Source: Actinomycetes bacterium (GTDB taxonomy: Bacteria > Actinomycetota > Acidimicrobiia > Acidimicrobiales > RAAP-2). Taken from it: 64,000 nucleotides of DNA. Below the pieces are notes generated by a model, which was not told where the DNA came from, did no database searches, and was given only the letters and a program-made list of their open reading frames with translations. This document shows, piece after piece, positions 1-64,000 of this stretch; position 1 is the stretch's first letter; each line of letters starts with the position of its first letter. Where the stretch lies: assembly GCA_021798955.1 (NCBI GenBank), contig JAJZBK010000015.1, positions 1 to 64,000 on the forward strand. The letters are read 5' to 3'. The translations under genes and the position numbers were made by a program.

Positions 1-1
1 C

Positions 2-121
2 GCCCACGGGATGCGGAATTTCGAGAACTACCGGCTCCGGCTGTTGCTCCACTCAGGAGTCCAATGGGACACTCGGCCTACTGCTCGAATCAGGGGACGC
101 TCCCCACGCCTGATCGCGTAG
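2..121 (+). CDS. Transposase C-terminus, ISL3-like (starts before window)
   Basis: An open frame enters from the left edge and ends at a TAG at 119-121. The 39 visible residues contain RNFENYRLRLLLHSG and then TARIR. This resembles the conserved C-terminal end of ISL3 (IS204/IS1001/IS1096/IS1165) transposases, where an FRNFExYRxRxLL segment closes the DDE domain. The catalytic part lies outside the window, so activity cannot be judged. It sits in the same debris field as an IS3 remnant and a recombinase stub. The family assignment rests on one short motif and is moderate. Confidence 0.5.
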   Translation, partial: AHGMRNFENYRLRLLLHSGVQWDTRPTARIRGRSPRLIA

Positions 122-729
122 AGCCGGAATTCTCGTGGCCGTCCCTGGGGAGAAGTCATGGCCGCCTGTGGGGAGATCCTCGTGTCCCTTGACAACCATC
201 CTCTCGGTGGCAGCCCTCAGCGATTGCGGGCCGGGATCCGGCTAACGCCGGGGCTGACGTTGAGATGGCCAGCGAGGGTAGGTGACGCGTCGGCGGAACG
301 GAAGGGCTGTCTGCAGATCTCGTTCACGAGCCCGAAGCTCAGCCGAAATTCGTCACTGCCGATGCGCCTCCCGACAACCACTGACGGTGACTCACCGCCC
401 CGGAGGCCGGCCCCCTCAGCCTTCCATGCCGTCGATCCGGGGCAAGCTTGTGTCCGGCCCATTTGATGGGCGATCCCCGAGAGCTGCGTTCACCGGAACT
501 GACTACCTCGGATCCCCGGCTTGCTGCGTGCCCACCTCCGATCGGGATGAGGTCGGCGTTGAGGTCGGCACGCACGTAGACCGGGAGGTCCAAGAGCCGG
601 ATCCGCGGGATGCCGAGGTGGGCGACGGGGAGTGACTGACCGTGTTCGATCGGGAGATTCGGGGCGGTTAGATCGCCACTGCGCGTCAGCGGGACGGGGT
701 CCGAACTGTTGCGGAAGGGCTGCGGCTGT
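122..729. other. No confident gene; one coding-like fragment
   Basis: No ORF here can be assigned to a family. On the minus strand the frame covering about 530-730 has almost exclusively G/C third positions and reads plausibly (for example AHLGIPRIRLLDLPVYVRAD, with LPVYVRADLNADL near its end). It loses this character below about 530, which suggests a truncated gene remnant beside the transposase tail. No start or domain could be recognised. The plus-strand ORFs over the same bases look like shadows. Confidence 0.3.
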
Positions 730-981
730 TCATCCAATGGCAGAACGAACTCGCGGACGGATCGACGCCAGGTAGACGACCGCGAGCACAAACCCGATGA
801 TCCCAGTGAGCAGCCAGGTGATCAAGATCAGACTGACCCAGAGGGACTTCGACGACCCGGCTGCCATGAATGCGCCGGAGGGCCGCCAAGCGGCATCGAT
901 GATCGCCCAAAGGGGGATCACGAGTCCAGCCAACCCGAACAACAGCATGATTGCGTCAACGCCAAAGATTGCGCCGAACAT
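730..981 (-). CDS. Small two-helix membrane protein (DUF2516-like)
   Basis: An 83-residue protein beginning MFGAIFGVDAIMLLFGLAG. It has one hydrophobic helix at about residues 5-30, a loop with an IDAAWRP motif, a second helix at about 48-75, and a basic C-terminus (RPRVRSAIG). The DAAxRPxxAF spacing resembles actinobacterial DUF2516 proteins, whose role is unknown. The start at 981 is chosen because a GGAGGT lies 6 nt upstream on the minus strand; an upstream in-frame Met at 1008 lacks such a site. It faces mobile-element remnants on both sides, so it may be a leftover chromosomal gene. Family match is by eye. Confidence 0.6.
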   Translation of the reverse strand: MFGAIFGVDAIMLLFGLAGLVIPLWAIIDAAWRPSGAFMAAGSSKSLWVSLILITWLLTGIIGFVLAVVYLASIRPRVRSAIG

Positions 982-1115
982 CGGACTACCTCCATGCAGG
1001 CGGTCCACCCCGCCCGGCGACTGGAAATGCTAACCCAATCGTTCACGGAAGTGGGGTTGGCACGGTCTGACGGACATCCACCAAGAGGCGCGCAGCGCCA
1101 GGAAGGATGCCCATC

Positions 1116-1424
1116 ATGGAGACCACGAAGCGGAACAAGCGCCGTGACCGTCGGTCGTACACCCCGGAGTTCAAGTCGGAGATCGTGCAGCGGTGCCGGG
1201 CCGGTGACCGGTCGATTGCCGAGGTAGCCCGGGACTTCGACCTGACGGAGTCGGCGGTACGAAGGTGGGTGGCCCAGGCCGAGATCGACGCCGGGGAGCG
1301 TCCAGGCTTGAGCACCGAGGAACGAGAGGAGTTCTCCCGGCTGCGCCGGGAGAACAAGCGTCTGCAGGCCGACGTCGACCTGCTCAAGCGAGCGACGGCT
1401 TTCTTCGCGAAGGAGACCCGGTGA
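1116..1424 (+). CDS. IS3-family transposase OrfA
   Basis: A protein of 102 residues. The N-terminal basic stretch leads into a helix-turn-helix (YTPEFKSEIVQRC ... SIAEVARDFDLTESAVRRWV), followed by a leucine-zipper-like coiled coil (EEFSRLRRENKRLQADVDLL) and the typical LKRATAFFAKE ending. In IS3 elements OrfA binds the terminal repeats and is made alone or as an OrfAB fusion. The start at 1116 is preferred because AGGAAGG lies about 10 nt upstream; an in-frame ATG at 1107 almost abuts that site. The stop overlaps a GTG start for orfB (1421). With orfB truncated, the element is not autonomous. Confidence 0.9.
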   Translation: METTKRNKRRDRRSYTPEFKSEIVQRCRAGDRSIAEVARDFDLTESAVRRWVAQAEIDAGERPGLSTEEREEFSRLRRENKRLQADVDLLKRATAFFAKETR

Positions 1425-1641
1425 AGATGGACCCCTTCATCGAGGCGGAGGAAGTCGCAGGTCGCAGCGTGAAGCACTGCTGTGAGCTGTTCGAGGTCTC
1501 CCGTGCCGCCTACTACGAGCGAAAGAGGGCCATCCCCTCGGCGAGGGAGGTCAGCGACGCCGAGCTGACCGAGAAGATCACCGCCATCCACACCACCTCC
1601 AGGGGAACCTACGGCAGTCCACGTGTCCACGCCGAGCTGCG
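1421..1641 (+). pseudogene. IS3-family transposase OrfB, truncated
   Basis: It begins VKMDPFIEAEEVAGRSVKHCCELFEVSRAAYY and reaches GTYGSPRVHAELRR, the conserved pre-core region (HTH_21) of IS3 OrfB. The following rve/DDE catalytic domain, normally another ~200 residues, is missing. Downstream sequence in other frames is recombinase-like, so the junction lies near 1641. The GTGA overlap with orfA suggests coupling or frameshift expression in the intact ancestor. Confidence 0.85.
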
Positions 1642-1956
1642 GCGCCATCGGCGCGCCGACGCTCAAGGCCGAGCAGGCCCGGATCGGCTCGGCCATCGAA
1701 GCAGCTACGGAGCGGCTGGCCGACCTCGATGCGAATCTCACCGAGCAGCAGGAGATCCTCGACCTCGCTGCATCACTGGCCACCCGCTGCGGCGATGCCT
1801 GCCGCAAGGCCAACGACCGGACCCGCAAGCTGTTCAACGCCGCGGTGTTCGAGCGGCTGGACGCGAAAGGCGGCCAGCTCTGCCAAGAGCAGTACCGGCC
1901 GCTCTTCGACGGGGTCTTCACCGTGTCCGAGTTCGAGTTCGAATACGGAACACGAG
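1642..1956 (+). pseudogene. Large serine recombinase, C-terminal stub
   Basis: The frame reading APTLKAEQARIGSAIEAATE, then LADLDANLTEQQEILDLAAS, then NDRTRKLFNAAVFERLD matches the C-terminal coiled-coil and end region of large serine recombinases (phage or integrative-element integrases). The N-terminal resolvase domain with the catalytic serine and the recombinase domain are absent. The 5' edge is fused to the IS3 remnant. The 3' edge runs without a stop directly into the 3' end of tRNA-Ala. The simplest reading is one end of a decayed integrative element beside its tRNA; whether the tRNA was the attachment site is inference. Confidence 0.65.
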
Positions 1957-2030
1957 TGGAGGCGATGGGACTCGAACCCACGGACCTCTTGACTGCCAGT
2001 CAAGCGCTCTACCAGCTGAGCTACGCCCCC
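1957..2030 (-). tRNA. tRNA-Ala(GGC)
   Basis: The reverse complement folds as a full cloverleaf: acceptor GGGGGCG/CGCCTCC, D-arm GCTCAGCTGGTAGAGC, anticodon stem CTTGA/TCAAG with loop CTGGCAG (anticodon GGC), and T-arm GTGGGTTCGAGTCCCAT. Base 3:70 is G:U, the alanine identity element, and the discriminator is A. No CCA is encoded. Its 3' end abuts the serine-recombinase stub, and it is divergent from leuS. Confidence 0.95.
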
Positions 2031-2211
2031 GGAGGCCTCACACCCTACCAGCTCGCGTCGGTGCCACGGCCGGAGCGAGGGTGGAGAGCCACGCCGGTCG
2101 GCACGGCAGATGGCGATCCGGCCACCACTGCCGGCGCGGCGGGCTGCGCCCGGACGGGCAGCACCACTCCCCACCCGGGGCTCCCGTGCGCGGCCGGTAC
2201 GATCTGCGCCC

Positions 2212-4794
2212 ATGGCACGCGCCTACGACGTCGTGGCGGTCGAGCGCAAGTGGCAGGAGCGCTGGGCCGCCGAGGGCACCTACGAGGTCGACGCGGACGA
2301 CCCCCGGCCCCCCTGGTACGTGCTCACCATGTACCCGTACCCCTCGGGTCCGGCCCACATGGGCCACGTGCGCAACTACACCTTCGGTGACCTGCTGGTG
2401 CGCCATCGCACCATGCTCGGCCACGCCGTGCTCTCGCCCTTCGGGTTCGACTCCTTCGGACTCCCCGCCGAAAACGCCGCCATCAAGACCGGCACCCACC
2501 CGCGCACCTTCACCGACGCCCGTATCGCCGAGCTGAAGGAGTCGATCGTGGCCCTGGGGGCCGTCTACGACTGGCGTCGCGAGGTCCGAAGCCACGACCC
2601 CGAGTACATGAAGTGGACCCAGGTCATCTTCCAGCGCCTCCTCGCCGCCGACCTCGCCTACCGGGCCAGTGCGCCGGTCAACTGGTGCCCGGGGTGCCAG
2701 ACGGTGCTGGCCAACGAGCAGGTGCTGGCCGACGGGACCTGTGAGCGCTCGGGTGACGTGGTGGTCAAGCGCGACCTCGAGCAGTGGTTCTTCCGCATCA
2801 CCCGCTACGCCGACGAGCTCCTCGAGGGCCTCGAGAGCCTCGAGTGGCCCGAACGGGTGAAGACCATGCAGCGCAACTGGATCGGTCGCTCCGAAGGCGC
2901 CGAGTTCGACCTGCCGGTGGTCGGCCGTGACGGCAGCGACGGGCGTCCCCCGCTGGCCCTGCGGGTGTTCACCACCCGACCCGACACCTCCTTCGGGATG
3001 ACGTACGCGGTCATGGCCCCCGAGCACCCGCTCGTGGACGAGCTCACCACCGACGACCAGCGCGGAGCGGTCGAGGAGCTGCGGGCGCGGGCGGCCGCCA
3101 GCTCGGACATCGAACGCCTGGCCGATGGCGGGGGGGCGGCACTCGCCAAGCGCGGCGCCTTCACCGGGGCGTACGTGGTCAACCCGTTCACCGGCCGCGA
3201 GGTCCCGGTCTACGTGGCCGACTACGTGCTCATGGGCTACGGCACCGGGGCCGTCATGGCTGTGCCTGCCGAGGACGCCCGCGACTGGGCCTTCGCCGAG
3301 GCGTACGGCCTGCCGGTCGTCCGTACGGTGCAGCCACCCGAGGGGTGGGACGAGCACGGGGGTCCAGACGGCGGCCCGGGCGGCGCCTACACGGGGCCCG
3401 GGGTGAAGATCAACAGCGGGTGGCTCGACGGGCTCGACATCCCGACAGCCAAGGAACGGGCCATCGAGTGGCTCGAGCAACAGGGCGTCGGCTCTCGCAC
3501 GGTCAACTACCGGCTACGTGACTGGCTGGTGTCCCGGCAACGGTTCTGGGGCTGCCCCATTCCGGTGGTGACTTGCCCCGAGCACGGCATCGTCCCCGTG
3601 CCCGAGGACCAGCTCCCCGTCCTGGCCCCCGACGACGTCGAGTTCCGTCCGACGGGGGAGTCCCCGCTGGCCACCAGCGAGGCGTTCCGCAAGACGACCT
3701 GCCCGATCTGCGGTGGCCCGGCCGAGCGCGAGACGGACACGATGGACACCTTCGTCGACTCGTCGTGGTACTTCCTGCGCTTCACCGACCCCTGGAGTCC
3801 GGACAAGCCATTCGACCCCGAGGTGGCGGCCCACTGGATGCCGGTCGACCAGTACATCGGCGGCATCGAGCACGCCATCCTCCACCTCCTCTACGCCCGG
3901 TTCTTCACCAAGGCGCTCGCCGACGTCGGCCTCGGTCCGGCGGGGCTGCGCGAGCCGTTCGCTCGACTGTTCACCCAGGGCATGATCCGCATGGACGGCA
4001 CCAAGATGTCCAAGTCCAAGGGCAACCTGGTCGCCCCGTCCCGCTACCTCACCACCGTGGGAGCCGACGCCCTTCGCCTCTTCCACCTCTTCGTGGGACC
4101 GCCGGCCGACGACGTCGACTGGAGCGGGCAGACCGACAGCGTGATCGAGGGGTGTGGACGCTTCCTCGACCGGCTGTGGCGCCTCGCCGTCGACCAGGGG
4201 GTCGACCAGGGGATCGACCAGGGGGTCGACCAGGGGATCGACCAGGGGGTCGACCAGGGGGTCGACCAGGGGGTCGATAAGGGAGCCCGCCGGTCGGGAC
4301 CCCGCACCCCGGCCGACGACGAGGTCCGTCGGGCCACCCACCGACTGGTGGACCGGGTGAGCCGCGACTACGAGCGGTGGTCCTACAACACCGCGGTGGC
4401 CGCCTGCATGGAGCACGTCAACCTGGTCGCCCCCTACGCCCGCGACGACCCGCACGCCGAGGTCCTCGACGAGGCGGTCGACACCCTGCTGCTCGTCCTC
4501 GCCCCGATGGTCCCCCATGTGACGGCCGAGGCGTGGGAGCGTCGCCACGGCACCTCCGTCCACGCCCAGAGCTGGCCGGTGGCCGACCCGACGCTCGTTG
4601 CCCAGCAGACGACCACGTTGGTCGTACAGGTGAACGGCAAGGTGCGCGACCGCCTCGAGGTCGACCCGGGCATCTCCGAGGAGGACGCTGCTGCGGCCGC
4701 CCTGGCCTCCGAACGGGTCCGAGAGGTCCTCGCCGGCGCCGAGCCGAGGCGGGTCGTGAGCCGGCCGCCCCGGCTGGTGAACGTCGTCCTCTGA
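2212..4794 (+). CDS. leuS: Leucyl-tRNA synthetase
   Basis: It charges tRNA-Leu with leucine in the cytoplasm. The 860 residues fit bacterial LeuRS. HMGH (the HIGH motif) is at residues 49-52 and KMSKS at 598-602. Between them lie the editing insertion and the FVDSSWYFLRF leucine-specific region; an anticodon-binding domain follows the class I core. The start at 2212 (MARAYDVVAVERKW) fits the family N-terminus better than the upstream extension. The odd feature is a 32-residue run of VDQG/IDQG repeats at residues 660-691, near the start of the anticodon-binding domain, encoded by a 12-bp tandem array. The frame stays intact, so the enzyme is expected to work with an acidic surface loop. Confidence 0.97.
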   Translation: MARAYDVVAVERKWQERWAAEGTYEVDADDPRPPWYVLTMYPYPSGPAHMGHVRNYTFGDLLVRHRTMLGHAVLSPFGFDSFGLPAENAAIKTGTHPRTFTDARIAELKESIVALGAVYDWRREVRSHDPEYMKWTQVIFQRLLAADLAYRASAPVNWCPGCQTVLANEQVLADGTCERSGDVVVKRDLEQWFFRITRYADELLEGLESLEWPERVKTMQRNWIGRSEGAEFDLPVVGRDGSDGRPPLALRVFTTRPDTSFGMTYAVMAPEHPLVDELTTDDQRGAVEELRARAAASSDIERLADGGGAALAKRGAFTGAYVVNPFTGREVPVYVADYVLMGYGTGAVMAVPAEDARDWAFAEAYGLPVVRTVQPPEGWDEHGGPDGGPGGAYTGPGVKINSGWLDGLDIPTAKERAIEWLEQQGVGSRTVNYRLRDWLVSRQRFWGCPIPVVTCPEHGIVPVPEDQLPVLAPDDVEFRPTGESPLATSEAFRKTTCPICGGPAERETDTMDTFVDSSWYFLRFTDPWSPDKPFDPEVAAHWMPVDQYIGGIEHAILHLLYARFFTKALADVGLGPAGLREPFARLFTQGMIRMDGTKMSKSKGNLVAPSRYLTTVGADALRLFHLFVGPPADDVDWSGQTDSVIEGCGRFLDRLWRLAVDQGVDQGIDQGVDQGIDQGVDQGVDQGVDKGARRSGPRTPADDEVRRATHRLVDRVSRDYERWSYNTAVAACMEHVNLVAPYARDDPHAEVLDEAVDTLLLVLAPMVPHVTAEAWERRHGTSVHAQSWPVADPTLVAQQTTTLVVQVNGKVRDRLEVDPGISEEDAAAAALASERVREVLAGAEPRRVVSRPPRLVNVVL
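4189..4284 (+). repeat. 12-bp tandem array inside leuS (8 units)
   Basis: Seven units of GTCGACCAGGGG or ATCGACCAGGGG plus one degenerate unit, in frame, encoding VDQG/IDQG. The only differences between the first seven units are first-base G/A changes (V/I). Confidence 0.98.
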
Positions 4795-5083
4795 CCGGCT
4801 GGGCCACTCGCCGGACTGGCCTCGGCCACTCGCTGCCCCGGCTCGGCTACTCGCCGGACTGGATCGCCGCTCCGGTGGGACCCGCTCGAGGCCGGTCCCA
4901 CCGTCCCACCGACACGGTGCGGGACGCCGGTACGGCGTGGGTCGGGGTCGCTGCTCGGACATGCCACACGCCTGGGCTCAGGCCGGGGGCGACGGTGCCG
5001 ATACGCGTGAGAGAGTAGAAGCCCTTCCCGAGTCGCCCGGCCCAGCCCGGTGACGCCCGTCGAACCTGAGGAGCCCTCCCCGC

Positions 5084-7318
5084 ATGCGTGCACTGGCGAC
5101 CTGGTGCGTCCGGCATCGCCGACTCGTCGTCCTCTTCTGGGTGGTCGCCCTGGTGGTGGTGTCGGCCATCGAGGCCGGCGTCGGCAGCAACTACTCCAAC
5201 AACTTCTCCCTGCCCAAGACCGAGTCGACCGAGGCCCTCCAGCTGTTGCAGGCGGCCTCGCCCAAGGTGGCCGGGGACCGCGAGCAGGTCGTGATCGCCA
5301 CCTCGGGCGGCAGGAAGGTGACCGACCCGGCCGTCGAGGCCCGGGTCACCGCCATGCTCGGACGGCTCAAGGCCGTGCCCCACGTGACCACCGTGCTCTC
5401 CCCCTATGGCCCGGGCGGGGCCGAGCAGATCTCGAAGTCGGGCACCGTCGCCTTCGCAGTGGTCACCTTCGACCGACTGGCCCAGAGCATCACCAACGCC
5501 GAGGCCCGGCATTTTGTCGCCGTCGCCCGTTCGGCCGACGGCCCGGGCGTGCAGGTCGCCGTCTCCGGCCAGGTCGCCGAGGCCTCCAACAAGCAGTCGA
5601 TCGGAGGAACCGGCCCGGGCATCATCCTGGCCGGTGTCGTGCTGCTGCTGGTCTTCGGCTCGTTCTTCGCCATGTTGCTGCCGTTGGTGTCGGCGTTGGC
5701 GTCGTTGGGCACGGCAGTCGGCCTGATCGGCCTCCTCTCCAACGTCCTCAGCATGCCGAACTTCTCGACCGAGCTGACCCTCTTGATCGGTCTGGGCGTG
5801 GGCGTCGACTACGCCCTGTTCATCGTCACCCGCCACCGTCAGGGCATGATGGCCGGCCACGACGTCGAGTCCTCGATCGTCCACGCCGTGAACACGTCGG
5901 GGCGCGCCGTCCTCTTCGCCGGCATCATCGTCTGCATCGCTCTGCTCGGCATGGTCGCCCTCGGGGTGAGCTTCCTCTACGGCCTGGCCGTCGCCGCCGC
6001 CCTCGGGGTGGCCCTGACCATGCTCGCCGCCCTCACCCTCCTGCCCGCGCTGCTCGGCTTCCTCGGCACCCGGGCGATCTCGCGGCGCCACCGCCGACGG
6101 CTGACAGAGCACGGGCCGCGCGTCTCCGGGTCCGGCTCGACGGGCTTCTGGGCCCGTTGGGCCGATGTCGTACGGGCCCGTCCGGCCATCCCTGCCGTCG
6201 TGGCCACCGCGCTCATCGTGGTCGTGGCCCTGCCGTTCTTCTCCATGCGGCTCGGGTCGACGGACCAGGGGAGCGACCCTATCGGGACGACCACCCGGAC
6301 CGCCTACGACCTGTTGGCGAAGGGGTTCGGTCCGGGGTTCAACGGCCCGCTCGAGCTCGTCTCGGTCGTCCACAGCCCGGCCGACCGGGCGGCGCTGGGC
6401 CGTCTGGTGGGTGACGTCCGGCACGAGCGGGGGGTGGCTACCGTCGGTCCACCGGTGCTCATCCCGACCAAGGCGGGCGGCGACGTCGCCCTCCTCGTCG
6501 CCTACCCGACGTCGTCCCCGCAGGCGGCGGCCACCACCCAGCTCATCCACCGGCTGCGCACGACGGTGATCCCCCGGGCCGTCGCCGGTTCCCACCTCGC
6601 CGTCTACGTGGGGGGCACGACGGCGATCTTCGTCGACTTCGCCAACGTGCTCTCGGGCAAGTTCCCCGTCTTCATCGCCCTTGTCGTCGTGCTCGCCTTC
6701 CTGCTCCTCGCCATGGTGTTCCGGAGCCTTGTCGTGCCCCTGACTGCCGCCGTGATGAACATCCTCTCGATCGGTGCGGCCTTCGGCTCGGTGGTGGCGG
6801 TCTTCCAGTGGGGCTGGCTGGACTCCCTCTTCGGGGTGTCGAAGACGGGTCCCGTCGAGTCCTTCCTCCCGGTCATGATGTTCGCCATCCTCTTCGGCCT
6901 GTCCATGGACTACCAGGTCTTCTTGGTCACCCGGATCCACGAGGAGTACCTCCACGGGGGCGGGGACGCGAAAGCCGCCGTCCGCAACGGCCTGGCTGCC
7001 ACCGGGCAGACCATCTCGGCGGCCGCGCTCATCATGATCCTCGTCTTCGGCTCGTTCGTCCTCGGCGGAATCGTCGTCATCAAGGAGTTCGGGGTGGGCC
7101 TTGCCGGCGGCATCCTGATGGACGCCCTGGTGATCCGCATGGCGATCGTGCCCGCCGTCATGCAGCTCCTCGGCCGGTCGAGCTGGTGGTTCCCCGGCTG
7201 GCTCGACCGGGTCCTGCCGCGCATCGGCATCGAGCCCCCCGAGGCCGACGAGGAGGCCATCGGCTTCGCCGGCGAGGAGCTCGACGGCTTCGGCTCGGAG
7301 ATCGACCCCGGGGCCTGA
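5084..7318 (+). CDS. MMPL/RND-family transporter
   Basis: A 744-residue integral membrane protein in the actinobacterial MMPL branch of the RND superfamily. The order is a TM helix at ~12-30, a periplasmic domain to ~180, a five-helix bundle (~190-340), a cytoplasmic linker with an RRHRRR patch, a second TM and periplasmic half, and a second bundle (~530-700). The conserved GLGVGVDYALFIVTR and GLSMDYQVFLVTR segments carry the Asp-Tyr pairs tied to proton-driven transport. Family members export lipids or hydrophobic compounds; the substrate here is unknown. The acidic C-terminal tail (EADEEAIGF...) ends inside a 30-bp tandem array, and the convergent gene's stop lies in the same array. The ATG at 5084 follows GAGGAGCCC. 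Confidence 0.9.
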   Translation: MRALATWCVRHRRLVVLFWVVALVVVSAIEAGVGSNYSNNFSLPKTESTEALQLLQAASPKVAGDREQVVIATSGGRKVTDPAVEARVTAMLGRLKAVPHVTTVLSPYGPGGAEQISKSGTVAFAVVTFDRLAQSITNAEARHFVAVARSADGPGVQVAVSGQVAEASNKQSIGGTGPGIILAGVVLLLVFGSFFAMLLPLVSALASLGTAVGLIGLLSNVLSMPNFSTELTLLIGLGVGVDYALFIVTRHRQGMMAGHDVESSIVHAVNTSGRAVLFAGIIVCIALLGMVALGVSFLYGLAVAAALGVALTMLAALTLLPALLGFLGTRAISRRHRRRLTEHGPRVSGSGSTGFWARWADVVRARPAIPAVVATALIVVVALPFFSMRLGSTDQGSDPIGTTTRTAYDLLAKGFGPGFNGPLELVSVVHSPADRAALGRLVGDVRHERGVATVGPPVLIPTKAGGDVALLVAYPTSSPQAAATTQLIHRLRTTVIPRAVAGSHLAVYVGGTTAIFVDFANVLSGKFPVFIALVVVLAFLLLAMVFRSLVVPLTAAVMNILSIGAAFGSVVAVFQWGWLDSLFGVSKTGPVESFLPVMMFAILFGLSMDYQVFLVTRIHEEYLHGGGDAKAAVRNGLAATGQTISAAALIMILVFGSFVLGGIVVIKEFGVGLAGGILMDALVIRMAIVPAVMQLLGRSSWWFPGWLDRVLPRIGIEPPEADEEAIGFAGEELDGFGSEIDPGA

Positions 7319-7431
7319 CGGGTGCCAGGGCGGTCAGGCGGGGCCTGACGGGTGCCAGGGCGGTCAGCCGTGGCTTGACGGGTGCCAGGGCGGTCAGGCG
7401 GGGCCTGACGGGTGCCAGGGCGGTCAGGCGT
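7312..7431. repeat. 30-bp x4 tandem array between convergent stops
   Basis: Four near-identical copies at 7312-7341, 7342-7371, 7372-7401 and 7402-7431. The first copy supplies the TGA of the MMPL gene. The last supplies the stop (TCA on plus) of the minus-strand oxidoreductase. Each copy contains both TGA and TCA, so it could end frames on either strand. Confidence 0.97.
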
Positions 7432-8431
7432 GGAAGGCGGGCACCAGAGCGGCGAACCGGTCGTCGTGCTCGGCACCGGGGGCGTAGACGGTGAAGCGGT
7501 CGACCACCTCCCCGAAGCGCTCGACGACTCGACGGGGGACGTCTGCCAGCGGGGCGACGACGGCGAAGGTCTCGAGGACCTCGTCGTCGATGAGGTCGGC
7601 CATGGCGTCCCACGCTCCCCGCCGCGACAGCGCATGCAGCTCGGCATAGAGGTCGCCCCACCCGTGGAGCTCGAGGACCGGACGGTAGGCGGGGGTCGAG
7701 CCGTAGAAGGCGAGCTGGGCGCGCACGGCTCTCGCCGAGGCGTCGAGCTCGGCGTCGGTCGTACCGGTGGCGACCATGCCCGGCAGCGACACCTCGACGT
7801 CCGCGCGTGTGCGGGAGCCGGCGGCCAGGCCCCGCTCGAGGGCCGGCAGGGTGACCTCGTGGAGGTAGCGCTCGGTGGTGAAGCCGTGGACGAGCAGTCC
7901 GTCGGCAACTTCGCCGGCCACCTCGGTCATGCGCGGGCCGACGGCGGCGAGGAACACGCGTGGCGTCCCGTACGGGTTGGGGCCCGGGTCGAAGAGGGGC
8001 GGCATGAGGGTGTGGCGGTAGAACTCGCCTCGGAAGAACAGGCGCGATCCATCTGCCCAGCTGGCCCAGATGGCCCGCATGGCGCGGACGAGCTCGCGCA
8101 TGCGAGCAGCCGGGTGCGACCAGGGCATCGAGTAGCGCTTCTCGATGTGCGGCTTGATCTGCGAGCCGAGGCCCAGCACGAAGCGCCCCTTCGAGAGGGT
8201 CTGGAGGTCGTTGGCCACCACCGCCAGCGTCATGGGGTTGCGGGCGAAGGCGACGGCGATGCCGGTGCCGAGGTCGACGCTGCTGGTGCGCTCGGCAGCG
8301 AGGGCCAGGGGGAGGAAGGGGTCGTGGGCCGTCTCGGCGGTCCAGATCCCGTCGTAGCCGGCTGCTTCGGCGGTCGCCGCTGTCGCCGCCGCGTCGACCG
8401 GGTCGAAGCCGACGGTGGCGTCGACCTTCAT
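7424..8431 (-). CDS. LLM-class F420-dependent oxidoreductase
   Basis: A 335-residue luciferase-like monooxygenase-fold (TIM barrel) protein. Landmarks are MKVDATVGF at the start, AAGYDGIWTAETAHDPF (strand 2), TGIAVAFARNPM and LSKGRFVLGLGSQIKPH (the cofactor-pocket region), and PVFLAAVGP-like VFLAAVGPRMTEVAGEVADG. Family members transfer a hydride between coenzyme F420 and various substrates; the substrate cannot be read from sequence. The start at 8431 is the first Met of the family-like N-terminus; the longer upstream frame is low-complexity. It is convergent with the MMPL gene, sharing a repeat array, and divergent from the DUF1707 gene. Confidence 0.9.
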   Translation of the reverse strand: MKVDATVGFDPVDAAATAATAEAAGYDGIWTAETAHDPFLPLALAAERTSSVDLGTGIAVAFARNPMTLAVVANDLQTLSKGRFVLGLGSQIKPHIEKRYSMPWSHPAARMRELVRAMRAIWASWADGSRLFFRGEFYRHTLMPPLFDPGPNPYGTPRVFLAAVGPRMTEVAGEVADGLLVHGFTTERYLHEVTLPALERGLAAGSRTRADVEVSLPGMVATGTTDAELDASARAVRAQLAFYGSTPAYRPVLELHGWGDLYAELHALSRRGAWDAMADLIDDEVLETFAVVAPLADVPRRVVERFGEVVDRFTVYAPGAEHDDRFAALVPAFHA

Positions 8432-8575
8432 GGCGGCGAGCCTAGCCCCGAGGGTGGTTCTCGAACGGCTCCCGGGGCCGTGCGGGGCGGGTACCGGACC
8501 GCTGGGACGACGACCGATCGGGGCGAGGACCAGTCGGTCGTTGCACCACGAGCTACGGACGCGGAGAATGCCCGG

Positions 8576-9262
8576 ATGGGACCGTCCCGCTCCGACCACG
8601 AGCCGCCCGGCTCGGGGGGTGCCGCCGGGCCACGTCCCGTGCCCGAGCTGCCAGGCCCTGTCGCCGGGGGCCCTGTCACCGGCGCTCCCGTCACCGGCGC
8701 TCCCGTCACCGACGACGACCGTCAGCGCTTCGGGGTGTTGCTCGACCGGGCCCTCGAGCGCGGCCTGCTCGACCCCGTCGAGTACCAGCACCGGCTCGGC
8801 GCCATCGCCGCAGCCACCACCCTCGAGGAGCTGCGCGACCTGGTGACCGAGCTTCCCGTCCTGCGGACCGGAGCGGGCGTCCCGGTGAGCGGCGTGGGCG
8901 GCGGCCCAGGCGGCGGCCCAGGCGGCGGAGCCAGGTACGGAGCATCCGGGGAAGCGCACCAAGCGTGGCTCGCCTCCCTCGGCCGACCCCGCTACGGTGC
9001 GACGTCCGGGCCTCGGCGGAGCCCCTGGCCCGTCCTCGTCGTCGTCCTCGTGGTCCTTGTCCTGCTGGTCGTCATCCTCGCCGTGGTGGGGGCCCATCTG
9101 GCCCGTACCCACCAGCAGGGCCTGGCGGCCCGGCCGTCCTCCCCGGTGGCGGTCGCCGGGAGGCCGGTGGCGGTCGTCGGGAGGCCGGTGGCGGTCGCCT
9201 GGTTCGCATCGACCGGACGTGCCGAGCGCGCCCCGGTCCCTGTCAGCCCATCTCGCCTCTGA
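8576..9262 (+). CDS. DUF1707-like membrane protein
   Basis: A protein of 228 residues. A Pro/Gly-rich N-terminus with PVTGA repeats leads to a DUF1707-type domain (DDDRQRFGVLLDRALERGLL ... LEELRDLVTELP, about residues 42-95), a common actinobacterial module thought to bind proteins or act in regulation at the membrane. After a glycine-rich linker comes one TM helix (WPVLVVVLVVLVLLVVILAVVG, about 146-168). The extracytoplasmic tail holds three copies of a 7-residue repeat (VAVxGRP) encoded by 21-bp units near 9143-9200. The stop overlaps the convergent PAC2 gene by 20 bp. Function unknown. Confidence 0.75.
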   Translation: MGPSRSDHEPPGSGGAAGPRPVPELPGPVAGGPVTGAPVTGAPVTDDDRQRFGVLLDRALERGLLDPVEYQHRLGAIAAATTLEELRDLVTELPVLRTGAGVPVSGVGGGPGGGPGGGARYGASGEAHQAWLASLGRPRYGATSGPRRSPWPVLVVVLVVLVLLVVILAVVGAHLARTHQQGLAARPSSPVAVAGRPVAVVGRPVAVAWFASTGRAERAPVPVSPSRL

Positions 9263-10148
9263 GGAACCGTTCGAGCTCGGCGGCGATCTCGTCGCCGCTC
9301 GGCACCTCGTCGATCCCGAACGAGTTCCCCTCCTCGGTGTCGAGGGCCGCTTCGAGCCGGCGGACCATCTCGAGGTGGTCGCGGTTGGCGGCGATCAGGT
9401 CGTCGATCTGCCGGCGCGTCTCCTGGGCCGCCAAGCGGAGCGGCGATGCATCGAGGTCGAGGCCGGTGACTGCGGCGAGGCCGTCGACCAGTGCGGCGCT
9501 GGCGTCAGGGAAGGGCATCGCTGCCACGTAGTGGGGGACCCGCGCCCACAGCCCGATGGCCGGCACCCCTGCCTTGCCCAAGGCGACTTCGAGGGCCGCC
9601 TCGATCCCGGCCGGCACCTCGAGGGTGCCCTGCACGAAGCCGACCCGGCCGGCGAGCTCGGCCGACTCGGGCGGCACGGTGGACGCCAGTCGCACCGGTC
9701 GGGTGTGGGGGGTGGGGGCCGGGAAGGCCCCGAGCCCGACCACGGTGCGGACCCCGGCACGGACCACCAGCTCGACCACGGCGTGGACGAAGCCGTGCCA
9801 CCGGAAGTCCGGCTCGGGACCGGTCAGGTAGAGCACGTCGGCACCCGAGCGGTCCTTGCCCGCCAGCACCCTGATGGCCGGCCAGGTCAGCTCGGCCGTC
9901 ACCCCGTCCACCAGCCGGGCCATCGGCCGGCGGGCTCGCAGGTCGACCAGGGGCTCGGTGTCGAAGCTGGCCACCACCGCGGTCGGCGAGGTCGACAGCA
10001 GGTGGGCTGCCGCCGCCGAGGCGCCCAGGCCGGCGTCGACCCAACCTTCGAGGGCGACCACCAGCACCGGGTGCACCAGGCGTTGGCCGACTGGTTCGCC
10101 CCAGGCGGGGTCGATGCGGTAGAGGGGTGACCGGGCCGGTTCGGTCAC
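9243..10148 (-). CDS. PAC2-family protein
   Basis: A 301-residue member of the PAC2 (proteasome assembly chaperone-like) family, found in Actinobacteria and Archaea. Typical stretches are VVALEGWVDAGLGASAAAAH near the N-terminus, ASFDTEPLVDLRARRP, the GxGAFPAPTPHTRP segment, and a C-terminal helical region (RLEAALDTEEG...ELERFL). In Actinobacteria such proteins often accompany proteasome or ATP-grasp genes, but none is adjacent here. The GTG start at 10148 shares a GTGA overlap with the stop of the upstream phosphotransferase gene, so the two are translationally coupled. The biochemical role is unproven. Confidence 0.9.
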   Translation of the reverse strand: MTEPARSPLYRIDPAWGEPVGQRLVHPVLVVALEGWVDAGLGASAAAAHLLSTSPTAVVASFDTEPLVDLRARRPMARLVDGVTAELTWPAIRVLAGKDRSGADVLYLTGPEPDFRWHGFVHAVVELVVRAGVRTVVGLGAFPAPTPHTRPVRLASTVPPESAELAGRVGFVQGTLEVPAGIEAALEVALGKAGVPAIGLWARVPHYVAAMPFPDASAALVDGLAAVTGLDLDASPLRLAAQETRRQIDDLIAANRDHLEMVRRLEAALDTEEGNSFGIDEVPSGDEIAAELERFLRGEMG

Positions 10149-11230
10149 AGGGCCTCGACCTCGGCGAGGGCGCGTTCGCCCAGGCGGCGGACGTTGGTGG
10201 CGAACTGGTCGACCCCGGTGCGGTCCCCGGCAGCGGCCCCGGCGGCGTACCGGGCGTGGACGCCCTGCAGGATGCAGGCCAGCTTCCAGAAGCCGAACGC
10301 CTTGTAGTAGCCGATGCCCGACAGGTCGCGGCCGGAGCGGGCGGCGTACCGGGCTGCCAGGTCGTCGCGACGCAGGAAGCCGGGCAGGGCGGTTGGTGCC
10401 ACACCGAGCAGGGCAGCGTCACCGTCCTCGGGCTCCGTCCAGTAGACGAGCAGGAGCCCGACGTCGGCCAGCGGGTCGCCGAGGGTGCAGATCTCCCAGT
10501 CGAGCACGGCCACCACGTTGCCGTCGTCGTCGATGACCGTGTTGTCGAGCCGGTAGTCACCGTGCACCACGGCCGAGCCCTGCTGCTCGGGGATCGACGC
10601 GCTGAGCAGCTCGTGGACTCGGTCGACCACGGCCGGACCGGGCTCGCCGTCGACGGGCGACTGGGTGAACTGGCCGTGCCACCGCTTGAGCTGGCGCTCG
10701 AGGTAGCCGGTCCGTCGCCCCAGGTCTCCGAGCCCCACGGCGTCGACGTCGACGGCGTGCAGGGCGGCGAGGGTGTCGACCAACGACTCCCCGCTGTGCC
10801 GGCGGACGTCTTCGGACAACGCTTCGGCTGAAGCGGCGTCCCGCACGATCCGGCCTTCCACGAAGTCCATGACGTAGAAGGGGGCACCGTTGACGGCGTC
10901 GTCGGTGCACAGGCCGAGCGCCCGGGGCACGGGCACGTCGGTCGACCCCAGCGCCGAGATGATCGTGTGCTCGCGCACCATGTCGTGGGCGGTCGGCAGC
11001 ACGTGGCTGACGGGCGGCCGGCGCAGGGCAAGCGAGCGACCCGCCGCGTCGGTCACCCGGAACGTCAGGTTGGAGCGCCCCCCGGCGACGAGCTCGAAGC
11101 GGAACGGTGGGTGGGTGCCGGCGACGTGGTCGGCCAGCCAGGCGCTGACGGCAGGGACGTCGATGCCCTCGACGTTCGCTTCGTCGGGGGCTGCCCCGGA
11201 GGGGGCTGGCCCGGAGGGGATCGTAGCCAT
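10145..11230 (-). CDS. APH/ACAD10-type phosphotransferase family protein
   Basis: A 361-residue aminoglycoside-phosphotransferase-fold kinase. Visible elements are a glycine-containing nucleotide loop (VAGGRSNLTFRVTD), the Brenner-type catalytic loop VHGDYRLDNTVID, and the metal-binding LDWEICTLGDPLADVG. This subgroup resembles the phosphotransferase domain of ACAD10, which acts on hydroxyacyl substrates rather than antibiotics. The ATG at 11230 is chosen over the longer low-complexity frame. The downstream PAC2 gene overlaps by 4 bp. The upstream 11231-11607 gap is shared with the divergent secreted-protein gene. Confidence 0.88.
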   Translation of the reverse strand: MATIPSGPAPSGAAPDEANVEGIDVPAVSAWLADHVAGTHPPFRFELVAGGRSNLTFRVTDAAGRSLALRRPPVSHVLPTAHDMVREHTIISALGSTDVPVPRALGLCTDDAVNGAPFYVMDFVEGRIVRDAASAEALSEDVRRHSGESLVDTLAALHAVDVDAVGLGDLGRRTGYLERQLKRWHGQFTQSPVDGEPGPAVVDRVHELLSASIPEQQGSAVVHGDYRLDNTVIDDDGNVVAVLDWEICTLGDPLADVGLLLVYWTEPEDGDAALLGVAPTALPGFLRRDDLAARYAARSGRDLSGIGYYKAFGFWKLACILQGVHARYAAGAAAGDRTGVDQFATNVRRLGERALAEVEAL

Positions 11231-11607
11231 GCCCCCGACGCTACCCGGCGCAGCGCTGGCACCCCAGCGGACAGGAGTCGCATCGCCGCTCCCGGTGGCC
11301 TGCGGGTGGTCCCGAGCGAGAGCAGACGGGAGACGGGCGAAGCACGGCCCCCGCCTGCTCTCGCCTCGGCCGGCGGGGAAACCGGTCAGCGAAGGTGCTG
11401 ACCGTGGGTGGATCGACGCACCTGGTGGCCAACGGCGGTGTTCTGGGGCTCCTGCGTTGCACCTCCCCGGATCGGGTCGTAGGGTGCCAGACGGTCGCAC
11501 CGCCTCGGCGGACACGTGCGGGGGCACGACAGGGTGCGACAGCCGGCGTGGTGCGCGGGCTCGGGCTGGGGGGCACACGCCCTTCACCGGATGATGCAGG
11601 GGGACCT
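11231..11607. other. Divergent intergenic region
   Basis: 377 bp separate the minus-strand phosphotransferase gene from the plus-strand secreted-protein gene. Apart from the promoter candidate at 11457-11485, nothing is recognised. ORFs that cross it look like shadows. Confidence 0.6.
11457..11485 (+). promoter_or_regulatory. Candidate sigma70-type promoter
   Basis: TTGCAC (11457-11462) and TAGGGT (11480-11485) are separated by 17 bp, correct spacing for a housekeeping promoter. Transcription would start near 11492, about 115 nt before the secreted-protein gene. Pattern match only. Confidence 0.35.
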
Positions 11608-13506
11608 GTGGAAGCAATGCGTCCTATGTTGAGGAGGCTGGGGACGGCGGTGGCCGCCCTCGCCCTTGGAGGAGGCGGGCTGGCCTCGGTGGCGCTCGCC
11701 GTCACCGCCTCGCCGGCCGAGGCGGCCTCGGTGGCGGCGGTGACCACCAACGTGGTCTCCGGCACGCCGCTTATTGGCGGCTGGACCCAGCAGGGGGTGT
11801 CGATTGCCGTCGACGCGCCGCCGACGGTCACCCAGGGGTCGGAGTTCGCCCTCACCGCCTCGCCGCAGCCGACCGTCGTGCCGACCACGGAGCCGAGCGG
11901 CGTCACTGTGGACTACGTCAGCGGCGTGACCACCATCCTTCCGGTGCCCGCGGGGGCCACCGTGGTCAGCGTGCCGACCGGGCTGACCGGCAGCTACTCG
12001 GGCGGGACGAACGGCTCCCTGCCGGCGAGCGGCACCTTTACGGTGACGGTGACCCTCTGTACGGGTACCGGCGGGACGACGTGCACCGCCAGTTCGAACG
12101 ACACCACGGCGGCCAGTAATTCCAACCCGGCGCCGTCGTGCGGGTCGGGCCTTGGGACTGCTTCGACCTACCCGTTCGCCGGGCCGACGCTCACGACCGA
12201 CTACCTCGAGATCCAGACGCCGTGCAGCACCGACATCCCCTCCGGGGCGACGGTCTCCATGCCGTCGGTCACCGCCATGATGAAGGCGACGGGCGCCGTC
12301 GGCACCACCCTCACCACCCAGCTCGCCGAGTTCGACTCGACGGCGAACCTTGGGTCCGCGTTGGGCAACGTCACCATCCACGCCTGGCCGTCTGGCCAGA
12401 CGACGATCGCCGGGCTCAGCCAATCGTCGCCGATCAGCGCGGTGCCGTACAGCCCGGTGACCCTGGCCACCACGCAGATCGTCGCCGGACCGGCCGTCTT
12501 TTCGGTCGCCCCGTCGACGGGAGGGTTGAGCGGCGGTACCTCGGTGACCATCACCGGATCGGGCTTCACGGGTGCCACAGCCGTCGACTTCGGTTCGACG
12601 CCGGCAACCTCCTTCACCGTCGACTCGGACACGCAGATCACCGCGGTTTCCCCCCCAGGTGCTGGCGTAGCCGACATCACGGTGACGACCGCCAAGGGGA
12701 CGAGCGCGTCTTGGTCCGGCGACAGGTTCGCCTGGGTCGGGACGGCCAAGGGCTACCACCTGGTGGCCGGTGACGGTGGCATCTTCTCCTTTGGAGGCTC
12801 GCTCTTCCACGGCTCGATGGGCGGCAAGCCGCTGAACAAGCCGGTGGTGGGCATGGCGGCCGTCCCCAGCGGAGGCGGCTACTGGGAGGTGGCCAGTGAC
12901 GGCGGCATCTTCTCCTTCGGCTCCGCCCAGTTCTACGGCTCGATGGGCGGCAAGCCGCTCAATGCCCCGATCGTCGGCATGGCAGCCGTGCCGGGTGGTG
13001 GCGGTTACTGGGAGGTGGCCGCAGACGGCGGCATCTTCTCCTTCGGCTCCGCCCAGTTCTACGGCTCGATGGGCGGCAAGCCGCTCAACAAGCCGATCGT
13101 CGGCATGGCGGCCGTCCCTGGGGGGGGAGGCTACTGGGAGGTGGCCAGTGACGGTGGCATCTTCTCCTTCGGCTCCGCCCAGTTCTACGGCTCGATGGGC
13201 GGCAAGCCGCTCAACAAGCCGATCGTCGGCATGGCGACCACCCCCGACGGCGGTGGCTACTGGGAAGTGGCCAGTGACGGTGGCATCTTCTCCTTCGGGG
13301 ACGCCAACTTCTACGGCTCGATGGGCGGCAAGCCGCTCAACGCCCCGGTGGTGGCCATGGCGGCCACCCCCGACGGCGGTGGCTACTGGGAAGTGGCCAG
13401 TGACGGTGGCATCTTCTCCTTCGGGGACGCCAACTTCTACGGCTCGATGGGCGGCAAGCCGCTGAATGCCCCGGTGGTCGGGATGGGTCTCACCCTGTCG
13501 GCCTGA
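11608..13506 (+). CDS. Secreted IPT/TIG protein with six 42-residue C-terminal repeats
   Basis: A protein of 632 residues, exported. The signal peptide (MLRRLGTAVAALALGGGGLA ... ASPAEA) ends near residue 38. A Thr/Ser-rich region with a possible disulphide pair (LCTGTGGTTC, CGSG...C) follows. An IPT/TIG immunoglobulin-like domain (SVAPSTGGLSGGTSVTITGS...) lies at about 300-380. Then come six 42-residue repeats of the type GYWEVASDGGIFSFGxAxFY with GSMGGKPLNxPxVGM, which likely form a propeller-like fold; such repeats occur in surface proteins of Acidimicrobiia and relatives. GTG 11608 is chosen because AGGGGG lies about 4 nt upstream; ATG 11617 is possible. A strong hairpin follows the stop. 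Probably cell-surface or extracellular; ligand unknown. Confidence 0.85.
   Translation: MEAMRPMLRRLGTAVAALALGGGGLASVALAVTASPAEAASVAAVTTNVVSGTPLIGGWTQQGVSIAVDAPPTVTQGSEFALTASPQPTVVPTTEPSGVTVDYVSGVTTILPVPAGATVVSVPTGLTGSYSGGTNGSLPASGTFTVTVTLCTGTGGTTCTASSNDTTAASNSNPAPSCGSGLGTASTYPFAGPTLTTDYLEIQTPCSTDIPSGATVSMPSVTAMMKATGAVGTTLTTQLAEFDSTANLGSALGNVTIHAWPSGQTTIAGLSQSSPISAVPYSPVTLATTQIVAGPAVFSVAPSTGGLSGGTSVTITGSGFTGATAVDFGSTPATSFTVDSDTQITAVSPPGAGVADITVTTAKGTSASWSGDRFAWVGTAKGYHLVAGDGGIFSFGGSLFHGSMGGKPLNKPVVGMAAVPSGGGYWEVASDGGIFSFGSAQFYGSMGGKPLNAPIVGMAAVPGGGGYWEVAADGGIFSFGSAQFYGSMGGKPLNKPIVGMAAVPGGGGYWEVASDGGIFSFGSAQFYGSMGGKPLNKPIVGMATTPDGGGYWEVASDGGIFSFGDANFYGSMGGKPLNAPVVAMAATPDGGGYWEVASDGGIFSFGDANFYGSMGGKPLNAPVVGMGLTLSA
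12751..13503 (+). repeat. 126-bp x6 in-gene tandem repeat
   Basis: Six consecutive 126-bp units encode 42-residue repeats. Several neighbouring units are almost identical in DNA (for example long identical blocks around 13270-13500), which points to recent duplication or gene conversion. Confidence 0.95.
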
Positions 13507-13576
13507 GGGTTACGGCCTGAAGGCGATGGCCTGACAGCGCCAGAACAGCGTCGGCCCGACTGGGCCGAGGTGCGAA

Positions 13577-13606
13577 GAGGGCCGGGCGCCACGGTGCCCG
13601 GCCCTC
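13577..13606 (+). terminator. Strong hairpin after the secreted-protein gene
   Basis: A perfect 11-bp stem GAGGGCCGGGC/GCCCGGCCCTC with an 8-nt loop lies 70 bp after the stop at 13506. There is no U-tract, as is usual in high-GC actinobacteria. Confidence 0.6.
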
Positions 13607-13752
13607 GGCGCGCCCACGGGCCGTCGTCGTGCGCGGAGGGGCTACCGGCGCCACCCTGCCCGCCCCGGCTGCCCGCCTCGGCCAGTACGGTGCCGGCTGC
13701 CCGCCCCGGCTCCTCGCCCCGGCTCCTCGCCCCGGCCGGTAGGGTCGAGGTG

Positions 13753-14472
13753 ATGATCGACGTCACCGATGCCACCTTCGAGACTGCCGTCCTCGAGCGT
13801 TCGACCGAAGTGCCGGTCGTGGTCGACCTGTGGGCGCCGTGGTGCGGACCGTGCAAGGTACTCGGTCCCATCCTCGAACGGGTGGTGGCGGCCACCGAGG
13901 GGGCCGTCGAGCTGGCCAAGGTCAACGTCGACGAGAACCCGTCGGTCGCTGCCTCGTTCCGGGTGCAGTCCATCCCGGCCGTCTTCGCGCTGCGTGACAA
14001 GGCCGTCGTCGACGGGTTCGTGGGCGCTCTTCCCGAGGCGTCAGTGGCCGAGTTCGTGGCCCGCTTGGCACCGGTCGAGACGGAGGCCGACCGGTTGGTC
14101 GCCGAGGGCATCGAGGCCGACGACGAGTCGCTGCTCCGCAAGGCGCTCGAGGTCCAGCCCGACCACGGCGGGGCGATCGCCGCGCTGGCCGAGCGCCGCA
14201 TCGCTGCCGGCGACCCGGCCGAGGCCCTGGCCCTGCTCGGCCGCATCCCCGAGACACCCGACACTCGCCGCCTGGCCGCCGAGGCCCGCCTGGCCATGGC
14301 CGACGTCGACGTCGCCGACGAGGGGGTCGACGCCGTGCTCGACCGGCTCCTCGGGCAGGTCCGCGAGGACGAAGCAGCCCGGCAGGAGTTCCTCGACCTG
14401 CTGGAGACCCTCGGGCCGGACGATCCCCGTACCGCCCGCTACCGCAAGGCATTGGCTACCCGCCTGTTCTGA
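13753..14472 (+). CDS. Thioredoxin-domain co-chaperone (CnoX/YbbN-like)
   Basis: A protein of 239 residues. An N-terminal thioredoxin fold (1-105) carries the redox motif WCGPC within VVDLWAPWCGPCKVLG and the cis-Pro motif SIPAV. A C-terminal TPR-like helical region follows (ALEVQPDHGGAIAALAERRI ... LLETLGPDDPRTARYRKALA). This is the architecture of CnoX/YbbN, a holdase that protects substrates and passes them to GroEL/DnaK. Unlike E. coli YbbN, the CxxC is intact, so it may also act as a reductase. ATG 13753 is preferred; an adjacent GTG at 13750 is possible. A 14-bp tandem array starts right after the stop. Confidence 0.88.
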   Translation: MIDVTDATFETAVLERSTEVPVVVDLWAPWCGPCKVLGPILERVVAATEGAVELAKVNVDENPSVAASFRVQSIPAVFALRDKAVVDGFVGALPEASVAEFVARLAPVETEADRLVAEGIEADDESLLRKALEVQPDHGGAIAALAERRIAAGDPAEALALLGRIPETPDTRRLAAEARLAMADVDVADEGVDAVLDRLLGQVREDEAARQEFLDLLETLGPDDPRTARYRKALATRLF

Positions 14473-14474
14473 CT

Positions 14475-14530
14475 GGCCTGCTCTGGACGGCCTGCTCTGG
14501 ACGGCCTGGTCTGGACGGCCTGGTCTGACC
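14475..14530 (+). repeat. 14-bp x4 tandem array after the CnoX-like gene
   Basis: Four units of GGCCTGCTCTGGAC/GGCCTGGTCTGGAC, the last one degenerate, begin 2 nt after the stop codon. The unit is not a multiple of 3 and it lies in non-coding sequence. Confidence 0.9.
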
Positions 14531-14678
14531 CGCCGGGGTGTCCACGGCCGTGCGGCATCGCCGGGTCCACCGACCGTGAGGATCGGCACGGCGCTCTGGT
14601 GGCAAGTGGCTCTGCCCGCGCTGATGCTGGCGCTGGCGGCCGCGCTGGTGCCACCGCGGCCGGGGTAGCGTCTCGCCC

Positions 14679-15524
14679 GTGCTGGCGACCACCCTCACCC
14701 TCGGCGACCGCCAGGTGGACGTGACCCACCGCGCCCTCGTCATGGGCGTGCTCAACCGCACGCCCGACTCCTTCTACGACAAGGGCGCCACCTTCGCCTT
14801 CGACGCCTTCCTGCGGCGTGCCGAGCAGTTGGTCGGCGACGGTGCCGACCTGCTCGACGTGGGTGGCGTGAAGGCAGGTCCGGGGCCCGAGGTCACCGAA
14901 GCCGAGGAGCTCGAGCGTGTGGTGCCGGCGGTTGCCGCCCTGCGCGAACGCTTCGACGTGCCGGTCTCGGTCGACACCTGGCGGGCCTCGGTGGCCCGGG
15001 CCTGCTACGCCGAGGGTGCTGTGGTCGGCAACGACATCAGCGGGTTCGCCGACCCCGACTACCTCCCGGCAGCCGCCGAGCACGGGGCGACCGTGGTCGC
15101 CACCCACATCCGCCTGGCACCCCGGGTACCGGACCCCGACCCTGTCTACGCCGATCTGGTGGGAGAGGTCGAGACCGCGCTCCTCGAGCGGGCCGCCCGG
15201 GCGCAGGCAGTCGGACTGGGCGCCAGCCGCGTCGTCCTCGATGCCGGGCTCGACCTGGGCAAGACGGCCGAGCAGTCGCTCGCCCTCCTGCGGGCCTCCG
15301 ACCGGCTGGCCGCCCACGGCCACCCCCTGCTCCTCTCGGCCTCGAACAAGACCTTCCTCGGCGTCGTCCTCGGTCTCGAGCTCGACGAGCGGGGACCTGC
15401 CTCCCTGGCTGCCACCGCGCTGGGCGTCACGCTCGGTTGTCGCCTGGTGCGGGTCCACGACGTGAAGGGCAGCCGTCAGGTGTGCGACGTGCTGGCGGCC
15501 ATCTCGGAGGCGAGCGGGCCGTGA
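14679..15524 (+). CDS. folP2: Dihydropteroate synthase-family protein, FolP2-like
   Basis: A 281-residue pterin-binding TIM barrel. Loop 1 reads MGVLNRTPDSFYDKG. Loop 2 reads DVGGVKAGPG in place of the ESTRPG loop of true dihydropteroate synthases. The C-terminal half keeps the family pattern (LDAGLDLGKT; SNKTFLG). This NRTPDSFYD/KAGPG combination marks the FolP2 group; the mycobacterial member Rv1207 is reported to lack dihydropteroate synthase activity. A role in folate synthesis should therefore not be assumed. No other folate gene is near. The GTG start at 14679 is taken from the N-terminal match. The stop overlaps the holA start by 4 bp. Confidence 0.85.
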   Translation: MLATTLTLGDRQVDVTHRALVMGVLNRTPDSFYDKGATFAFDAFLRRAEQLVGDGADLLDVGGVKAGPGPEVTEAEELERVVPAVAALRERFDVPVSVDTWRASVARACYAEGAVVGNDISGFADPDYLPAAAEHGATVVATHIRLAPRVPDPDPVYADLVGEVETALLERAARAQAVGLGASRVVLDAGLDLGKTAEQSLALLRASDRLAAHGHPLLLSASNKTFLGVVLGLELDERGPASLAATALGVTLGCRLVRVHDVKGSRQVCDVLAAISEASGP

Positions 15525-16570
15525 CTCCCTCTGCCGACCCTGACAGGGGCCCGAGCGGTTCGAGTGGTTCCGGCACCGCCGGCTCGGGGGGCACCGCCGC
15601 GTACCTCGTGCGAGGCGACGACCCCACCTTGGTCGACCAGGCCGTCCACGCCCTCGTCGGTGAGCTGGCCGGCACCGACGACCCCGGCCTGGTGGTCGAG
15701 GACCACGGCGGTCCTGGGAGCGACACCGTCGACCTCGACACCGTGGTGGATGCCCTCACCACGCCGCCGTTCCTCCTCTCCCGGCGGATCGTCGTCGTCC
15801 GAGACGCCGGGCGGCTGGCCGCAGCCGACGCGGCCCGGCTGACGGCGTGGGTGGCCGAGCCGACCGACGGCGTCTCGTTGGTGCTCGCAGCCGGGGGTGG
15901 CACCGTGCCCCAGGCACTGGTGAAAGCCGTCCGGGCCGCCGGCACGGTGGTCGAGACCAGCGCCGGTCGGGGCAGGGCCCGTACGCAGTGGCTCGAAGAC
16001 CACGTGCGTCGTAGCGAGGTGCGCCTCGACGCTCGGGCCCTTGCCCGGCTCGACGACCACCTGGGCGGTGACGTGGGCCGCCTGGCCGGCATCCTCGACA
16101 CCCTGGCTGCTGCCTATGGCCGTCGGGCCGTCGTGACGGTCGACGAGCTCGAGCCGTACCTGGGCGAGGCCGGGTCGGTGCCGCCCTGGGAGCTGACCGA
16201 CGCGGTGGACGCCGGCGAGGCGCACCAGGCGCTCGCTGTCCTCCATCGGATGCTCGACTCGGGTGGCGTCCATCCGCTCGCTGTGCTGGCCACCCTCCAC
16301 CGCCACGTCCGGCAGTTGCTGGCCCTCGACGGGTCCGGCGTGACGACGCCCGAGGAGGCGGCCTCCCTGCTCGGGCTGTCCAGCCCCTATCCGGCCAAGA
16401 AGGCGCTGGCCCAGAGCCGGCGCCTGGGACGGCGCCGCATCGCCCAGGCCGTCGAGCTCGTGGCCCGGGCCGACGTCGACCTGCGGGGCGGTACGGCGCT
16501 GCCCGGTTCGTTGGTGCTCGAGGTGCTGGTGGCCCGCCTGGCCCGCCTCTCTCCTCGACGGGGACGCTGA
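15521..16570 (+). CDS. holA: DNA polymerase III delta subunit
   Basis: The clamp-loader subunit that opens the beta ring. It has 349 residues. A Gly/Ser-rich N-terminal extension precedes AAYLVRGDDPTLVDQAV, the HolA N-terminal domain, followed by VDALTTPPFLLSRRIVVVRD, the LDDHLGGDVGRLAGILD AAA-lid motif, and a C-terminal collar domain (HRMLDSGGVHPLAVLATLHRH, SSPYPAKKALAQSRRL). The start is GTG 15521, overlapping the folP2-like stop as GTGA; the ORF extends further upstream but only within the preceding gene. rpsT lies about 13 kb away rather than adjacent as in many genomes. Confidence 0.93.
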   Translation: MTPSADPDRGPSGSSGSGTAGSGGTAAYLVRGDDPTLVDQAVHALVGELAGTDDPGLVVEDHGGPGSDTVDLDTVVDALTTPPFLLSRRIVVVRDAGRLAAADAARLTAWVAEPTDGVSLVLAAGGGTVPQALVKAVRAAGTVVETSAGRGRARTQWLEDHVRRSEVRLDARALARLDDHLGGDVGRLAGILDTLAAAYGRRAVVTVDELEPYLGEAGSVPPWELTDAVDAGEAHQALAVLHRMLDSGGVHPLAVLATLHRHVRQLLALDGSGVTTPEEAASLLGLSSPYPAKKALAQSRRLGRRRIAQAVELVARADVDLRGGTALPGSLVLEVLVARLARLSPRRGR

Positions 16571-16607
16571 GGACCGCTGGTGCTGCCGGCCAGGGGTTGA
16601 GGCGGTC

Positions 16608-17909
16608 CTAGATGAACAGGCACAGCTCGACGGCGACCACCATCCACGCTGCCGCCACCAGGCCGCCGGGGATGACGAGGCGGCGCGGCGACCCGAGCAG
16701 CAGGACGACGCTGAGCAGGTAGAGGGGATCGAGGCTCCGGAAGCCCACGTCGCCGAGCCAGATGCCCGGGGCCAGGCAGACGGCCATCACCACCAGGACG
16801 GCCCAGGCCACCCGCTCGTGGAGCAGCGCATCCGAGTGCCGGGCCACGCTGGCGGCGAGGGCGACCACGACGGCGAGGACCACGAGCTCGCCGAACCACA
16901 GGAGCGCCGCGGTGGAGGGCAGGGTGGTGGCGTAGTGGACGAGGCCGTGGACGAAGCCGTCGAAGGGGAGCCCGAGGTTCTTGCTGCCCGACGAGCGCAG
17001 GGGGACCTTGCCGGTCCGAGCCGCCGCCACGGCCTGGTCGGCCACGAAGGCCACGACGGGCAGCACCCACGACACGGCTGCCACGTCGAGCGGCCCGAGC
17101 CACCGCCACGCTGACGGCTCGTTCTCCGTGCCGACACTGGTCGTCCCTGGGGCGTGCCCGCTCCGGCGTGCCACCAGGCCGGCCAACCACGCCACCCCGA
17201 CGGCGCCCACGGTGGCGAGCGCCGTCTCGCGACTGAGCGCCGAGCCAGCCAGCAGCACGCCGGCCAGCAGCGGTCGGCGTGCGCGGAGGGCGACGAGCCC
17301 GCCCACCAGGAAGGCTCCCGCCACCAGCTCGGTGGTGTCGCGCCCGAGCGTCCAGAGGAAGCCCGGGTAGGCGGCGACCAGCAGGCCGGCCAGGGCGTGG
17401 CGACCCGCAGAGCGGGCGAGGACCGCTCCGAGCAGGCCGAGGACGGCGAGGGCGACGACGTTGACGGCGACCATCGTCCAGGGCACTGCTGCCCGGACTC
17501 CGCCGGCAGCCAGCCAGGCGAGGAACGGGTAGCCGATGCGCGAGAGACGCTCGGCGCTGTCGAAGGTGATCCCGAAGGCCGTCCTCGCCACGTCGGCGGG
17601 GTCGAGTGCCATACGGAAGTAGAACTGGCCGTCGTAGCCGCTGCCGGTGACGATCGGGATGCCCGTCGGGACCGCTCCGGGTCGCGCGTAACGGGACCCA
17701 GCTACCACGAACGCCCCGATCGAGCCGTTCGCGGCGTCGGCCAAGCGGCCGGCGACGAAGGCCAGTGCCCCCAGGGCGGCTACCAGCGAGGCGACCCACG
17801 GGCGGTTCGTAGCCCGGACGAGGGGGGTCGCGGCGGCTCCGACCCGGCGGGCTGGACCGGGGCCGACGGGCAGGAGCGGTCGAGGTGTGTCCTCGTCGGT
17901 CTCGGCCAC
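16608..17909 (-). CDS. Polytopic membrane protein, GT-C-like
   Basis: A 433-residue protein with roughly ten hydrophobic helices. An N-terminal loop motif (GIPIVTGSGYDGQFYFRMALDP) and a later RIGYPFLAWLAAGG segment resemble membrane GT-C-type glycosyltransferases or glycopolymer-assembly proteins, in which an Asp in the first outer loop binds the lipid-phosphate donor (here D in GYDGQ). No other glycan gene is near, so the role stays general. The start is GTG 17909 with GGGGAG very close upstream; an alternative start a few codons in is possible. It is convergent with holA. Confidence 0.65.
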   Translation of the reverse strand: MAETDEDTPRPLLPVGPGPARRVGAAATPLVRATNRPWVASLVAALGALAFVAGRLADAANGSIGAFVVAGSRYARPGAVPTGIPIVTGSGYDGQFYFRMALDPADVARTAFGITFDSAERLSRIGYPFLAWLAAGGVRAAVPWTMVAVNVVALAVLGLLGAVLARSAGRHALAGLLVAAYPGFLWTLGRDTTELVAGAFLVGGLVALRARRPLLAGVLLAGSALSRETALATVGAVGVAWLAGLVARRSGHAPGTTSVGTENEPSAWRWLGPLDVAAVSWVLPVVAFVADQAVAAARTGKVPLRSSGSKNLGLPFDGFVHGLVHYATTLPSTAALLWFGELVVLAVVVALAASVARHSDALLHERVAWAVLVVMAVCLAPGIWLGDVGFRSLDPLYLLSVVLLLGSPRRLVIPGGLVAAAWMVVAVELCLFI

Positions 17910-18038
17910 CTCCCCATCGTGGCGCGAAATTGTGAAGGGAACCTTGGAATTGGTGCCGGTGGCGGCCCGCCGGCCGGGTCGGCAGGGTGTCGTGTCCCGA
18001 CCGGCCGGGCAGGGATCCGGCCGGTCGGGACACGGTGC

Positions 18039-18713
18039 TCAGACCCGGATGGGGTCCGAGGTCCGGACGCCCCGGTCGGCAGCGGTGTCGGTCCACCGGG
18101 CACCGTCCCAGTAGCGGAGCTGGTGCCGTCCGGTGGGGTCCGTCCGCCACCCTGGCGGCGGGGCGGGCACGGAGGGGTCGGCCGTGACCGTCGTCGTCGA
18201 CGGGGCGTGGTCGAGGCGCAGCTCGTCTGCACCCCGGGGTGTCCGGAGAAGGGTGGCCACCGGCGCGCCGGCGGGCGCGGATGGGGCCACCGGCGCGCCG
18301 GCGGGCGCGGATGGGATCGCCAGCGGGAGGTCGAAGCGGGCCGGGGAGCGAAGCGGAATGGGGGTAGCGCCGAAGCTGCCAAATCGCGGCCAGGTGGGAG
18401 CACTCCGCCGGCCGTCGGAGGGCCGGGTGCACGGTGCCGGTTGGCCGACGCCGTCGAGTGGGAGCGAAGCGGCTCGCCCGGCCGCCCGGACGGCGACCAC
18501 GGAGGGCCGTGCACCGAAGACGTAGGCGACGAAGCCGACCACGGGCAACAGGGCAATGGAGGCCAGGGAACGGAGCCTCGAGCGTCCGGCCGTGCGCCAT
18601 GCCCATCGAGGCTGTCGTACGGCGTCGGCGAGGCCGACCGCCCACGACGCGGCGACGGCGAGCCCGGCGATCTCGAGCGAGATGCCGGAGGTAGAGATGA
18701 GCTGCCCACTCAT
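18039..18713 (-). CDS. DUF2510 membrane protein
   Basis: A protein of 224 residues. It has hydrophobic helices near residues 10-30 and 45-70, then a long Pro/Ala-rich linker with two copies of a 10-residue repeat (PSAPAGAPVA, from a 30-bp DNA unit at 18256-18315). The C-terminal DUF2510 module reads PPPGWRTDPTGRHQLRYWDG then ARWTDTAAD. DUF2510 is an actinobacterial Trp-rich surface module of unknown function. A clean GGGAGGAA precedes the ATG at 18713 by 6 nt. Function unknown. Confidence 0.78.
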   Translation of the reverse strand: MSGQLISTSGISLEIAGLAVAASWAVGLADAVRQPRWAWRTAGRSRLRSLASIALLPVVGFVAYVFGARPSVVAVRAAGRAASLPLDGVGQPAPCTRPSDGRRSAPTWPRFGSFGATPIPLRSPARFDLPLAIPSAPAGAPVAPSAPAGAPVATLLRTPRGADELRLDHAPSTTTVTADPSVPAPPPGWRTDPTGRHQLRYWDGARWTDTAADRGVRTSDPIRV

Positions 18714-18883
18714 GGTGTTCCTCCCATTGTCAGGTCACTGTCAGGTCATCGGTGCGAGAACCGGACGGTGTCGCGGCCACGGGCGTGAAGGGAGCCCGGT
18801 CCGGTCACCGTGTGGAGGTGGTGTGCAAACGTGCAGCAGATGATGACAATGGCGGGCCGATGGGCCCCAATGGGTGTCTGGCA

Positions 18884-18932
18884 CCACGGGGGCGATCCCC
18901 CGGTGGACACTCTTAGTGTTTAAGAAAACACT
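18884..18932 (-). terminator. Two hairpins downstream of dnaE2
   Basis: Downstream of the dnaE2 stop (18952, minus) lie a 7-bp stem AGTGTTT/AAACACT with an AAGA loop (18915-18932) and a GC-rich hairpin CCACGGGGG/CCCCCGGTGG with one bulge (18884-18906). Either could end the SOS transcript. The rest of 18714-18951 holds nothing recognised. Confidence 0.45.
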
Positions 18933-18951
18933 CCTAGTAGTCAAGAGGCGA

Positions 18952-21900
18952 TCAACGGAAATTCCGGGCTCGGGGCATCGGCCCGAGGTCGAGGGGCTCG
19001 AAGTGCTCGGCCACCAGGGTGACCGCCCCCTCTGCCTGCTCGACCCGACCTCGGGCCACCAGGGAGGCCGAGGTGCCGGCCACCGAGTGCCACCGGACCC
19101 AGGCTCCCCGTGAGCACACCACGTTGACCAGTCCCGTCTCGTCCTCGAGGTTGAGGAAGACGGCACCGCCCGCGCTCTCGGGGCGCTGGCGGTGGGTCAC
19201 CACCCCGGCCACCGACACCCGCTCTCCCGGGGTGGCCCCGGCCAGCGTCGCCGCCGGACGTACGCCCCGGGCGGTGAGCAGAGGGCGCACGAGGTCGAGG
19301 GCCGTGACCTCCGGGGCGAGCCCCAGCGACCACAGGTCGTCGGCGACGAGGTCCCACGGCCCCGCCGGAGGCAGGGCCGGTGCCCGGGAGCCGGTCACTA
19401 CCCCGGGTAGTCGGTCGGGCAGCGACTGGGCGGCAGCTCCGGCCACCCAGACCGACGCCCGGCGGTCGTCCCCCCCGCCGTCACCCAGGTGGTCGAGCGC
19501 TCCGGCGGTGGCGAGGGCCTCGAGCTGAGCACGGCTGACCCGTCCTCGCCGCACCAGGTCTTCCATGCCCGCCCACGGCTGCCCGGCCTCGATGCGCCCG
19601 GCGACGTCGGTCCCCACGCCCCGGACGGACGCCAGGCCGAGGCGGATGGCCGGAGGCTGGGCCCCGGGCCCGCCAGCTTCCCGCCGCCCGCCCTGCACCG
19701 GTTCGAGCGAGGCCTGGGCCCTCCCGGCATTGACGTCGGGGCGGCGCACCACCACCCCGTGCCGCCTGGCGTCGGCCACCAGGCTCTGGGGGGACCAGAA
19801 CCCCATCGGCTGGGCGTTCAGCAGGCCGGCGGTGAACGCAGCCGGATAGTGCACTTTGCACCACGCGCTGGCGTAGACGAGGTGGGCGAAGGCGACCGAG
19901 TGGCTCTCCGGGAAGCCGAAGTTGGCGAAGGCGGCGAGCGCCTCGTAGACCTGTTCGCCCACCTCCTCGGACACCCCCCGAGCCCGCATGCCGGTGAAGA
20001 GCCGGTCGCGCAGATGGGCCATGCGGGCACTCGAGCGCTTCGCCCCCATGGCCTGGCGGAGGGCGTCGGCCTCGGTGGGGGTGAACCCGGCCACGTCGAT
20101 GGCGATCTGCATGAGCTGCTCCTGGAAGAGCGGCACCCCGAGGGTCCGCTCGAGCGCCGGCTGCAGGAGCGGGTGCAGATAGGTGACCGGCTCGCTGCCG
20201 TTGCGCCGTCGGATGTAGGGGTGGACGGCGTTGCCCTGGATGGGCCCGGGGCGGATCAGCGCCACCTCGATGGCCAGGTCGTAGAAGCACCGGGGTCGGA
20301 CCCGGGGGAGGGTCGCCATCTGGGCTCGCGACTCCACCTGGAACACCCCGACGGTGTCGGCCCGGCACAGGAGGTCGTAGACGGCCTCCTCCTGCTCGAG
20401 CCGGGCGAGGTCGATCGTCACCCCGTGGTAGCCACGCACCAGGTCGACCATGTGGTGGAGAGCGGTCAGCATGCCCAGGCCGAGCAGGTCGAACTTGACC
20501 AGGCCCACAGCCGCACAGTCGTCCTTGTCCCACTGGAGCACGGTGCGCCCCGGCGTCCGCCCCCACTCCACCGGGCACACCTCGACCACCGGCCGGTCGC
20601 AGAGCACCATCCCTCCCGAGTGGATCCCGAGGTGACGGGGGGTGTCGCCGATGGCGTCCACCAGCTCGGTCACCAGCGGGGGCAGATCGTCCCGCTCGTC
20701 GACGGCATCGTCGTCCTGTCGGGAGTGACGACTGGAGGAACCGGCCCACCCGTCCACCACGTCGGGCGGGTAGCCGAGGGCGTTGCCGACGTCGCGCACG
20801 GCCGAGCGGGTCCGGTAGGTGATGACGTTGGCCACCTGGGCGGCGTTCAGTCGCCCATAGCGGCGGTAGACGTACTGGATGACCTCCTCGCGTCGACCTG
20901 ACTCGATGTCGACGTCGATGTCGGGTGGGCCATCCCGGGCCGGCGACAGGAAGCGTTCGAAGAGCAGGTCGAGCGAGACGGCGTCGACATTGGTGATGCC
21001 GAGGGCGTAGCAGACGGCCGAAGTGGCGGCCGACCCCCGCCCCTGGCAGAAGATGTCGTTGCGGCGGCAGAAGGCCACGATGTCCTCCACGGCGAGGAAG
21101 TACCCGGCGAAGCCGAGGGCTCCGATCACCCCGAGCTCGTAGTCGAGCCGAGCCCACGCCCCCCGGACTCGTTCGTGTGCTCGGGTCCCGTAGCGCTCGG
21201 GTCCTCGACGGCGCACCAGCTCGACCAGCCAGCTCTGCTCGGTGTGGCCCGCCGGCACCGGAACGTCGGGCAGGCGCGGTGCCACCAGCCGGAGGTCGAA
21301 GGCGCACTCGGCGGCGAGCGCCGCTGCGTGCTCGACGACACCGGGCCAGCGAGCGAACCGTCGGAGCTGCTCGGCCTCACCGCGCAGACAGGCCATCCCC
21401 GCCGGCGGTAGCCATCCCTCGAGCTCGTCGATCGACCGTCGGGCCCGGATGGCGGCGAGCACGGTGGCCAACCGGAAGCGGTCGGGGGTGGCGTAGTGGA
21501 CGTTGTTCGTCGCCACGGGCGTCACCCCCTGCTCGACGGCCAAGCGGGCCAGGGCGTCGTTGCGCGCCGTGTCGAGCGGATCGGCGTGGTCCCACAGCTC
21601 GACGGTGACCCGGTCGCGCCCGAACCGTTCCACCAGGCCGCCGAGGACGCGGCTCGCCGCCGCCGGTCCCCCCTCTTCGAGAGCCCGGGCCACCACCCCC
21701 TTGCGGCACCCGGTGAGCACCTGCCAGTGCCCGCCGTGGCGTTCGGCCAGGAGGTCGAGGGTGACGGCGGGGCGTCCCTTCTCCCCACCCCGCAAGTGGG
21801 CCTCGGCAAGGGCACGGCTGAGGCGGGAGTAGCCGTCGGGGTCGCGGGCCACGACCACCACGTGGGTGCCGTCAGGGTCGGGGGCACCGGTACGCGGGGC

Positions 21901-22128
21901 CGACGGACCGCCCGTTGCGTCGAGGGTCACCTCGGCGCCGAACACGGTGGGCAGGTCGACGACCCGGGCTGCCTCGGCGAACCGGACTGCTCCGTAGAGC
22001 CCGTGGTGGTCGGTGAGCGCCAGGGCGGAGAGCCCGAGGCGGGTGGCTTCGCCCACCAGCTCCTCGGGGTGGCTGGCGCCGTCGAGGAAGGAGAAGTTCG
22101 AGTGGGCGTGGAGCTCGGCGTAGGCCAT
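18952..22128 (-). CDS. dnaE2: Error-prone DNA polymerase III alpha (DnaE2)
   Basis: The catalytic subunit of the SOS mutasome, which performs translesion synthesis with ImuB and ImuA'. It has 1058 residues. The PHP domain is at the N-terminus (AELHAHSNFSFLDGASHPEE, then ALTDHHGLYG). The polymerase core has PPDIDVDIESGRREEVI with the catalytic aspartates. Helix-hairpin-helix and OB-fold domains follow (ERVSVAGVVTHRQRP, FLNLEDETGLVNVV). The protein ends in ARNFR, close to the SRDF/RNF ending typical of DnaE2. The start at 22128 has GAGG about 5 nt upstream; the longer frame only translates the repeat array. It is 130 bp downstream of imuB, with 8 copies of a 14-bp repeat between them. Confidence 0.95.
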   Translation of the reverse strand: MAYAELHAHSNFSFLDGASHPEELVGEATRLGLSALALTDHHGLYGAVRFAEAARVVDLPTVFGAEVTLDATGGPSAPRTGAPDPDGTHVVVVARDPDGYSRLSRALAEAHLRGGEKGRPAVTLDLLAERHGGHWQVLTGCRKGVVARALEEGGPAAASRVLGGLVERFGRDRVTVELWDHADPLDTARNDALARLAVEQGVTPVATNNVHYATPDRFRLATVLAAIRARRSIDELEGWLPPAGMACLRGEAEQLRRFARWPGVVEHAAALAAECAFDLRLVAPRLPDVPVPAGHTEQSWLVELVRRRGPERYGTRAHERVRGAWARLDYELGVIGALGFAGYFLAVEDIVAFCRRNDIFCQGRGSAATSAVCYALGITNVDAVSLDLLFERFLSPARDGPPDIDVDIESGRREEVIQYVYRRYGRLNAAQVANVITYRTRSAVRDVGNALGYPPDVVDGWAGSSSRHSRQDDDAVDERDDLPPLVTELVDAIGDTPRHLGIHSGGMVLCDRPVVEVCPVEWGRTPGRTVLQWDKDDCAAVGLVKFDLLGLGMLTALHHMVDLVRGYHGVTIDLARLEQEEAVYDLLCRADTVGVFQVESRAQMATLPRVRPRCFYDLAIEVALIRPGPIQGNAVHPYIRRRNGSEPVTYLHPLLQPALERTLGVPLFQEQLMQIAIDVAGFTPTEADALRQAMGAKRSSARMAHLRDRLFTGMRARGVSEEVGEQVYEALAAFANFGFPESHSVAFAHLVYASAWCKVHYPAAFTAGLLNAQPMGFWSPQSLVADARRHGVVVRRPDVNAGRAQASLEPVQGGRREAGGPGAQPPAIRLGLASVRGVGTDVAGRIEAGQPWAGMEDLVRRGRVSRAQLEALATAGALDHLGDGGGDDRRASVWVAGAAAQSLPDRLPGVVTGSRAPALPPAGPWDLVADDLWSLGLAPEVTALDLVRPLLTARGVRPAATLAGATPGERVSVAGVVTHRQRPESAGGAVFLNLEDETGLVNVVCSRGAWVRWHSVAGTSASLVARGRVEQAEGAVTLVAEHFEPLDLGPMPRARNFR

Positions 22129-22136
22129 CGGAGCCT

Positions 22137-22252
22137 CGGTGCGGGGGTATCGGTGCGGGGGTGTCGGTGCGGGGGTATCGGTGCGGGGGTGTCGGTGCGG
22201 GGGTGTCGGTGCGGGGGTGTCGGTGCGGGGGTGTCGGTGCGGGGGTGTCGGT
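22137..22252. repeat. 14-bp x8 tandem array between imuB and dnaE2
   Basis: Eight copies of CGGTGCGGGGGTRT (R = A in copies 1 and 3, G in the others) plus 4 nt of a ninth. It almost fills the intercistronic gap and ends 4 nt before the dnaE2 RBS region. Confidence 0.97.
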
Positions 22253-22258
22253 AGCCGG

Positions 22259-23560
22259 TCAGCCGTAGGTCGCCTCGACCCACCACCGGCCCTGTTCGAC
22301 GAGCAGGAGACGGGCTTCCTCACCGGTGACCACCTGCAGGCGCGCCCCTCGCCGCCGCGACGAGGACCACCACCGCTCGTCAGACGGCCACGGACCGGCC
22401 CACGCCGTCACCGTCGCCCACGGAGCACCTTCGACCGACAGCCGAGCAGGTGGCGACGACACCAGCGCGCGTCCCGACACGGTGACCACCCGGCCGTCCT
22501 CCCCGACCAGTTCGGCCCGTCGGGGTGACAGGTGGACGAGAGCAGGGGCAGGGGCGGGGATCTGCCCCGGCCAGGGCGCACCCGTCGAGGGCGCAGCCCC
22601 CTGCACTTGGTCGTGCCGACGGGCCGAGCGGGTGGCCCCCTGGCCCGCCGTCCTTCCGGAGCGGGGTGCGCCCGACGCCAACACGAGGGGGACCGCCGAC
22701 GGGTCGGGAGGGGTCCATGGCACGAAGCGAGCCCGGGCGACCGGGTTCCTGCCTGCCTGCAGCCGGGCCACGACCACGCCGTCGGGGCCGACGACCTCCT
22801 GGGCGGCAGCCAGGGCGCGCCAGGCGCGCCGGTCGGCGTCTTCGACTTCCCCCCAGAACCCGACCTGCCGGGAGGTGGGGAGGCGCCCCTCGTGCTCGCT
22901 CCGGACGGTTCTCCCCTCGCCCCCCTCACTCCTCTGGCGCCGCCGCTGGGCGTCGATGCGCCGTCCGACAACGGCCAGGCGCCGCCGATCGGTCCGGTCG
23001 AGCGAGCCCTGGCGGCCGGCGGCTACCCGGTGGGCCCCGGCGGCCAGGGCGCCGAACCGGCCGAGGACGTCACCTTCGGGTAGGGCGGCGAGCTCGCCGA
23101 GGGTGCGGATGCCCAGGCGGGGCAGGATGGTAGACAGCTCGGGGTCGCCCAGTACCTCCACCGGCCACGGGTCGAGGAAAGCGGGGGTCCCGCCAGGCGG
23201 GACCACCTGGCCCGTTCGGGCGGCCAACACGGCGGCGAACAGCCCGTCGGCGATGCCCACTCCCCGTTCCTCTCGAACAGACGGGCCATCCTGTCTGTCG
23301 TTGTCACCGTGCTCGTCTACCCCGACCCGTACGACCGCAGCGGCCACCTGGTCGACGAGCGCGTCTTCGCCACCGAAGTAGCGAGCCGGGCCCCGAGCCG
23401 GCAACGAGCAGATACCGGGCTCGAGCACTGTCACCCACGGACAGAAGGCCTCGGTCGCGGCGACGACCTCGAGGAAGCGACGGCGGACGTGCCCGCCCTC
23501 GTCCTCGACGGCGAGGTCCGGACAGGAGACGACGAGCAGCCGTTCGAGGGCAGTGGTCAT
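22259..23560 (-). CDS. imuB: ImuB, Y-family polymerase-like mutasome scaffold
   Basis: A catalytically inactive Y-family relative that links DnaE2 and ImuA' to the beta clamp. It has 433 residues. Family segments are RLLVVSCPDL at the N-terminus, VTVLEPGICSLPARGPARYFGGE, GIADGLFAAVLAA, and LPRLGIRTLGELAALPEGDVLGRFG (helix-hairpin-helix). A C-terminal region ends in RLLLVEQGRWWVEATYG. Only about 58 residues precede ARYFGG, whereas the usual N-terminal palm segment is roughly twice as long, so an internal deletion is likely. The start at 23560 has GAGGGT 6 nt upstream and overlaps the imuA' stop (ATGA). Confidence 0.88.
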   Translation of the reverse strand: MTTALERLLVVSCPDLAVEDEGGHVRRRFLEVVAATEAFCPWVTVLEPGICSLPARGPARYFGGEDALVDQVAAAVVRVGVDEHGDNDRQDGPSVREERGVGIADGLFAAVLAARTGQVVPPGGTPAFLDPWPVEVLGDPELSTILPRLGIRTLGELAALPEGDVLGRFGALAAGAHRVAAGRQGSLDRTDRRRLAVVGRRIDAQRRRQRSEGGEGRTVRSEHEGRLPTSRQVGFWGEVEDADRRAWRALAAAQEVVGPDGVVVARLQAGRNPVARARFVPWTPPDPSAVPLVLASGAPRSGRTAGQGATRSARRHDQVQGAAPSTGAPWPGQIPAPAPALVHLSPRRAELVGEDGRVVTVSGRALVSSPPARLSVEGAPWATVTAWAGPWPSDERWWSSSRRRGARLQVVTGEEARLLLVEQGRWWVEATYG

Positions 23561-24447
23561 GGTGCGACCCTCGGTCGTCCGAGATCGGGTGGTCGTCCGA
23601 CATCGGGGACGCCTGGCTCGGTGTCCTCGAGCGTCCCTGACGGTCCGGGGAGCCAGATCGGGCAGCGGCGGGGACGAGACGAGCCGCGCCGCCCGGCGGC
23701 CACCACCAGGGCATGGCGCCGTACGAGGCTCCCGCTGCCGTCGCCGGCCCCTTCCCAGCGGGACGCCTCGACGGCCAAGGTGAGGTCGGGGGGCTCGGGC
23801 CACCCGACCTCACCAGGGAGGACGACGAGGACGGCTTGGCGCTCGCGGGCACGGGCCACCAGACGCCGGGCCACGGCCGGGCGGGGTGGAACAGGCGGAT
23901 GGACCACCACCAGCCCGGTACCGTCGAGGAGCGCGGCGGTGACCTCCCCCCAGGCGGAGCCGGGACGAGGAACCAGGGCAAGCCGCTCGAGGACGACCCC
24001 GAGCCCGACGGCGGCCTCGGCGCCCACGTCCTCCACGCCCACCACGGCACACCACACCCCCTGGGTGGTGGCCGCTGCCACCAGGGCCAGGGCCAGGGTC
24101 AGCTCTCCTCGGGCGGGTACGTTCGAGGGGGCGGGCGCCTGCTGGGCGGAGAGGGCAGCACCAGGGCTTGGAAGCCCGGAGGTGACGACCAGGGTCCCGC
24201 CGCGCCGAAGCCCCCCGCCGACCATCAGGGGAACGAGCGGTGGCAGGACGGCAAGGAGCCGCTCGCCCCGCCACGAAGTGGGCCGGACCCGCTCGGCCAG
24301 CGCCGCCAGTGCCGCCGACCCAGCCAGTGCCGCCGACCCAGCCGGTGCCGCCGACCCAGCCGGTGCCGCCGACCCAGCCCGGTCGCCGTCGGCCCCTGCT
24401 CGACGGCGAGGGCGACCCGGGGGGACCTCGGTGGGGAGAGCGAACAT
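23557..24447 (-). CDS. imuA': ImuA' (RecA-like mutasome protein)
   Basis: The third mutasome partner, a RecA/SulA-related protein that regulates DnaE2. It has 296 residues. After a basic N-terminus come four copies of an 18-bp repeat (Ala/Gly-rich, residues ~22-46). The RecA-like fold follows: LLAVLPPLVPLMVGGGLRRGG TLVVTSG, LTLALALVAAATTQGVWCAV, LDGTGLVVVHPP, and RRLVARARERQAVLVVLP. The proposed ATG at 24447 lies inside the SOS box, with a -10 hexamer 8 nt upstream, so the mRNA is probably leaderless. It is first in the imuA'-imuB-dnaE2 operon. Confidence 0.87.
   Translation of the reverse strand: MFALPTEVPPGRPRRRAGADGDRAGSAAPAGSAAPAGSAALAGSAALAALAERVRPTSWRGERLLAVLPPLVPLMVGGGLRRGGTLVVTSGLPSPGAALSAQQAPAPSNVPARGELTLALALVAAATTQGVWCAVVGVEDVGAEAAVGLGVVLERLALVPRPGSAWGEVTAALLDGTGLVVVHPPVPPRPAVARRLVARARERQAVLVVLPGEVGWPEPPDLTLAVEASRWEGAGDGSGSLVRRHALVVAAGRRGSSRPRRCPIWLPGPSGTLEDTEPGVPDVGRPPDLGRPRVAP
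24311..24382 (-). repeat. 18-bp x4 tandem array inside imuA'
   Basis: Four units GCCGCCGACCCAGCCGGT (small variants in the first and last) on the plus strand. In frame they encode an Ala/Gly/Ser-rich segment. Confidence 0.95.
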
Positions 24448-24461
24448 ACGTTCGTATGGTA
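24441..24461 (-). promoter_or_regulatory. SOS (LexA) box and -10 of the mutasome operon
   Basis: CGAACATACGTTCG at 24441-24454 is a perfect CGAAC-N4-GTTCG actinobacterial/Gram-positive LexA box. On the minus strand TACCAT (24456-24461) is a good -10 whose start point would fall at or next to the imuA' ATG (24447). LexA bound here would cover the transcription and translation start. Confidence 0.85.
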
Positions 24462-24520
24462 GCGAGCAGGGCGGCACCCGTGCTCCTGCGGGCACGTGCC
24501 GCGCTCGCGCCGAGCGCGGT

Positions 24521-24728
24521 CGATACCATGGACGCACCAGGGAAAGGAGGTGGTCCAACTGAGCAGTCAACGATCCGGGACCCTGGAGGTGGCTGGCCGC
24601 TGAGGCGGCTCGCTGAACCACCTGGCGAATCCCAGCCAGACACCCACGAGGTCGCCCAGCCGGAGCTGGTCCCATCCGGCGCAGCACGGCGGCCTGGTGC
24701 GCAGTACCTCAGCACGACAGAGCACTGA
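24521..24728 (+). other. Leader-like element: extended SD, 14-codon ORF, competing pairings
   Basis: AAAGGAGGTGGTCC at 24543-24556 is complementary to almost the whole anti-SD end of 16S rRNA. CTG at 24559 opens a frame reading (M)SSQRSGTLEVAGR, ending at TGA 24601-24603. AGGTGG occurs twice (24548-24553 inside the SD, 24587-24592 inside the ORF), and both can pair with CCACCT at 24618-24623, giving mutually exclusive structures. A further hairpin GCCGGA/TCCGGC spans 24659-24680. A second frame, from ATG 24528, stays open and stops at 24728, 1 nt before the terminator stem. It could be a small-protein gene or a regulatory RNA. Not recognised as a named family. Confidence 0.5.
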
Positions 24729-24729
24729 T

Positions 24730-24759
24730 GCCACGGGCGCCCTTCGGGGCGCCCGTGGC
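24730..24759 (+). terminator. Perfect 13-bp UUCG terminator hairpin
   Basis: GCCACGGGCGCCC - TTCG - GGGCGCCCGTGGC, fully paired. It ends the leader-like element and precedes the lipoprotein gene by 172 bp. Confidence 0.85.
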
Positions 24760-24931
24760 GCGTCACGAGGGACGGTGCGTCACCAAAGGCGGGGTGCGAG
24801 GAGCCGCAGTGCCAGAGGCGGGGTGCCCCATCGACGCGGGGGAGCACGACTAGTCTCCGTCGGGGGCAGGCTGCAGGTGCCCGACGACCAGGGTGAGCCT
24901 GGTCGTCGGTCCGGACTAGGGGGTGGTGGCA

Positions 24932-25510
24932 ATGGTGGAGCGCAGCAGCACGGTCCGTCGTTCGGTGACGCGGCTCGTCTTCGTCGTCGCGCTGGGGGTA
25001 GGCCTGGCCGCCTGCAGCTCGTCGTCGACGGCGTCGGCCAAGTCCAACGCCTCCAAGGCCCCCGAGCCCTCCAGCACGGCGGCGCCGACGGCGTCGTCTT
25101 CGGCCACGGTGGACGCAGCTCACACGCAGCTGTTCGGCACGGTGCTCGTCACCTCGACGGGACGGACCCTCTACATGCTCACGGCTGACAGCCCGACGGC
25201 GAGCGCCTGCACCGGCACCTGCGCGACGGTCTGGCCTCCTCTCACCATCACGGGTAGCCCGTCGGGCGGGCCGGGAGTGAAGGCCTCCGAGCTCGGCACC
25301 ATCGCCCGCCCAGGCGGGGCGCACCAGGTCACCTACGACGGGCACCCTCTCTACACCTTCACGAAGGACAAGGCGGCCGGTCAGGTGAACGGCGAGGGGA
25401 TCAACAAGTTCGGCGGGATCTGGTACGTGCTCAGCACCACGGGTAGCCCGGTGACCGCACCGGTGGCCTCTGGGACCACCACGACGACGTCGGGAAGCTC
25501 GGGGTACTGA
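24932..25510 (+). CDS. Lipoprotein with two secreted-repeat (PF03640-type) units
   Basis: A protein of 192 residues. A lipoprotein signal (RRSVTRLVFVVALGVGLAAC) has its lipobox Cys at about residue 24, then a Ser/Ala-rich linker. Two copies of the secreted repeat of unknown function follow: FGTVLVTSTGRTLYMLTADS with CTGTCATVWPPL, and HQVTYDGHPLYTFTKDK ending FGGIWYVLST. A Ser/Thr tail closes the protein. Family members are surface lipoproteins of unclear role, some suggested to be redox-linked through the CxGxC motif. ATG 24932 is favoured with AGGGGG upstream; GTG 24923 is possible. It may be read through from the leader element upstream. Confidence 0.88.
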   Translation: MVERSSTVRRSVTRLVFVVALGVGLAACSSSSTASAKSNASKAPEPSSTAAPTASSSATVDAAHTQLFGTVLVTSTGRTLYMLTADSPTASACTGTCATVWPPLTITGSPSGGPGVKASELGTIARPGGAHQVTYDGHPLYTFTKDKAAGQVNGEGINKFGGIWYVLSTTGSPVTAPVASGTTTTTSGSSGY

Positions 25511-25561
25511 CCTCTCGCCCGGTCTTCCCGGGTACCGCTCGCCGGGTCGCCGCCCGGTCTC

Positions 25562-26485
25562 CTATCGAGGTGCCTCTGGCGGGAGGAGCAGGGACGGGTC
25601 GAAGGTTGGTGCGGGGACGGCTTCGGCCTCGGTCCCGGCCACCTGCCCGAACCGACGCCCCTCGCGCCAGGCGGCGACGGCCGCGGCCAGCTCGTCGGGG
25701 GTGCGGGCGACGAAGTTCCACCACAACAGGAGCTCCTCGTCCAGTGGCGTGCCGCCGAGGAGGAGCGCGTGGCTGCCGACGTCCAGGTCGAGGACGAGGT
25801 GGTCACGCCCGGGGTCGACGACAGCGACCGAGCCTGGGGCGAGTGGTTCTCCCTCGAGGGCGCCGCGCCCGGCGGTGACCACCACGGCATGCTCGTGGGC
25901 CGGGTCGACGACGATCGGGTGCCGTCCGCCTCGCGGGGCGTCGACCTGGGCACCGATCAGCGGCGTGTGCACGGTGGCCGGAGAGGTGGCGTCGCCCAGC
26001 GTGCCGACGAAGACAGTGACGAGGAACGGCCCGGCACCGACGACCGGCAGGTCGGCATGGTGCTCGAAGGCGGGTGGCTGGTGCCGGACGCGATCAGGGA
26101 GCGCCACCCACAGCTGGACTCCGTGGAGCCACGGGTCGTGCTCGACCGGAGACTGCTCGGCGTGGGCAATGCCTGCGCCAGCCGTCATCACGTTGAGCTG
26201 ACGCGGCTCGATCAGCTGCTCGGAGCCCAGGCTGTCGCGGTGCACGACGTTCCCCGAAAAGAGCCACGTCACCGTCTGGAGCCCGAGGTGGGGGTGGGGT
26301 TGCACCTGCATGCCCGGTCCTCCTTCGACCGAGTGCGGACCGTAGTGGTCGACGAAGCACCAGGCACCGACCGCCCGTCGGCGCCCGAAAGGAAGGAGCC
26401 GTCGCACCTCGATGGCGCCCACCGTCGCTTTCCGGGCCGGGATGATGTGGACCGGTCGCCGTGCTGGTCCCCGGAGCTGGGTCAT
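25562..26485 (-). CDS. Pirin family protein
   Basis: A 307-residue bicupin. The N-terminal cupin holds the metal site: HPHLGLQTVTWLFSG and later GAGIAHAEQSP, with the three His and one Glu expected (H in PHPHLGL, H and E in IAHAE). The C-terminal cupin ends in GTPLDEELLLWWNFVARTPDE, the conserved pirin closure. Bacterial pirins bind iron; some oxidise quercetin, and others modulate pyruvate dehydrogenase. The start at 26485 fits the short family N-terminus (MTQLRGPARRPVHII). It is convergent with the lipoprotein gene and divergent from the SRAP gene. Confidence 0.93.
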   Translation of the reverse strand: MTQLRGPARRPVHIIPARKATVGAIEVRRLLPFGRRRAVGAWCFVDHYGPHSVEGGPGMQVQPHPHLGLQTVTWLFSGNVVHRDSLGSEQLIEPRQLNVMTAGAGIAHAEQSPVEHDPWLHGVQLWVALPDRVRHQPPAFEHHADLPVVGAGPFLVTVFVGTLGDATSPATVHTPLIGAQVDAPRGGRHPIVVDPAHEHAVVVTAGRGALEGEPLAPGSVAVVDPGRDHLVLDLDVGSHALLLGGTPLDEELLLWWNFVARTPDELAAAVAAWREGRRFGQVAGTEAEAVPAPTFDPSLLLPPEAPR

Positions 26486-26618
26486 GGGGCAAGGGTAGGG
26501 CGCCACGGCTCCTCCGGCGCGGTACCAGCCGGCAGCCTCTTTCGGCGCGGCACCGGTTGGCACCTATCGTGACGGGCATGACCCCGGTGGGCGCGACCAG
26601 CACGAACGGGGACTGATC

Positions 26619-27401
26619 GTGTGTGGCCGAGTCGCGCTCTTCACCCCGCCCGAGCGGCTCGCTCGCATCCTCGACGCTGCCTGTGTCGCTGGTCTGGCCG
26701 GGCGGGACCCGTCACTGTGGCACCCCTCCTACAACGTGGGGCCGACTGGCATGCTGCTGGGCGTGACAGCGGGCCCCCCGCCAGGTGTGCCAACGGGCTC
26801 CCCGCCGGCGGAGGGTCTCTCCGGCAACCGCGAGGCCCGAGCCGGCTTGCCGCACCGAGCCCTCGCTCCCTACCGGTGGGGGCTCGTCCCGCCGTGGGCG
26901 AACGATCCACGCATCGGGTCGCGTCTCTTCAACGCCCGCGCCGAGACGGTGGCGACCAAGCCGGCCTTCCGGAGCGCCTTCCGTCGTCGTCGCCTCGCGC
27001 TCCCCGTCGACGGCTTCTACGAGTGGGGGCCATCAGGTCGGGGGCGGCGGCCTCACTACGTCCGACGTGCGGACGGTGGCCCCGTCCTGCTCGCCGGCGT
27101 GTGGGAGACGTGGGCCCCGCCGCCCGGCGAGGTGTCGCCCGGGGAGGTGCCGTCCCTGCGGACGTGCACCGTCATCACGACGGACGCTGGTGCGGACACC
27201 GGGGACATCCACGACCGGATGCCCGTCGTGCTCGGGGTCGACCAGGTTGACGAGTGGATCGACCCCAGCCCGTCCGACGATCTCCTCGCCTCGCTGCTCG
27301 TCCCGGCACCCGCCGGCACCCTCGTGCACCACCCGGTCGGCCTCCGGGTCGGCAACGTCCGCAACGACGGGCCGGACTTGATCGCGCCAGTCCCCGGGTG
27401 A
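26619..27401 (+). CDS. SOS response-associated peptidase (SRAP, YedK/HMCES)
   Basis: It shields abasic sites in single-stranded DNA by forming a thiazolidine DNA-protein crosslink through Cys2. The frame begins GTG TGT (M-C-G-R), leaving the catalytic Cys at the N-terminus. Other signature parts are the Asn of YNVGPT, PYRWGLVPPWAND, FNARAETVATKPAF, the Glu in VDGFYEWG, and the His in DIHDRMPVVL. It has 260 residues, with an extra Pro-rich loop after residue 45 that is longer than usual. It sits within 3 kb of the SOS mutasome, but no SOS box is seen upstream. Confidence 0.94.
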   Translation: MCGRVALFTPPERLARILDAACVAGLAGRDPSLWHPSYNVGPTGMLLGVTAGPPPGVPTGSPPAEGLSGNREARAGLPHRALAPYRWGLVPPWANDPRIGSRLFNARAETVATKPAFRSAFRRRRLALPVDGFYEWGPSGRGRRPHYVRRADGGPVLLAGVWETWAPPPGEVSPGEVPSLRTCTVITTDAGADTGDIHDRMPVVLGVDQVDEWIDPSPSDDLLASLLVPAPAGTLVHHPVGLRVGNVRNDGPDLIAPVPG

Positions 27402-27437
27402 CCCTGGTGGACCGGGTGGCCCGACCAGCCGCGGTCG

Positions 27438-29306
27438 CTAGCGCGGCTCGGGGCTGGCCTCCCGAGGCGGCTCGACCGGCTCGGTGACCCGAGCCACCAC
27501 CACGTCGCTCCGGTTGCGCAGCGCGTTCGACAGCACGAAGTCGATGTGGTTGTGGAGCGTGGAGTGGCGGAGGTGGCTCGGTGCCACGGCAGGGATGAGG
27601 ACGACGACGTCCGCGTCCGCCTCGGCCGCCACCAGCTCGTCGATGTAGGCGACCACGGGGCGCACCACCGACGCGTACTCGGTGGGGAGCACGGTGAGGG
27701 GGACGCCGGGGTCCCACTGCCGCCACAGGTCCTCGATGGGGGTCGATCCCACCGCCGGCACCTGCTCGCCGGGGGCGACGATGGCCACGCTGACCGCCTC
27801 GACCCGCTGTCCCATCGAGAGGGCTTCGGACAGGGCCCGCTCGGTGAGCCGGGACACGTGGGTGACCGGCACCACGACGACGGTGCGCCGACCATGGGGG
27901 CGTTCCGGCACCTGGTCGATGCCCAGCGCCTCGGCGACGCCGTGGTAGTAGGCGTGGATGCGGACGAAGAGCCAGACGAAAGCGGGAACGGCGAGGACGA
28001 CCACCCACGCGCCCTCGGCGAACTTGGTCACGAGGAAGATGACCGTGGCAATGCCGGTCACCACGGCACCGGTGGCGTTCAGGGTGGCCCGGAGCCACCA
28101 CCGTGGTGGCCGGGTCCGTCGCCAGTGGACGACCAGACCGGTTTGGGACAACGTGAACCCGGTGAACACCCCGATGGCGAAGAGGGGGATCAGGCTGTTG
28201 GTGTTGCCACCGGACACGACGAGGAGGATCGCGGCCAGCCCGGCGAGCACCCAGATGCCGTTGGCGAAGACCTGGCGATCGCCCCGCAACCCGAAGAGGT
28301 GGGGGAGGTAGTCGTCGCGGGCCAGCAGGCTGGCCAGCACGGGCAGCCCGCCGAAGGACGTGTTGGCGGCGAGGGCGAGGACGACGGTGGTGGTGAGGGA
28401 GACGACGTAGTAGGCCCAGTGCCGACCGACCGCCTCCCCCATAATTTGGCTGAGCACCGTCTGGTTCGAGCGGGGCCCGATGTGCCACCGCTGGGCCAGG
28501 ACGGCCAGTCCGACGAGCATGACCCCGAGGATCGAGCCGAGGAGCGCCTCGGTGCGCTTGGCTCGGGCGACCCGGGGCTCGCGGAAGAGCGGGACGCCGT
28601 TGGCGATGGCCTCGACCCCGGTCAGGGCGCTGCACCCGGAGGAGAAGGCCTTCAGCAGCAGGAGGATCCCGACGACTTCGGTGGCGTGGGAGGGGAGGAG
28701 GGAGCGCCCCGGCTGCGCGGCGTGCAGGGCCAGAGGGTGGACCAGACCGACGGCGATGATGGCGAGGAGCCCGCCGATGAACACCAGGGTCGGCAGGAGG
28801 AAGGCGCGGGCGGTCTCACCCAGCCCTCGGAGGTTGAGGGCCGTCACGAGTGCCAGCACAGCGAGGCACAGCGGCACGGTGGCACTGACAAGGGCGGGAA
28901 AGGCCGAGGTGAGGGCGGCGACGCCGGCCGACACCGAGACGGCGACCGTCAGGGTGTAGTCGACGACGAGCGCGGCCGCGGCGACCAGGCTGGCACCGTG
29001 CCCGAGGTTGGCCCGGGACACGGCATAGGCGCCCCCTCCCCCGGGATAGGCGTCGATGACCTGGCGGTAGGAGATGACCAGTAGGGCGAGGAGCCCGACG
29101 ATGACGAGGGTGACGGGCAGGACGAGATGGAGGGCACCCGCACCGGCGGCAGCCAGCACGACGATGATGGCCTCGGGGCCGTAGGCCACCGAGGTGAGGG
29201 CGTCGAGCGAGAGGGCAGAGAGCCCCTCGACAGGAGTGATCTGCTCGCCCTCGGTCTCCGAGGAGCGCAGCGGCCTACCGACGACGAGGTGCCAGAGCGC
29301 GGCCAT
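27438..29306 (-). CDS. KimA-like APC-superfamily transporter (putative K+ uptake)
   Basis: A protein of 622 residues. About 12 TM helices start after SLDALTSVAYGPEAIIVVLA, the conserved first-helix motif of the KimA/YdaO group. SYRQVIDAYPGGGGAYAVSR and GVEAIANGVPLFREP follow, then a cytoplasmic C-terminal domain (~450-600). B. subtilis KimA is a high-affinity proton/potassium symporter inhibited by c-di-AMP. Helical features match, but substrate and ligand control are inferred. No ydaO riboswitch fits in the 44 bp between this gene and rpsT. It is convergent with the SRAP gene and co-directional with rpsT. Confidence 0.82.
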   Translation of the reverse strand: MAALWHLVVGRPLRSSETEGEQITPVEGLSALSLDALTSVAYGPEAIIVVLAAAGAGALHLVLPVTLVIVGLLALLVISYRQVIDAYPGGGGAYAVSRANLGHGASLVAAAALVVDYTLTVAVSVSAGVAALTSAFPALVSATVPLCLAVLALVTALNLRGLGETARAFLLPTLVFIGGLLAIIAVGLVHPLALHAAQPGRSLLPSHATEVVGILLLLKAFSSGCSALTGVEAIANGVPLFREPRVARAKRTEALLGSILGVMLVGLAVLAQRWHIGPRSNQTVLSQIMGEAVGRHWAYYVVSLTTTVVLALAANTSFGGLPVLASLLARDDYLPHLFGLRGDRQVFANGIWVLAGLAAILLVVSGGNTNSLIPLFAIGVFTGFTLSQTGLVVHWRRTRPPRWWLRATLNATGAVVTGIATVIFLVTKFAEGAWVVVLAVPAFVWLFVRIHAYYHGVAEALGIDQVPERPHGRRTVVVVPVTHVSRLTERALSEALSMGQRVEAVSVAIVAPGEQVPAVGSTPIEDLWRQWDPGVPLTVLPTEYASVVRPVVAYIDELVAAEADADVVVLIPAVAPSHLRHSTLHNHIDFVLSNALRNRSDVVVARVTEPVEPPREASPEPR

Positions 29307-29350
29307 GGCGCCCTGTCAGCCGGACGCGGCCGGGTCCGAGAGCAGCCGGC

Positions 29351-29638
29351 TCAGTCCTCGGTGGCGGTCGGCGCGCTCGCTGCCGAGGCCGCCGCCCGCC
29401 GCATCAGACGCGCCTTGCGGTTGGCAGCTTGGTTCTTGTGGATGATGCCCTTGGCTGCTGCCTTGTCGATCCGCTTGACCGCCAGCCGGACTGCCTCGGC
29501 GCTGAGCTCGTCGTTGGACTCCACCGCGGCAATGGCGCGCTTGGTCCGGGTGCGCAGCTCCGACCGGACGGCCTTGTTCCGGGCGTGACGCTTGGCTGCC
29601 TGCCGGTTGCGCTTGATCTGGCTGCGGATGTTGGCCAC
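29351..29638 (-). CDS. rpsT: 30S ribosomal protein S20
   Basis: A 95-residue, highly basic helical protein binding 16S rRNA. Family landmarks are [51 protein letters not shown] and ANRKARL. A short acidic tail (ATED) is lineage-specific. It is divergent from lepA, the classic rpsT-lepA neighbourhood of Gram-positives. Confidence 0.97.
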
Positions 29639-29963
29639 GGCTCGTGTCGTCCTTGTCTTGCGGTCGGTGGGTCTTGCGATCGGCGATCATCGTACCGGCG
29701 GCCCGCGCACCGAGCGGGAGCTTCTGTCTGCGGGCAACCCGTCCGAGGGCGACCACGCCGACCGTGCTTCTGCAACCGTGCCACTGCAACCGTGCCACCG
29801 CGACAGCAACACGACGACAGCGACACGCCGACGGGCTTCCCCGTGCGGTCCCGCTGGGGCCTCCCGGCGATCCGGGCCCGGTCCCGCGATGGTAGCAGCC
29901 GGCAGCAGCCGGAAGCGCCCGGCGGCACGGGACCCGAGGTGGTGTGGGTACGCTTGGCCACCC
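29639..29963. other. Divergent rpsT/lepA intergenic region
   Basis: 325 bp that must hold promoters for both genes. It contains imperfect short repeats of GCAACCGTGCCAC type around 29768-29800. No convincing promoter pair or riboswitch was found. Confidence 0.5.
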
Positions 29964-31751
29964 GTGCTCTCTGTCGACCGCATTCGCAACTTCTCGATCA
30001 TCAGCCACGTCGACCACGGCAAGTCGACCCTCTCCGACCGCATCCTCGAGCTGACCGGGGCGGTCGACCCGAGGCTCATGCGGGAGCAGTACCTCGACTC
30101 GATGGACATCGAGCGGGAGCGAGGGATCACCATCAAGGCGCAGAACGTCCGGGTCACCTGGAGGGACCACACCCTCCACCTCATCGACACCCCCGGGCAC
30201 GTCGACTTCGGCTACGAGGTTAGCCGTTCCCTGGCCGCCTGCGAGGGGGCCGTGCTCCTCGTCGACGCGTCGCAGGGGATCCAGGCCCAGACCCTGGCCA
30301 ACTGCTACCAGGCGCTCGAGCACGACCTGGAGATCGTCGCCGTCCTCAACAAGATCGACCTGCCCGCCGCCGACCCCGAGCGATGCGCCGCCGAGATCGA
30401 GCAGGTGCTCGGCTTGGACGCCGCCGACGTGCTGCGCATCTCGGCGAAGACCGGTGAGGGTGTGCCCGAGCTGCTCGACGCCGTGCTCGCCCGGGTCCCG
30501 CCTCCCACCGGCGACCCCGACCTGCCGCTCCGGGCCCTCATCTTCGACTCCGCCTACGACCAGTACCGGGGGGTCGTGAGCTCGATCCGGGTGGTCGACG
30601 GCACGCTCGACGCCCGTGACCGGCTGCGGTTCATGCACTCGGGCGCCCGGCACGACATCGAGGAGATCGGGGTGCGCACGCCCGAGCCGGTGCCGGTCGT
30701 CTCGCTCGGTCCCGGCGAGGTGGGGTACCTGATCGCCGGCATCAAGGACGTGGGCGGAGCGCGCTCGGGCGAGACCGTCACCTCGGACGTCCGCCCCGCC
30801 CCCGAGCCGCTGGCCGGGTACCGCGATCCCAAGCCGATGGTGTTCTGTGGGCTCTTCCCCATCGACGGCGACGAGCTGCCCGACTTGCGCGACGCGCTCG
30901 AGAAGCTGCGCCTCAACGACGCCAGCTTCACCTACGAGCCCGAGTCGTCCCGCGCCCTCGGCTTCGGCTTCCGGTGCGGCTTCCTCGGCCTGCTCCACAT
31001 GGAGATCGTCCGGGAGCGCCTGGAGCGCGAGTTCGACCTTGCCCTGATTGCCACCGCGCCGTCCGTCGCCTACCGGGCCTTTCTCACCGACGGCTCCGAG
31101 GTCCGGGTCGACAACCCGAGCGAGCTTCCCGAGCCCTCCCAGCTCGACCACGTCGACGAGCCGATGCTGCGTGCCACCATCCTGACGCCCGCCGAGTACA
31201 CGGGAACGGTGATGGAGCTCTGCCAGTCGCGTCGTGGCGAGCTGGTGCGCATGGAGTACCTCTCGCCCGAGCGTGTCGAGTTCGTCTACGTCATCCCCCT
31301 CGCCGAGGTCGTGGTGAGCTTCTTCGACCAGCTGAAGAGCCGGACCAAGGGGTACGCCAGCCTCGACTACGAGCCCGAGGGGTACGCCACTGCCGACCTC
31401 GTCAAGGTCGACCTGCTCATCAACCGGGCTCCGGTGGACGCCTTCTCGACCATCGTCCACCGCACCCAGGCCGACGTCTACGGACGACGGATGACCGAAA
31501 AGCTGCGCGAGCTCATCCCCCGCCAGCTCTTCGACGTGCCCATCCAAGCGGCCATCGGGGGACGCGTGCTGGCCCGTGAGACGGTCAAGGCTCGCCGCAA
31601 GGACGTCCTCGCCAAGTGCTACGGCGGCGACATCACCCGCAAGCGCAAGCTGTTGGAGAAGCAGAAAGAGGGCAAGAAGAAGATGAAGAGCATCGGGCGG
31701 GTCGAGGTCCCCCAGGAGGCCTTCGTCTCGGCGCTGCGCCTCGACGACTGA
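29964..31751 (+). CDS. lepA: Elongation factor 4 (LepA)
   Basis: A ribosome-associated translational GTPase that back-translocates or remodels stalled ribosomes. It has 595 residues. G1 is HVDHGKST, the switch I segment is ERERGITI, G3 is DTPGHVDF, G4 is NKID and G5 is ISAKTG. Domains II-IV follow, and the LepA-specific C-terminal domain ends in [16 protein letters not shown]...[17 protein letters not shown] 29964 gives the usual N-terminus ([14 protein letters not shown]); the longer upstream frame is unlikely. Confidence 0.97.
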
Positions 31752-31762
31752 GCCGCAGCCGG

Positions 31763-32371
31763 TCAGCTGTCGCCCGCCGGTCGCTCGTCGCGGTCGAGCC
31801 ACGTGTCGGTGGTCACCGGCTCCCAGCGGGCGAGCCGGTCGAGGAGGGCGCCGGGGTCGGGGTCGACGACGACGAGGTCGCGGTGCTCGGGGCGCACGAG
31901 CCCGAGGTCGACGGCCCGGGCGACGAAGTCGACGAGCGGCTCGAAGTAGCCGGCCACGTCGAGCACGCCGCACGGCTTGGCGTGGATGCCGAGCTGGGTC
32001 CAGGTGAGGGCTTCGAAGAACTCGTCGAGCGTGCCGAAGCCGCCCGGCAGCATGACGAAGGCGTCGGCACGGCCTGACATCGCCGCCTTGCGCTCGTGCA
32101 TCGTCTCGACGACCTCGAGGGAGGTGAGCCCGCGATGGGCGACTTCGCGCGCCTCGAGCGCCCGGGTGATCACCCCGTGGACCGCACCGCCCTCGGCTAG
32201 CGCACCGTCGGCCACCGCACCCATCAGTCCCACGTGGCCCCCGCCGGTCACGACGGTGAGGCCCCGTCGGGCGAGGAGCGCCCCGAAGCCGGATGCCGCC
32301 TCGGCGAGGCGAGGGTCGCGCCCGGGGCTCGAGGCGCAGAAGACGCAGACAGTAGTGAGCTCGGTGGGCAC
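31763..32371 (-). CDS. LOG family protein (TIGR00730-type)
   Basis: A Rossmann-fold enzyme of 202 residues. It has the PGGFGTLDEFFE motif and an upstream MHERKAAM segment, the two motifs of LOG phosphoribohydrolases, which release free base from nucleotide 5'-monophosphates (cytokinin activation in plants; nucleotide turnover in bacteria). VCVFCASSPG opens the fold. GTG 32371 is selected by a GGAGGA site about 4 nt upstream, rather than the longer frame. It follows the small-membrane cluster by 32 bp on the same strand and may be cotranscribed. Confidence 0.9.
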   Translation of the reverse strand: MPTELTTVCVFCASSPGRDPRLAEAASGFGALLARRGLTVVTGGGHVGLMGAVADGALAEGGAVHGVITRALEAREVAHRGLTSLEVVETMHERKAAMSGRADAFVMLPGGFGTLDEFFEALTWTQLGIHAKPCGVLDVAGYFEPLVDFVARAVDLGLVRPEHRDLVVVDPDPGALLDRLARWEPVTTDTWLDRDERPAGDS

Positions 32372-32403
32372 GGGTCCTCCGGGTCGGTCGGGTCCGGGGA
32401 ACG

Positions 32404-32604
32404 TCACCGGACGAAGAGGTGCCAGCCGAGCCAGGCCCATCCGAGCAAGAGCGCGACCTTGCCCGCCGGACGGTCGGCGACCTGGGAGAGCAGCCGCCCG
32501 GCGCCGACGAGCCGGCTGGTCGAGCGGTGGGCGAGCACCTCGAGCGCGATGGCGACCGCGGCGAGGACAGCCCAGCCGAGGAGCGTCACCGTCCTCGGGC
32601 TCAT
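32404..32604 (-). CDS. Small membrane protein (DUF6186-like), copy 1
   Basis: A 66-residue protein. A first helix (TVTLLGWAVLAAVAIALEVLA) and a terminal helix (KVALLLGWAWLGWHLFVR) flank a basic loop. The LALEVLAHR and WLGWHxF patterns match the gene at 33046-33270, so these are paralogues in one cluster. The ATG at 32604 overlaps the previous stop by 4 bp. The role is unknown. DUF6186 is suggested by pattern only. Confidence 0.7.
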   Translation of the reverse strand: MSPRTVTLLGWAVLAAVAIALEVLAHRSTSRLVGAGRLLSQVADRPAGKVALLLGWAWLGWHLFVR

Positions 32605-33074
32605 CGCAACGCCAGCCACGATCCCAAGGCGAGCCAGAGGGCTGCCCCGGCCGCCTTCGCCGCGTCGACCCGGAAGGCAGTGTCGACGAGGGAGCTCAGG
32701 GTGGGGTGGAGGTGCCGGACGCCACCGAAGAGGGCCGAGAGCTCCCAGGCGACGACCAGGGCGACCACGGCCGACCACACGACGAGCGAGCGGCCGTCGA
32801 GCGCGGTCCGTCTGGTGGGGTCATGCCGGCGGCGGTGGGCAACGGCACCGAGCGCGGCGGCGAGCGCGACAGCGATCTCGACCCCACCGGTGAGCACCTC
32901 GGCCGGCCAGGTGAAGGTCCGGGTGGCAGCGATGGCCGTACCGACCCCGGCGAGCACAGCAGTGGCCGTCGCGGCCAGGGCGACTCGAGCGACCAAGCTG
33001 TGCCGGGCAGCGGGCGGAGAGGCTCCTGCGGGGTGCACGGCGGGCTCAGTGGGAGAAGAGGTGCCAGCCGGCAT
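32601..33074 (-). CDS. Membrane protein, four-helix, unknown function
   Basis: A 157-residue protein with hydrophobic helices near residues 28-50, 62-82, 98-118 and 138-157 and a DPTRRTALDGRS loop. It overlaps copy 2 of the DUF6186-like gene by 29 bp at its start and copy 1 by 4 bp at its end, so it lies in a tightly coupled series. Not recognised as a family. Confidence 0.7.
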   Translation of the reverse strand: MPAGTSSPTEPAVHPAGASPPAARHSLVARVALAATATAVLAGVGTAIAATRTFTWPAEVLTGGVEIAVALAAALGAVAHRRRHDPTRRTALDGRSLVVWSAVVALVVAWELSALFGGVRHLHPTLSSLVDTAFRVDAAKAAGAALWLALGSWLALR

Positions 33075-33270
33075 AGAGCCAGAGGACCACGGCCAGCGCG
33101 CGCCATGCCGGATGAGCGAGGTACCGGCTGACGAGTTGCCCGAAGGACGGGGGACGCCCCGGGCGACCGGGACGGTGGGCGGCGAGCTCGAGGCCGGCCA
33201 GCGTGGCGAGCACGAGCGACCAGAAGGTGAGCCCGATGGCCTTGTCCGACCCGACGAGCACGGCAGTCAC
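33046..33270 (-). CDS. Small membrane protein (DUF6186-like), copy 2
   Basis: A 74-residue protein starting at GTG 33270 (GTGA overlap with the previous gene). The first helix is AIGLTFWSLVLATLAGLELA, a proline/arginine-rich loop (HRPGRPGRPPSFGQL) follows, and the second helix ends in WLYAGWHLFSH. It is paralogous to the gene at 32404-32604. The aromatic ending (GWHLF) is shared. Confidence 0.7.
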   Translation of the reverse strand: MTAVLVGSDKAIGLTFWSLVLATLAGLELAAHRPGRPGRPPSFGQLVSRYLAHPAWRALAVVLWLYAGWHLFSH

Positions 33271-33716
33271 GCCCGGTCAGCCCTCCGACCGCGGAGCGGC
33301 GCGGCGACGAGCACAGCGCCGATCGCCACCCAGCAGACGAAGACCACGGCATGGAAGGCCTGGTAGGCGAGCGTGAGGGCACTCAGCGTGAGGTGGTGCC
33401 GGTCCGGCGGCGTGAGGAGGCCGAGCACGTCCCAGGTGGCGGCCACCGCCACCACGGCGAGCCACGGCACGAGGCCGGTGTGGCTGGCGCCGGTGGCCCC
33501 GGTGGTCGGCTGAGCCGGTGCCCCGAGCGTGGCTCCCGCTGCTCGCCGTCGCCGGACGAGCGTGGCCGCCACCACCACGACCGCTGCCGTCCCCGCGTAG
33601 GTCGCTCGTGCCTGCCAGGTCCCCTGTCGAAGCCCGCTGTCGATCGCGGCCAGGCCGCAAGCAGCGCACGTGGCGGCGAGGACGAGGACGGCGCCCCGCT
33701 GGCACCCCCGGGTCAT
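33267..33716 (-). CDS. Four-helix membrane protein, unknown function
   Basis: A 149-residue protein from ATG 33716 (ATGA overlap with the gene before it). Four helices: GAVLVLAATCAACGLAAID, ATYAGTAAVVVVAATLV, LVPWLAVVAVAATWDVLGLL and HAVVFVCWVAIGAVLVAA. Overall it resembles the 157-residue protein in the same cluster, suggesting an alternating pair of a four-helix protein with a two-helix protein. Function unknown. Confidence 0.68.
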   Translation of the reverse strand: MTRGCQRGAVLVLAATCAACGLAAIDSGLRQGTWQARATYAGTAAVVVVAATLVRRRRAAGATLGAPAQPTTGATGASHTGLVPWLAVVAVAATWDVLGLLTPPDRHHLTLSALTLAYQAFHAVVFVCWVAIGAVLVAAPLRGRRADRA

Positions 33717-34249
33717 CCCTTGCCGCCGGTGCCTCCCCGGCCGAGCCACGGTCGGACGACGGCGACCGTGGCTGCGGGGTTGTCGGGGTCGAGGTGGACC
33801 TCGACGGCACGCGGAGGGTCGTCGGCGCCGTCGTCGGCAGTGACCACGATGGCGGGCTGGTCACGGGTTGGAGTGAAGACCTCCTGGAGGCCGAGCGCGA
33901 TGCCGGTCAGCACCGCGCCTGTGGCGCTGCGCCGTCGCCACTGGTCGAAGCCCGAGGGCGCGCACTCCTCCTCGTCGGGCTCGTCGGGCTCGTCGGGCTC
34001 GTCGGGCTCGTCGGGCTCGTCGGGCTCGTCGGGCTCGTCGGGCTCGTCGGGGGCGGCTTCCGCGCTGGCTTCCGGAGCGCGCTGCGTGTCGTCCGTGTCG
34101 TCCTGCGAGCAGCCGCGCGCGTCGTCCTGCGAGTCGGCGCCCCCGGGGTCGGCGACCGACCCGGCTCCGTCGAGCGCATCACCCCCTCCATCGACCGTGC
34201 GATCCTTCGAGCGGGGCACGCCGGGCTCCTGCGGGATGCCGGCCACCAA
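33713..34249 (-). CDS. Soluble/peripheral protein with nine DEP repeats
   Basis: A 178-residue protein. An acidic N-terminal half rich in Asp/Gln runs into nine 3-residue DEP repeats (about residues 67-93). A conserved-looking core follows (FDQWRRRSATGAVLTGIALG then LQEVFTPTRDQPAIVV), and a Pro/Trp tail (VRPWLGRGG). It is the first gene of the coupled cluster. The start is uncertain: TTG 34249 or GTG 34246, with no strong RBS. The core is not matched to a known family. Confidence 0.68.
   Translation of the reverse strand: MVAGIPQEPGVPRSKDRTVDGGGDALDGAGSVADPGGADSQDDARGCSQDDTDDTQRAPEASAEAAPDEPDEPDEPDEPDEPDEPDEPDEPDEEECAPSGFDQWRRRSATGAVLTGIALGLQEVFTPTRDQPAIVVTADDGADDPPRAVEVHLDPDNPAATVAVVRPWLGRGGTGGKG
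33971..34051 (-). repeat. 9-bp x9 tandem array
   Basis: Nine perfect copies of CTCGTCGGG on plus (CCCGACGAG on minus), encoding Pro-Asp-Glu in the first gene of the small-membrane cluster. Confidence 0.98.
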
Positions 34250-34375
34250 CCCAGCGTACCGCTGCTGGTGCCGAGCGCTCCGGCAGCCCCGGGCAGACGG
34301 CCGCCGGGCAGACGGCCCCCGGACAGGCAGCGCCGGACAGGCACCCCCGGGCAGACGGCCCGTCGGGAGGACCCC

Positions 34376-35611
34376 TCAGGCAGGGTCGAGCCGGCGCAGC
34401 ATCGAACGAGCTGCGGCGACGACCGTGTCACGGTCGTGGGTCACGAGGAAGGCGAAGCGCCGGTCGAGGTCCGGTCCGTCGTCGTCGAGGTCGCGGGCGA
34501 TCAGGGCACCCGAGTAGTGCGGCCCGACCACCACCACCGACCACTCGCGTCGGAGCGGGTCGTCGCTTCGGAGCGACCCACCCCGTACTCCGCCCGCCGG
34601 CTGTGTGCCCATGCCGACGCCCAACGCGGCGACCAAGGGGGAACTGCGGGCGAGCGCCTGGTAGCGCCGGGCGGTTGTCGGGGTGAACCAGTCGGCCGTC
34701 TGGAAGGAACCGAGGAGGAGGGGTGGCGTGGACGCGGCAGTCTCGGCTCGGCGCTCGAAGTGCCTCGACAGGCCGAGGAGGAGGCCCTTGCGCCCGGTCT
34801 GGAGGCGGCTCGAGCGCTCGGCGAGGGCAAAGGGGCTGTCAGGGACGTCCAACCCGGCAGCAGAGGGGGGAAGTGGGTTGGCGGGGGAGACCGGGTCGGC
34901 AAGCGGCCCGGCCGCCGCGAACAGCCATCCCTGGCCGAGGGTGGCGCCCAGGGCGAGAGCCTGTTCGAGGTGCTGCTCCGTCTCGATCCCCTCGGCCAGC
35001 ACGATGGCACCGGTGCGTTCGGCGTGGTCCATGACGGCCGCCACGATCCGGCCCTGTGTGGCGTCCGGCCACCGCTGGACGAGCGACAAGTCGAGCTTCA
35101 CGACGTCCGGCGCCACGAAGGGCAGCATGGCGAGCGAGTCGGGGACGGCGCCCACGTCGTCGAGCGCGATGCCCCAGCCCCACGAGCGAACCCGCTCGAC
35201 CAGGGTCAGCAGCTCGGCGGGCCGCCGCAGGAGGGCCCGCTCGGTCAGCTCGACGACGAGCCGTAGGTGCTCGTGCGCCGTGGCGAGCACGGCACCGGAC
35301 CCAGGGGGGCCCGGTCGCCCGAGCGTCGAGGGCTCGATGTTCACGAACAGGGCGAGGTCGCGGGTGAGCCCGGCGGCCAACGCGCCTTCGATGGCGGCCA
35401 GGCGACAGGCCCAGTCGAGCTCGGCGAGGCGTCCGGTGTCGCCGGCCAGCTCGAACGCCTGGTCGGGCCGGACTCCCAGGTCGGGCCACCGGGCCAGTGC
35501 CTCGAAGGCGACCGTCTCGCCCGAGGCGAGGTCGACGATCGGCTGGTAGCCCGGACGGAGGACGCCGGGGGCGACGAGCTGGTCGATGTCCAGCCGGTCG
35601 AGGACGGTCAC
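34376..35611 (-). CDS. EAL-DICT protein, c-di-GMP phosphodiesterase
   Basis: A protein of 411 residues. The EAL domain (1-235) keeps the metal and catalytic set: FEALARWP, NIEPST, ELTER, LDDVGAVPDSL, VKLDLSLV, LAEGIET and LGQGWLF. It should therefore be an active phosphodiesterase that opens c-di-GMP. A DICT sensory domain (about 260-400: SRLQTGRKGLLLGLSRHFE, ...SFQTADWFTP) follows; DICT is typically coupled to cyclic di-nucleotide enzymes. No GGDEF domain is present. GTG 35611 with GAGGTGG about 7 nt upstream sets the start. A BldD homologue with the c-di-GMP motif lies 4.3 kb downstream on the other strand. Confidence 0.92.
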   Translation of the reverse strand: MTVLDRLDIDQLVAPGVLRPGYQPIVDLASGETVAFEALARWPDLGVRPDQAFELAGDTGRLAELDWACRLAAIEGALAAGLTRDLALFVNIEPSTLGRPGPPGSGAVLATAHEHLRLVVELTERALLRRPAELLTLVERVRSWGWGIALDDVGAVPDSLAMLPFVAPDVVKLDLSLVQRWPDATQGRIVAAVMDHAERTGAIVLAEGIETEQHLEQALALGATLGQGWLFAAAGPLADPVSPANPLPPSAAGLDVPDSPFALAERSSRLQTGRKGLLLGLSRHFERRAETAASTPPLLLGSFQTADWFTPTTARRYQALARSSPLVAALGVGMGTQPAGGVRGGSLRSDDPLRREWSVVVVGPHYSGALIARDLDDDGPDLDRRFAFLVTHDRDTVVAAARSMLRRLDPA

Positions 35612-35867
35612 GGCCGACCACCTCGGACGGAGCGACTGCCACTGGCGACCGGAGCGCGTGCTGTCGACCTCACGACCTCCATGCCAGGTCGATCGGCGCG
35701 CGCTGGCTGTCCCTTGAGCCGCCTCGAGCCCGCGGCCAGGCCGTCGAGCCCCGCGGGCCGGGCCGTCGAGCCCCGCGGGCCAGGCTGGGCCGGCCAGGGC
35801 GCTCCGAGGCCGGACCTGGTCTGGGCGGGTGGTGCCTCCGCTTCGTCGGTGTCGTAGGATCGGCGAC

Positions 35868-36527
35868 GTGCTCGACCGCTTCCATCCTCCGGTTGAGGAG
35901 TACCTCGAGGCGATCTTCTCTCTCGAAGAGGAGGGGATCCCGGTCATCCAGGCTCGGCTGGCCGAACGACTGGACAAGGCAGCTCCCTCGGTCTCCGAGA
36001 TGCTCGACCGTCTCGAGGCTGACGGCCTCATCACCCGTTCGGGCCGGCGGATCTCCATGACTCCAGCGGGTGCCGAGCTGGCCGAGGGGGTCGTCCGCAA
36101 GCACCGCCTGGCCGAGCGTCTCCTGGTCGACGTCATCGGCCTCGACTGGGAGAAGGCGCACCAGGAGGCCGGCCGGTGGGAGCACGTCATCTCCGACGAG
36201 GTCGAGGCTCGTCTCACCGTCCTGTTGGGGAACCCCACCACCTGTCCGCACGGCAACCCCATCCCGGGTGTCAATGTCGGAGAACGCAGGGCGCGGCCGC
36301 TCGCCGAGGCGGCCACGGGTGATCGTGTCCGCCTCGAGCGCATCACCGAGAGCGTCGAGCACGACCGTGCCGCGCTCGACTACCTCGGAGAGCACGGGCT
36401 CACCCCGGGCGTGACGGTGACGATCGGCGCACGCGCGCCCGACGGCACCCTCACCGTGGTGGTCGACGACACGGCGGTGGCCCTCGGTCCGTCGATGACC
36501 AGCCAGCTCTTCGTGGCTGCCTGCTGA
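35868..36527 (+). CDS. DtxR/IdeR-family metal-dependent repressor
   Basis: A 219-residue regulator. A winged HTH (VEEYLEAIFSLEEEGIPVIQ, then VSEMLDRLEADGLI) leads to the dimerisation and metal-binding domain, with HRLAERLLVDVIGLDWEKAH, EHVISDEVEARL and a CPHGNPIPG segment that supplies Cys/His ligands as in IdeR. A C-terminal SH3-like FeoA domain closes it. By family it senses Fe(II) or Mn(II) and represses uptake genes. GTG 35868 follows TAGGAT. It is divergent from the EAL-DICT gene. A 20-bp perfect palindrome follows the stop by 4 nt. Confidence 0.92.
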   Translation: MLDRFHPPVEEYLEAIFSLEEEGIPVIQARLAERLDKAAPSVSEMLDRLEADGLITRSGRRISMTPAGAELAEGVVRKHRLAERLLVDVIGLDWEKAHQEAGRWEHVISDEVEARLTVLLGNPTTCPHGNPIPGVNVGERRARPLAEAATGDRVRLERITESVEHDRAALDYLGEHGLTPGVTVTIGARAPDGTLTVVVDDTAVALGPSMTSQLFVAAC

Positions 36528-36531
36528 CAGG

Positions 36532-36551
36532 CTCCGGTCTCGAGACCGGAG
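36532..36551. terminator. 20-bp perfect palindrome after the DtxR-type gene
   Basis: CTCCGGTCTCGAGACCGGAG, symmetric over its full length, lies 4 nt after the DtxR-type stop. It could be a terminator stem with a minimal loop or a protein-binding site. Confidence 0.5.
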
Positions 36552-36604
36552 ACGAGCGCCCTCGCCGCCCGGCGTGCTCGGCTGGTCGCCGTCAGCACCC
36601 GTCG

Positions 36605-36633
36605 GTCAGCACTCGGTAGTATGGAGTGCTGAC
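36605..36633 (+). promoter_or_regulatory. CIRCE operator (HrcA binding site)
   Basis: GTCAGCACTC - 9 nt - GAGTGCTGAC, matching the CIRCE consensus TTAGCACTC-N9-GAGTGCTAA. The spacer holds TAGTAT (36617-36622), a plausible -10, so HrcA would block the promoter of its own hrcA-dnaJ operon. The start codon of hrcA lies 60 nt downstream. Confidence 0.93.
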
Positions 36634-36692
36634 GGGCACGGTGCCATGGGACGTCCCGGCCGGCTCCGGTGCCCGTCCGGAGGACCGACACG

Positions 36693-37754
36693 ATGGCTCG
36701 ACACGACGACGCGAGAACGCACGTGGCTACCGCCACCGACGAGCTGGATGCTCGCAAGGCGGCGATCCTCAACGCCGTGGTGACCGAGTACATCGGCTCG
36801 GCCCAGCCGGTGGGCTCCCAGCACGTGGTCGACGCACCGGGGGTCAACGTGTCCTCGGCGACCATTCGATCCGAGATGGCCGCGCTCGAGCGCGAGGGGT
36901 ACCTCGTCCAGCCGCACACGAGCGCCGGGCGAGTGCCCACCGACCGTGGCTACCGGTTCTTCGTCGACCACCTCGGCGGCACGGGGACGCTCGATGCCAC
37001 GGGACGCCAACAGGTCCGACGGTTCTTCGAACAGGCCCACGGGGAGATCGAGCAGATGCTCGAGCGGACCTCGGGGCTCCTCGCCGACCTCACCGACTGC
37101 GCCGCCCTCGTCGTCGGGCCGTCCCACGAGTCGGCGACGGTGCGCTCCCTCCAGGTGGTCGGCCTGGGGCCACGCATCGGCCTCGTGGTCGTCGTGCTCT
37201 CCGACGGTGCCGTGCGCAAGGCGACCATCGAGCTGCCGGACGGGGCGGACGACGAGGTGCTGGCCCGCTCCGTTGCGTGCCTGGCAGCCGCCGTGGTCGA
37301 TACAGCTCTTCGTTCCCTCCCTGCCGAGCTGGAACCGGCCGGTGACCCGGTCGTCGACACCGTGGCTGCTGCAGCGCTGGCCGGGCTCCGCTCCCTGCAG
37401 GGTGACGAGACGGCCGAGCACGTCTTCGTCGGCGGTTCCTCGCGCATGGCGGCAGCCTTCGATGCCGTCGAGACCGTCCGCTCCGTCCTCACCATCCTCG
37501 AGCAGCAGCTCGTCGTGGTGAGCCTCTTGCGCGACGTGCTCGACCGCGGCCTGTCGGTGGCCATCGGCACCGAGCACGGTGTCGAGCCGCTTGCGTCCTG
37601 CGCCGTCGTCGTGACCCCCTTCTCGGTGGACGGCGAAGAGCTCGGCACCATCGGGCTGCTCGGGCCGACCCGGATGAACTACCCCCAGGCACTCGCCGCC
37701 GCTGAGGCGGTGGGTGAGCGGCTCGGTCGGCGGCTGAGCGAGGCCGGACGGTGA
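36693..37754 (+). CDS. hrcA: Heat-inducible repressor HrcA
   Basis: It represses CIRCE-controlled heat-shock genes; GroEL assists its folding, giving feedback on chaperone need. It has 353 residues. The N-terminal winged helix reads RKAAILNAVVTEYIGSAQPV, with VSSATIRSEMAALEREGYL as recognition segment and QPHTSAGRVPTDRGYRFFVD as the HrcA signature. A GAF-like domain and C-terminal dimer region follow. ATG 36693 has GGAGGA 8 nt upstream. A CIRCE lies in its leader. dnaJ overlaps its stop by 4 bp. Confidence 0.96.
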   Translation: MARHDDARTHVATATDELDARKAAILNAVVTEYIGSAQPVGSQHVVDAPGVNVSSATIRSEMAALEREGYLVQPHTSAGRVPTDRGYRFFVDHLGGTGTLDATGRQQVRRFFEQAHGEIEQMLERTSGLLADLTDCAALVVGPSHESATVRSLQVVGLGPRIGLVVVVLSDGAVRKATIELPDGADDEVLARSVACLAAAVVDTALRSLPAELEPAGDPVVDTVAAAALAGLRSLQGDETAEHVFVGGSSRMAAAFDAVETVRSVLTILEQQLVVVSLLRDVLDRGLSVAIGTEHGVEPLASCAVVVTPFSVDGEELGTIGLLGPTRMNYPQALAAAEAVGERLGRRLSEAGR

Positions 37755-38905
37755 TCGAGACCGACCTCTACGAGCTGCTCGGCGTCTCGCGGAACGCTAC
37801 TGACGAGGAGCTCAAGCGCGCCTACCGCCGAAAGGCCCGGCAGCTCCATCCCGACGCCAACCCCGGGGACGCCCAGACGGAGGAGCGGTTCAAGGAGGTC
37901 AGCGTGGCCTACGAGGTGCTGCGCGACCCCGAACGACGCCAACGGTACGACCAGTTCGGCCCAGCCGGTGTGTTCGGTCCGGCTGCCGGTGGCTCCGCCG
38001 GTGGCTTCGGCGGAGACCCGTTCGCAGGCGGCCTCGGCGATCTCTTCGAGGCGTTCTTCGGGGCCGCCGGGACGAGCCGAGCCGGGCACGGCCGTCGTTC
38101 GGGACCGGTGCCCGGTCCCGATGCCGAGCTGGTGCTCGACCTGAGCTTCCGCGACGCTGTCTTCGGGTCGAAGCGAGAGGTCGCGGTGTCCACGCCGGTG
38201 CGGTGCGACGCCTGTCAGGGCAGCGGGGCGCGGCCGGGGACCGGTGCCGTCCGGTGCCCTGACTGCGGCGGCCTCGGCGAGCTCCGGCGGGTCCGCCAGT
38301 CCATCCTCGGACAGGTCGTGACCGCCGTGCCCTGCGGCCGGTGCCACGGCTCGGGCGAGGTCATCGCCGATCCCTGTCCCGACTGCCGCGGCGAGGGGCG
38401 CCGAGTGGTGGACCGGACCCTGGTCGTCGAGGTGCCCGCCGGTGTCGACGATGGCTCGACCCTGCGCCTGGCCGGACACGGTCCGGCTGGCGTCCGCGGC
38501 GGTCCCAACGGGGCGCTCTTCGTCCACCTGCGGGTGGCACCCGATCCCGACTTCGAGCGCGTCGACACCGACCTCCACACGACCGTGCACGTCGCCATGA
38601 CCCAGGCTGCCCTCGGTGCGTCGCTCGAGGTGCCCACCCTCGACGAGCCCCGGACCGTCCCGATCACCGCGGGCACCCAGTCGGGCACGGTGGTGACGTT
38701 GAAGGGGTTAGGGGTGCCTCGGCTCCGCGGGCGCGGACGCGGCGATCTCCACGTCCACGTAGTCGTCGATGTTCCCACCGAGCTCGACGACGCCCAGCGG
38801 GCGTTGCTGGCCGAGCTCGCCGTCGCCCGCGGCGAAGTGGTCGCCGACGGCCGCGAAGGCCACGGCGAGGGGCTGTTCTCGAAGCTCCGCTCAGCGCTCG
38901 GGTGA
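37751..38905 (+). CDS. dnaJ: Chaperone DnaJ
   Basis: The Hsp40 co-chaperone that stimulates DnaK. It has 384 residues: J domain with HPD (RQLHPDANPG), a Gly/Phe-rich linker (GGFGGDPFAGGLGDLFEAFF), four zinc-finger motifs (CDACQGSG, CPDCGGLG, CGRCHGSG, CPDCRGEG), and C-terminal client-binding beta domains. The GTG start (37751) overlaps the hrcA stop. dnaK and grpE are not here; this is the hrcA-linked DnaJ, likely DnaJ2 of Actinobacteria. Confidence 0.96.
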   Translation: MIETDLYELLGVSRNATDEELKRAYRRKARQLHPDANPGDAQTEERFKEVSVAYEVLRDPERRQRYDQFGPAGVFGPAAGGSAGGFGGDPFAGGLGDLFEAFFGAAGTSRAGHGRRSGPVPGPDAELVLDLSFRDAVFGSKREVAVSTPVRCDACQGSGARPGTGAVRCPDCGGLGELRRVRQSILGQVVTAVPCGRCHGSGEVIADPCPDCRGEGRRVVDRTLVVEVPAGVDDGSTLRLAGHGPAGVRGGPNGALFVHLRVAPDPDFERVDTDLHTTVHVAMTQAALGASLEVPTLDEPRTVPITAGTQSGTVVTLKGLGVPRLRGRGRGDLHVHVVVDVPTELDDAQRALLAELAVARGEVVADGREGHGEGLFSKLRSALG

Positions 38906-39690
38906 CTGGACCCGGACCGGGCGCCGAAGCCGCGCCAGCGGCACCCGACCCACTGCTGTCAGGGGCTTCGGCCATGGTCTTTGTGGCGGACCCCGAGCAT
39001 CCGACACTCGCTGACGATGAGGCCCACCACCTTTTCGACGTCCTCCGCCTGCAGCCGGGCGAGCCGGTCGTGGCTGCCGACGGGGCCGGGCGGTGGGTGC
39101 CCTGCCGGGTCGAGGCGCATGCCCGCTCTGCCTCGAGCGGGCGCGACCGGGACGGCCTCGTCCTCGAGCCCGTCGGCCCGCTCCGCTGTCAGCCCGCTCG
39201 GCGCCCTTCGGTGGCAGTTGCCTTTGCTCCGACCAAGGGTGATCGCCCCGAATGGGCCGTCCAGAAGCTCACCGAGCTCGGCGTCGACGTCATCGTGCCG
39301 TTGCGGACAGCGCGCTCGGTGGTGCGCTGGGAGGGCGAGCGCGGCCGTCGCTCCGTCGAGCGGCTCCGCCGGGTGGCGACCGAAGCCGCCGCCCAGTGCC
39401 GGCGTCCTCGCCTGCCTATGGTCACCGAAGTCGCCACGCTCGACGAGGTGGCGGTCCTCGCCGGCGCACCCCCGGTGCTTGCCGAACCGGGTGGGCCGCC
39501 GCCTGACTTGGGGCACACCGTGGTGGCGATCGGCCCCGAAGGCGGTTGGGCGCCCGGTGAGCTCGACCTTCCCTACGGCCGGGTCGGTCTCGGGCCGACC
39601 GTGTTGCGCGCCGAGACGGCAGCGGTGGCGGCCGGGACGCTGCTCGGTGCGCTGCGCTCTGGTTCGGTCGCGGCGGCGTACCCGGTCTGA
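38902..39690 (+). CDS. rsmE: 16S rRNA m3U1498 methyltransferase RsmE
   Basis: It methylates U1498 of 16S rRNA using SAM. It has 262 residues. The N-terminal PUA-like domain (VFVADPEHPTLADDEAHHLF) leads to the SPOUT methyltransferase with knot motifs: AVAFAPTKGDRPEWAVQKLTE, ATEAAAQCRRPRLP, VAIGPEGGWAPGE and GPTVLRAETAAVAA. The start GTG 38902 overlaps the dnaJ stop (GTGA); ATG 38974 would be a shorter alternative. Confidence 0.92.
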   Translation: MTGPGPGAEAAPAAPDPLLSGASAMVFVADPEHPTLADDEAHHLFDVLRLQPGEPVVAADGAGRWVPCRVEAHARSASSGRDRDGLVLEPVGPLRCQPARRPSVAVAFAPTKGDRPEWAVQKLTELGVDVIVPLRTARSVVRWEGERGRRSVERLRRVATEAAAQCRRPRLPMVTEVATLDEVAVLAGAPPVLAEPGGPPPDLGHTVVAIGPEGGWAPGELDLPYGRVGLGPTVLRAETAAVAAGTLLGALRSGSVAAAYPV

Positions 39691-39910
39691 GCGCGGCGCG
39701 TGCTGTGCCGACGTCCAGACCTTGCATCACCACGCTCCGTGAGCAAGACTCTGTGTGAGGCCGCGAGGCGGAACAGGCGAACCGGTGCTGCCGAGGGTGC
39801 CGGGCAAGGCACTGCTCGGGAGTCGATCGGTGCTCGGCCAGGGAGGCCGAGCAGGGTTCCCGTCACGGTCGGTACGGGGACACCAACCACGCGTGGGATA
39901 GGGGTTGCAG

Positions 39911-40504
39911 ATGACGGTGACGGAGCAGCGAGTCGACTCGATCGAGGACGACGAGCAGGAGGAGGGGGCGCGTTCCGCCTACGCCCGTGCCGTCGGTGCC
40001 CGCCTTCGGGCAATGCGCAAGCAGATGCGGCTGTCGCTCCAAGCGGTCGAGGCGATGTCCGAGCAGGAGTTCAAGGCCTCCGTGCTCGGGGCGTACGAGC
40101 GGGGCGAGCGGGCCATCTCCGTTCCCCGTCTCCAGCGTCTGGCCAAGCTGTACGACGTCCCGGTCGACCAGCTCCTGCCGCCCGACGGCGACACGTCCAC
40201 CCGGTGGGGGGCGAACGGTGGCGCACCGGAGACCGCACCGCTCACCGCTCGCCGGGCCGTGCAAGGTGCGGCAGCTGGCGAGAAGGTGACGATCGACCTG
40301 ACCAAGCTGCACTCGGTCAGCGGGCCCGAGCGCGACCTGCTCCGACGGTTCCTGTCGATGATCCAGGTGCATCGGCAGGACTTCAACGGGCGCATGATCA
40401 CGATCCGCCACGAGGACGTCCGTGCCATCGCCTGCCTGTTCGGCGTCACGCCAGACGCCATGGGCCGCCGGCTCGAGGAGCTCGGCCTGCTTGTCCTCGA
40501 CTGA
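39911..40504 (+). CDS. bldD: BldD-type c-di-GMP-responsive transcription factor
   Basis: A protein of 197 residues. The N-terminal Xre-type HTH reads ARLRAMRKQMRLSLQAVEAM...FKASVLGAYERGERAISVPRL. The linker is PPDGDTSTRWG. The C-terminal domain holds RQD-FNGRMITI-RHED, an exact RxD-X8-RxxD, the tetrameric c-di-GMP binding signature of Streptomyces BldD. In Streptomyces, ligand-loaded BldD represses developmental genes. ATG 39911 follows GATAGGGG. With the EAL-DICT enzyme nearby, a c-di-GMP circuit is likely. Target genes are unknown. Confidence 0.92.
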   Translation: MTVTEQRVDSIEDDEQEEGARSAYARAVGARLRAMRKQMRLSLQAVEAMSEQEFKASVLGAYERGERAISVPRLQRLAKLYDVPVDQLLPPDGDTSTRWGANGGAPETAPLTARRAVQGAAAGEKVTIDLTKLHSVSGPERDLLRRFLSMIQVHRQDFNGRMITIRHEDVRAIACLFGVTPDAMGRRLEELGLLVLD

Positions 40505-40665
40505 CCTGGGCACAACGGCGGAGTGGGTTGGCTGGGCCGGCGCTCTGGGCCGGCGCTGGGCTGCGGACCGGCTGGGTCGAAGCTGGACGGTGCTGGACGG
40601 CGCGGGTTGGAGCGGACCCCGGGACGTGGGAAGCTATAACTACTCCGCAATGGGACGGTCCGACC

Positions 40666-40926
40666 ATGACTGACGAGATCCGCTGGCTCAGCACCAAGGA
40701 AGCGGCCGCCCAGCTCGGCGTCACGTTGCGGAGCCTGTACCGGTTCATCGACGAGGGTGATCTCGTCGCCTACAAGTTCGGTCGGGTCATCCGACTGCAG
40801 CAGCGCGACGTCGAGCAGTTCATCGAGGCCTCGCGCATCGAACCGGGATCGCTCGAGCATCTCTACCCCGAGGTGAAAGGTTCGCCGCGTGGAGCCCGCC
40901 GCACCGAGGGCGGGCGGGCTTCGTGA
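40666..40926 (+). CDS. Excisionase-type/MerR-like HTH protein
   Basis: An 86-residue DNA-binding protein: WLSTKEAAAQLGVTLRSLYR then FIDEGDLVAYKFGRVIRLQQ and RDVEQFIEASRI, a winged HTH_17 domain. The C-terminal tail has a SLEHLYPEVKG motif and basic residues. It could act as a small transcription factor; no mobile-element integrase sits beside it, so an excisionase role is unlikely. TATAAC (40635-40640) is a possible -10. The stop overlaps the HIT gene start. Confidence 0.82.
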   Translation: MTDEIRWLSTKEAAAQLGVTLRSLYRFIDEGDLVAYKFGRVIRLQQRDVEQFIEASRIEPGSLEHLYPEVKGSPRGARRTEGGRAS

Positions 40927-41303
40927 GCGCTCCGGCGACAGACGGTGACCGGATGGACGGTTGCCTCTTCTGCGGGATCGTGGCCGGCGACGTTCCCGCC
41001 GAGGTCGTCTGGTCGGACGACCACACGGTTGCGTTCCGGGACATCAACCCGGCGGCACCGGTCCACGTGCTCGTCGTGCCCCGTCGCCACATCACCAACG
41101 CCGCCGAGGTGACCCCCGAGCACGCCGTCGAGGTCGCTGCCCTGTTCGCCGCCGCCCGGGCGGTGGCCGACGCCGAAGGGGTAGGCGGTCCCGACCGTGG
41201 CTACCGACTGGTGGCCAACGTCGGTCCTGACGCGCTCAACTCGGTGCCCCACCTCCACCTGCACGTCCTGGCCGGCCGGCGTCTCGAGTGGCCTCCGGGA
41301 TGA
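40923..41303 (+). CDS. HIT-domain protein
   Basis: A 126-residue nucleotide-binding hydrolase of the histidine-triad (HINT) family. CLFCGIVAGDVPAEVVWSDD opens the fold, and the HIT motif is PHLHLHVLAG; its HxHxH arrangement includes the nucleophilic His. It likely hydrolyses AMP-linked phosphoramidates. GTG 40923 overlaps the HTH gene stop; ATG 40953 (MDGCLFC) is an alternative that fits many family members. The next gene is phoH. Confidence 0.93.
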   Translation: MSAPATDGDRMDGCLFCGIVAGDVPAEVVWSDDHTVAFRDINPAAPVHVLVVPRRHITNAAEVTPEHAVEVAALFAAARAVADAEGVGGPDRGYRLVANVGPDALNSVPHLHLHVLAGRRLEWPPG

Positions 41304-41517
41304 CGGCGGGGGGCACGTCCGCCCGGTTGGCGGTGCCCCCAGAGGGCCGACGAGCCGTTGGGGGCCAGGAGGTCGCGGAGCGCCCCCTGCCCGGGGAGCT
41401 CCCCCTGCCCGGGGAGCGAGCTCGGGAGCGAGGGCGATCGTCGTGGCCGGTGGTCGGCTCCTGTCCCGCCACTGGTCGTCCTCGGTGCCTGGGCTGGTAG
41501 GTTGTGGCCGAGCGCCC

Positions 41518-42510
41518 GTGCCGTCTACCCAGGTCAAGATCCTCGTTCCCGGAAACCACCTCATGGCCGGGCTGCTGGGCCAGCGCGACGAACTGCTGCG
41601 CCTGGTCGAGCAGGCGTTCGCCGACGTCCGGATCGTGGTGCGGGGCAACGAGATCTCGATCGAGGGTGACGGTGCCGAGCGGGTCGGGCGCCTCTTCGAA
41701 GAGCTGATCCTGCTCCTCGAGTCGGGTCAAGGTCTCGACGCCACCCAGGTCGGTCGCAGCATCGACATGCTCCACGACGACGTCCGGCCGTCCGAAGTGC
41801 TCACCTCCGAACTGCTCCGTTCGGCGCGGGGCCGGGCGGTGCGGCCGAAGACGGCGGGACAGAAGCGCTACGCCGACGCCATCGCCGCCAACATCGTCAC
41901 CTTCGGCATCGGGCCGGCAGGGACGGGCAAGTCGTACCTCGCCGTGGCGTTGGCGGTCCAGGCGCTCCAAGCCCACCAGGTCAACCGGATCATCCTCACC
42001 CGGCCAGCGGTCGAGGCGGGGGAGCGCCTCGGGTTCCTGCCTGGGGACCTGATGGCCAAGGTCGACCCGTACCTTCGTCCGCTCTACGACGCGCTCTACG
42101 ACCTGCTCGAGCCCGAGGGGGCCCAGCGGCTGCTCGAGCGCGGCACGGTCGAGGTGGCCCCCCTGGCCTTCATGCGGGGCCGGACCCTGAACGACAGCTT
42201 CATCATCCTCGACGAGGCCCAGAACACCACGCCTGAGCAGATGAAGATGTTCCTCACCCGCATCGGGTTCGGCTCCAAGGCGGTGGTCACGGGAGACGTG
42301 ACCCAGGTCGACGTGGCTGGAGGGCGGTCGGGGTTGGCTGGCCTCCAAGAGCTCCTGGCCGGGGTGGAAGGCCTGGCCTTCGTCCACCTCGGACGGCGCG
42401 ACGTCGTCCGGCACCGGATCGTGGCCGAGATCGTCGACGCCTACGAGCGTGGGGCGGCCACCGGGGGCCAGGGGGGCCAGGGGGGCCAGGGGGACAGTCG
42501 TGGCCGTTGA
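41518..42510 (+). CDS. PhoH-like ATPase (ribosome/RNA-associated)
   Basis: A protein of 330 residues. An N-terminal KH-like/PhoH-associated domain (TQVKILVPGNHLMAGLLGQR) leads to the P-loop ATPase core with Walker A GPAGTGKSYL and Walker B FIILDEAQN. The arginine finger region is LTRPAVEAGERLGFLPGD. It is classically next to ybeY and acts in RNA turnover or ribosome quality control. GTG 41518 is chosen by N-terminal match. The C-terminus has three GGQ repeats from a 9-bp array (42463-42489). The stop overlaps ybeY by 11 bp. Confidence 0.94.
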   Translation: MPSTQVKILVPGNHLMAGLLGQRDELLRLVEQAFADVRIVVRGNEISIEGDGAERVGRLFEELILLLESGQGLDATQVGRSIDMLHDDVRPSEVLTSELLRSARGRAVRPKTAGQKRYADAIAANIVTFGIGPAGTGKSYLAVALAVQALQAHQVNRIILTRPAVEAGERLGFLPGDLMAKVDPYLRPLYDALYDLLEPEGAQRLLERGTVEVAPLAFMRGRTLNDSFIILDEAQNTTPEQMKMFLTRIGFGSKAVVTGDVTQVDVAGGRSGLAGLQELLAGVEGLAFVHLGRRDVVRHRIVAEIVDAYERGAATGGQGGQGGQGDSRGR

Positions 42511-43003
42511 CGTGCACGTCGCCGACGAACAGTCGGACCACCCCGTCGAGCTGCCGCGCTGGTCCGCACTTGCCACCGCGGTGCTCGAGGCCGAAGGCAT
42601 CACGTCGCACGCCGAGGTCTCGCTGCTCTTCGTGGACGAAGACACCATTGCCAGCCTCAACGAGCGCTTCCTCGGCCGCAGTGGTCCGACCGACGTGCTG
42701 GCGTTCCCCATCGACGACGAGGACGAGCCTGCCGGGCGCACGCCCGACCGGGGCACACCCGGTCCGCTGTCGACCGAGCCCGAGCCTGAGCCACCCCGGC
42801 TGGTCGGCGACGTGGTGGTCTGCCCGGCGGTTGCCACCCGCAACGCCGCCGACCACGGGGTCGACGCCGACGACGAGGTGGCGCTGCTCGTCGTGCACGG
42901 CATTCTGCACCTGCTCGGCATGGACCACGAGGACGACGAGGAGGCCGAGCGCATGGAGCGGCGGGAGCGCGAGCTGCTGGCCCGGTTCCATCGATCGGCG
43001 TGA
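42500..43003 (+). CDS. ybeY: Endoribonuclease YbeY
   Basis: A single-strand-specific metallo-endoribonuclease needed for 16S 3'-end maturation. It has 167 residues. The H3 zinc motif is HGILHLLGMDH. The substrate cleft includes VSLLFVDEDTIASLNERFLG and PTDVLAFPIDD. A Pro/Glu-rich insertion (GTPGPLSTEPEPEP) is longer than usual. The start at GTG 42500 has AGGGGGA 5 nt upstream and lies inside the end of phoH. Confidence 0.94.
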   Translation: MAVDVHVADEQSDHPVELPRWSALATAVLEAEGITSHAEVSLLFVDEDTIASLNERFLGRSGPTDVLAFPIDDEDEPAGRTPDRGTPGPLSTEPEPEPPRLVGDVVVCPAVATRNAADHGVDADDEVALLVVHGILHLLGMDHEDDEEAERMERRERELLARFHRSA

Positions 43004-44319
43004 GCGTCTCCGGGGCCACGGTGACGGGGTCCCACTTCTCCGCGGGTGACGTCGCCATCGTGGTCACGGTGGTCGTCCTCCTTGCTGTGTCGGCGCTCCT
43101 GGCCGTGGCTGAGACGAGCCTGGTGAGGATGTCGAGGGCGAAGGCGCTCGGCCTGGCCGACGAGGGTCGGCGCGGGGCGCGCCTGCTCGTCCGGCTGAGC
43201 ACTGACCCGCAAGGGTTCCTCAATCCAGTGATCCTCGGTGTCCTTGTGTGCCAGTTGGTGGTGGCGACCCTGGTCGGCCTGCTGGCCTCCGAGTGGTTTG
43301 GTGCCTGGGGCGTGGTCATCGCCACCGCCTTCGAGATCGCCGTCATCTTCGTACTGGGCGAAGCCGTGCCGAAGAACTGGGCCGTCCGCCACCCCGAGCG
43401 AGCCGCGTTGTTCAGCGCGCCCCTGGTGGCGGCGCTCGTGTCGTTCTGGCCCGTTCGGATGGTGTCGGTCGGGCTGAACGGCATCGCCAACGCCCTCATC
43501 GGCGGCCGAAGCCCGGCCGGCGGGGAGGTGACCGAGTCCGAGCTGCTGGCCATGGCAGACGTGGCCGTTGAGGGCGCCGTCATCGAGCGCGAGGAGCGAG
43601 CCCTCATCCACTCGATCATCGACTTCGGCGACACCGTCGTGCGGGAGGTGATGGTGCCGCGTCCGGCCATGGTCTCCGCCGACGCCCACGACACGGTCGA
43701 GGCCGCCCTCGACGTTGCCCTCGAGGCTGGCTACAGCCGGCTCCCGGTGGTCGACGGAAGCGCCGACGACGTGGTCGGGATCGCGTACACCAAGGACCTC
43801 GTGCGGGCGGTCCGCTCCGGGCACGCCTCGGAACCCGTGCAGGACCACGTGCGCGCCGCCCACTTCGTGCCCGAGACGAAGCGAGTCGCCCAGCTCATGC
43901 GGGAGATGCAAGCGGCCTCCTTCCACCTGGCGGTCGTCGTCGACGAGTACGGCGGCACGGCTGGTGTCGTCACCCTCGAGGACCTGATCGAGGAGCTGGT
44001 GGGGGAGATCGTCGACGAGTTCGACGTCGAGGAGCCCCCGTTCGTCCGCCTCGCCGACGGCGAGGTCAGTGTCTCCGGGCGCATGGGGGTCGACGAAGTG
44101 AACGACCTCCTCGGCGCCGAGCTGCCCACTGGGGCGTGGGACACCGTGGGTGGGCTCGTCCTCGACCTCCTGGGGCACGTGCCCGCGGCCGGAGAGGAGG
44201 TCACCGTGGCCCGGCACCGTCTGGTGGCCGAACGGGTCACCGGCCGGACCATCGACCGAGTCCGAGTCGCGCCGGTCGATGGGTCGGGGTCCAGCCCTGA
44301 CGACGGTTCGTTGCCGTGA
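43000..44319 (+). CDS. CNNM/CorC-type membrane protein (hemolysin family)
   Basis: A protein of 439 residues: DUF21/CNNM transmembrane domain (VVTVVVLLAVSALLAVAETS; ...FEIAVIFVLGEAVPK), two CBS domains (EVMVPRPAMVS; HFVPETKRVAQLMREMQA...VVDEYGGTAGVVTLED), and a CorC_HlyC C-terminal domain. Members are Mg2+ exporters or transport regulators. Gene order phoH-ybeY-CNNM-era is typical. GTG 43000 overlaps the ybeY stop, and the stop overlaps the era start. Confidence 0.92.
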   Translation: MSVSGATVTGSHFSAGDVAIVVTVVVLLAVSALLAVAETSLVRMSRAKALGLADEGRRGARLLVRLSTDPQGFLNPVILGVLVCQLVVATLVGLLASEWFGAWGVVIATAFEIAVIFVLGEAVPKNWAVRHPERAALFSAPLVAALVSFWPVRMVSVGLNGIANALIGGRSPAGGEVTESELLAMADVAVEGAVIEREERALIHSIIDFGDTVVREVMVPRPAMVSADAHDTVEAALDVALEAGYSRLPVVDGSADDVVGIAYTKDLVRAVRSGHASEPVQDHVRAAHFVPETKRVAQLMREMQAASFHLAVVVDEYGGTAGVVTLEDLIEELVGEIVDEFDVEEPPFVRLADGEVSVSGRMGVDEVNDLLGAELPTGAWDTVGGLVLDLLGHVPAAGEEVTVARHRLVAERVTGRTIDRVRVAPVDGSGSSPDDGSLP

Positions 44320-45296
44320 CGGTCCGCCGGTCGGGGTTCTGTGCTGTGGTCGGTCGACCCAACGTGGGCAAGTCGACGCTCGTCAACCGGATCGTCGGCA
44401 CCAAGGTCACGATCACCTCGCCACGCCCGAACACCACGCGCTCCGCCGTGCGGGGCGTCCTGCATGCCGAGGACGTCCAGGTGGTCTTCGTCGACACGCC
44501 GGGGATCCACAAGCCGCGCTCGGCGCTGGGCAGTCGGATGAACGACGCCGCCACCGCTTCGCTCGACGACGTCGACGCCGTCGTCGTGGTGGTCGACGCC
44601 ACTGCTTCCGTCGGGCCGGGCGACCGGCGCGTCCTCGGCGACGCCATCCGACGGGCCCGAGCCACGACGACGGAACCGCCGACGGAACCGCCGACGGAAC
44701 CGCCGACGGGTTCCCTCGCCGGGAGCCCGGTACCTCCTCCTGTCACCCCCGTGCTGGTGGTGGTGAACAAGGTCGACGCAGCGCCCCGCTCCCAGGTGGC
44801 AACCCGTCTGGCCCAGGTCGCCGAAGCGGCCGAGACCGCCTGGGCGGCCCTCGGCGTCGACGGGCCGGCGCCCTACGAGGTCTTCCCCGTCTCGGCGTCG
44901 ACGGGACGGGGTCTCGACGCGCTCGTCGCTGCCGTGGTGGCACGTATGCCCGCAGGGCCCGCCTACTACCCCGACGACATGGTGCGGGACACGAGCGAAG
45001 GTGCGTGGGTAGCCGACCTCGTGCGTGAGCAGCTCCTCGCCCGTCTCGACGAGGAACTGCCCCACAGCATCGCCTGCCGGGTCACCGAGTGGGAGTGGCC
45101 GTTGGTGCGCTGCGAGGTGCTCGTCGAACGCGACTCGCAGAAAGGCATCGTCATCGGCAAGGGCGGAGCGACGCTCAAGGCCGTCGGTTCGGCAGTCCGA
45201 AGCCAGCTGCCCCCGGGCGCCTACCTCGAGCTCTTCGTCCGGGTCGAGAAGCGGTGGCAGCAGCGGGACGATGCCCTCGACCGCCTGGGGTTGTAG
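44316..45296 (+). CDS. era: GTPase Era
   Basis: A GTPase that binds the 3' end of 16S rRNA and assists 30S assembly. It has 326 residues. G1 is GRPNVGKST, G3 is DTPG (FVDTPGIHKPRSALG), G4 is NKVD. The KH domain reads GIVIGKGGATLKAVGSAVRS. The G domain has an unusual loop of about 25 residues before the NKVD strand, with three TEPP repeats (residues 119-130). The frame is intact. GTG 44316 overlaps the CNNM gene's stop. Confidence 0.95.
   Translation: MTVRRSGFCAVVGRPNVGKSTLVNRIVGTKVTITSPRPNTTRSAVRGVLHAEDVQVVFVDTPGIHKPRSALGSRMNDAATASLDDVDAVVVVVDATASVGPGDRRVLGDAIRRARATTTEPPTEPPTEPPTGSLAGSPVPPPVTPVLVVVNKVDAAPRSQVATRLAQVAEAAETAWAALGVDGPAPYEVFPVSASTGRGLDALVAAVVARMPAGPAYYPDDMVRDTSEGAWVADLVREQLLARLDEELPHSIACRVTEWEWPLVRCEVLVERDSQKGIVIGKGGATLKAVGSAVRSQLPPGAYLELFVRVEKRWQQRDDALDRLGL
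44670..44705 (+). repeat. 12-bp x3 tandem array inside era
   Basis: Three perfect units of ACGGAACCGCCG encode TEPP repeats in a loop of the G domain. Confidence 0.95.
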
Positions 45297-45369
45297 GGGG
45301 CGACCAAGGGTCGGCCCGATCTGTCCGGTTGGCGCAGCCTGATCGGCGGGCTCGGCCTGGCCGGCCGGC

Positions 45370-47397
45370 CTACTCGTCCTCGCCGTCCTCGCCGTCCTCG
45401 CCGGCAAGGTCGGCAAGGCCGGCCAGGTCGGCAAGGCCGGCCAGGTCGGCAAGGAAGGCGCACACCTCGTCCCGGTCGGTCGTCCGCCGCATGGGTGGGA
45501 CTCGAGCGAGCAGTGTCGAGCGGTAGGTAGCGGTGGCGAGCCGGCGGTCGAGCACGGCGACCACACCCCGGTCCTCCGCCGTTCGCACGAGGCGCCCGGC
45601 TCCCTGGGCGAGCAGGGTCCCCGCGCGAGGCAGGTCGATCTCGGCGAACGCCCGCTGACCGGCCCGCTCCCGTCGGGCCTCGAGGACCGGTTCGTCGGGG
45701 CGGGGGAAGGGGATGCGGTCGATGGTGACGAGCGAGAGGGTCCGTCCCGGGACGTCGACCCCCTGCCAGAACCCGAGGGTGGCGAAGAGCGAGGCTGTCT
45801 CGTCTGTTCGGAACCGTTCGACCAGGGCGGCCTTGGGGAGGTCGGGTTGGGCGAGCACCGGCAGGTCGAGGCGGGGGCGGAGCGCCTCGACGGCAGCGGT
45901 CATGGCCCGCCAGCTGGTGAAGAGGGCGAGCGTCCGACCGCCCGCCGCCCGGATCAGCACCTCGAGCTCATCGTGGATGGCCGGCTCGGCTTCGGGCCGG
46001 CGCCGGTCGGGGAGTGCGGTGGCGACGTAGAGGAGTGCATGGGAGCGGTAGTCGAACGGGCTCCCGACGTCGAGCTCGTCGCTCGTCTCCGGCGGTAGCC
46101 CGAGCCGGACGATCGTCCCGACCGGCACGGTGGCCGACGTCAGTACCGCCGTGACGTGGCTGAAGAGCCGCTCCCTCAGGACCGGGGCCACGTCGATCGG
46201 GGAGAGCCGCAACACCGGGCTCGTCGCCGCCCCGTCGACCCAGGCCACCTCGTCGTCGGATGCCCCGGCTACGCGGCCGAGGTCCTCGAGCAAGTGACCG
46301 GCGGCGAGAAGGGCGCGGTCGCGTCGGGCCCGCCCCTCGGCATCGTCGGCTCCTGCCGCATCGCGTTCGGCCCCCCGGAGCTCGTCGACCAAACGGCTCA
46401 CCCGGCCTCGGGCGAGGTCGAGTACTCGCCCGACGTCCTCACTGGTCCCGCTGGTCCCGCTGGTCCCGCTGGTCCCGCTGGTCCCGCTGGTCCCGCTGGT
46501 CCCGCTGGTCCCGCTGGTCCCGCTGAGCCTCTTGCCCGCCCACGGTTCGAGGGCGGCCGCCACGGCCTCGGCGGTTGCCGCCACGTCTCCGACGACGTCG
46601 GCACCGCCGGGTCGGTCGGCGAGGAGCCCTCGCGTCGACGTGGCCAGGACAGCGAAGCGGCCGGGAGTGATCTCGACGCCGAGGCTGGTCGTCATGACCT
46701 CCTCGACCTCGTGGGCCTCGTCGAAGACGACCACGTCGTGGGGTGGGAGCACGGCCCCGCCGCTTGCCAGGTGGGCGCCGTAGAGGTGGGTGTTCACCAC
46801 TACCACGTCGGCGGCAGCTGCCCGTTGGCGTGCCGCCTCGGCCAGACAGGTGTGCCCGGACGGACAGCGGAAGGCACCCGGGCACTCCCGCGCAGTGGTA
46901 GACACGGCTGCCCATGCCCGCGGATCGGGGGTGAAGTCGAGCTCGTCACGGTCCCCGACGTCGGTCCGACCGGCCCAGGCGACCAGGCGGGCCACCTGGG
47001 TACCGAGACGTCCGGCCCCGCCCTCCAAGGGAAGCTCGGCGCGCCGGTCGAGCTCGGCCACCTTCTGCCGGCAGACGTAGTTGCTGCGTCCCTTCAGCAC
47101 GGCGACGGAGGCCGGGACGCCCAGCGCTTCGACGACGAGCGGGGCGTCCTTGCTCGCTAGCTGGTCCTGAAGGGCCTTGGTGGCCGTGGCTACCACCACC
47201 GTGGTGCCCGAGGTGAGCGCTGGGACCAGGTAGGCCAGCGACTTGCCCGTTCCGGTCCCGGCCTGCACCACCAGGTGGCGTCGGCCGGTGATCGCCGCTT
47301 CGACAGCCTCGGCCATGCGCACCTGACCGGGGCGTTCCTCTCCGCCGCCGGGCAGGGCGCCGGTGACCCGGGCCAGGGTGTCGGCAGCAGTGGTCAT
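45370..47397 (-). CDS. dinG: DinG-type ATP-dependent DNA helicase
   Basis: A superfamily 2 Fe-S helicase. It has 675 residues. Walker A is QAGTGTGKSLAY. The Fe-S cysteines appear in YVCRQK and ECPGAFRCPSGHTC (four). DEAH is VVFDEAHEVEE. Helicase C motifs include LTSATVPVG, FWQGVDVPG and QGAGRLVR. Two unusual features are nine SGT repeats at about residues 292-319 and a C-terminal tail of LADLAG plus EDG repeats. The start is ATG 47397, with the usual RMAEAVEAA motif Q region. It is divergent from uppS. Confidence 0.92.
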   Translation of the reverse strand: MTTAADTLARVTGALPGGGEERPGQVRMAEAVEAAITGRRHLVVQAGTGTGKSLAYLVPALTSGTTVVVATATKALQDQLASKDAPLVVEALGVPASVAVLKGRSNYVCRQKVAELDRRAELPLEGGAGRLGTQVARLVAWAGRTDVGDRDELDFTPDPRAWAAVSTTARECPGAFRCPSGHTCLAEAARQRAAAADVVVVNTHLYGAHLASGGAVLPPHDVVVFDEAHEVEEVMTTSLGVEITPGRFAVLATSTRGLLADRPGGADVVGDVAATAEAVAAALEPWAGKRLSGTSGTSGTSGTSGTSGTSGTSGTSGTSEDVGRVLDLARGRVSRLVDELRGAERDAAGADDAEGRARRDRALLAAGHLLEDLGRVAGASDDEVAWVDGAATSPVLRLSPIDVAPVLRERLFSHVTAVLTSATVPVGTIVRLGLPPETSDELDVGSPFDYRSHALLYVATALPDRRRPEAEPAIHDELEVLIRAAGGRTLALFTSWRAMTAAVEALRPRLDLPVLAQPDLPKAALVERFRTDETASLFATLGFWQGVDVPGRTLSLVTIDRIPFPRPDEPVLEARRERAGQRAFAEIDLPRAGTLLAQGAGRLVRTAEDRGVVAVLDRRLATATYRSTLLARVPPMRRTTDRDEVCAFLADLAGLADLAGLADLAGEDGEDGEDE
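46442..46522 (-). repeat. 9-bp x9 tandem array inside dinG
   Basis: Nine perfect copies of CTGGTCCCG on plus encode Ser-Gly-Thr repeats on the minus strand. A second set, an 18-bp duplicated segment (LADLAG) with GAC/GAG-rich end, lies at 45372-45455. Confidence 0.97.
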
Positions 47398-47476
47398 CGC
47401 CGGACCCTACCCCGGACCGCTCCGGCGGCAGCCGTGCTGCGACCGGGTGCGATCTGTGACGGAGTAGGTTCGCACC

Positions 47477-48292
47477 GTGCGAACAGACGTGCCCGGCCCA
47501 CGCGACGTGGGCGTTGCCGACCCGGTCGGCGCGGTGTCTGCCGTGGACGGGCCTGCTCCGGCCGGGGCACCGGTGGCCGAGCTGCGCGAGGTGGTCTCCG
47601 GGCGCATCCCCGTGCACGTGGCCTGCGTGATGGACGGCAACGGTCGGTGGGCCAGTCGCCGGGGCCTGGCCCGGACCGAGGGGCACGCGGCGGGCGAAAC
47701 GGCCTTGCTCGACGCCGTCGAGGGTGCCCTCGAGCTCGGCATCTCGTGGCTGACCATGTACGCCTTCTCGACCGAGAACTGGCGGCGACCGGCCGACGAA
47801 GTGCGGTACCTGATGGGGTTCAACGAGCGCCTCCTCGTTACCCGTCGCGACGAGCTGCACGAGAAGGGGGTGCGGATTCGTTTCGCCGGCCGCCGCGACT
47901 GGAGGGTGCCCCGCCGGGTCCTCCGCCGGATGGACGAGTCGACGGAGCTGACTGCCGGCAACCGGAGGATGACGCTCACCATGGCGTTCAACTACGGCGG
48001 ACGCGCCGAGATCGTGGACGCCGTGCGCTCCCTCGTCGCCGACGGTGTTCCTGCTGGGCGCGTCGACGAACGGGCGATCCGCACCCGGCTCTACCAGCCC
48101 GACCAGCCCGACCCCGACCTCGTAGTGCGGACGTCGGGCGAGTTCCGGATCTCGAACTTCCTGCTCTGGCAGATCGCCTACAGCGAGCTCGTCTTCACCG
48201 ACGTGCTCTGGCCCGACTTCCGACGCCAGCATCTCTTCGCCGCGGTGGCCGAGTACCAGCGGCGCAACCGCCGCTATGGCGGGGTGTCGTGA
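47477..48292 (+). CDS. uppS: Undecaprenyl/polyprenyl diphosphate synthase (UppS-like)
   Basis: It condenses isopentenyl units in the cis configuration to make the lipid carrier for cell-wall glycans. It has 271 residues. The catalytic Asp sits in CVMDGNGRWASRRGL. Further motifs are EGHAAGE, YAFSTENWRRP, DLVVRTSGEFRISNFLLWQ and YSELVFTDVLWPDF. Product chain length cannot be read with certainty; actinobacteria often make decaprenyl. The start is GTG 47477. The next small gene overlaps by 4 bp. Confidence 0.94.
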   Translation: MRTDVPGPRDVGVADPVGAVSAVDGPAPAGAPVAELREVVSGRIPVHVACVMDGNGRWASRRGLARTEGHAAGETALLDAVEGALELGISWLTMYAFSTENWRRPADEVRYLMGFNERLLVTRRDELHEKGVRIRFAGRRDWRVPRRVLRRMDESTELTAGNRRMTLTMAFNYGGRAEIVDAVRSLVADGVPAGRVDERAIRTRLYQPDQPDPDLVVRTSGEFRISNFLLWQIAYSELVFTDVLWPDFRRQHLFAAVAEYQRRNRRYGGVS

Positions 48293-48546
48293 CGACTCCC
48301 GAGCGGGCCCCCCGGGGCCGTGCCGCCTGGGCCCCCCGGGGCCGTGCCGCCCCTGGCGAGGCCGGAGGCGTGTGGATCGTCATCGGCGTGGTCGGCGGCA
48401 TCCTCCTCTACGCCGGGACGGTGCTCATGGCGGTGGCCGGCTTCAACGCCATCCTGCCGGTGGTCGTGCTGCCCCCGGTGGTCCTCCTCCTCATCGCCGG
48501 TGGCGGCTTCCTCCGCGGCCGTCCCTCGGGGCGCGACGAGGCGTGA
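48289..48546 (+). CDS. Small two-helix membrane protein
   Basis: An 85-residue protein between uppS and recO, overlapping each by 4 bp (GTGA at both ends). The N-terminus has two copies of an 8-residue repeat (AxAPRGRA, from a 24-bp DNA unit at 48305-48352). Two TM helices follow (WIVIGVVGGILLYAGTVLMA; NAILPVVVLPPVVLLLIAGG) and a short basic tail (RGRPSGRDEA). The precise overlap with essential neighbours argues that it is real and cotranslated. Function unknown. Confidence 0.75.
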   Translation: MTTPERAPRGRAAWAPRGRAAPGEAGGVWIVIGVVGGILLYAGTVLMAVAGFNAILPVVVLPPVVLLLIAGGGFLRGRPSGRDEA

Positions 48547-49268
48547 GCCACTTCCGCGACCAGGGCGTGGTGCTGCGCACCATGCGCCTGGGCGAGGCCG
48601 ACCGCATCATCACCCTCGTGACCCGCAACCACGGCAAGGTGCGGGCAGTGGCGAAGGGCGTGCGCAGGACCAGCTCGAAGTTCGGCGCTCGGCTCGAGCC
48701 CTTCAGCCATGTGTCGTTCATGGGCTGGCAGGGCCGGGGTGACCTCGACATCGTCAGCCAGGCCGAGGTCATCGACACCTTCCGCGTCGTCCGAGAGGAC
48801 CTCGACCGGACCAGCGTCGCCCTGTCGATGCTCGAAGTCGTCGACCTGGTGTCCCAGGAGCGCCACGCCAACCCGCCCCTCTACGTGATGCTGGTCGGTG
48901 CGCTGGGCGCTCTTGCCCGCCAGCCGTCGCCCCTGCTGGCCCCGGCGTTCTTCCTGAAGGTGCTGGCGTTGGAGGGCTCGGCACCGGTGCTGGACGCCTG
49001 TGCGTCCTGTGGCGAGGCCACCCCCGGTTCTCTCGTCGCCTTCGACCTGCTCGACGGTGGTGCCCTGTGCACCCGGTGCCGGCGGGGACGTCCCCTCAGC
49101 CCCGGAGCGCTCGACCTCCTCCGACGAGTGCTCGGCGGGGGGCTGGCCGGGGTGCTCGCCGAGCCCCGTTCGTCGGTGACCGACGAGGTGGCGTCGCTCG
49201 CCATCGAGGCCATCGAGGTCCACCTCGACCGCCGGCTCCGTTCGGTTCGGGCGGTCCCTACGGGATGA
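48543..49268 (+). CDS. recO: DNA repair protein RecO
   Basis: A mediator that loads RecA onto SSB-coated DNA with RecR. It has 241 residues. An N-terminal OB domain (FRDQGVVLRTMRLGEADRIIT; GKVRAVAKGVRR) is followed by a helical domain and a zinc finger with CASC and CTRC. The GTG start (48543) overlaps the preceding gene by 4 bp. Confidence 0.95.
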   Translation: MSHFRDQGVVLRTMRLGEADRIITLVTRNHGKVRAVAKGVRRTSSKFGARLEPFSHVSFMGWQGRGDLDIVSQAEVIDTFRVVREDLDRTSVALSMLEVVDLVSQERHANPPLYVMLVGALGALARQPSPLLAPAFFLKVLALEGSAPVLDACASCGEATPGSLVAFDLLDGGALCTRCRRGRPLSPGALDLLRRVLGGGLAGVLAEPRSSVTDEVASLAIEAIEVHLDRRLRSVRAVPTG

Positions 49269-49314
49269 CGGCCGTTGCCGCTTCCGGCCCGCCCCCGAGC
49301 GGTCCCGGTGCCCG

Positions 49315-50724
49315 GTGAGCCGGTCGACGGTCGTCGTGTGGTTCCGGCGGGACCTGCGCGTGGACGACCACCCGGCGCTGATGGCGGCGGTCGCCGAGGC
49401 GAACGCAGTCGGCGGGCAGGTCACGCCGGTCTTCGTCGTCGAGCCGGACCTCGCCGCAGCCGCCGGGGTCAACCGATGTCGGTTCATCGCCGGCTGCGTC
49501 GACGCGCTCGATGCCGAGCTCGACGGGCACCTCGTCCTCCGCACCGGCCCAGCTGCGGTTGCCGTCCCTCGGCTGGCCGCCGAGGTCGGGGCACGGCTGG
49601 TCTTCGTCACCTCCGACCACGCCCCCACCGGTGTGCGGCGGGACCGTGCCGTCGAGCTGGCGCTTGCCGAAGCGGGCCGACGGCTCGTCGCCGTCGGGAG
49701 CCCGTACGCCGTGGCGCCGGGGTCGGTGCGGACCGCTGCCGGTCGGCCGTTTGCGGTGTTCACCCCGTTCCGCCGGGCGTGGGAGGCCCATGGGTGGCCA
49801 GAGCCGACCGGTCGCCCGAGGAGCGTGCGGTTCCGGGATGCTCCGTCCGATGTCGGCACGGACGCGCTGGGTGGAGTTGGCCGAGGGACTTCGGCGACGG
49901 TGCTCCCGGCTGCCGGCCCGGGCCCGGCGGCCGTCCTGTTGGAACGGTTCCTCGACGACGCTCTCGACACCTACGCCCGTGACCGGGACCGCCCCGACCG
50001 AGCCGGGACCTCGCGCTTGTCGCCGTACCTCCGCTTCGGGTGCTTGCACCCGCGTCAGGTCCTGGCCGGCCTGGCGGACAGGAGCGCCCCGACTGGCCCG
50101 AGGGCCTGCGGTCCTCTCGGGGAGCGGGGGTCGGGTGCCGCCGGGTTCACCACCGAGCTGGCTTGGCGCGAGTTCTACGCCGACGTGCTCGCCCACCACC
50201 CTCGTTCGGCATGGGAGCCCGTGGTGGCAGCTGGTCGGTACCTGCGGGTGGACACCGGCCCCGAAGCGGACCGCCGCTTCACCGCTTGGTCGACGGGGCG
50301 CACCGGGTTCCCTCTCGTGGACGCTGGCATGCGCCAGCTCCTCGCCGAGGGATGGGTGCACAACCGGGTCCGCATGGTCGCCGCCTCGCTGCTGGTGAAG
50401 GACCTCCACCTCGACTGGCGACGTGGGGCCCGCTGGTTCCTCGACCACCTGTTCGACGGCGACGTGGCCTCCAACAACCACGGATGGCAGTGGGTGGCGG
50501 GCACCGGCACCGACGCCGCGCCGTTCCATCGCGTGTTCAACCCGGTGCTCCAACGAGCGCGGTTCGACCCCGACGGCACCTACGTACGGCGCTACGTCCC
50601 CGAGGTGGACGCCTTCGGGTACCCCGAGCCCATCGTCGACCACGCTGCCGAGCGGGCCGAGGCGCTGGCTCGATGGGCCGAGGCGCGCCGGGCGGCGGCC
50701 GCAGAGGAGACGGAGAGACGGTGA
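49315..50724 (+). CDS. phr: Deoxyribodipyrimidine photolyase
   Basis: A light-driven repair enzyme (CPD photolyase class I) of 469 residues. The N-terminal antenna domain begins STVVVWFRRDLRVDDHPAL. The FAD-binding domain has RLSPYLRFGCLHPRQVLAGL, TELAWREFYADVL, the RTGFPLVDAGMRQLLAEGWV segment and NNHGWQWVAGTGTDA. Trp residues of the electron-transfer chain are present in these segments. GTG 49315 is the start. The stop overlaps hemW by 4 bp. Confidence 0.95.
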   Translation: MSRSTVVVWFRRDLRVDDHPALMAAVAEANAVGGQVTPVFVVEPDLAAAAGVNRCRFIAGCVDALDAELDGHLVLRTGPAAVAVPRLAAEVGARLVFVTSDHAPTGVRRDRAVELALAEAGRRLVAVGSPYAVAPGSVRTAAGRPFAVFTPFRRAWEAHGWPEPTGRPRSVRFRDAPSDVGTDALGGVGRGTSATVLPAAGPGPAAVLLERFLDDALDTYARDRDRPDRAGTSRLSPYLRFGCLHPRQVLAGLADRSAPTGPRACGPLGERGSGAAGFTTELAWREFYADVLAHHPRSAWEPVVAAGRYLRVDTGPEADRRFTAWSTGRTGFPLVDAGMRQLLAEGWVHNRVRMVAASLLVKDLHLDWRRGARWFLDHLFDGDVASNNHGWQWVAGTGTDAAPFHRVFNPVLQRARFDPDGTYVRRYVPEVDAFGYPEPIVDHAAERAEALARWAEARRAAAAEETERR

Positions 50725-51842
50725 GCACCTCCGAGGCTGTCGGCGACCGGGGGGCGTTCGGTGTCTACGTCCACGTACCGTTCTGCGCCAGCCGGTGTGA
50801 CTACTGCGCGTTTGCCACCTATGTCGACCGCGATCACCTGATGGCCTCCTATGCGGACGCGTGCGTCAGCGAGGTCCGGCGGGCCGTCGTGGAGGAGGGC
50901 CTGCCCGAGGCCACGTCGGTCTTCTTCGGCGGGGGGACGCCGTCTCGGTTGCCGGCGCACCTGTTGGCCGCAGTCCTCGATGCCATCGTGCGGGCGCCGG
51001 GCTGCGAGGTCACCGTCGAGTGCAACCCCGAGGACGTCACCGACGAGCTCCTCGACGCCTACCTCGGGGCCGGGGTGACTCGGATCTCGATGGGCGTGCA
51101 GTCGACCTCGCCCCGGGTGCTCGATGGCCTCGGTCGCCGCCACCAGCCCGGGACGGCCCTGGCCGCCGCGGCACTCGTCGGCGCGGCCGGGTTCGCCTCG
51201 TGGAACCTCGACCTCATCTTCGGTGGGGCCGGCGAGACCGACGCCGACTGGGAGCGGAGCCTGGGTGACGTGCTCGGCCTCGACCGGCCGCCGCCCCACC
51301 TCAGCGCCTACGCCCTCACCGTCGAGCCGGGTACCCCGCTTGCCCGCCATCCCGCCCGGCATCCCGACGAGGACGTCCAGGCCGACCGCTACGAGCGCAC
51401 CGACGCCGTGCTCGAGGCCGCCGGGTATGCCTGGGAGGAGATCTCCAACTGGGCTCGACCCGGCCACCAGTGCCGGCACAACCAGCTCTACTGGGCACAG
51501 GGTGACTACCGGGGCATCGGCTCGGCGGCCCACTCCCACCGGGCCGGGCGGCGGTGGTGGAACCTGCGTACGCCCGATCGGTTCGTCCATGCCATCCAGG
51601 CCGGGGTCGACCCGACGGCCGGGGCGGAGGTGCTCGATGTCCGCCAGCGGGCGTTCGAACGCTTGGCGCTCGCCCTGCGGACCCCGGCAGGGGTCCCCGT
51701 CGCTGCCCTTCCCGACACGTCCGAGCTCGCGGGCCTGGTCGAACGGAGCGGGGACCGGGCCGTGCTCACGGTCCGCGGCCGCCTCCTCGCCAACATGGTG
51801 ACTACCCGTCTCGTTCCAGACGCCGTCGGCGAGCCGGCGTGA
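50721..51842 (+). CDS. hemW: HemW, radical SAM heme chaperone
   Basis: A 373-residue radical SAM protein related to coproporphyrinogen III dehydrogenase. The Fe-S motif is PFCASRCDYCAF (CxxxCxxC). Other family parts are FFGGGTPSRL, VECNPEDV, RISMGVQSTSP, NLDLIFGGAGET and SNWARPGHQCRHNQLYW. HemW inserts heme into target proteins and does not replace HemN. Its C-terminal HemN_C domain ends in LLANMVTTRLV. GTG 50721 overlaps phr by 4 bp. glyS follows by 21 bp. Confidence 0.94.
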   Translation: MSTSEAVGDRGAFGVYVHVPFCASRCDYCAFATYVDRDHLMASYADACVSEVRRAVVEEGLPEATSVFFGGGTPSRLPAHLLAAVLDAIVRAPGCEVTVECNPEDVTDELLDAYLGAGVTRISMGVQSTSPRVLDGLGRRHQPGTALAAAALVGAAGFASWNLDLIFGGAGETDADWERSLGDVLGLDRPPPHLSAYALTVEPGTPLARHPARHPDEDVQADRYERTDAVLEAAGYAWEEISNWARPGHQCRHNQLYWAQGDYRGIGSAAHSHRAGRRWWNLRTPDRFVHAIQAGVDPTAGAEVLDVRQRAFERLALALRTPAGVPVAALPDTSELAGLVERSGDRAVLTVRGRLLANMVTTRLVPDAVGEPA

Positions 51843-51863
51843 TCTTCCCTACGATGCACGGCG

Positions 51864-53297
51864 ATGGCTGACCACCCCGGACCCCCTGACGCTCGACCTA
51901 CCGACGCCCGGAGCGACCCCGGCGGCGAGCCGGTGGTCCCCGTGGCCGGAGGCCCCGAGCTTGCAAGCCCCGAGCCCGGAGGCCCCGAGCTGATGGAGCC
52001 CGAGCTGATGGAGAAGGTGGTGGGCCTGTGCAAGCGTCGAGGGTTCATCTTCCAGTCGGCCGAGATCTACGGCGGGTTCCGCTCCACCTACGACTACGGC
52101 CCGCTCGGGGTCAACCTCCTGCGTAACGTCAAGAACGCCTGGTGGGAGGCCATGGTGCAGCGCCGCGACGACGTGGTCGGCCTGGACGCCTCCATCCTCA
52201 CGCCCCCAGCGGTGTGGGCGGCCTCCGGCCATCTGGCCAACTTCACCGACCCGCTCGTCGACTGCCGCTCGTGCCACCAGCGGTGGCGCCAGGACAAGAT
52301 CGATGGGGTCTGCCCGAACTGCGGCTCGACGGAGTTCACCGAAGCTCGAGCGTTCAACCTCATGTTCAAGACCCACGCCGGCCCGATCGAGGACGAGGGT
52401 GCCGTCGCCTACCTGCGCCCCGAGACGGCGCAGGGCATGTTCATCAACTTCGCCAACGTCCTCCAGACGACGCGCAAACGACCACCCTTCGGGATCGCCC
52501 AGGTCGGCAAGTCCTTCCGCAACGAGATCACCCCGCAGAACTTCGTGTTCCGGACCCGCGAGTTCGAGCAGATGGAGCTCGAGTTCTTCGTCCCTCCCGA
52601 AGACGCCGCCACCTGGTTCGAGTACTGGCTGGCCGAGCGGTACCGGTGGTACGTCGAGCTCGGCATCCCCGACGAGCTCCTCCGCCTCCGCCACCACGAC
52701 CCCGAGGAGCTCTCCCACTACTCGGCGGGCACCGCCGACGTCGAGTTCCGGTTCCCCTGGGGGTGGGACGAGCTCGAGGGCATCGCCAACCGCACGGACT
52801 ACGACCTGAAGGCCCACGCCGCCGCGTCGGGGGCCCGTCTCGAGTACTTCGACCAGGCCACCGGCGAGCGCTACGTCCCCTATGTCATCGAGCCGGCAGC
52901 GGGAGCGACCCGCACCATGATGGCCTTCCTCCTCGCCGCCTACCGCGAGGACGAGGTCGGTGGGGAGCCCCGTACGGTGCTCGCCCTCCATCCGCGGCTC
53001 GCTCCCTACCAGGTCGCCGTGCTGCCCCTGTCCAAGAAGGAGACCCTCGAGCCACTGGCGCGCTCGGTCCTCGCTGCCCTCCAGCCTCACGTGATGTGCG
53101 ACTACGACGTGACCCAGTCCATCGGCCGGCGGTACCGCCGCCAGGATGAGATCGGCACGCCGTGGTGCGTGACCGTCGACTTCGACTCGCTGGAGGACGG
53201 AGCCGTGACCATCCGCGATCGCGACACCACCGAACAGGTCCGCGTGCCGATCGACACCGTGGTGGAGGAGATCCGGCGGAGGGTGGGGGCAGCCTGA
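51864..53297 (+). CDS. glyS: Glycyl-tRNA synthetase, alpha2 type
   Basis: A class II synthetase of 477 residues. Landmarks are LCKRRGFIFQSAEIYGGFRS, the zinc-type CRSCHQRWRQ...CPNC, the motif 2 region PFGIAQVGKSFRNEITPQNF, motif 3 near AAGATRTMMAFLLAAY, and an anticodon-binding domain ending VRVPIDTVVEEIRRRVG. The first 45 residues are Pro/Glu-rich and repetitive (GGPEL/ASPEP/GGPELMEPELME), before the conserved part. ATG 51864. Confidence 0.96.
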   Translation: MADHPGPPDARPTDARSDPGGEPVVPVAGGPELASPEPGGPELMEPELMEKVVGLCKRRGFIFQSAEIYGGFRSTYDYGPLGVNLLRNVKNAWWEAMVQRRDDVVGLDASILTPPAVWAASGHLANFTDPLVDCRSCHQRWRQDKIDGVCPNCGSTEFTEARAFNLMFKTHAGPIEDEGAVAYLRPETAQGMFINFANVLQTTRKRPPFGIAQVGKSFRNEITPQNFVFRTREFEQMELEFFVPPEDAATWFEYWLAERYRWYVELGIPDELLRLRHHDPEELSHYSAGTADVEFRFPWGWDELEGIANRTDYDLKAHAAASGARLEYFDQATGERYVPYVIEPAAGATRTMMAFLLAAYREDEVGGEPRTVLALHPRLAPYQVAVLPLSKKETLEPLARSVLAALQPHVMCDYDVTQSIGRRYRRQDEIGTPWCVTVDFDSLEDGAVTIRDRDTTEQVRVPIDTVVEEIRRRVGAA

Positions 53298-53368
53298 GCG
53301 GGGCGGATAGGCTCGTTCGGTCGCGTGCCTCGCCGGCCGCCGGTCCGCCTACCAGGAGAGTCGCCTCG

Positions 53369-56257
53369 ATGCCGTTCGTCTTCGACTTCGACCACAATCA
53401 CCCGAAGCCGCCCATGGAGCTCAAGGAGCTGCTCGGGGGCAAGGGGGCAAACCTGGCCGAGATGACGTCCGTCCTCGGGCTGCCGGTCCCTCCGGGCTTC
53501 ACCATCTCGACCGAGGCTTGCCGCGCCACCATGGCCGGCGGGTGGCCTGAGGGGCTGTGGGGCGAGGTCACCCGGGCGCGGGCGCGGCTCGAGCGGAAGA
53601 TGGGCAAGCGCATCGGCGACGCCAAGGACCCCCTGCTCGTCTCCGTGCGCTCGGGGGCGATGTTCTCGATGCCGGGCATGATGGACACGGTCCTCAACCT
53701 GGGCCTGAACGACCGGTCGGTCGAGGGGTTGGCCCGTCAGACGAGCGACCGTCGCTTCGCCTACGACTCCTACCGCCGGTTCGTGGCCATGTACGGCCGG
53801 ATCGTCCTCGGCATCCCCGGCGAGGAGTTCGACACCCTGCTGGAGGCGGCCAAGGAGCTGGCCGGTACGGCGTCGGACGCCGGCATCCCCGTCGAACTGC
53901 TCACCTACCTCGTGGAGGCCTACCAGCAGATCGTCGAGCGCCACACCGGTAAGCCCTTCCCTCAAGATCCCGACGAGCAGCTCCGTGGAGCCGTTGACGC
54001 GGTGTTCTCGTCCTGGAACGGGCCCCGGGCGATCGCCTACCGGGTGCGGGAGCGGATCTCACACGACCTCGGCACGGCGGTCAACGTGCAGGCCATGGTG
54101 TTCGGCAACCGCGACGACCGGTCGGGCACGGGGGTGGGCTTCACTCGTGACCCGGCGACGGGAGCGACGGGCGAGTACGGCGACTTCTTGGTCAACGCCC
54201 AGGGCGAGGACGTGGTCGCCGGCATCCGCAACACCCAGCCCCTGTCGGCGCTGAAGAAGCTCTTCCCGGCCATCCACGACGAGCTGCTGGACATCTTCGC
54301 CCGGCTCGAGCGCCACTACCGCGACATGTGCGACACCGAGTTCACCATCGAGCAGGGCAAGCTCTGGATGCTCCAGACTCGCGTCGGCAAGCGGACCGGG
54401 CGTGCCGCCCTCAAGATGGCCGTCGACATGACCAAAGACCGGGCGATCAAGCTCACCCGGGCCGAGGCCGTCGCCCGCATCACCGGTGACCACCTCGACC
54501 AGGTGCTCCACCCGCAGTTCGCCGGCTCGGGCCACCAGGTGCTGACCTCGGGGCTCGGTGCCTCGCCCGGAGCGGCGGTCGGTCGCGTCTACCTGACCGC
54601 CGACGATGCCGAGGCAGCGGCCAAGCGGGGCGAGCAGGTCGTCCTGGTGCGCAGCGAGACCTCGCCGGAGGACGTCCACGGCATGTTGGCCGCCGAAGGC
54701 ATCCTCACCGCCCGGGGCGGCCTGGTGAGCCACGCCGCGGTGGTCGCCCGAGGCTGGGGCAAGCCGGCCGTGGTCGGTGCCGAGGCGGTGCGGATCGTGG
54801 CCGACGGCTTCGTCGTAGGAGACACGCTCGTCCACCAGGGCGACTGGATCTCGGTGGACGGTACGTCCGGGACGGTCGTCCTCGGACAGGTGCCGCTCAC
54901 GCAGGGGGTGACGCCACCCGAGTTCGACACCATCCTGGCGTGGGCCGACGAGCTGCGCGCCGGCCAGCTCGGCGTCCGGGCGAACGCCGACAACGGGCCC
55001 GATGCCACCAACGCGCGACGCCACGGCGCCGAGGGGATCGGCTTGTGCCGGACCGAGCACATGTTCCTCGCCGAGGACCGCCTGCCCATCGTGCGCCGGA
55101 TGATCCTGGCCGACACCAAGGCTGAGGAGACCGACGCCCTCGAGGCGTTGCGCGTGGCCCAGAAGGCCGACTTCGTGTCCATCCTCGAAGCGATGGACGG
55201 CCTGCCGGTGACGGTCCGCCTCCTCGACCCGCCGCTGCACGAGTTCCTGCCCGACACCGCCGAGCTGGCCATCAAGGAGGCCACCGTCGGACTGACGGCC
55301 GAGGAGGACCGGCTGTTCGCCGCCGCCAAGACGTGGCACGAGTTCAATCCCATGCTCGGCACCCGCGGCGTCCGCCTCGGGGTGCTGAAGCCCGGCCTCT
55401 ACGCCATGCAGGTCCGGGCCCTCATGGAAGCTGCCCTCGACCGAGTGGCGGCCGGCGGCCACCCGATCGTCGAGATCATGATCCCCCTGACGGTGTCCCG
55501 AGAGGAGCTGGCGCTCGCCCGGTCCTGGGTGGAGGAGGCAGTGGCCGCGGCCTCCGCGGCCCCGGCAGCCCGTGGACGCGGAGGCCGCGGGCGGACGAGC
55601 CCGGGTGCCTCGCGGCGGGGCGTGCTCGAGGTGTCGATCGGCACCATGATCGAGACCCCTCGGGCCGCCCTGCGCGCCGGTGACATCGCGGAGGTCGCCG
55701 ACTTCTTCTCCTTCGGCACCAACGACCTCACCCAGATGACCTTCGGCTTCAGTCGTGACGACGTCGAGGGCCGGATGATGGCCGCCTACCTCGAGCAAGG
55801 CCTCCTGCCCCGCAACCCCTTCGAGACGGTCGATCCTGACGGGGTGGGCGAACTGGTCCGTCTGGGCGTCGAGCGGGGCCGGGCCACCCGGCCAGGCCTC
55901 AAGGTCGGAGTGTGCGGCGAGCACGGCGGCGATCCCGAGTCGATCCTCACCTTTGCCCGCGCCGGCGTCGACTACGTGAGCTGTTCGCCTTTCCGGGTGC
56001 CGATTGCTCGTCTGGCCGCCGCCCACGCCGTGCTGGCCGGAGCGACGAGGGCCCGGACGGACGCCGGAGCGGGCACCAGTGGTGGTGCGACCCCGGCCAA
56101 GCGGGCCAGTGGTGGTGCGACCCCGGCCAAGCGGGCGACCCCGGCCAAGCGGGCCAGTGGTGGTGCGACCCCGGCCAAGCGGGCGACCCCGGCCAAGCGG
56201 GCCAGTGGTGGTGCGACCCCGGCCAAGCGGGCGACCCCGGCCAAGCGGGCGCGCTAG
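53369..56257 (+). CDS. ppdK: Pyruvate, phosphate dikinase with basic C-terminal tail
   Basis: It interconverts pyruvate, ATP and phosphate with PEP, AMP and pyrophosphate. It has 962 residues. The N-terminal ATP-grasp domain starts LLGGKGANLAEMTS. The phosphohistidine domain has the GGLVSHAAVVARGWGKPAVVG motif (swivel His). The PEP-binding domain includes GIGLCRTEHMF and GTNDLTQMTFGFSRDD. The last 59 residues are an unusual Lys/Arg/Ala tail with ASGGATPAKR and ATPAKR repeats, absent from typical PPDKs. ATG 53369 follows AGGAG. Confidence 0.94.
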   Translation: MPFVFDFDHNHPKPPMELKELLGGKGANLAEMTSVLGLPVPPGFTISTEACRATMAGGWPEGLWGEVTRARARLERKMGKRIGDAKDPLLVSVRSGAMFSMPGMMDTVLNLGLNDRSVEGLARQTSDRRFAYDSYRRFVAMYGRIVLGIPGEEFDTLLEAAKELAGTASDAGIPVELLTYLVEAYQQIVERHTGKPFPQDPDEQLRGAVDAVFSSWNGPRAIAYRVRERISHDLGTAVNVQAMVFGNRDDRSGTGVGFTRDPATGATGEYGDFLVNAQGEDVVAGIRNTQPLSALKKLFPAIHDELLDIFARLERHYRDMCDTEFTIEQGKLWMLQTRVGKRTGRAALKMAVDMTKDRAIKLTRAEAVARITGDHLDQVLHPQFAGSGHQVLTSGLGASPGAAVGRVYLTADDAEAAAKRGEQVVLVRSETSPEDVHGMLAAEGILTARGGLVSHAAVVARGWGKPAVVGAEAVRIVADGFVVGDTLVHQGDWISVDGTSGTVVLGQVPLTQGVTPPEFDTILAWADELRAGQLGVRANADNGPDATNARRHGAEGIGLCRTEHMFLAEDRLPIVRRMILADTKAEETDALEALRVAQKADFVSILEAMDGLPVTVRLLDPPLHEFLPDTAELAIKEATVGLTAEEDRLFAAAKTWHEFNPMLGTRGVRLGVLKPGLYAMQVRALMEAALDRVAAGGHPIVEIMIPLTVSREELALARSWVEEAVAAASAAPAARGRGGRGRTSPGASRRGVLEVSIGTMIETPRAALRAGDIAEVADFFSFGTNDLTQMTFGFSRDDVEGRMMAAYLEQGLLPRNPFETVDPDGVGELVRLGVERGRATRPGLKVGVCGEHGGDPESILTFARAGVDYVSCSPFRVPIARLAAAHAVLAGATRARTDAGAGTSGGATPAKRASGGATPAKRATPAKRASGGATPAKRATPAKRASGGATPAKRATPAKRAR
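56078..56254 (+). repeat. Mixed 30/18-bp tandem repeats in the ppdK tail
   Basis: Units of GCGACCCCGGCCAAGCGG (18 bp, ATPAKR) and the 30-bp form that adds GCCAGTGGTGGT (ASGG) alternate, giving a lysine-rich tail of 59 residues. Confidence 0.97.
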
Positions 56258-56311
56258 GCCCAACCCTGCGGTTGGCCCGGAGGGAGCCTCCGGCCGCTAC
56301 GGTCGTCTGCG

Positions 56312-58234
56312 ATGGCCATTCCCGACGACGAGGTGGCCCAGGTCCGGGCGGCGACGGACATCGTCGCCCTGGTGGGCGAGCACGCTGCCCTGAAGCGACA
56401 GGGCCGCCGGTGGGTGGGCCTGTGCCCGTTCCACACCGAGAAGACCCCGTCGTTCAGCGTCAACGCCGAAGAGGGCTTCTACTACTGCTTCGGGTGCCAG
56501 GCCTCGGGCGACGTCATCACCTTCGTTCGCGAGGTGGAGCACCTCGACTTCGCAGATGCCGTCCGGCTGCTGGCCGACCGGGCGGGCATTGCCCTGCACG
56601 AGGACGAGGCAGCGAGCGCCGGCTCCCGGGACCGGCGCGAGCTGCTGGCGGTCCTCGAGCGCGCGACCCAGTGGTACCACGAGCGCCTGTTGGGTGGGCC
56701 GGACGCAGGCCCGGCGCGCGACTACCTGCGTTCGCGCGGCTATGACAGCGACACGGTCCGGCGGTTCCGCCTCGGCTGGGCGCCTGACCAGTGGGACGCT
56801 TGCTGCCGCGCCCTCGGCCTCGACGAACGCCTGGCCAACGGCACTGGCCTGGGCTTCGTCAATCGCCGCGGCCGCCTGCAGGACGCGTTTCGGGCCCGGG
56901 TGATCTTCCCGGTGTGCGATCCCTCGGGGCGTCCGATCGCCTTCGGCGGGCGAGTGCTGCCCGGTAGTGCCGACCCGGCCAAGTACAAGAACTCGGCCGA
57001 GACTTCCGTCTACGCCAAGCGCCGAGTGCTCTACGCCCTCAACTGGGCCAAGGACGACATCATCCGGACCGGCGAGGTCGTCGTCTGCGAGGGCTACACC
57101 GACGTGGTTGGCTTCTTCCAGAGCGGGGTCGAGCGAGCGGTCGCCACCTGCGGGACAGCCCTGGGCGACGAGCACTTCCGCCTGCTTCGCAACTTCGCTC
57201 GGCGAGTAGTCCTGGCCTTCGACGCCGACGGCGCCGGCCAGTCGGCTGCCGGACGGTTCTACGAGTGGGAGCGCCGGCACGAGGTCGACGTCGCCGTGGC
57301 CGCGCTCCCTCCGGGCTCGGATCCAGCCGAGGTGGCCAGGAGCGACCCGGAGGCCTTGCGGCGGGCCGTGGCTGAGGCGCGGCCCTTCCTGCAGTTCCGC
57401 GTGGAGCGGGTGCTCGGCGTGGCCGACCTCTCGACGGCCGAGGGTCGGGCTCGGGCGGCCGATGCCTCGCTGGTGGCCGTGGCCGAGCACCCCGACGACC
57501 TGGTGCGCGACCAGTATGTGATGACGATCGCCGAACGGTGTCGGCTCGATCCGACTGCGCTGCGCCGGCGCCTCGAGTCCATCCGTCGCGGTGGCCCGCT
57601 GCCCGGGGACGGCCGCCATGACGGCCCCAGTCAACCGCGAGCCCGATCGACGGCGTCTGACGGGCGGAGGAGCCAGCGGGAGGGGGCGGCGCTCGGTGGT
57701 CGCGGGCCTGTGCTCGACGACGAGCCACCGGAGGACGACGGATGGGCGACCGGACAGGAACTGCCCGGCGGTGGTCGGGGGCGAGCTCGGCGGTCCGGCG
57801 GGGCGCAAGCCGAGTACCGCCCCGGCCTCGAGGCGTTGCGCCTGGCCATCCACCGGCCCGAGGAGGTGTTCGCTCGTCTCGAGGCCGTGCTCTTCCTCGA
57901 CGAGGTCCAGCGAGCAGCGTTCGACGCCCTGGCCGTCAGCGACGACCTGCACCAGGCACTGGCTGTAGCACCCGAGGCCGCCCGGGCCCTCCTCGCCCGG
58001 CTCGCTGTCGAGGAGCCGGTGGGAGCGGGTGAGGACGTGGTGCGCCAACTGGTCCGGAACGCGGCCCGTCGTGCTCTTGGAGAGCTTGCCCGGAGCGCGG
58101 CGGCGGACCCCACCCTGGTCGCCGATGTGGCCCGGGTGGCTTCGTGGTTGCACGGCCTCGACGACCCCGCCTCCGGGAGTGCCGCCGCCGAGCAGTTGGT
58201 AGCCTGGCTCCGGGTGAGGGAGGGGCGCACGTGA
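56312..58234 (+). CDS. dnaG: DNA primase DnaG
   Basis: It makes RNA primers for replication. It has 640 residues. The zinc-binding domain is [15 protein letters not shown]...[13 protein letters not shown] (CHC2). The TOPRIM domain holds [14 protein letters not shown] and [16 protein letters not shown] long, low-complexity linker (about residues 430-505) joins a C-terminal helicase-binding domain. rpoD starts 13 bp after the stop; dnaG-rpoD form the macromolecular-synthesis pair. Confidence 0.96.
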
Positions 58235-58247
58235 CGGAGCCACAGCC

Positions 58248-59837
58248 ATGAACGCCAAGGACGTCGTGTCCACCGAAGCCACTGCAGCCGACCGGCCTGA
58301 GGGCGCGGCCGATGCCCACGGGGAGGATCTGGCCGACGGCGTCGTGGAGGGTGTCCCGGTGGACGGTCTGTCCGCCCTGCTGGCTCGTGGCCGGGCCCTC
58401 GGCACCCTGACCCCCGACGACTTGATGGAGGTCCTCCGGACGGTGGAGCTGACTCCCGAGGTCATCGTCGGCGTGGTCGACCGGGTGCAGGCCGCGGGCA
58501 TCGAGTTCGCCGACGAGCCCCCCGAGGTGCTCGCTGGCGTGGCGGCGCACGAGGACGAAGCGGTGCTTGCCGAGGCGGTGGGCGCGGCCGAGGACGGGCT
58601 GGCGGCCGAGGACGGGCTGGCAGCCGACGACGGGCTGGCGGCTGCTGGAGACGTCCCTGACGGGAAAGGGATGGCGAAGCGGTCCCCGAGCACCACCATC
58701 ACGCCGCTCCGACCGCGTGGCATGGGCGGGCACCAGGTCGCCGCCCTCGAGCCGGCGGGTGGCTCGACAGGTGCCGACCACGGGAGCGGCAGCCTCCCCA
58801 CGAGTGCTCGTACCTCCGGTGGTGCCGGAGGCAGCGCCGGACGGCGACCGACACCGCGTCGGGCTGCCCAAGGGTCGGACCGCTTCTCGGGGTCGGACCG
58901 CTTCGGTGGGGCGGCGGCCGACCCGGTCCACACCTACCTGAAGGAGATCGGTCGGGTCAAGCTGCTCGATGCCGCCCTCGAGGTCGAGCTGGCCGAGCGC
59001 ATCGTGGCCGGCACGGAGGCAGCGGTGCGGCTGGCCGAGGCCGAGGAGAGCGGGGTGGTCCGACCCGAGCGTGACGAGGCCCACGACCGGATGCTCGTCC
59101 GTCGTGGACAGGCGGCCAAGGAGGCCCTGATCGAGGCCAACCTGCGGTTGGTCGTCTCGATCGCCAAGCGCTACCGCAACCGAGGGCTGGCCTTCCTCGA
59201 CCTGATCCAAGAGGGCAACCTCGGGCTCATGCGCGCCGTCGAGAAGTTCGACCACACGAAGGGCTTCAAGTTCTCGACGTACGCCACGTGGTGGATCCGC
59301 CAGGCGATCACCCGGGCGATCGCCGACCAGGCTCGGACCATCCGGATCCCCGTCCACATGGTCGAGACCATCAACAAGGTCGTGTGGGCTCAGCGGCAGC
59401 TCCTCCAAGAGCTCGGGCGCGAGCCCACCGCCGAAGAGGTGGCTCGTCGGGTCGACTTCACCATCGAGCGCGTACGCGAGATCCAACGCATCAATCAGGA
59501 CACCGTCTCGCTCGAGCAGCCGATGGGTGACGAGGACGACTTCAGCCTGTCCGACCTCATCGAGGACCGGGGTGCCGTCGTGCCGGATGACGCCGCCGCC
59601 CGGATCATGCTCGACCAGGCGGTACGCGAAGCCCTCGCCCATCTGTCACCCCGCGAACAGGACGTCGTCCGCCTCCGCTTCGGCCTCGACGACGGCAAGA
59701 TCCGTACCCTCGAGGAGGTTGGCAAGGCGTTCGGCGTCACCCGCGAACGCATCCGCCAGATCGAGGCGAAGACGTTGGCCAAGCTCCGTCGGCCGGACTC
59801 GGCCCAGCTCCTGCGCGACTACCTCGACGAGGCCTGA
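58248..59837 (+). CDS. rpoD: RNA polymerase primary sigma factor (RpoD/HrdB type)
   Basis: A 529-residue housekeeping sigma70. The N-terminal ~225 residues are Ala/Gly/Asp-rich with three AEDGLA repeats (residues 114-131) and a short SDRF duplication. Region 1.2 begins [13 protein letters not shown]. Region 2 contains [20 protein letters not shown] and [20 protein letters not shown]. Region 3 and 4 end in [23 protein letters not shown] 58248 is placed close after dnaG. Likely the major sigma factor. Confidence 0.96.
58587..58640 (+). repeat. 18-bp x3 tandem array inside rpoD
   Basis: Three units of GCCGAGGACGGGCTGGCG (small variants) encode AEDGLA repeats in the unstructured N-terminal part. 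Confidence 0.95.
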
Positions 59838-60013
59838 TCGCTCGGCGAGGCCCGAGCACACGGTCTACGACGTCTGGTGCCTCACCAGGCCGGAGCTCTC
59901 TCGCTCTTCGGGCACGTCGAGGGCTCCGGGTGGGGGACGGTCGGTCCTCCTGGGGTCGCCGTCGGCTAGAGTCGCTTGCCGTGCCGCCCGACTCCGACGG
60001 GCGCTCGCACCGG

Positions 60014-60086
60014 TCCGGGGTAGCTCAATCGGCAGAGCAAGCGGCTGTTAACCGCTAGGTTGAGAGTTCGAGTCTCTCCCCCGGAG
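60014..60086 (+). tRNA. tRNA-Asn(GTT)
   Basis: Full cloverleaf: acceptor TCCGGGG/CCCCGGA, anticodon loop CTGTTAA with GTT between stem AGCGG/CCGCT, T-arm GAGAGTTCGAGTCTCTC, discriminator G. No CCA is encoded. It follows rpoD after a 176-bp gap. Confidence 0.96.
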
Positions 60087-60228
60087 CTGGCCGCTTTGCC
60101 TTCGTGTAGTGCTCCGCAATGGGGAGCCGCACGCGTTCGGCCAAGGTCTGCGGGAAGCATGGCAGGAAGCGTGACGGGGGCGTGGCTGCCGGCGTTGGCT
60201 GGCGGGCACTTCCGACCAGCGGGCCCTC

Positions 60229-60697
60229 CTGCTGGGCGAGGGTGGCCACCAGCTCCGCCGGCGGATCGCGCACGACCGGCCTGCGTGTCTCGGCCTTGGC
60301 GCGGTCGATGGGCACAGCGCAGGGGAACGGCGCCAGCTGCCCTTCACTGAGCGTCGGTCCCCATTCGTAACGGCAGGTGAGCCCGGTGCCGACGCCGTTG
60401 AAGCCGGACGCGGTGAGGCGAGGGATCTCTCAAGAGGCCAACTCCCACCCCGTCTACGAACCGGACGCCGCGTCCACGTCTACCAACAGGGCGCTGCGTC
60501 CCCCGCGCCGCCAGTGGCGTGCCGGGCGTGCAGTCGTAGGCGACGACGAGCCGACCGGTCCCGAGTGGCTCGCCCGTAGCCAACACGCGGTGTTCCTTGC
60601 CGTAGAGGTTGTGGAGGTGGCGAGGCCAGCCCTCGAGCAGGTGTAGTGACCACCCTGCGGGCGCCGAGCCGAGGGTGAGCAGGGGACCCTCGGGCAC
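60229..60697 (-). pseudogene. Arylsulfatase C-terminal relic
   Basis: Two frames on the minus strand together read like the C-terminal part of bacterial arylsulfatases: EGPLLTLGSAPAGWSLHLLE then GWPRHLHNLYGKEH in one frame (about 60697-60560), and GTGLTCRYEWGPTLSEGQLA then AELVATLAQQ in another (about 60370-60229). Between them the frame breaks and stops appear. The sulfatase catalytic domain is absent. The remaining bases up to tRNA-Asn and up to the nfuA-like gene hold no gene; the gap 60698-60882 contains only short repeats. Confidence 0.6.
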
Positions 60698-60810
60698 GAC
60701 CCCTCGGGTCCGACCCCTCGGGCACGGCGAGGCGGACGACGGCGTGCCGACGACCCTGGCGGTCTCCGGGCGAGCCCGCACAGTCGTCTCCGGCCTGCTC
60801 GCCTCGCCGC

Positions 60811-60850
60811 TCGCCCGAAGCCGCCCGAAGCCGCCCGAAGCCGCCCGAAG
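60811..60850. repeat. 10-bp x4 tandem array
   Basis: Four copies of CCGCCCGAAG (first with T) lie 33 bp beyond the nfuA-like stop, in non-coding sequence. Confidence 0.92.
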
Positions 60851-60882
60851 GAAGCGGTCGAGCGTGTCGAGGTCCCGCCGGC

Positions 60883-61527
60883 TTACTTTTTGGCCGGCTC
60901 GTAGTACGGGTTGGTGCCAGAGGCGTGGTCGGTGACGTCGACCACACGGGTGACCTCGGGGATCAGCTCGCGCAAGGTCACCTCGATGCCCTGGCTGAGG
61001 GTGACGGAGGCCATGCCGCACCCCGCACACCCGCCACTCAGGCGGAGGTACGCGGACCCCTCCTCGACGGCGACCAGATCGGCCCGCCCGCCGTGGGCGG
61101 CAATCGCCGGGTTGATCTGCTGCTCGAGGACCTGGATCACCCGTTGGGCGACGTCGCCGCTCAGATCGGGTGCCGGTAGGTCTGACTGCACAGCCGGGGA
61201 GGCCGGGGGTCGGTTGGGGTTCTTGATGACCATCCCACGCGCGTCGCCCTCTCCGTCGACGTCGAGGACGGCGCCGTTCAGCCGGTCGATGCTGGCAGCC
61301 GGCACCACGATCGGCAGGCCGTCGCTCTCGCCCTGCCAGTCACCAGGAGCAGCGTCGGTCAGTGCCTGGAAGTAGATGTCGTACGTGTAGGAGTCCCCGT
61401 TGGTCCCTGCGACCTCGACCCACAGGGCCAGCGAGCCGGCGTCAGCCTCGGAGGAGCGCAACGACAGCACGTCGGCCGCCGCCGCCGGTGTCACATCGAA
61501 CGAGGGTGTCTGGTCGGCGTCAGTCAT
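60883..61527 (-). CDS. NfuA-like Fe-S carrier (NifU C-terminal domain)
   Basis: A protein of 214 residues. A degenerate A-type (IscA-like) N-terminal domain (TPAAAADVLSLRSSEADAGS ... GMVIKNPNRP) lacks the cysteine set. A NifU-like domain follows with LSGGCAGCGMASVTLSQGIE (CxxC, 4Fe-4S binding) and ELIPEVTRVVDVTDHASGTN. It likely delivers Fe-S clusters to apo-proteins, which could include the radical SAM enzymes nearby (hemW and the gene at 62823). ATG 61527; divergent from the ATP-grasp gene. Confidence 0.9.
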   Translation of the reverse strand: MTDADQTPSFDVTPAAAADVLSLRSSEADAGSLALWVEVAGTNGDSYTYDIYFQALTDAAPGDWQGESDGLPIVVPAASIDRLNGAVLDVDGEGDARGMVIKNPNRPPASPAVQSDLPAPDLSGDVAQRVIQVLEQQINPAIAAHGGRADLVAVEEGSAYLRLSGGCAGCGMASVTLSQGIEVTLRELIPEVTRVVDVTDHASGTNPYYEPAKK

Positions 61528-61571
61528 GGTGGCGGTCCTTCCCTGCTTGCCGTCGGGTGCATCATAGGGCG

Positions 61572-62813
61572 GTGCCCCGGTTGCTCCTGCTCCTCCCCAC
61601 CACCACCTACCGGGCTGCCGATTTCGTAGTGGCGGCAGAACGAGCTGGCGCCGAGATCATCGTCGGGTCTGACCGGCGCCAGGCGCTCGCCGACGACATG
61701 GGAGATCGGGCCCTCGTGCTCCCGTTCGACCAGCCTGAAGCGGCTGTCGAAGCCATCGTGTCCCTCAACGAACGCGCTCCCCTCGATGCCGTGCTCGCGG
61801 TGGACGACCAGGGTGTGACGATCGCCGCGGCCGCTTCGGCGCGTCTCGGCCTCGTTGCCAGTCCCGAGCGGGCGGTGGCGCGGACTCGCGACAAGGCGGC
61901 CCAGCGTCGTCGCCTGACGGCCGCCGGGCTGGACCAGCCTGCCTTTCGAGTTGTCCCTGATGCCGATGCCGCCGTGCGGGCGGCCCTCGAGGTCGGTTTC
62001 CCCTGCGTCGTCAAGCCGCTCGATCGGTCGGCCAGCCAGGGAGTGCTCCGCTTGGACGACGTCGGCTCGGCGCTCCACGGCGCTTCCCGGGTAGCTCGCA
62101 TCGCCGGGGAGGGCGCACCGCTCCTGGTCGAAGCGTTCGTGCCGGGCGTCGAGGTCGCCGTCGAGGGACTGGTGGTGCGGGGTCGCACGGCGGTGCTGGC
62201 CGTATGGGACAAGCCCGACCCGCTGGACGGACCGACCTTCCCCGAGACGATCTACGTGACGCCGTCCCGCCATCCGGCGACCATCCTCCGGGCCGTGCAG
62301 CGCGAGACAGCTCGGGCGGTGACCGCCCTCGGGCTCACCGAGGGGCCGGTGCACGTCGAGCTCCGGGTCGGCGACGGGGGGCAGGTGACCGTCCTCGAGG
62401 TGGCCGCGCGGTCGATCGGGGGACGTTGCTCGAAAGCACTGCGGCTCGAAGGCCGGACGTCGCTCGAGGATGTCATCGTGGCCCATGCGCTGGGCAGACC
62501 GTTCGAGGGAATGGCTCATGAGGGCCCAGCGTCGGGTGTCATGATGCTGCCCGTCGTCGATGAGGGTGTCCTCGACCACGTCGACGGAGTGGAGGACGCC
62601 CTTGCCGTGCCCGGCGTCACCGCTGTCGACCTGACGCTCTCAGCTGGCTCCCCCCTCGTCCCGCTGCCGGAGGGCGATCGATACCTCGGTTTCATCTTCG
62701 CCCGGGCGCTCTCCCCTGGCGAAGTCGAGCTTCGGCTCCGTCAGGCGGCCGGACAACTCCAGGTTCGCCGCCGGCCGGACCAGGCGGGAGGAGGAGCAAC
62801 CCACTCCGGGTAG
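61572..62813 (+). CDS. ATP-grasp domain protein
   Basis: A 413-residue ligase-fold protein. The N-terminal pre-ATP-grasp domain is LLLLPTTTYRAADFVVAAER. The ATP-grasp motifs include FPCVVKPLDRSASQGVLRLD, LLVEAFVPGVEVAVEGLVV, VHVELRVGD and VLEVAARSIGGRC. Family members join a carboxylate to an amine or thiol, forming an acyl-phosphate; the substrate is unknown. It starts at GTG 61572 and is followed after 9 bp by the radical SAM gene, so a two-gene operon is likely. Confidence 0.88.
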   Translation: MPRLLLLLPTTTYRAADFVVAAERAGAEIIVGSDRRQALADDMGDRALVLPFDQPEAAVEAIVSLNERAPLDAVLAVDDQGVTIAAAASARLGLVASPERAVARTRDKAAQRRRLTAAGLDQPAFRVVPDADAAVRAALEVGFPCVVKPLDRSASQGVLRLDDVGSALHGASRVARIAGEGAPLLVEAFVPGVEVAVEGLVVRGRTAVLAVWDKPDPLDGPTFPETIYVTPSRHPATILRAVQRETARAVTALGLTEGPVHVELRVGDGGQVTVLEVAARSIGGRCSKALRLEGRTSLEDVIVAHALGRPFEGMAHEGPASGVMMLPVVDEGVLDHVDGVEDALAVPGVTAVDLTLSAGSPLVPLPEGDRYLGFIFARALSPGEVELRLRQAAGQLQVRRRPDQAGGGATHSG

Positions 62814-62822
62814 CGTCGGCAC

Positions 62823-64000
62823 GTGCGAGTCCTGCTGGTGTCCACCTACGAGCTCGGTCACCAGCCAACGGCGCTGGCCGTGCCGGCTGACCGTCTCCGG
62901 CGCGCTGGCCACGAGGTCGCCTGCCTCGACCTCGCGGTGGAGCCGCTCGATGCAGATGCGATCGACCGAGCCGACAAGGTCGCCGTGTCGGTCCCCATGC
63001 ACACGGCCACACGGCTTGCCCGTGAGGTCGTCTCGGCTATCCGGGCTCGGCGCCCCGGCATCCCGGTTTGCTACTACGGCCTGTACGCCGAGACGGCTGC
63101 TGTACCGGATGAGTCAGGGCTGGACGAATGGTTCGGGCTCGGACCCGGCGACGCGGCCTTGGCGGGTGAGATCGAGCCCGATCTCGAGGCGTGGGTCGAC
63201 GGGCGGATGACGGGCGTGTCACGCCGGCTTGCCCGAGTGCCCGACCGACGGAGCGACCGTTCGGGCCTCGTCCCACTCGAGCGCTACGCACGATTCGTCG
63301 ACGAGCGCGGCGAGCGGCTGGTGGGTGCCGTCGAGGCCAGTCGTGGCTGTTCACACCGGTGCCGGCACTGTCCGGTACCGGTCGTCTACGACGGACGGGT
63401 CCGTCCGGTCGATGTCGCCGACGTCCTCTCCGACGTGGACCAGCTGGTCGAGGCCGGAGCGACGCACCTCACCTACACCGACCCCGACTTCCTCAACGCA
63501 CCCCGGCACGCTGTCCGGGTCGTCGTCGCCGTGCACGAGCGCCATCCGGACCTGACCTTCGACTGCACCGTGAAGGTCGAGCACGTGCTCCGCCATGCCC
63601 GGCTGTGGGCGGACATGGCTGCCTCCGGCTGCCGGTTCGTCGTGTCGGCGTTCGAGTCGACCAACGACCGCCTGCTGGGTTTGTTGCGCAAGGGGCACAC
63701 GGTCGAGGAGGCGTCGGCAGCCGTGGTTGCACTGCGTCGACATGGCATCGAGGTCCGTCCGTCGTGGCTGCCGTTCACCCCGTGGACCTCTGCCGCCGAT
63801 GTCGCCGACGTGGTCGACTTCGTCCGCGCCCACGACTTGGTCGGAAACGTCGACCCCGTGCAGTACACGGTCCGCCTCCTCGTGCCCCCCGGTTCGTTGC
63901 TCCTGGCCGACCCCGAGCTTGCTGCCGCCTTTGGCCCCTACGACGCCGAGCACCTCGGCTACCGCTGGGAGCACCCGGACCCGTCGGTCGACGCGCTCCA
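62823..64000 (+). CDS. B12-binding-like radical SAM protein, CUAEP/CCAEP-tail type (partial)
   Basis: At least 392 residues, running off the window. The N-terminal domain begins VRVLLVSTYELGHQPTALAV, then LDLAVEPLDADAIDRADKVA with VSVPMHTATRLA. The radical SAM motif is SRGCSHRCRHCPVPVVYDGR (CxxxCxxC). FDCTVKVEHVL and SAFESTNDRLLGLLRKGHT follow. It resembles a family named for a C-terminal CUAEP or CCAEP tail, in which U is selenocysteine; the tail lies beyond 64000. It is paired with the ATP-grasp gene. Start GTG 62823, 9 bp after the preceding stop. Confidence 0.82.
   Translation, partial: MRVLLVSTYELGHQPTALAVPADRLRRAGHEVACLDLAVEPLDADAIDRADKVAVSVPMHTATRLAREVVSAIRARRPGIPVCYYGLYAETAAVPDESGLDEWFGLGPGDAALAGEIEPDLEAWVDGRMTGVSRRLARVPDRRSDRSGLVPLERYARFVDERGERLVGAVEASRGCSHRCRHCPVPVVYDGRVRPVDVADVLSDVDQLVEAGATHLTYTDPDFLNAPRHAVRVVVAVHERHPDLTFDCTVKVEHVLRHARLWADMAASGCRFVVSAFESTNDRLLGLLRKGHTVEEASAAVVALRRHGIEVRPSWLPFTPWTSAADVADVVDFVRAHDLVGNVDPVQYTVRLLVPPGSLLLADPELAAAFGPYDAEHLGYRWEHPDPSVDAL

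Follow-up and report, generated by a model that had tools for sequence, protein, structure and literature searches.

The window is the whole stretch of 64,000 nucleotides that was analysed, taken from an actinomycete of the order Acidimicrobiales. On its forward strand, between a divergent operon that includes a DnaE2-like polymerase gene and a lipoprotein gene, lies a compact intergenic element. This element combines a putative promoter of its own, an unusually long Shine-Dalgarno (SD) sequence, a micro-ORF, several helices and a terminator-like hairpin. All features below are on the forward strand.

24524..24529, forward strand: putative promoter of the element itself, -10 box TACCAT, with the transcription start expected near 24535-24537
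24536..24705, forward strand: full-length RNA homologue of Rfam RF02471 (Ms_IGR-5)
24537..24540, forward strand: P1 5' arm CCAG, pairing with CTGG at 24583-24586 (codon 9 and the first base of codon 10)
24543..24556, forward strand: extended SD AAAGGAGGTGGTCC, pairable over 14 of 14 nt with the 16S 3' tail GGAUCACCUCCUUU, one pair being G-U
24552..24556, forward strand: P1b 5' arm GGTCC, pairing with GGACC at 24578-24582
24559..24603, forward strand: micro-ORF supported by comparison, CTG start, 14 codons (LSSQRSGTLEVAGR), stop TGA at 24601-24603
24577..24582, forward strand: pseudoknot arm GGGACC (codons 7-8), pairing with the loop GGTCCC at 24668-24673
24588..24597, forward strand: P3 5' arm GGTGGCTGGC (codons 10-13), pairing with GCCAGACACC at 24635-24644
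24596..24609, forward strand: P4, a small GCCGC/GCGGC hairpin whose loop contains the stop codon, less strongly supported
24622..24639, forward strand: P5, hairpin CTGGC/GCCAG
24659..24680, forward strand: P6, hairpin with the stem GCCGGA/TCCGGC and the pseudoknot loop GGTCCC
24730..24759, forward strand: perfect 13-bp TTCG hairpin, terminator-like in sequence, with no U-run

The original prediction had described this segment as a possible attenuator or micro-gene, and the long SD match, the 14-codon frame, the GCCGGA/TCCGGC stem and the 13-bp hairpin were all found where it had placed them. The RNA family had not been recognised. A search of Rfam with relaxed thresholds gave a single strong match for the window, RF02471 (Ms_IGR-5). 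This match is significant over the full model (1-184, E 1.3e-7), and its score of 38.7 bits does not reach the gathering score of 45. A genome of the same order (G339) scores 45.9 bits, above this cut-off, and therefore the element in the window is treated as a divergent, full-length homologue of RF02471 that misses the formal cut-off, as judged by its alignment to the model. The two share the full-length alignment, conserved blocks in the same order and a single-copy intergenic setting. In contrast, the Rfam structure printed in the alignment lacks the pseudoknot between ORF and loop as well as P1 in the form described here, and the micro-ORF is absent from the Rfam description and from the accessible publications. 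Ms_IGR-5 is an sRNA of actinobacteria, described in Mycobacterium and Streptomyces, and its expression has been reported for M. smegmatis (PMC10454040), S. lividans (PMC8079986) and S. avermitilis (PMC8780764). Ribosome footprints on MS_IGR-5 have been reported in M. abscessus and M. smegmatis, with the authors urging caution as footprints are common on non-coding RNAs (PMC4974804). In the open-licence literature, no publication was found on a function of Ms_IGR-5 or on a reading frame within it. The S. coelicolor RNA scr4389, whose flanking genes fit the right neighbourhood, is a candidate for the same RNA.

The element is widespread. In a DNA search of 61 genomes it was conserved in 32, counting the one that holds the window. 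With a pattern search it was detected as a single copy in 56 of 118 good genomes from the order, and the reversed pattern gave none. A scan of named genomes returned at least 119 stretches with the element; among the 80 matches listed, nearly all belong to uncultured Acidimicrobiia or Actinobacteria, accompanied by Ilumatobacter, Candidatus Microthrix, Desertimonas, marine MedAcidi and two labelled Acidobacteria. When the RF02471 model was run against a sample of the phylum, 70 of 396 genomes matched, the strongest matches being in groups that are Mycobacterium-like and Streptomyces-like by their neighbouring genes. Of the loci with a changed frame (see below), a pattern search across 36 genomes from the class of G360 yielded only three, all known already. 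A search for a phage origin of the element gave no match.

In 90 of 143 loci, a box of the form TANNNT is located exactly at -22/-23 relative to GGAGG, compared to a frequency of about 0.14 per position elsewhere, and at this fixed distance the RNA would therefore be expected to start at P1. The extended SD is nearly invariant in an alignment of 116 sequences, and its complementarity to the 16S tail over 14 nt is far above chance. The 16S 3' end GGATCACCTCCTTTCT was taken from three genomes of the window's family; a search for it in the window's own MAG found none.

Downstream of the SD, the frame containing GAG GTG is open in 143 of 144 distinct loci, whereas the remaining two frames are open in 60 and 53. 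The stop of the GAG GTG frame is found at one and the same position of the RNA in 143 of the 144. As the sequences are related, such counts are not independent events. The stop codon itself varies (TAG in 100 loci, TGA in 33, TAA in 11). The start codons are exclusively AUG-like, namely CTG, ATG, TTG, ATC, ATT, GTG, ACG and ATA, with non-canonical codons making up about two thirds of the 144 starts. With few exceptions, non-canonical starts are found 8 nt after GGAGG, and canonical starts at 9-12 nt. Complete micro-ORFs, present in 143 of 144 loci, occur in shuffled sequences at a mean of 40 when the spacer is shuffled and of 1.1 when spacer and tail are. Because the 144 loci were partly found by patterns, all 70 RF02471 matches were also read for the ORF, to which the covariance model is blind. 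It was observed in 70 of 70, with 10-15 codons, and the distance from GAGGTG to the stop was 14 or 15 nt in every case. By this comparison, Ms_IGR-5-like RNA carries a reading frame that is kept, together with the fold, across distant actinobacterial groups.

The fold was studied by covariation in the same alignment, which is mostly made up of Acidimicrobiia. Considered together, P1, the pseudoknot, P3 and P6 are 92.4% paired, compared to 26-49% when the partners are slid by 1-3 columns, and contain 202 cells changed on both sides compared to 64 in shuffled alignments (0 of 500 shuffles as high); the covariation score is 0.243, compared to 0.136. All four display compensatory changes in relatives. 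P1 is the clearest helix: it has 69 compensatory cells, reaches at least 4 bp in 117 of the 118 Acidimicrobiia and occurs in variants such as CCAG/CTGG, CCGA/TCGG, CCAAG/CTTGG and CCCAGG/CCTGGG. The pseudoknot is fully paired over 5 pairs in 114 of 116 sequences, with 8 cells changed on both sides; GGGAC/GTCCC becomes GGGAT/ATCCC in 8 sequences and appears, by eye, as CGAC/GTCG in the distant loci L057 and L059. RNAalifold recovered the pseudoknot pairs unprompted, with a poor global fold on this long, gappy alignment. In P3, 93.7% of cells are paired and compensatory changes are present, and in P6 all 5 main pairs have changed on both sides. Four loci with a changed frame (L222, L226, L227 and L230) have no P6 and retain P1, P1b and P3 by eye; the pseudoknot is therefore missing there too, and P6 is not universal. 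These four represent a minimal RNA, in which a terminator-like hairpin directly follows P3.

Further helices overlap with the former. P1b is paired in 109 of 116 sequences, and next to P1 its formation would place the core of the SD in a bulge of 11 nt. As P1b uses the same strand as the pseudoknot, the two are mutually exclusive. P5, with 11 compensatory cells and pairing in 90% of cells, is an alternative to P3, since 24635-24639 is common to both. Both P1b and P5 are well paired and vary little, and P1b shows weak covariation because it is nearly invariant. The alternative state of P5 and P1b thus draws on little covariation, and an alternation between the two states is proposed from the overlap of the short ORF with mutually exclusive helices. 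In P4, 81-89% of cells are paired. The original prediction had derived such exclusion from AGGTGG at 24548 and 24587 competing for CCACCT at 24618. These motifs are present, but their role as a switch was not borne out: the pairings are complete in just 71 and 65 of 116 relatives (61% and 56%) and show no compensatory change. The idea of mutually exclusive pairings around the micro-ORF itself held up, though with P1b against the pseudoknot and P3 against P5. A further helix, P8 (GCTGG with a downstream CCAGC), was rejected as too weak, with 70 of 98 paired against a shuffled mean of 59 and maximum of 69. At 24624-24634, just before the P3 3' arm, lies a GCGAATNCC / CCAATCC motif that nearly all members share, whether they are Acidimicrobiia or belong to the clade with the changed frame, and that is a candidate binding site.

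The micro-ORF could be conserved for its product, the RNA being a small mRNA whose 10-15-residue peptide is the functional molecule and whose folds merely tune translation. This is in agreement with the conservation of the ORF, with the xEV[AT]x[RGCS] tail of the peptide in most sequences and with a synonymous fraction in close pairs of 0.33 compared to 0.17 expected, a raw value that ignores kinship and transition bias. However, the peptide is poorly conserved across loci, in which the start, the stop position and the core helices are kept. Its most conserved residues sit over paired nucleotides, and substitutions are as frequent at codon position 2 as at position 3. The codon under P1 is free to encode L, S, R, C, E, Y or W, tracking its pairing partner, so that P1 stays paired. 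In the clade of four loci the motif is even read in another frame, with start and stop position kept and with unrelated GGGCS- or GGDCS-like tails. The peptide may be under some selection, but on these comparisons this is unlikely to be the main constraint, and the small-mRNA explanation is quite improbable. The opposite explanation, also unlikely, is a purely non-coding RNA in which the SD-like stretch acts as a 30S decoy or as antisense to the 16S 3' end and the ORF is a by-product. The 14-nt complementarity to the 16S tail, the often weak start codons and the Rfam annotation as sRNA all fit this, but a start codon that is AUG-like and in frame, together with a stop position that is fixed yet served by three different stop codons, in 143 of 144 loci would be unexpected without translation. 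As the ORF and the RNA fold are kept together while the peptide varies, it seems that the act of translation, rather than the peptide, matters.

A leader function was also considered, as the original prediction had pictured a ribosome-controlled leader or a conserved micro-ORF. Control of the downstream lipoprotein gene by a translation-dependent attenuator would be in line with the terminator-like hairpin and with the position of this gene on the same strand. However, the lipoprotein gene (PF03640) adjoins the element only within the window's own genus, and flanking genes vary between groups: the Mycobacterium-like locus has pabC-like and rhodanese-like genes, and the Streptomyces-like locus has others. 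No conserved regulated gene directly downstream was found across the groups compared. The element is therefore, by its genomic setting, a separate, stand-alone gene and not a lipoprotein leader; the conserved micro-ORF part of the earlier description stands, and an attenuator is very improbable. In other families of the order (L068-L076), a small membrane-like protein gene is often seen by eye upstream, and a small ORF with an alpha/beta-hydrolase-like gene downstream, on the same strand. Another explanation starts from the start codon. The infC gene, which encodes IF3, has an AUU start and is autoregulated through this non-AUG start, and the RNA, though standing alone, could likewise be an initiation sensor, in which a maximal SD combined with a poor start codon makes the fold respond to the level of IF3, initiator tRNA or free 30S. 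The preponderance of non-canonical starts at nearly one spacing, with canonical starts further away, points in this direction, but spacing and start codon may just follow clades, and a sensor of this kind is decidedly unlikely.

The preferred reading, to which we give somewhat better than even chances, is that the element, a homologue of RF02471, encodes a stand-alone small RNA that is gated by ribosomes and has a promoter and a terminator of its own. The homology, the conserved ORF, the conserved helices and the lack of a fixed neighbour gene are read directly from the compared sequences. Translation in this organism, the alternation of folds and a resulting control in trans of how active or stable the RNA is would come in addition. 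The RNA would start about 24 nt before the micro-ORF. As long as no ribosome occupies it, the leader would pair with the ORF (P1, P1b), the middle of the ORF with the distal hairpin loop (the pseudoknot, rival of P1b) and the end of the ORF with sequence behind the stop codon (P3), enclosing the SD and start codon in the fold. A 30S subunit would bind the unusually long SD and would have to initiate at a codon that resembles AUG and is often non-canonical. On its way through the 10-15 codons to the stop, a ribosome would melt P1, the pseudoknot and P3, by which the P3 3' arm would become free to form P5. Translation would thus switch the RNA between two folds, and the RNA would act in trans. 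A bolder version, tentative and rather unlikely to hold in full, is that Ms_IGR-5 is a phylum-wide RNA class whose conserved function is the translation of a micro-ORF with an irrelevant peptide. Such a ribosome-operated switch, combining a maximal SD with a start codon that is poor by design, would report translation initiation and act in trans.

Compared to known systems, the element shares with infC the translation start at a near-cognate codon, and differs in that infC encodes IF3 itself and here a 10-15-codon ORF lies in a small RNA. Leader-peptide attenuators of the trp and whiB7 type combine a short ORF, alternative pairings over this ORF and a terminator. The element has the short ORF, the overlapping alternative pairings and a terminator-like hairpin, but lacks a conserved downstream gene. 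SgrS and RNAIII are dual-function sRNAs with a peptide as the second function. RyhP/RyhB is also an sRNA that holds an ORF (PMC5331693). These dual-function or mRNA-like sRNAs resemble the element in also holding an ORF; the peptide is the second function there, while here the start and stop positions are conserved more than the peptide. Ms_IGR-5 has so far been listed as non-coding, and here it is seen to carry a reading frame that distant actinobacterial groups have conserved. A conserved ORF would account for the published mycobacterial ribosome footprints on Ms_IGR-5. With the range of AUG-like starts and the freely varying peptide, an orphan sRNA becomes a testable system for the control of RNA by ribosomes.

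On the other side of the element, an SOS-box-like sequence (GAACATACGTTC) is located at 24442-24453, ahead of the divergent operon. The DnaE2-like polymerase of this operon has PHP and Pol III alpha domains, and the two upstream ORFs gave no Pfam match. Within the first gene of the operon, short tandem repeats of the GCCGCCGACCCAGCC type are present at 24310-24380.

Follow-up and report, generated by a model that had tools for sequence, protein, structure and literature searches.

A cysteine variant of the CUAEP/CCAEP-tail radical SAM family in a conserved two-gene unit with an ATP-grasp ligase

We analyzed a 64,000-nucleotide stretch of DNA (the window, positions 1-64000 of contig C30, which extends to 65697) whose end falls inside a radical SAM gene. 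The full gene encodes a cysteine variant of an NCBI-named, uncharacterized family, and it lies in a two-gene unit with an ATP-grasp ligase that is conserved well beyond chance. The two genes probably help build one small molecule. The features discussed here are as follows.

60883..61527, minus strand: NfuA-like Fe-S carrier gene, divergent, a conserved neighbor
61572..62813, plus strand: ATP-grasp ligase gene, 413 aa, GTG start and TAG stop (from the ORF list and domain search)
62823..64358, plus strand: radical SAM gene, 511 aa, GTG start; the part inside the window is 62823..64000
63348..63371, plus strand: CX3CX2C [4Fe-4S] cluster motif of the radical SAM protein, residues 176-183, invariant in 80/80 family proteins
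Contig 64179-64193, past the window, plus strand: CCSEP tail of the radical SAM protein, residues 453-457
Contig 64384-65226, downstream of the radical SAM gene: EfeU-like iron permease gene

The stop codon of the ligase gene and the start codon of the radical SAM gene are separated by exactly 9 nt on the plus strand, the distance given by an earlier, sequence-only reading of this DNA, and 44 bp separate the start codons of the ligase gene and the divergent NfuA-like gene. The full radical SAM protein scored 500.8 bits against NF040546, the NCBIfam model for CUAEP/CCAEP-tail radical SAM (seleno)proteins, which passes narrowly the curated cut-off of 500 and bears out the family assignment made from the sequence alone; the SRGCSHRCRHC motif cited in that reading is also present in the ORF. 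The 392-residue fragment inside the window matched the same model with an E-value of 2e-134, which excludes a chance match. A radical SAM domain (PF04055, 50.7 bits for a cut-off of 29.5) and the CX3CX2C motif place the protein in the radical SAM superfamily, and its N-terminal B12-binding-like domain (PF02310, 33.6 bits for a cut-off of 32.1) is a match to the domain, not to binding. NCBI gives no function for NF040546, the family being named by its tail only. The protein resembles the model over its full length, in its B12-binding-like and radical SAM domains and in the paired cysteines before xEP, but it ends in LTETWFCCSEPTAAQL followed by a poorly ordered extension, with about 50 additional residues after the tail. 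Hence, the anticipated CUAEP/CCAEP tail was found in part: two adjacent cysteines do precede xEP, but the spelling is CCSEP, which matches neither named form. By its score we count the protein as belonging to the family, its tail being a variant that a clade of 17 has in common.

Only five cysteine columns were invariant among 80 aligned family proteins: three that ligate the cluster and the two of the tail, the 80/80 invariance of the latter counting Sec as Cys. An AlphaFold2 model built with 55 family sequences (mean pLDDT 88.8, pTM 0.87) confidently predicts a well-ordered tail, residues 441-460 averaging a pLDDT of 85-90 per ten-residue block and residues 469-511 falling below 50. The nearest folds were AprD4 (Z 26.1, rmsd 4.1, 404 residues), MgmA, OxsB, MiaB, and TsrM, with Z-scores of 22.9-26.1 over about 350-410 residues. 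These proteins share the fold but only 16-20% identity, and some of them require cobalamin; to our knowledge, the CCSEP-type tail motif is absent from all five. A sequence search of the PDB returned distant radical SAM matches alone, and no ArsL structure appeared in the fold-search results, which has no bearing on family membership.

The sequence-only reading had also raised a possible selenocysteine in the part of the tail beyond position 64000, to be recognized by an in-frame TGA and by the presence of selA, selB, selC, and selD. Read to its end at 64358, the gene encodes a tail of ...LTETWFCCSEPT..., with Cys-Cys; the Sec site carries TGC and no in-frame TGA precedes the natural stop, so this radical SAM gene lacks the suggested selenocysteine. 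As the search of this genome (an assembly 92% complete) likewise yielded nothing for SelA and nothing above cut-off for SelB or SelD, we rejected the gene as a selenoprotein. To place the variant within its family, we read every tail among the 80 highest-ranking of at least 508 relatives (our named loci) and found CCAEP in 42, Cys-TGA-AEP in 21 and CCSEP in 16, one tail being truncated by a contig end. The CCSEP proteins, including this one, grouped together in one clade with 17 members (local support 99 with FastTree, no bootstrap), and about 7 changes are needed to account for the Sec form on this tree. The 21 TGA loci have in common a 7-bp hairpin whose stem starts at base 16 (numbering from the T of TGA). 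In the covariation analysis, 98% of cells were paired, 6/7 pairs had changed on both sides and 0/500 shuffles were as good, while fold z-scores averaged -1.09 in the 21 Sec tails vs 0.19 in the 58 Cys tails (simple base shuffles). The TGA and its covarying hairpin indicate that the Sec form is real in these relatives, and they support a SECIS element for the 21 TGA loci.

We also searched for the Sec machinery in 32 of the 37 genomes that carry the radical SAM gene in the two genome sets described below (all but G032, G037, G104, G126, and G345). Eleven of them have a tail TGA, each read directly, and SelA and SelB were over cut-off in 11/11 and SelD in 10/11. Among the other 21 genomes, SelA and SelB were found in two (G040 and G173) and SelD in four (the same two, G057, and G095). 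G136 was tried as a twelfth TGA genome and rejected: its tail reads WFCCAAPPR and its TGA is the normal stop, so it was counted as Cys. Together, the Cys/Sec alternation, the covarying hairpin and the presence of SelA and SelB in 11/11 genomes suggest that the second tail residue is under selection as a thiol or selenol. One locus, L138 (G203), has a Cys-TGA-Ser-Glu-Pro tail, a Sec form bearing the serine that elsewhere occurs in the CCSEP clade. On a Thermomicrobium roseum megaplasmid (L103, 9935-11371), the annotated gene for a TGA form ends at the TGA, with AEP in frame after it; the annotation of the surrounding stretch examined includes no ATP-grasp gene.

The partner ligase carries ATPgrasp_N, ATP-grasp_4 (PF13535, 82.9 bits), and LAL_C2 (PF18603, 50.7 bits) domains, and with both Pfam scores above cut-off it has the domain make-up, an ATP-grasp fold with LAL_C2, of the L-amino-acid-ligase ATP-grasp proteins. 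By these domains it resembles the L-amino-acid ligases BacD and DdaF, but it reached only 42 and 27.5 bits against those models, for which the cut-offs are 850 and 840. LAL_C2 takes its name from L-amino acid ligases, and its presence fits an amino acid substrate. Profile searches of the 80 loci found the ligase gene adjacent upstream of the radical SAM gene in 55 and linked in 2; it was not nearby in 17, and 6 had too little upstream sequence. When sought genome-wide in these 23, it was found in 17/17 of the not-nearby set and in 3/6 of the short-upstream set. The ligase is therefore present in 77/80 radical SAM genomes, and the tie persists where the two genes have moved apart. In the three without a match (L038, L058, and L060), no more than 152 bases separate the radical SAM gene from the start of its contig. 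The two-gene unit, first suggested by the position of the genes, is thus backed by comparative genomics well beyond adjacency.

Similar results came from two other genome sets, keeping in mind that related genomes do not give independent counts, a dependence that keeps the Fisher values computed for the loci from being true probabilities. The set of 61 relatives had strong radical SAM matches in 14 genomes, to which G001 is added, its gene being cut at the contig end after 32 residues, and the ligase was found in exactly those 15 with E-values of 3e-85 or better; this cut was picked after viewing the matches, the next best of which were far weaker (8e-33 and 2e-22). Among 346 genomes of the phylum that are at least 90% complete, with G000 as the sole positive in common with the previous set, 23 had the radical SAM gene and 30 the ligase; 22 had both, one (G081) had the radical SAM gene alone and eight had the ligase alone. 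Since the radical SAM gene almost never occurs without the ligase, the radical enzyme seems to need the ligase and not the reverse, and the eight ligase-only genomes suggest that the ligase either acts first or serves an independent role. The two proteins also showed correlated pairwise distances (r 0.84, 56 pairs, 0/2000 permutations), a result that shared descent alone could also yield. A DUF169 gene was nearby in 24/80 loci. In the complete genome record of Actinobacteria bacterium IMCC26256 (L083), all four genes (DUF169, NfuA-like, ligase, and radical SAM) lie together, offering an entry point for a first experiment.

Two points absent from the sequence-only reading are the divergent NfuA-like gene and the close relation to ArsL. 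ArsL (NF040542) was the second-best NCBIfam model for the radical SAM protein, with 262.6 bits for a cut-off of 450, and the third, PhpK, gave 47.7 bits; conversely, ArsL proteins scored 336-364 bits against NF040546. An alignment with four ArsL-type plasmid proteins revealed common blocks over the full length and a C-terminal CC, at about 27-34% identity. ArsL is therefore the closest characterized family, with the same domain order and C-terminal CC, but the radical SAM protein differs from it by having CCSEP and an extension in place of the RCCLKC C-terminus, about 60 more residues ahead of the tail, and no surrounding ars genes. The RCCLKC tail of ArsL binds arsenic. Judged by these comparisons, the radical SAM family is a sister of ArsL. 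ArsL is reported to move the aminocarboxypropyl radical of SAM to arsenic (PMC12159101, PMC11048331); the founding paper of the arsinothricin biosynthesis cluster is PMC8552651.

We propose, with a probability of roughly 0.4, that the pair is a two-enzyme biosynthetic module using ArsL-like radical chemistry. The [4Fe-4S] cluster on CX3CX2C would cleave SAM to form a 3-amino-3-carboxypropyl (or other SAM-derived) radical, which would become attached to a thiophilic atom or a substrate of thiol type bound by the C-terminal Cys-Cys pair (Cys-Sec in relatives), the pair presumably folding back onto the protein body. The product or the substrate would be an alpha-amino acid, which the ATP-grasp ligase could couple to another molecule through amide bond formation, and the NfuA-like protein may supply or repair the cluster. 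We found no biochemistry on the CUAEP/CCAEP-tail family in the literature, no paper on CUAEP and none on arsinothricin with ATP-grasp, in a coverage that did not extend to the primary ArsL mechanism paper or to Haft and Tolstoy 2025. The family was not noticed in the consulted passages of a 2026 review reached through the radical SAM selenoprotein literature, and the literature on DUF169, ArsL, and selenium with ATP-grasp offered nothing useful to this pair.

A less probable explanation is that the tail is a redox device, in which Cys-Cys or Cys-Sec serves as a donor of a hydrogen atom or of electrons, or closes to a disulfide or selenylsulfide, during an ordinary 5'-deoxyadenosyl-radical reaction on a molecule produced by the ATP-grasp ligase. 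Cys/Sec interchange at one residue, as observed here, is typical of redox sites; the closest fold, AprD4, performs ordinary deoxyadenosyl radical chemistry; and the finding of the ligase alone in 8/346 genomes, with the reverse almost never seen, would agree with a radical enzyme whose substrate is what the ligase makes. However, ArsL, by far the closest sequence relative, has a known reaction of another type. The conserved neighborhood raises yet another explanation, namely that the tail ligates the cluster or a second metal site, with NfuA as the true partner and a cofactor-related small molecule of Fe-S or lipoyl metabolism as the product. Indeed, the NfuA-like gene is the third conserved neighbor. 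It was close and divergent in all 50 loci having both it and the ligase near (median 47.5 bp between profile edges), beside the ligase in 5/5 ligase-only neighborhoods opened (of 8), and beside the ligase in 12/19 neighborhoods where the latter is separated from the radical SAM gene or the two sit on different contigs. In 4 loci, the NfuA-like gene has remained with the radical SAM gene rather than with the ligase. LipB and LipA families were each present in 13 loci, and MiaB and RimO were among the closest folds. We nevertheless consider this explanation unlikely, since NfuA matched in 61/61 relatives and is thus a housekeeping gene, the lipoyl genes are nearby in Chloroflexota alone, where they are directly downstream, and the 80 proteins have no additional invariant cysteine for an auxiliary cluster. 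LipB, LipA, and pyruvate dehydrogenase complex genes come after the radical SAM gene in Chloroflexota (L045-L065 and others).

The sister relation to ArsL could also mean that the product is an organoarsenical made in the ArsL manner, perhaps a peptide prodrug, and an ATP-grasp gene was indeed present in three of the four ArsL-type plasmid loci opened. We searched the surroundings of the 80 loci with twenty ars-cluster protein queries and found almost no ars genes apart from the ligase itself, the exceptions lying in L072, which has one ArsR-like gene and one weak ArsM-like match (27%, E-value of 2e-7), and in L084, with a weak MFS and ArsR-like match. Acr3 was over cut-off in 1/23 radical SAM genomes vs 6/20 comparison genomes, the latter being the first listed without a match, not a random sample; it was over cut-off in 2/8 ligase-only genomes and not in this genome. 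With ars genes almost absent and Acr3 rare, the known ArsL substrate is removed and the ArsL analogy loses some of its force. Arsenic as the element is not supported here, arsenite is not favored, and an organoarsenical is accordingly the least probable of the explanations considered. We also examined whether the ligase shares ancestry with the ArsL-linked ATP-grasps and found no support for it, as they fall into a separate clade and that pairing is at most convergent, in a tree that is itself weak (long branches, 12/22 inner branches open, usable sequence from 4/12 background stretches). Among plasmids, the ligase matched two records outside ArsL clusters better than it matched the ArsL-linked ATP-grasps (2 of 204 matching records opened). 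In L105, L106, and L107, which are plasmid loci of Priestia, Alicyclobacillus, and Pantoea, the ArsL-type cluster includes, besides an ATP-grasp gene, a GTP-binding protein known from annotation (CobW-type in L105). Both are missing from the L104 arsQLM stretch, and their presence suggests additional arsenical products.

Through its sister relation to ArsL and its tie to one ATP-grasp ligase, a family that NCBI named only by its tail, and that switches between Sec and Cys within an otherwise fixed motif, becomes a testable two-enzyme pathway. At its most ambitious, and we offer this as speculation with low odds, the pair would make a widespread undiscovered small molecule with a carbon-to-soft-element bond (S, Se, Sb, or other), an amide-capped aminocarboxypropyl amino acid made by environmental Actinomycetota and Chloroflexota through a pathway in which Sec and Cys versions of one catalytic tail have repeatedly been interchanged.

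Additional observations were made around the two genes. The EfeU-like permease scored 222 bits, below the EfeU cut-off of 255. Four bases ahead of its start lies a 14-bp perfect palindrome, TTAGGTATACCTAA (contig C30 64366-64379, L002:4367-4380), which resembles iron-regulator boxes and may take part in the regulation of iron uptake. Further downstream, a perfect tandem array of 8.4 copies of a 17-bp unit (contig C30 65389-65530, L002:5390-5531) is found near the contig end and is perhaps the cause of the assembly break at 65697. Within the window, a pyruvate phosphate dikinase-like ORF (53162-56257) has a last part made of repeats of GGATPAKRA-type units.
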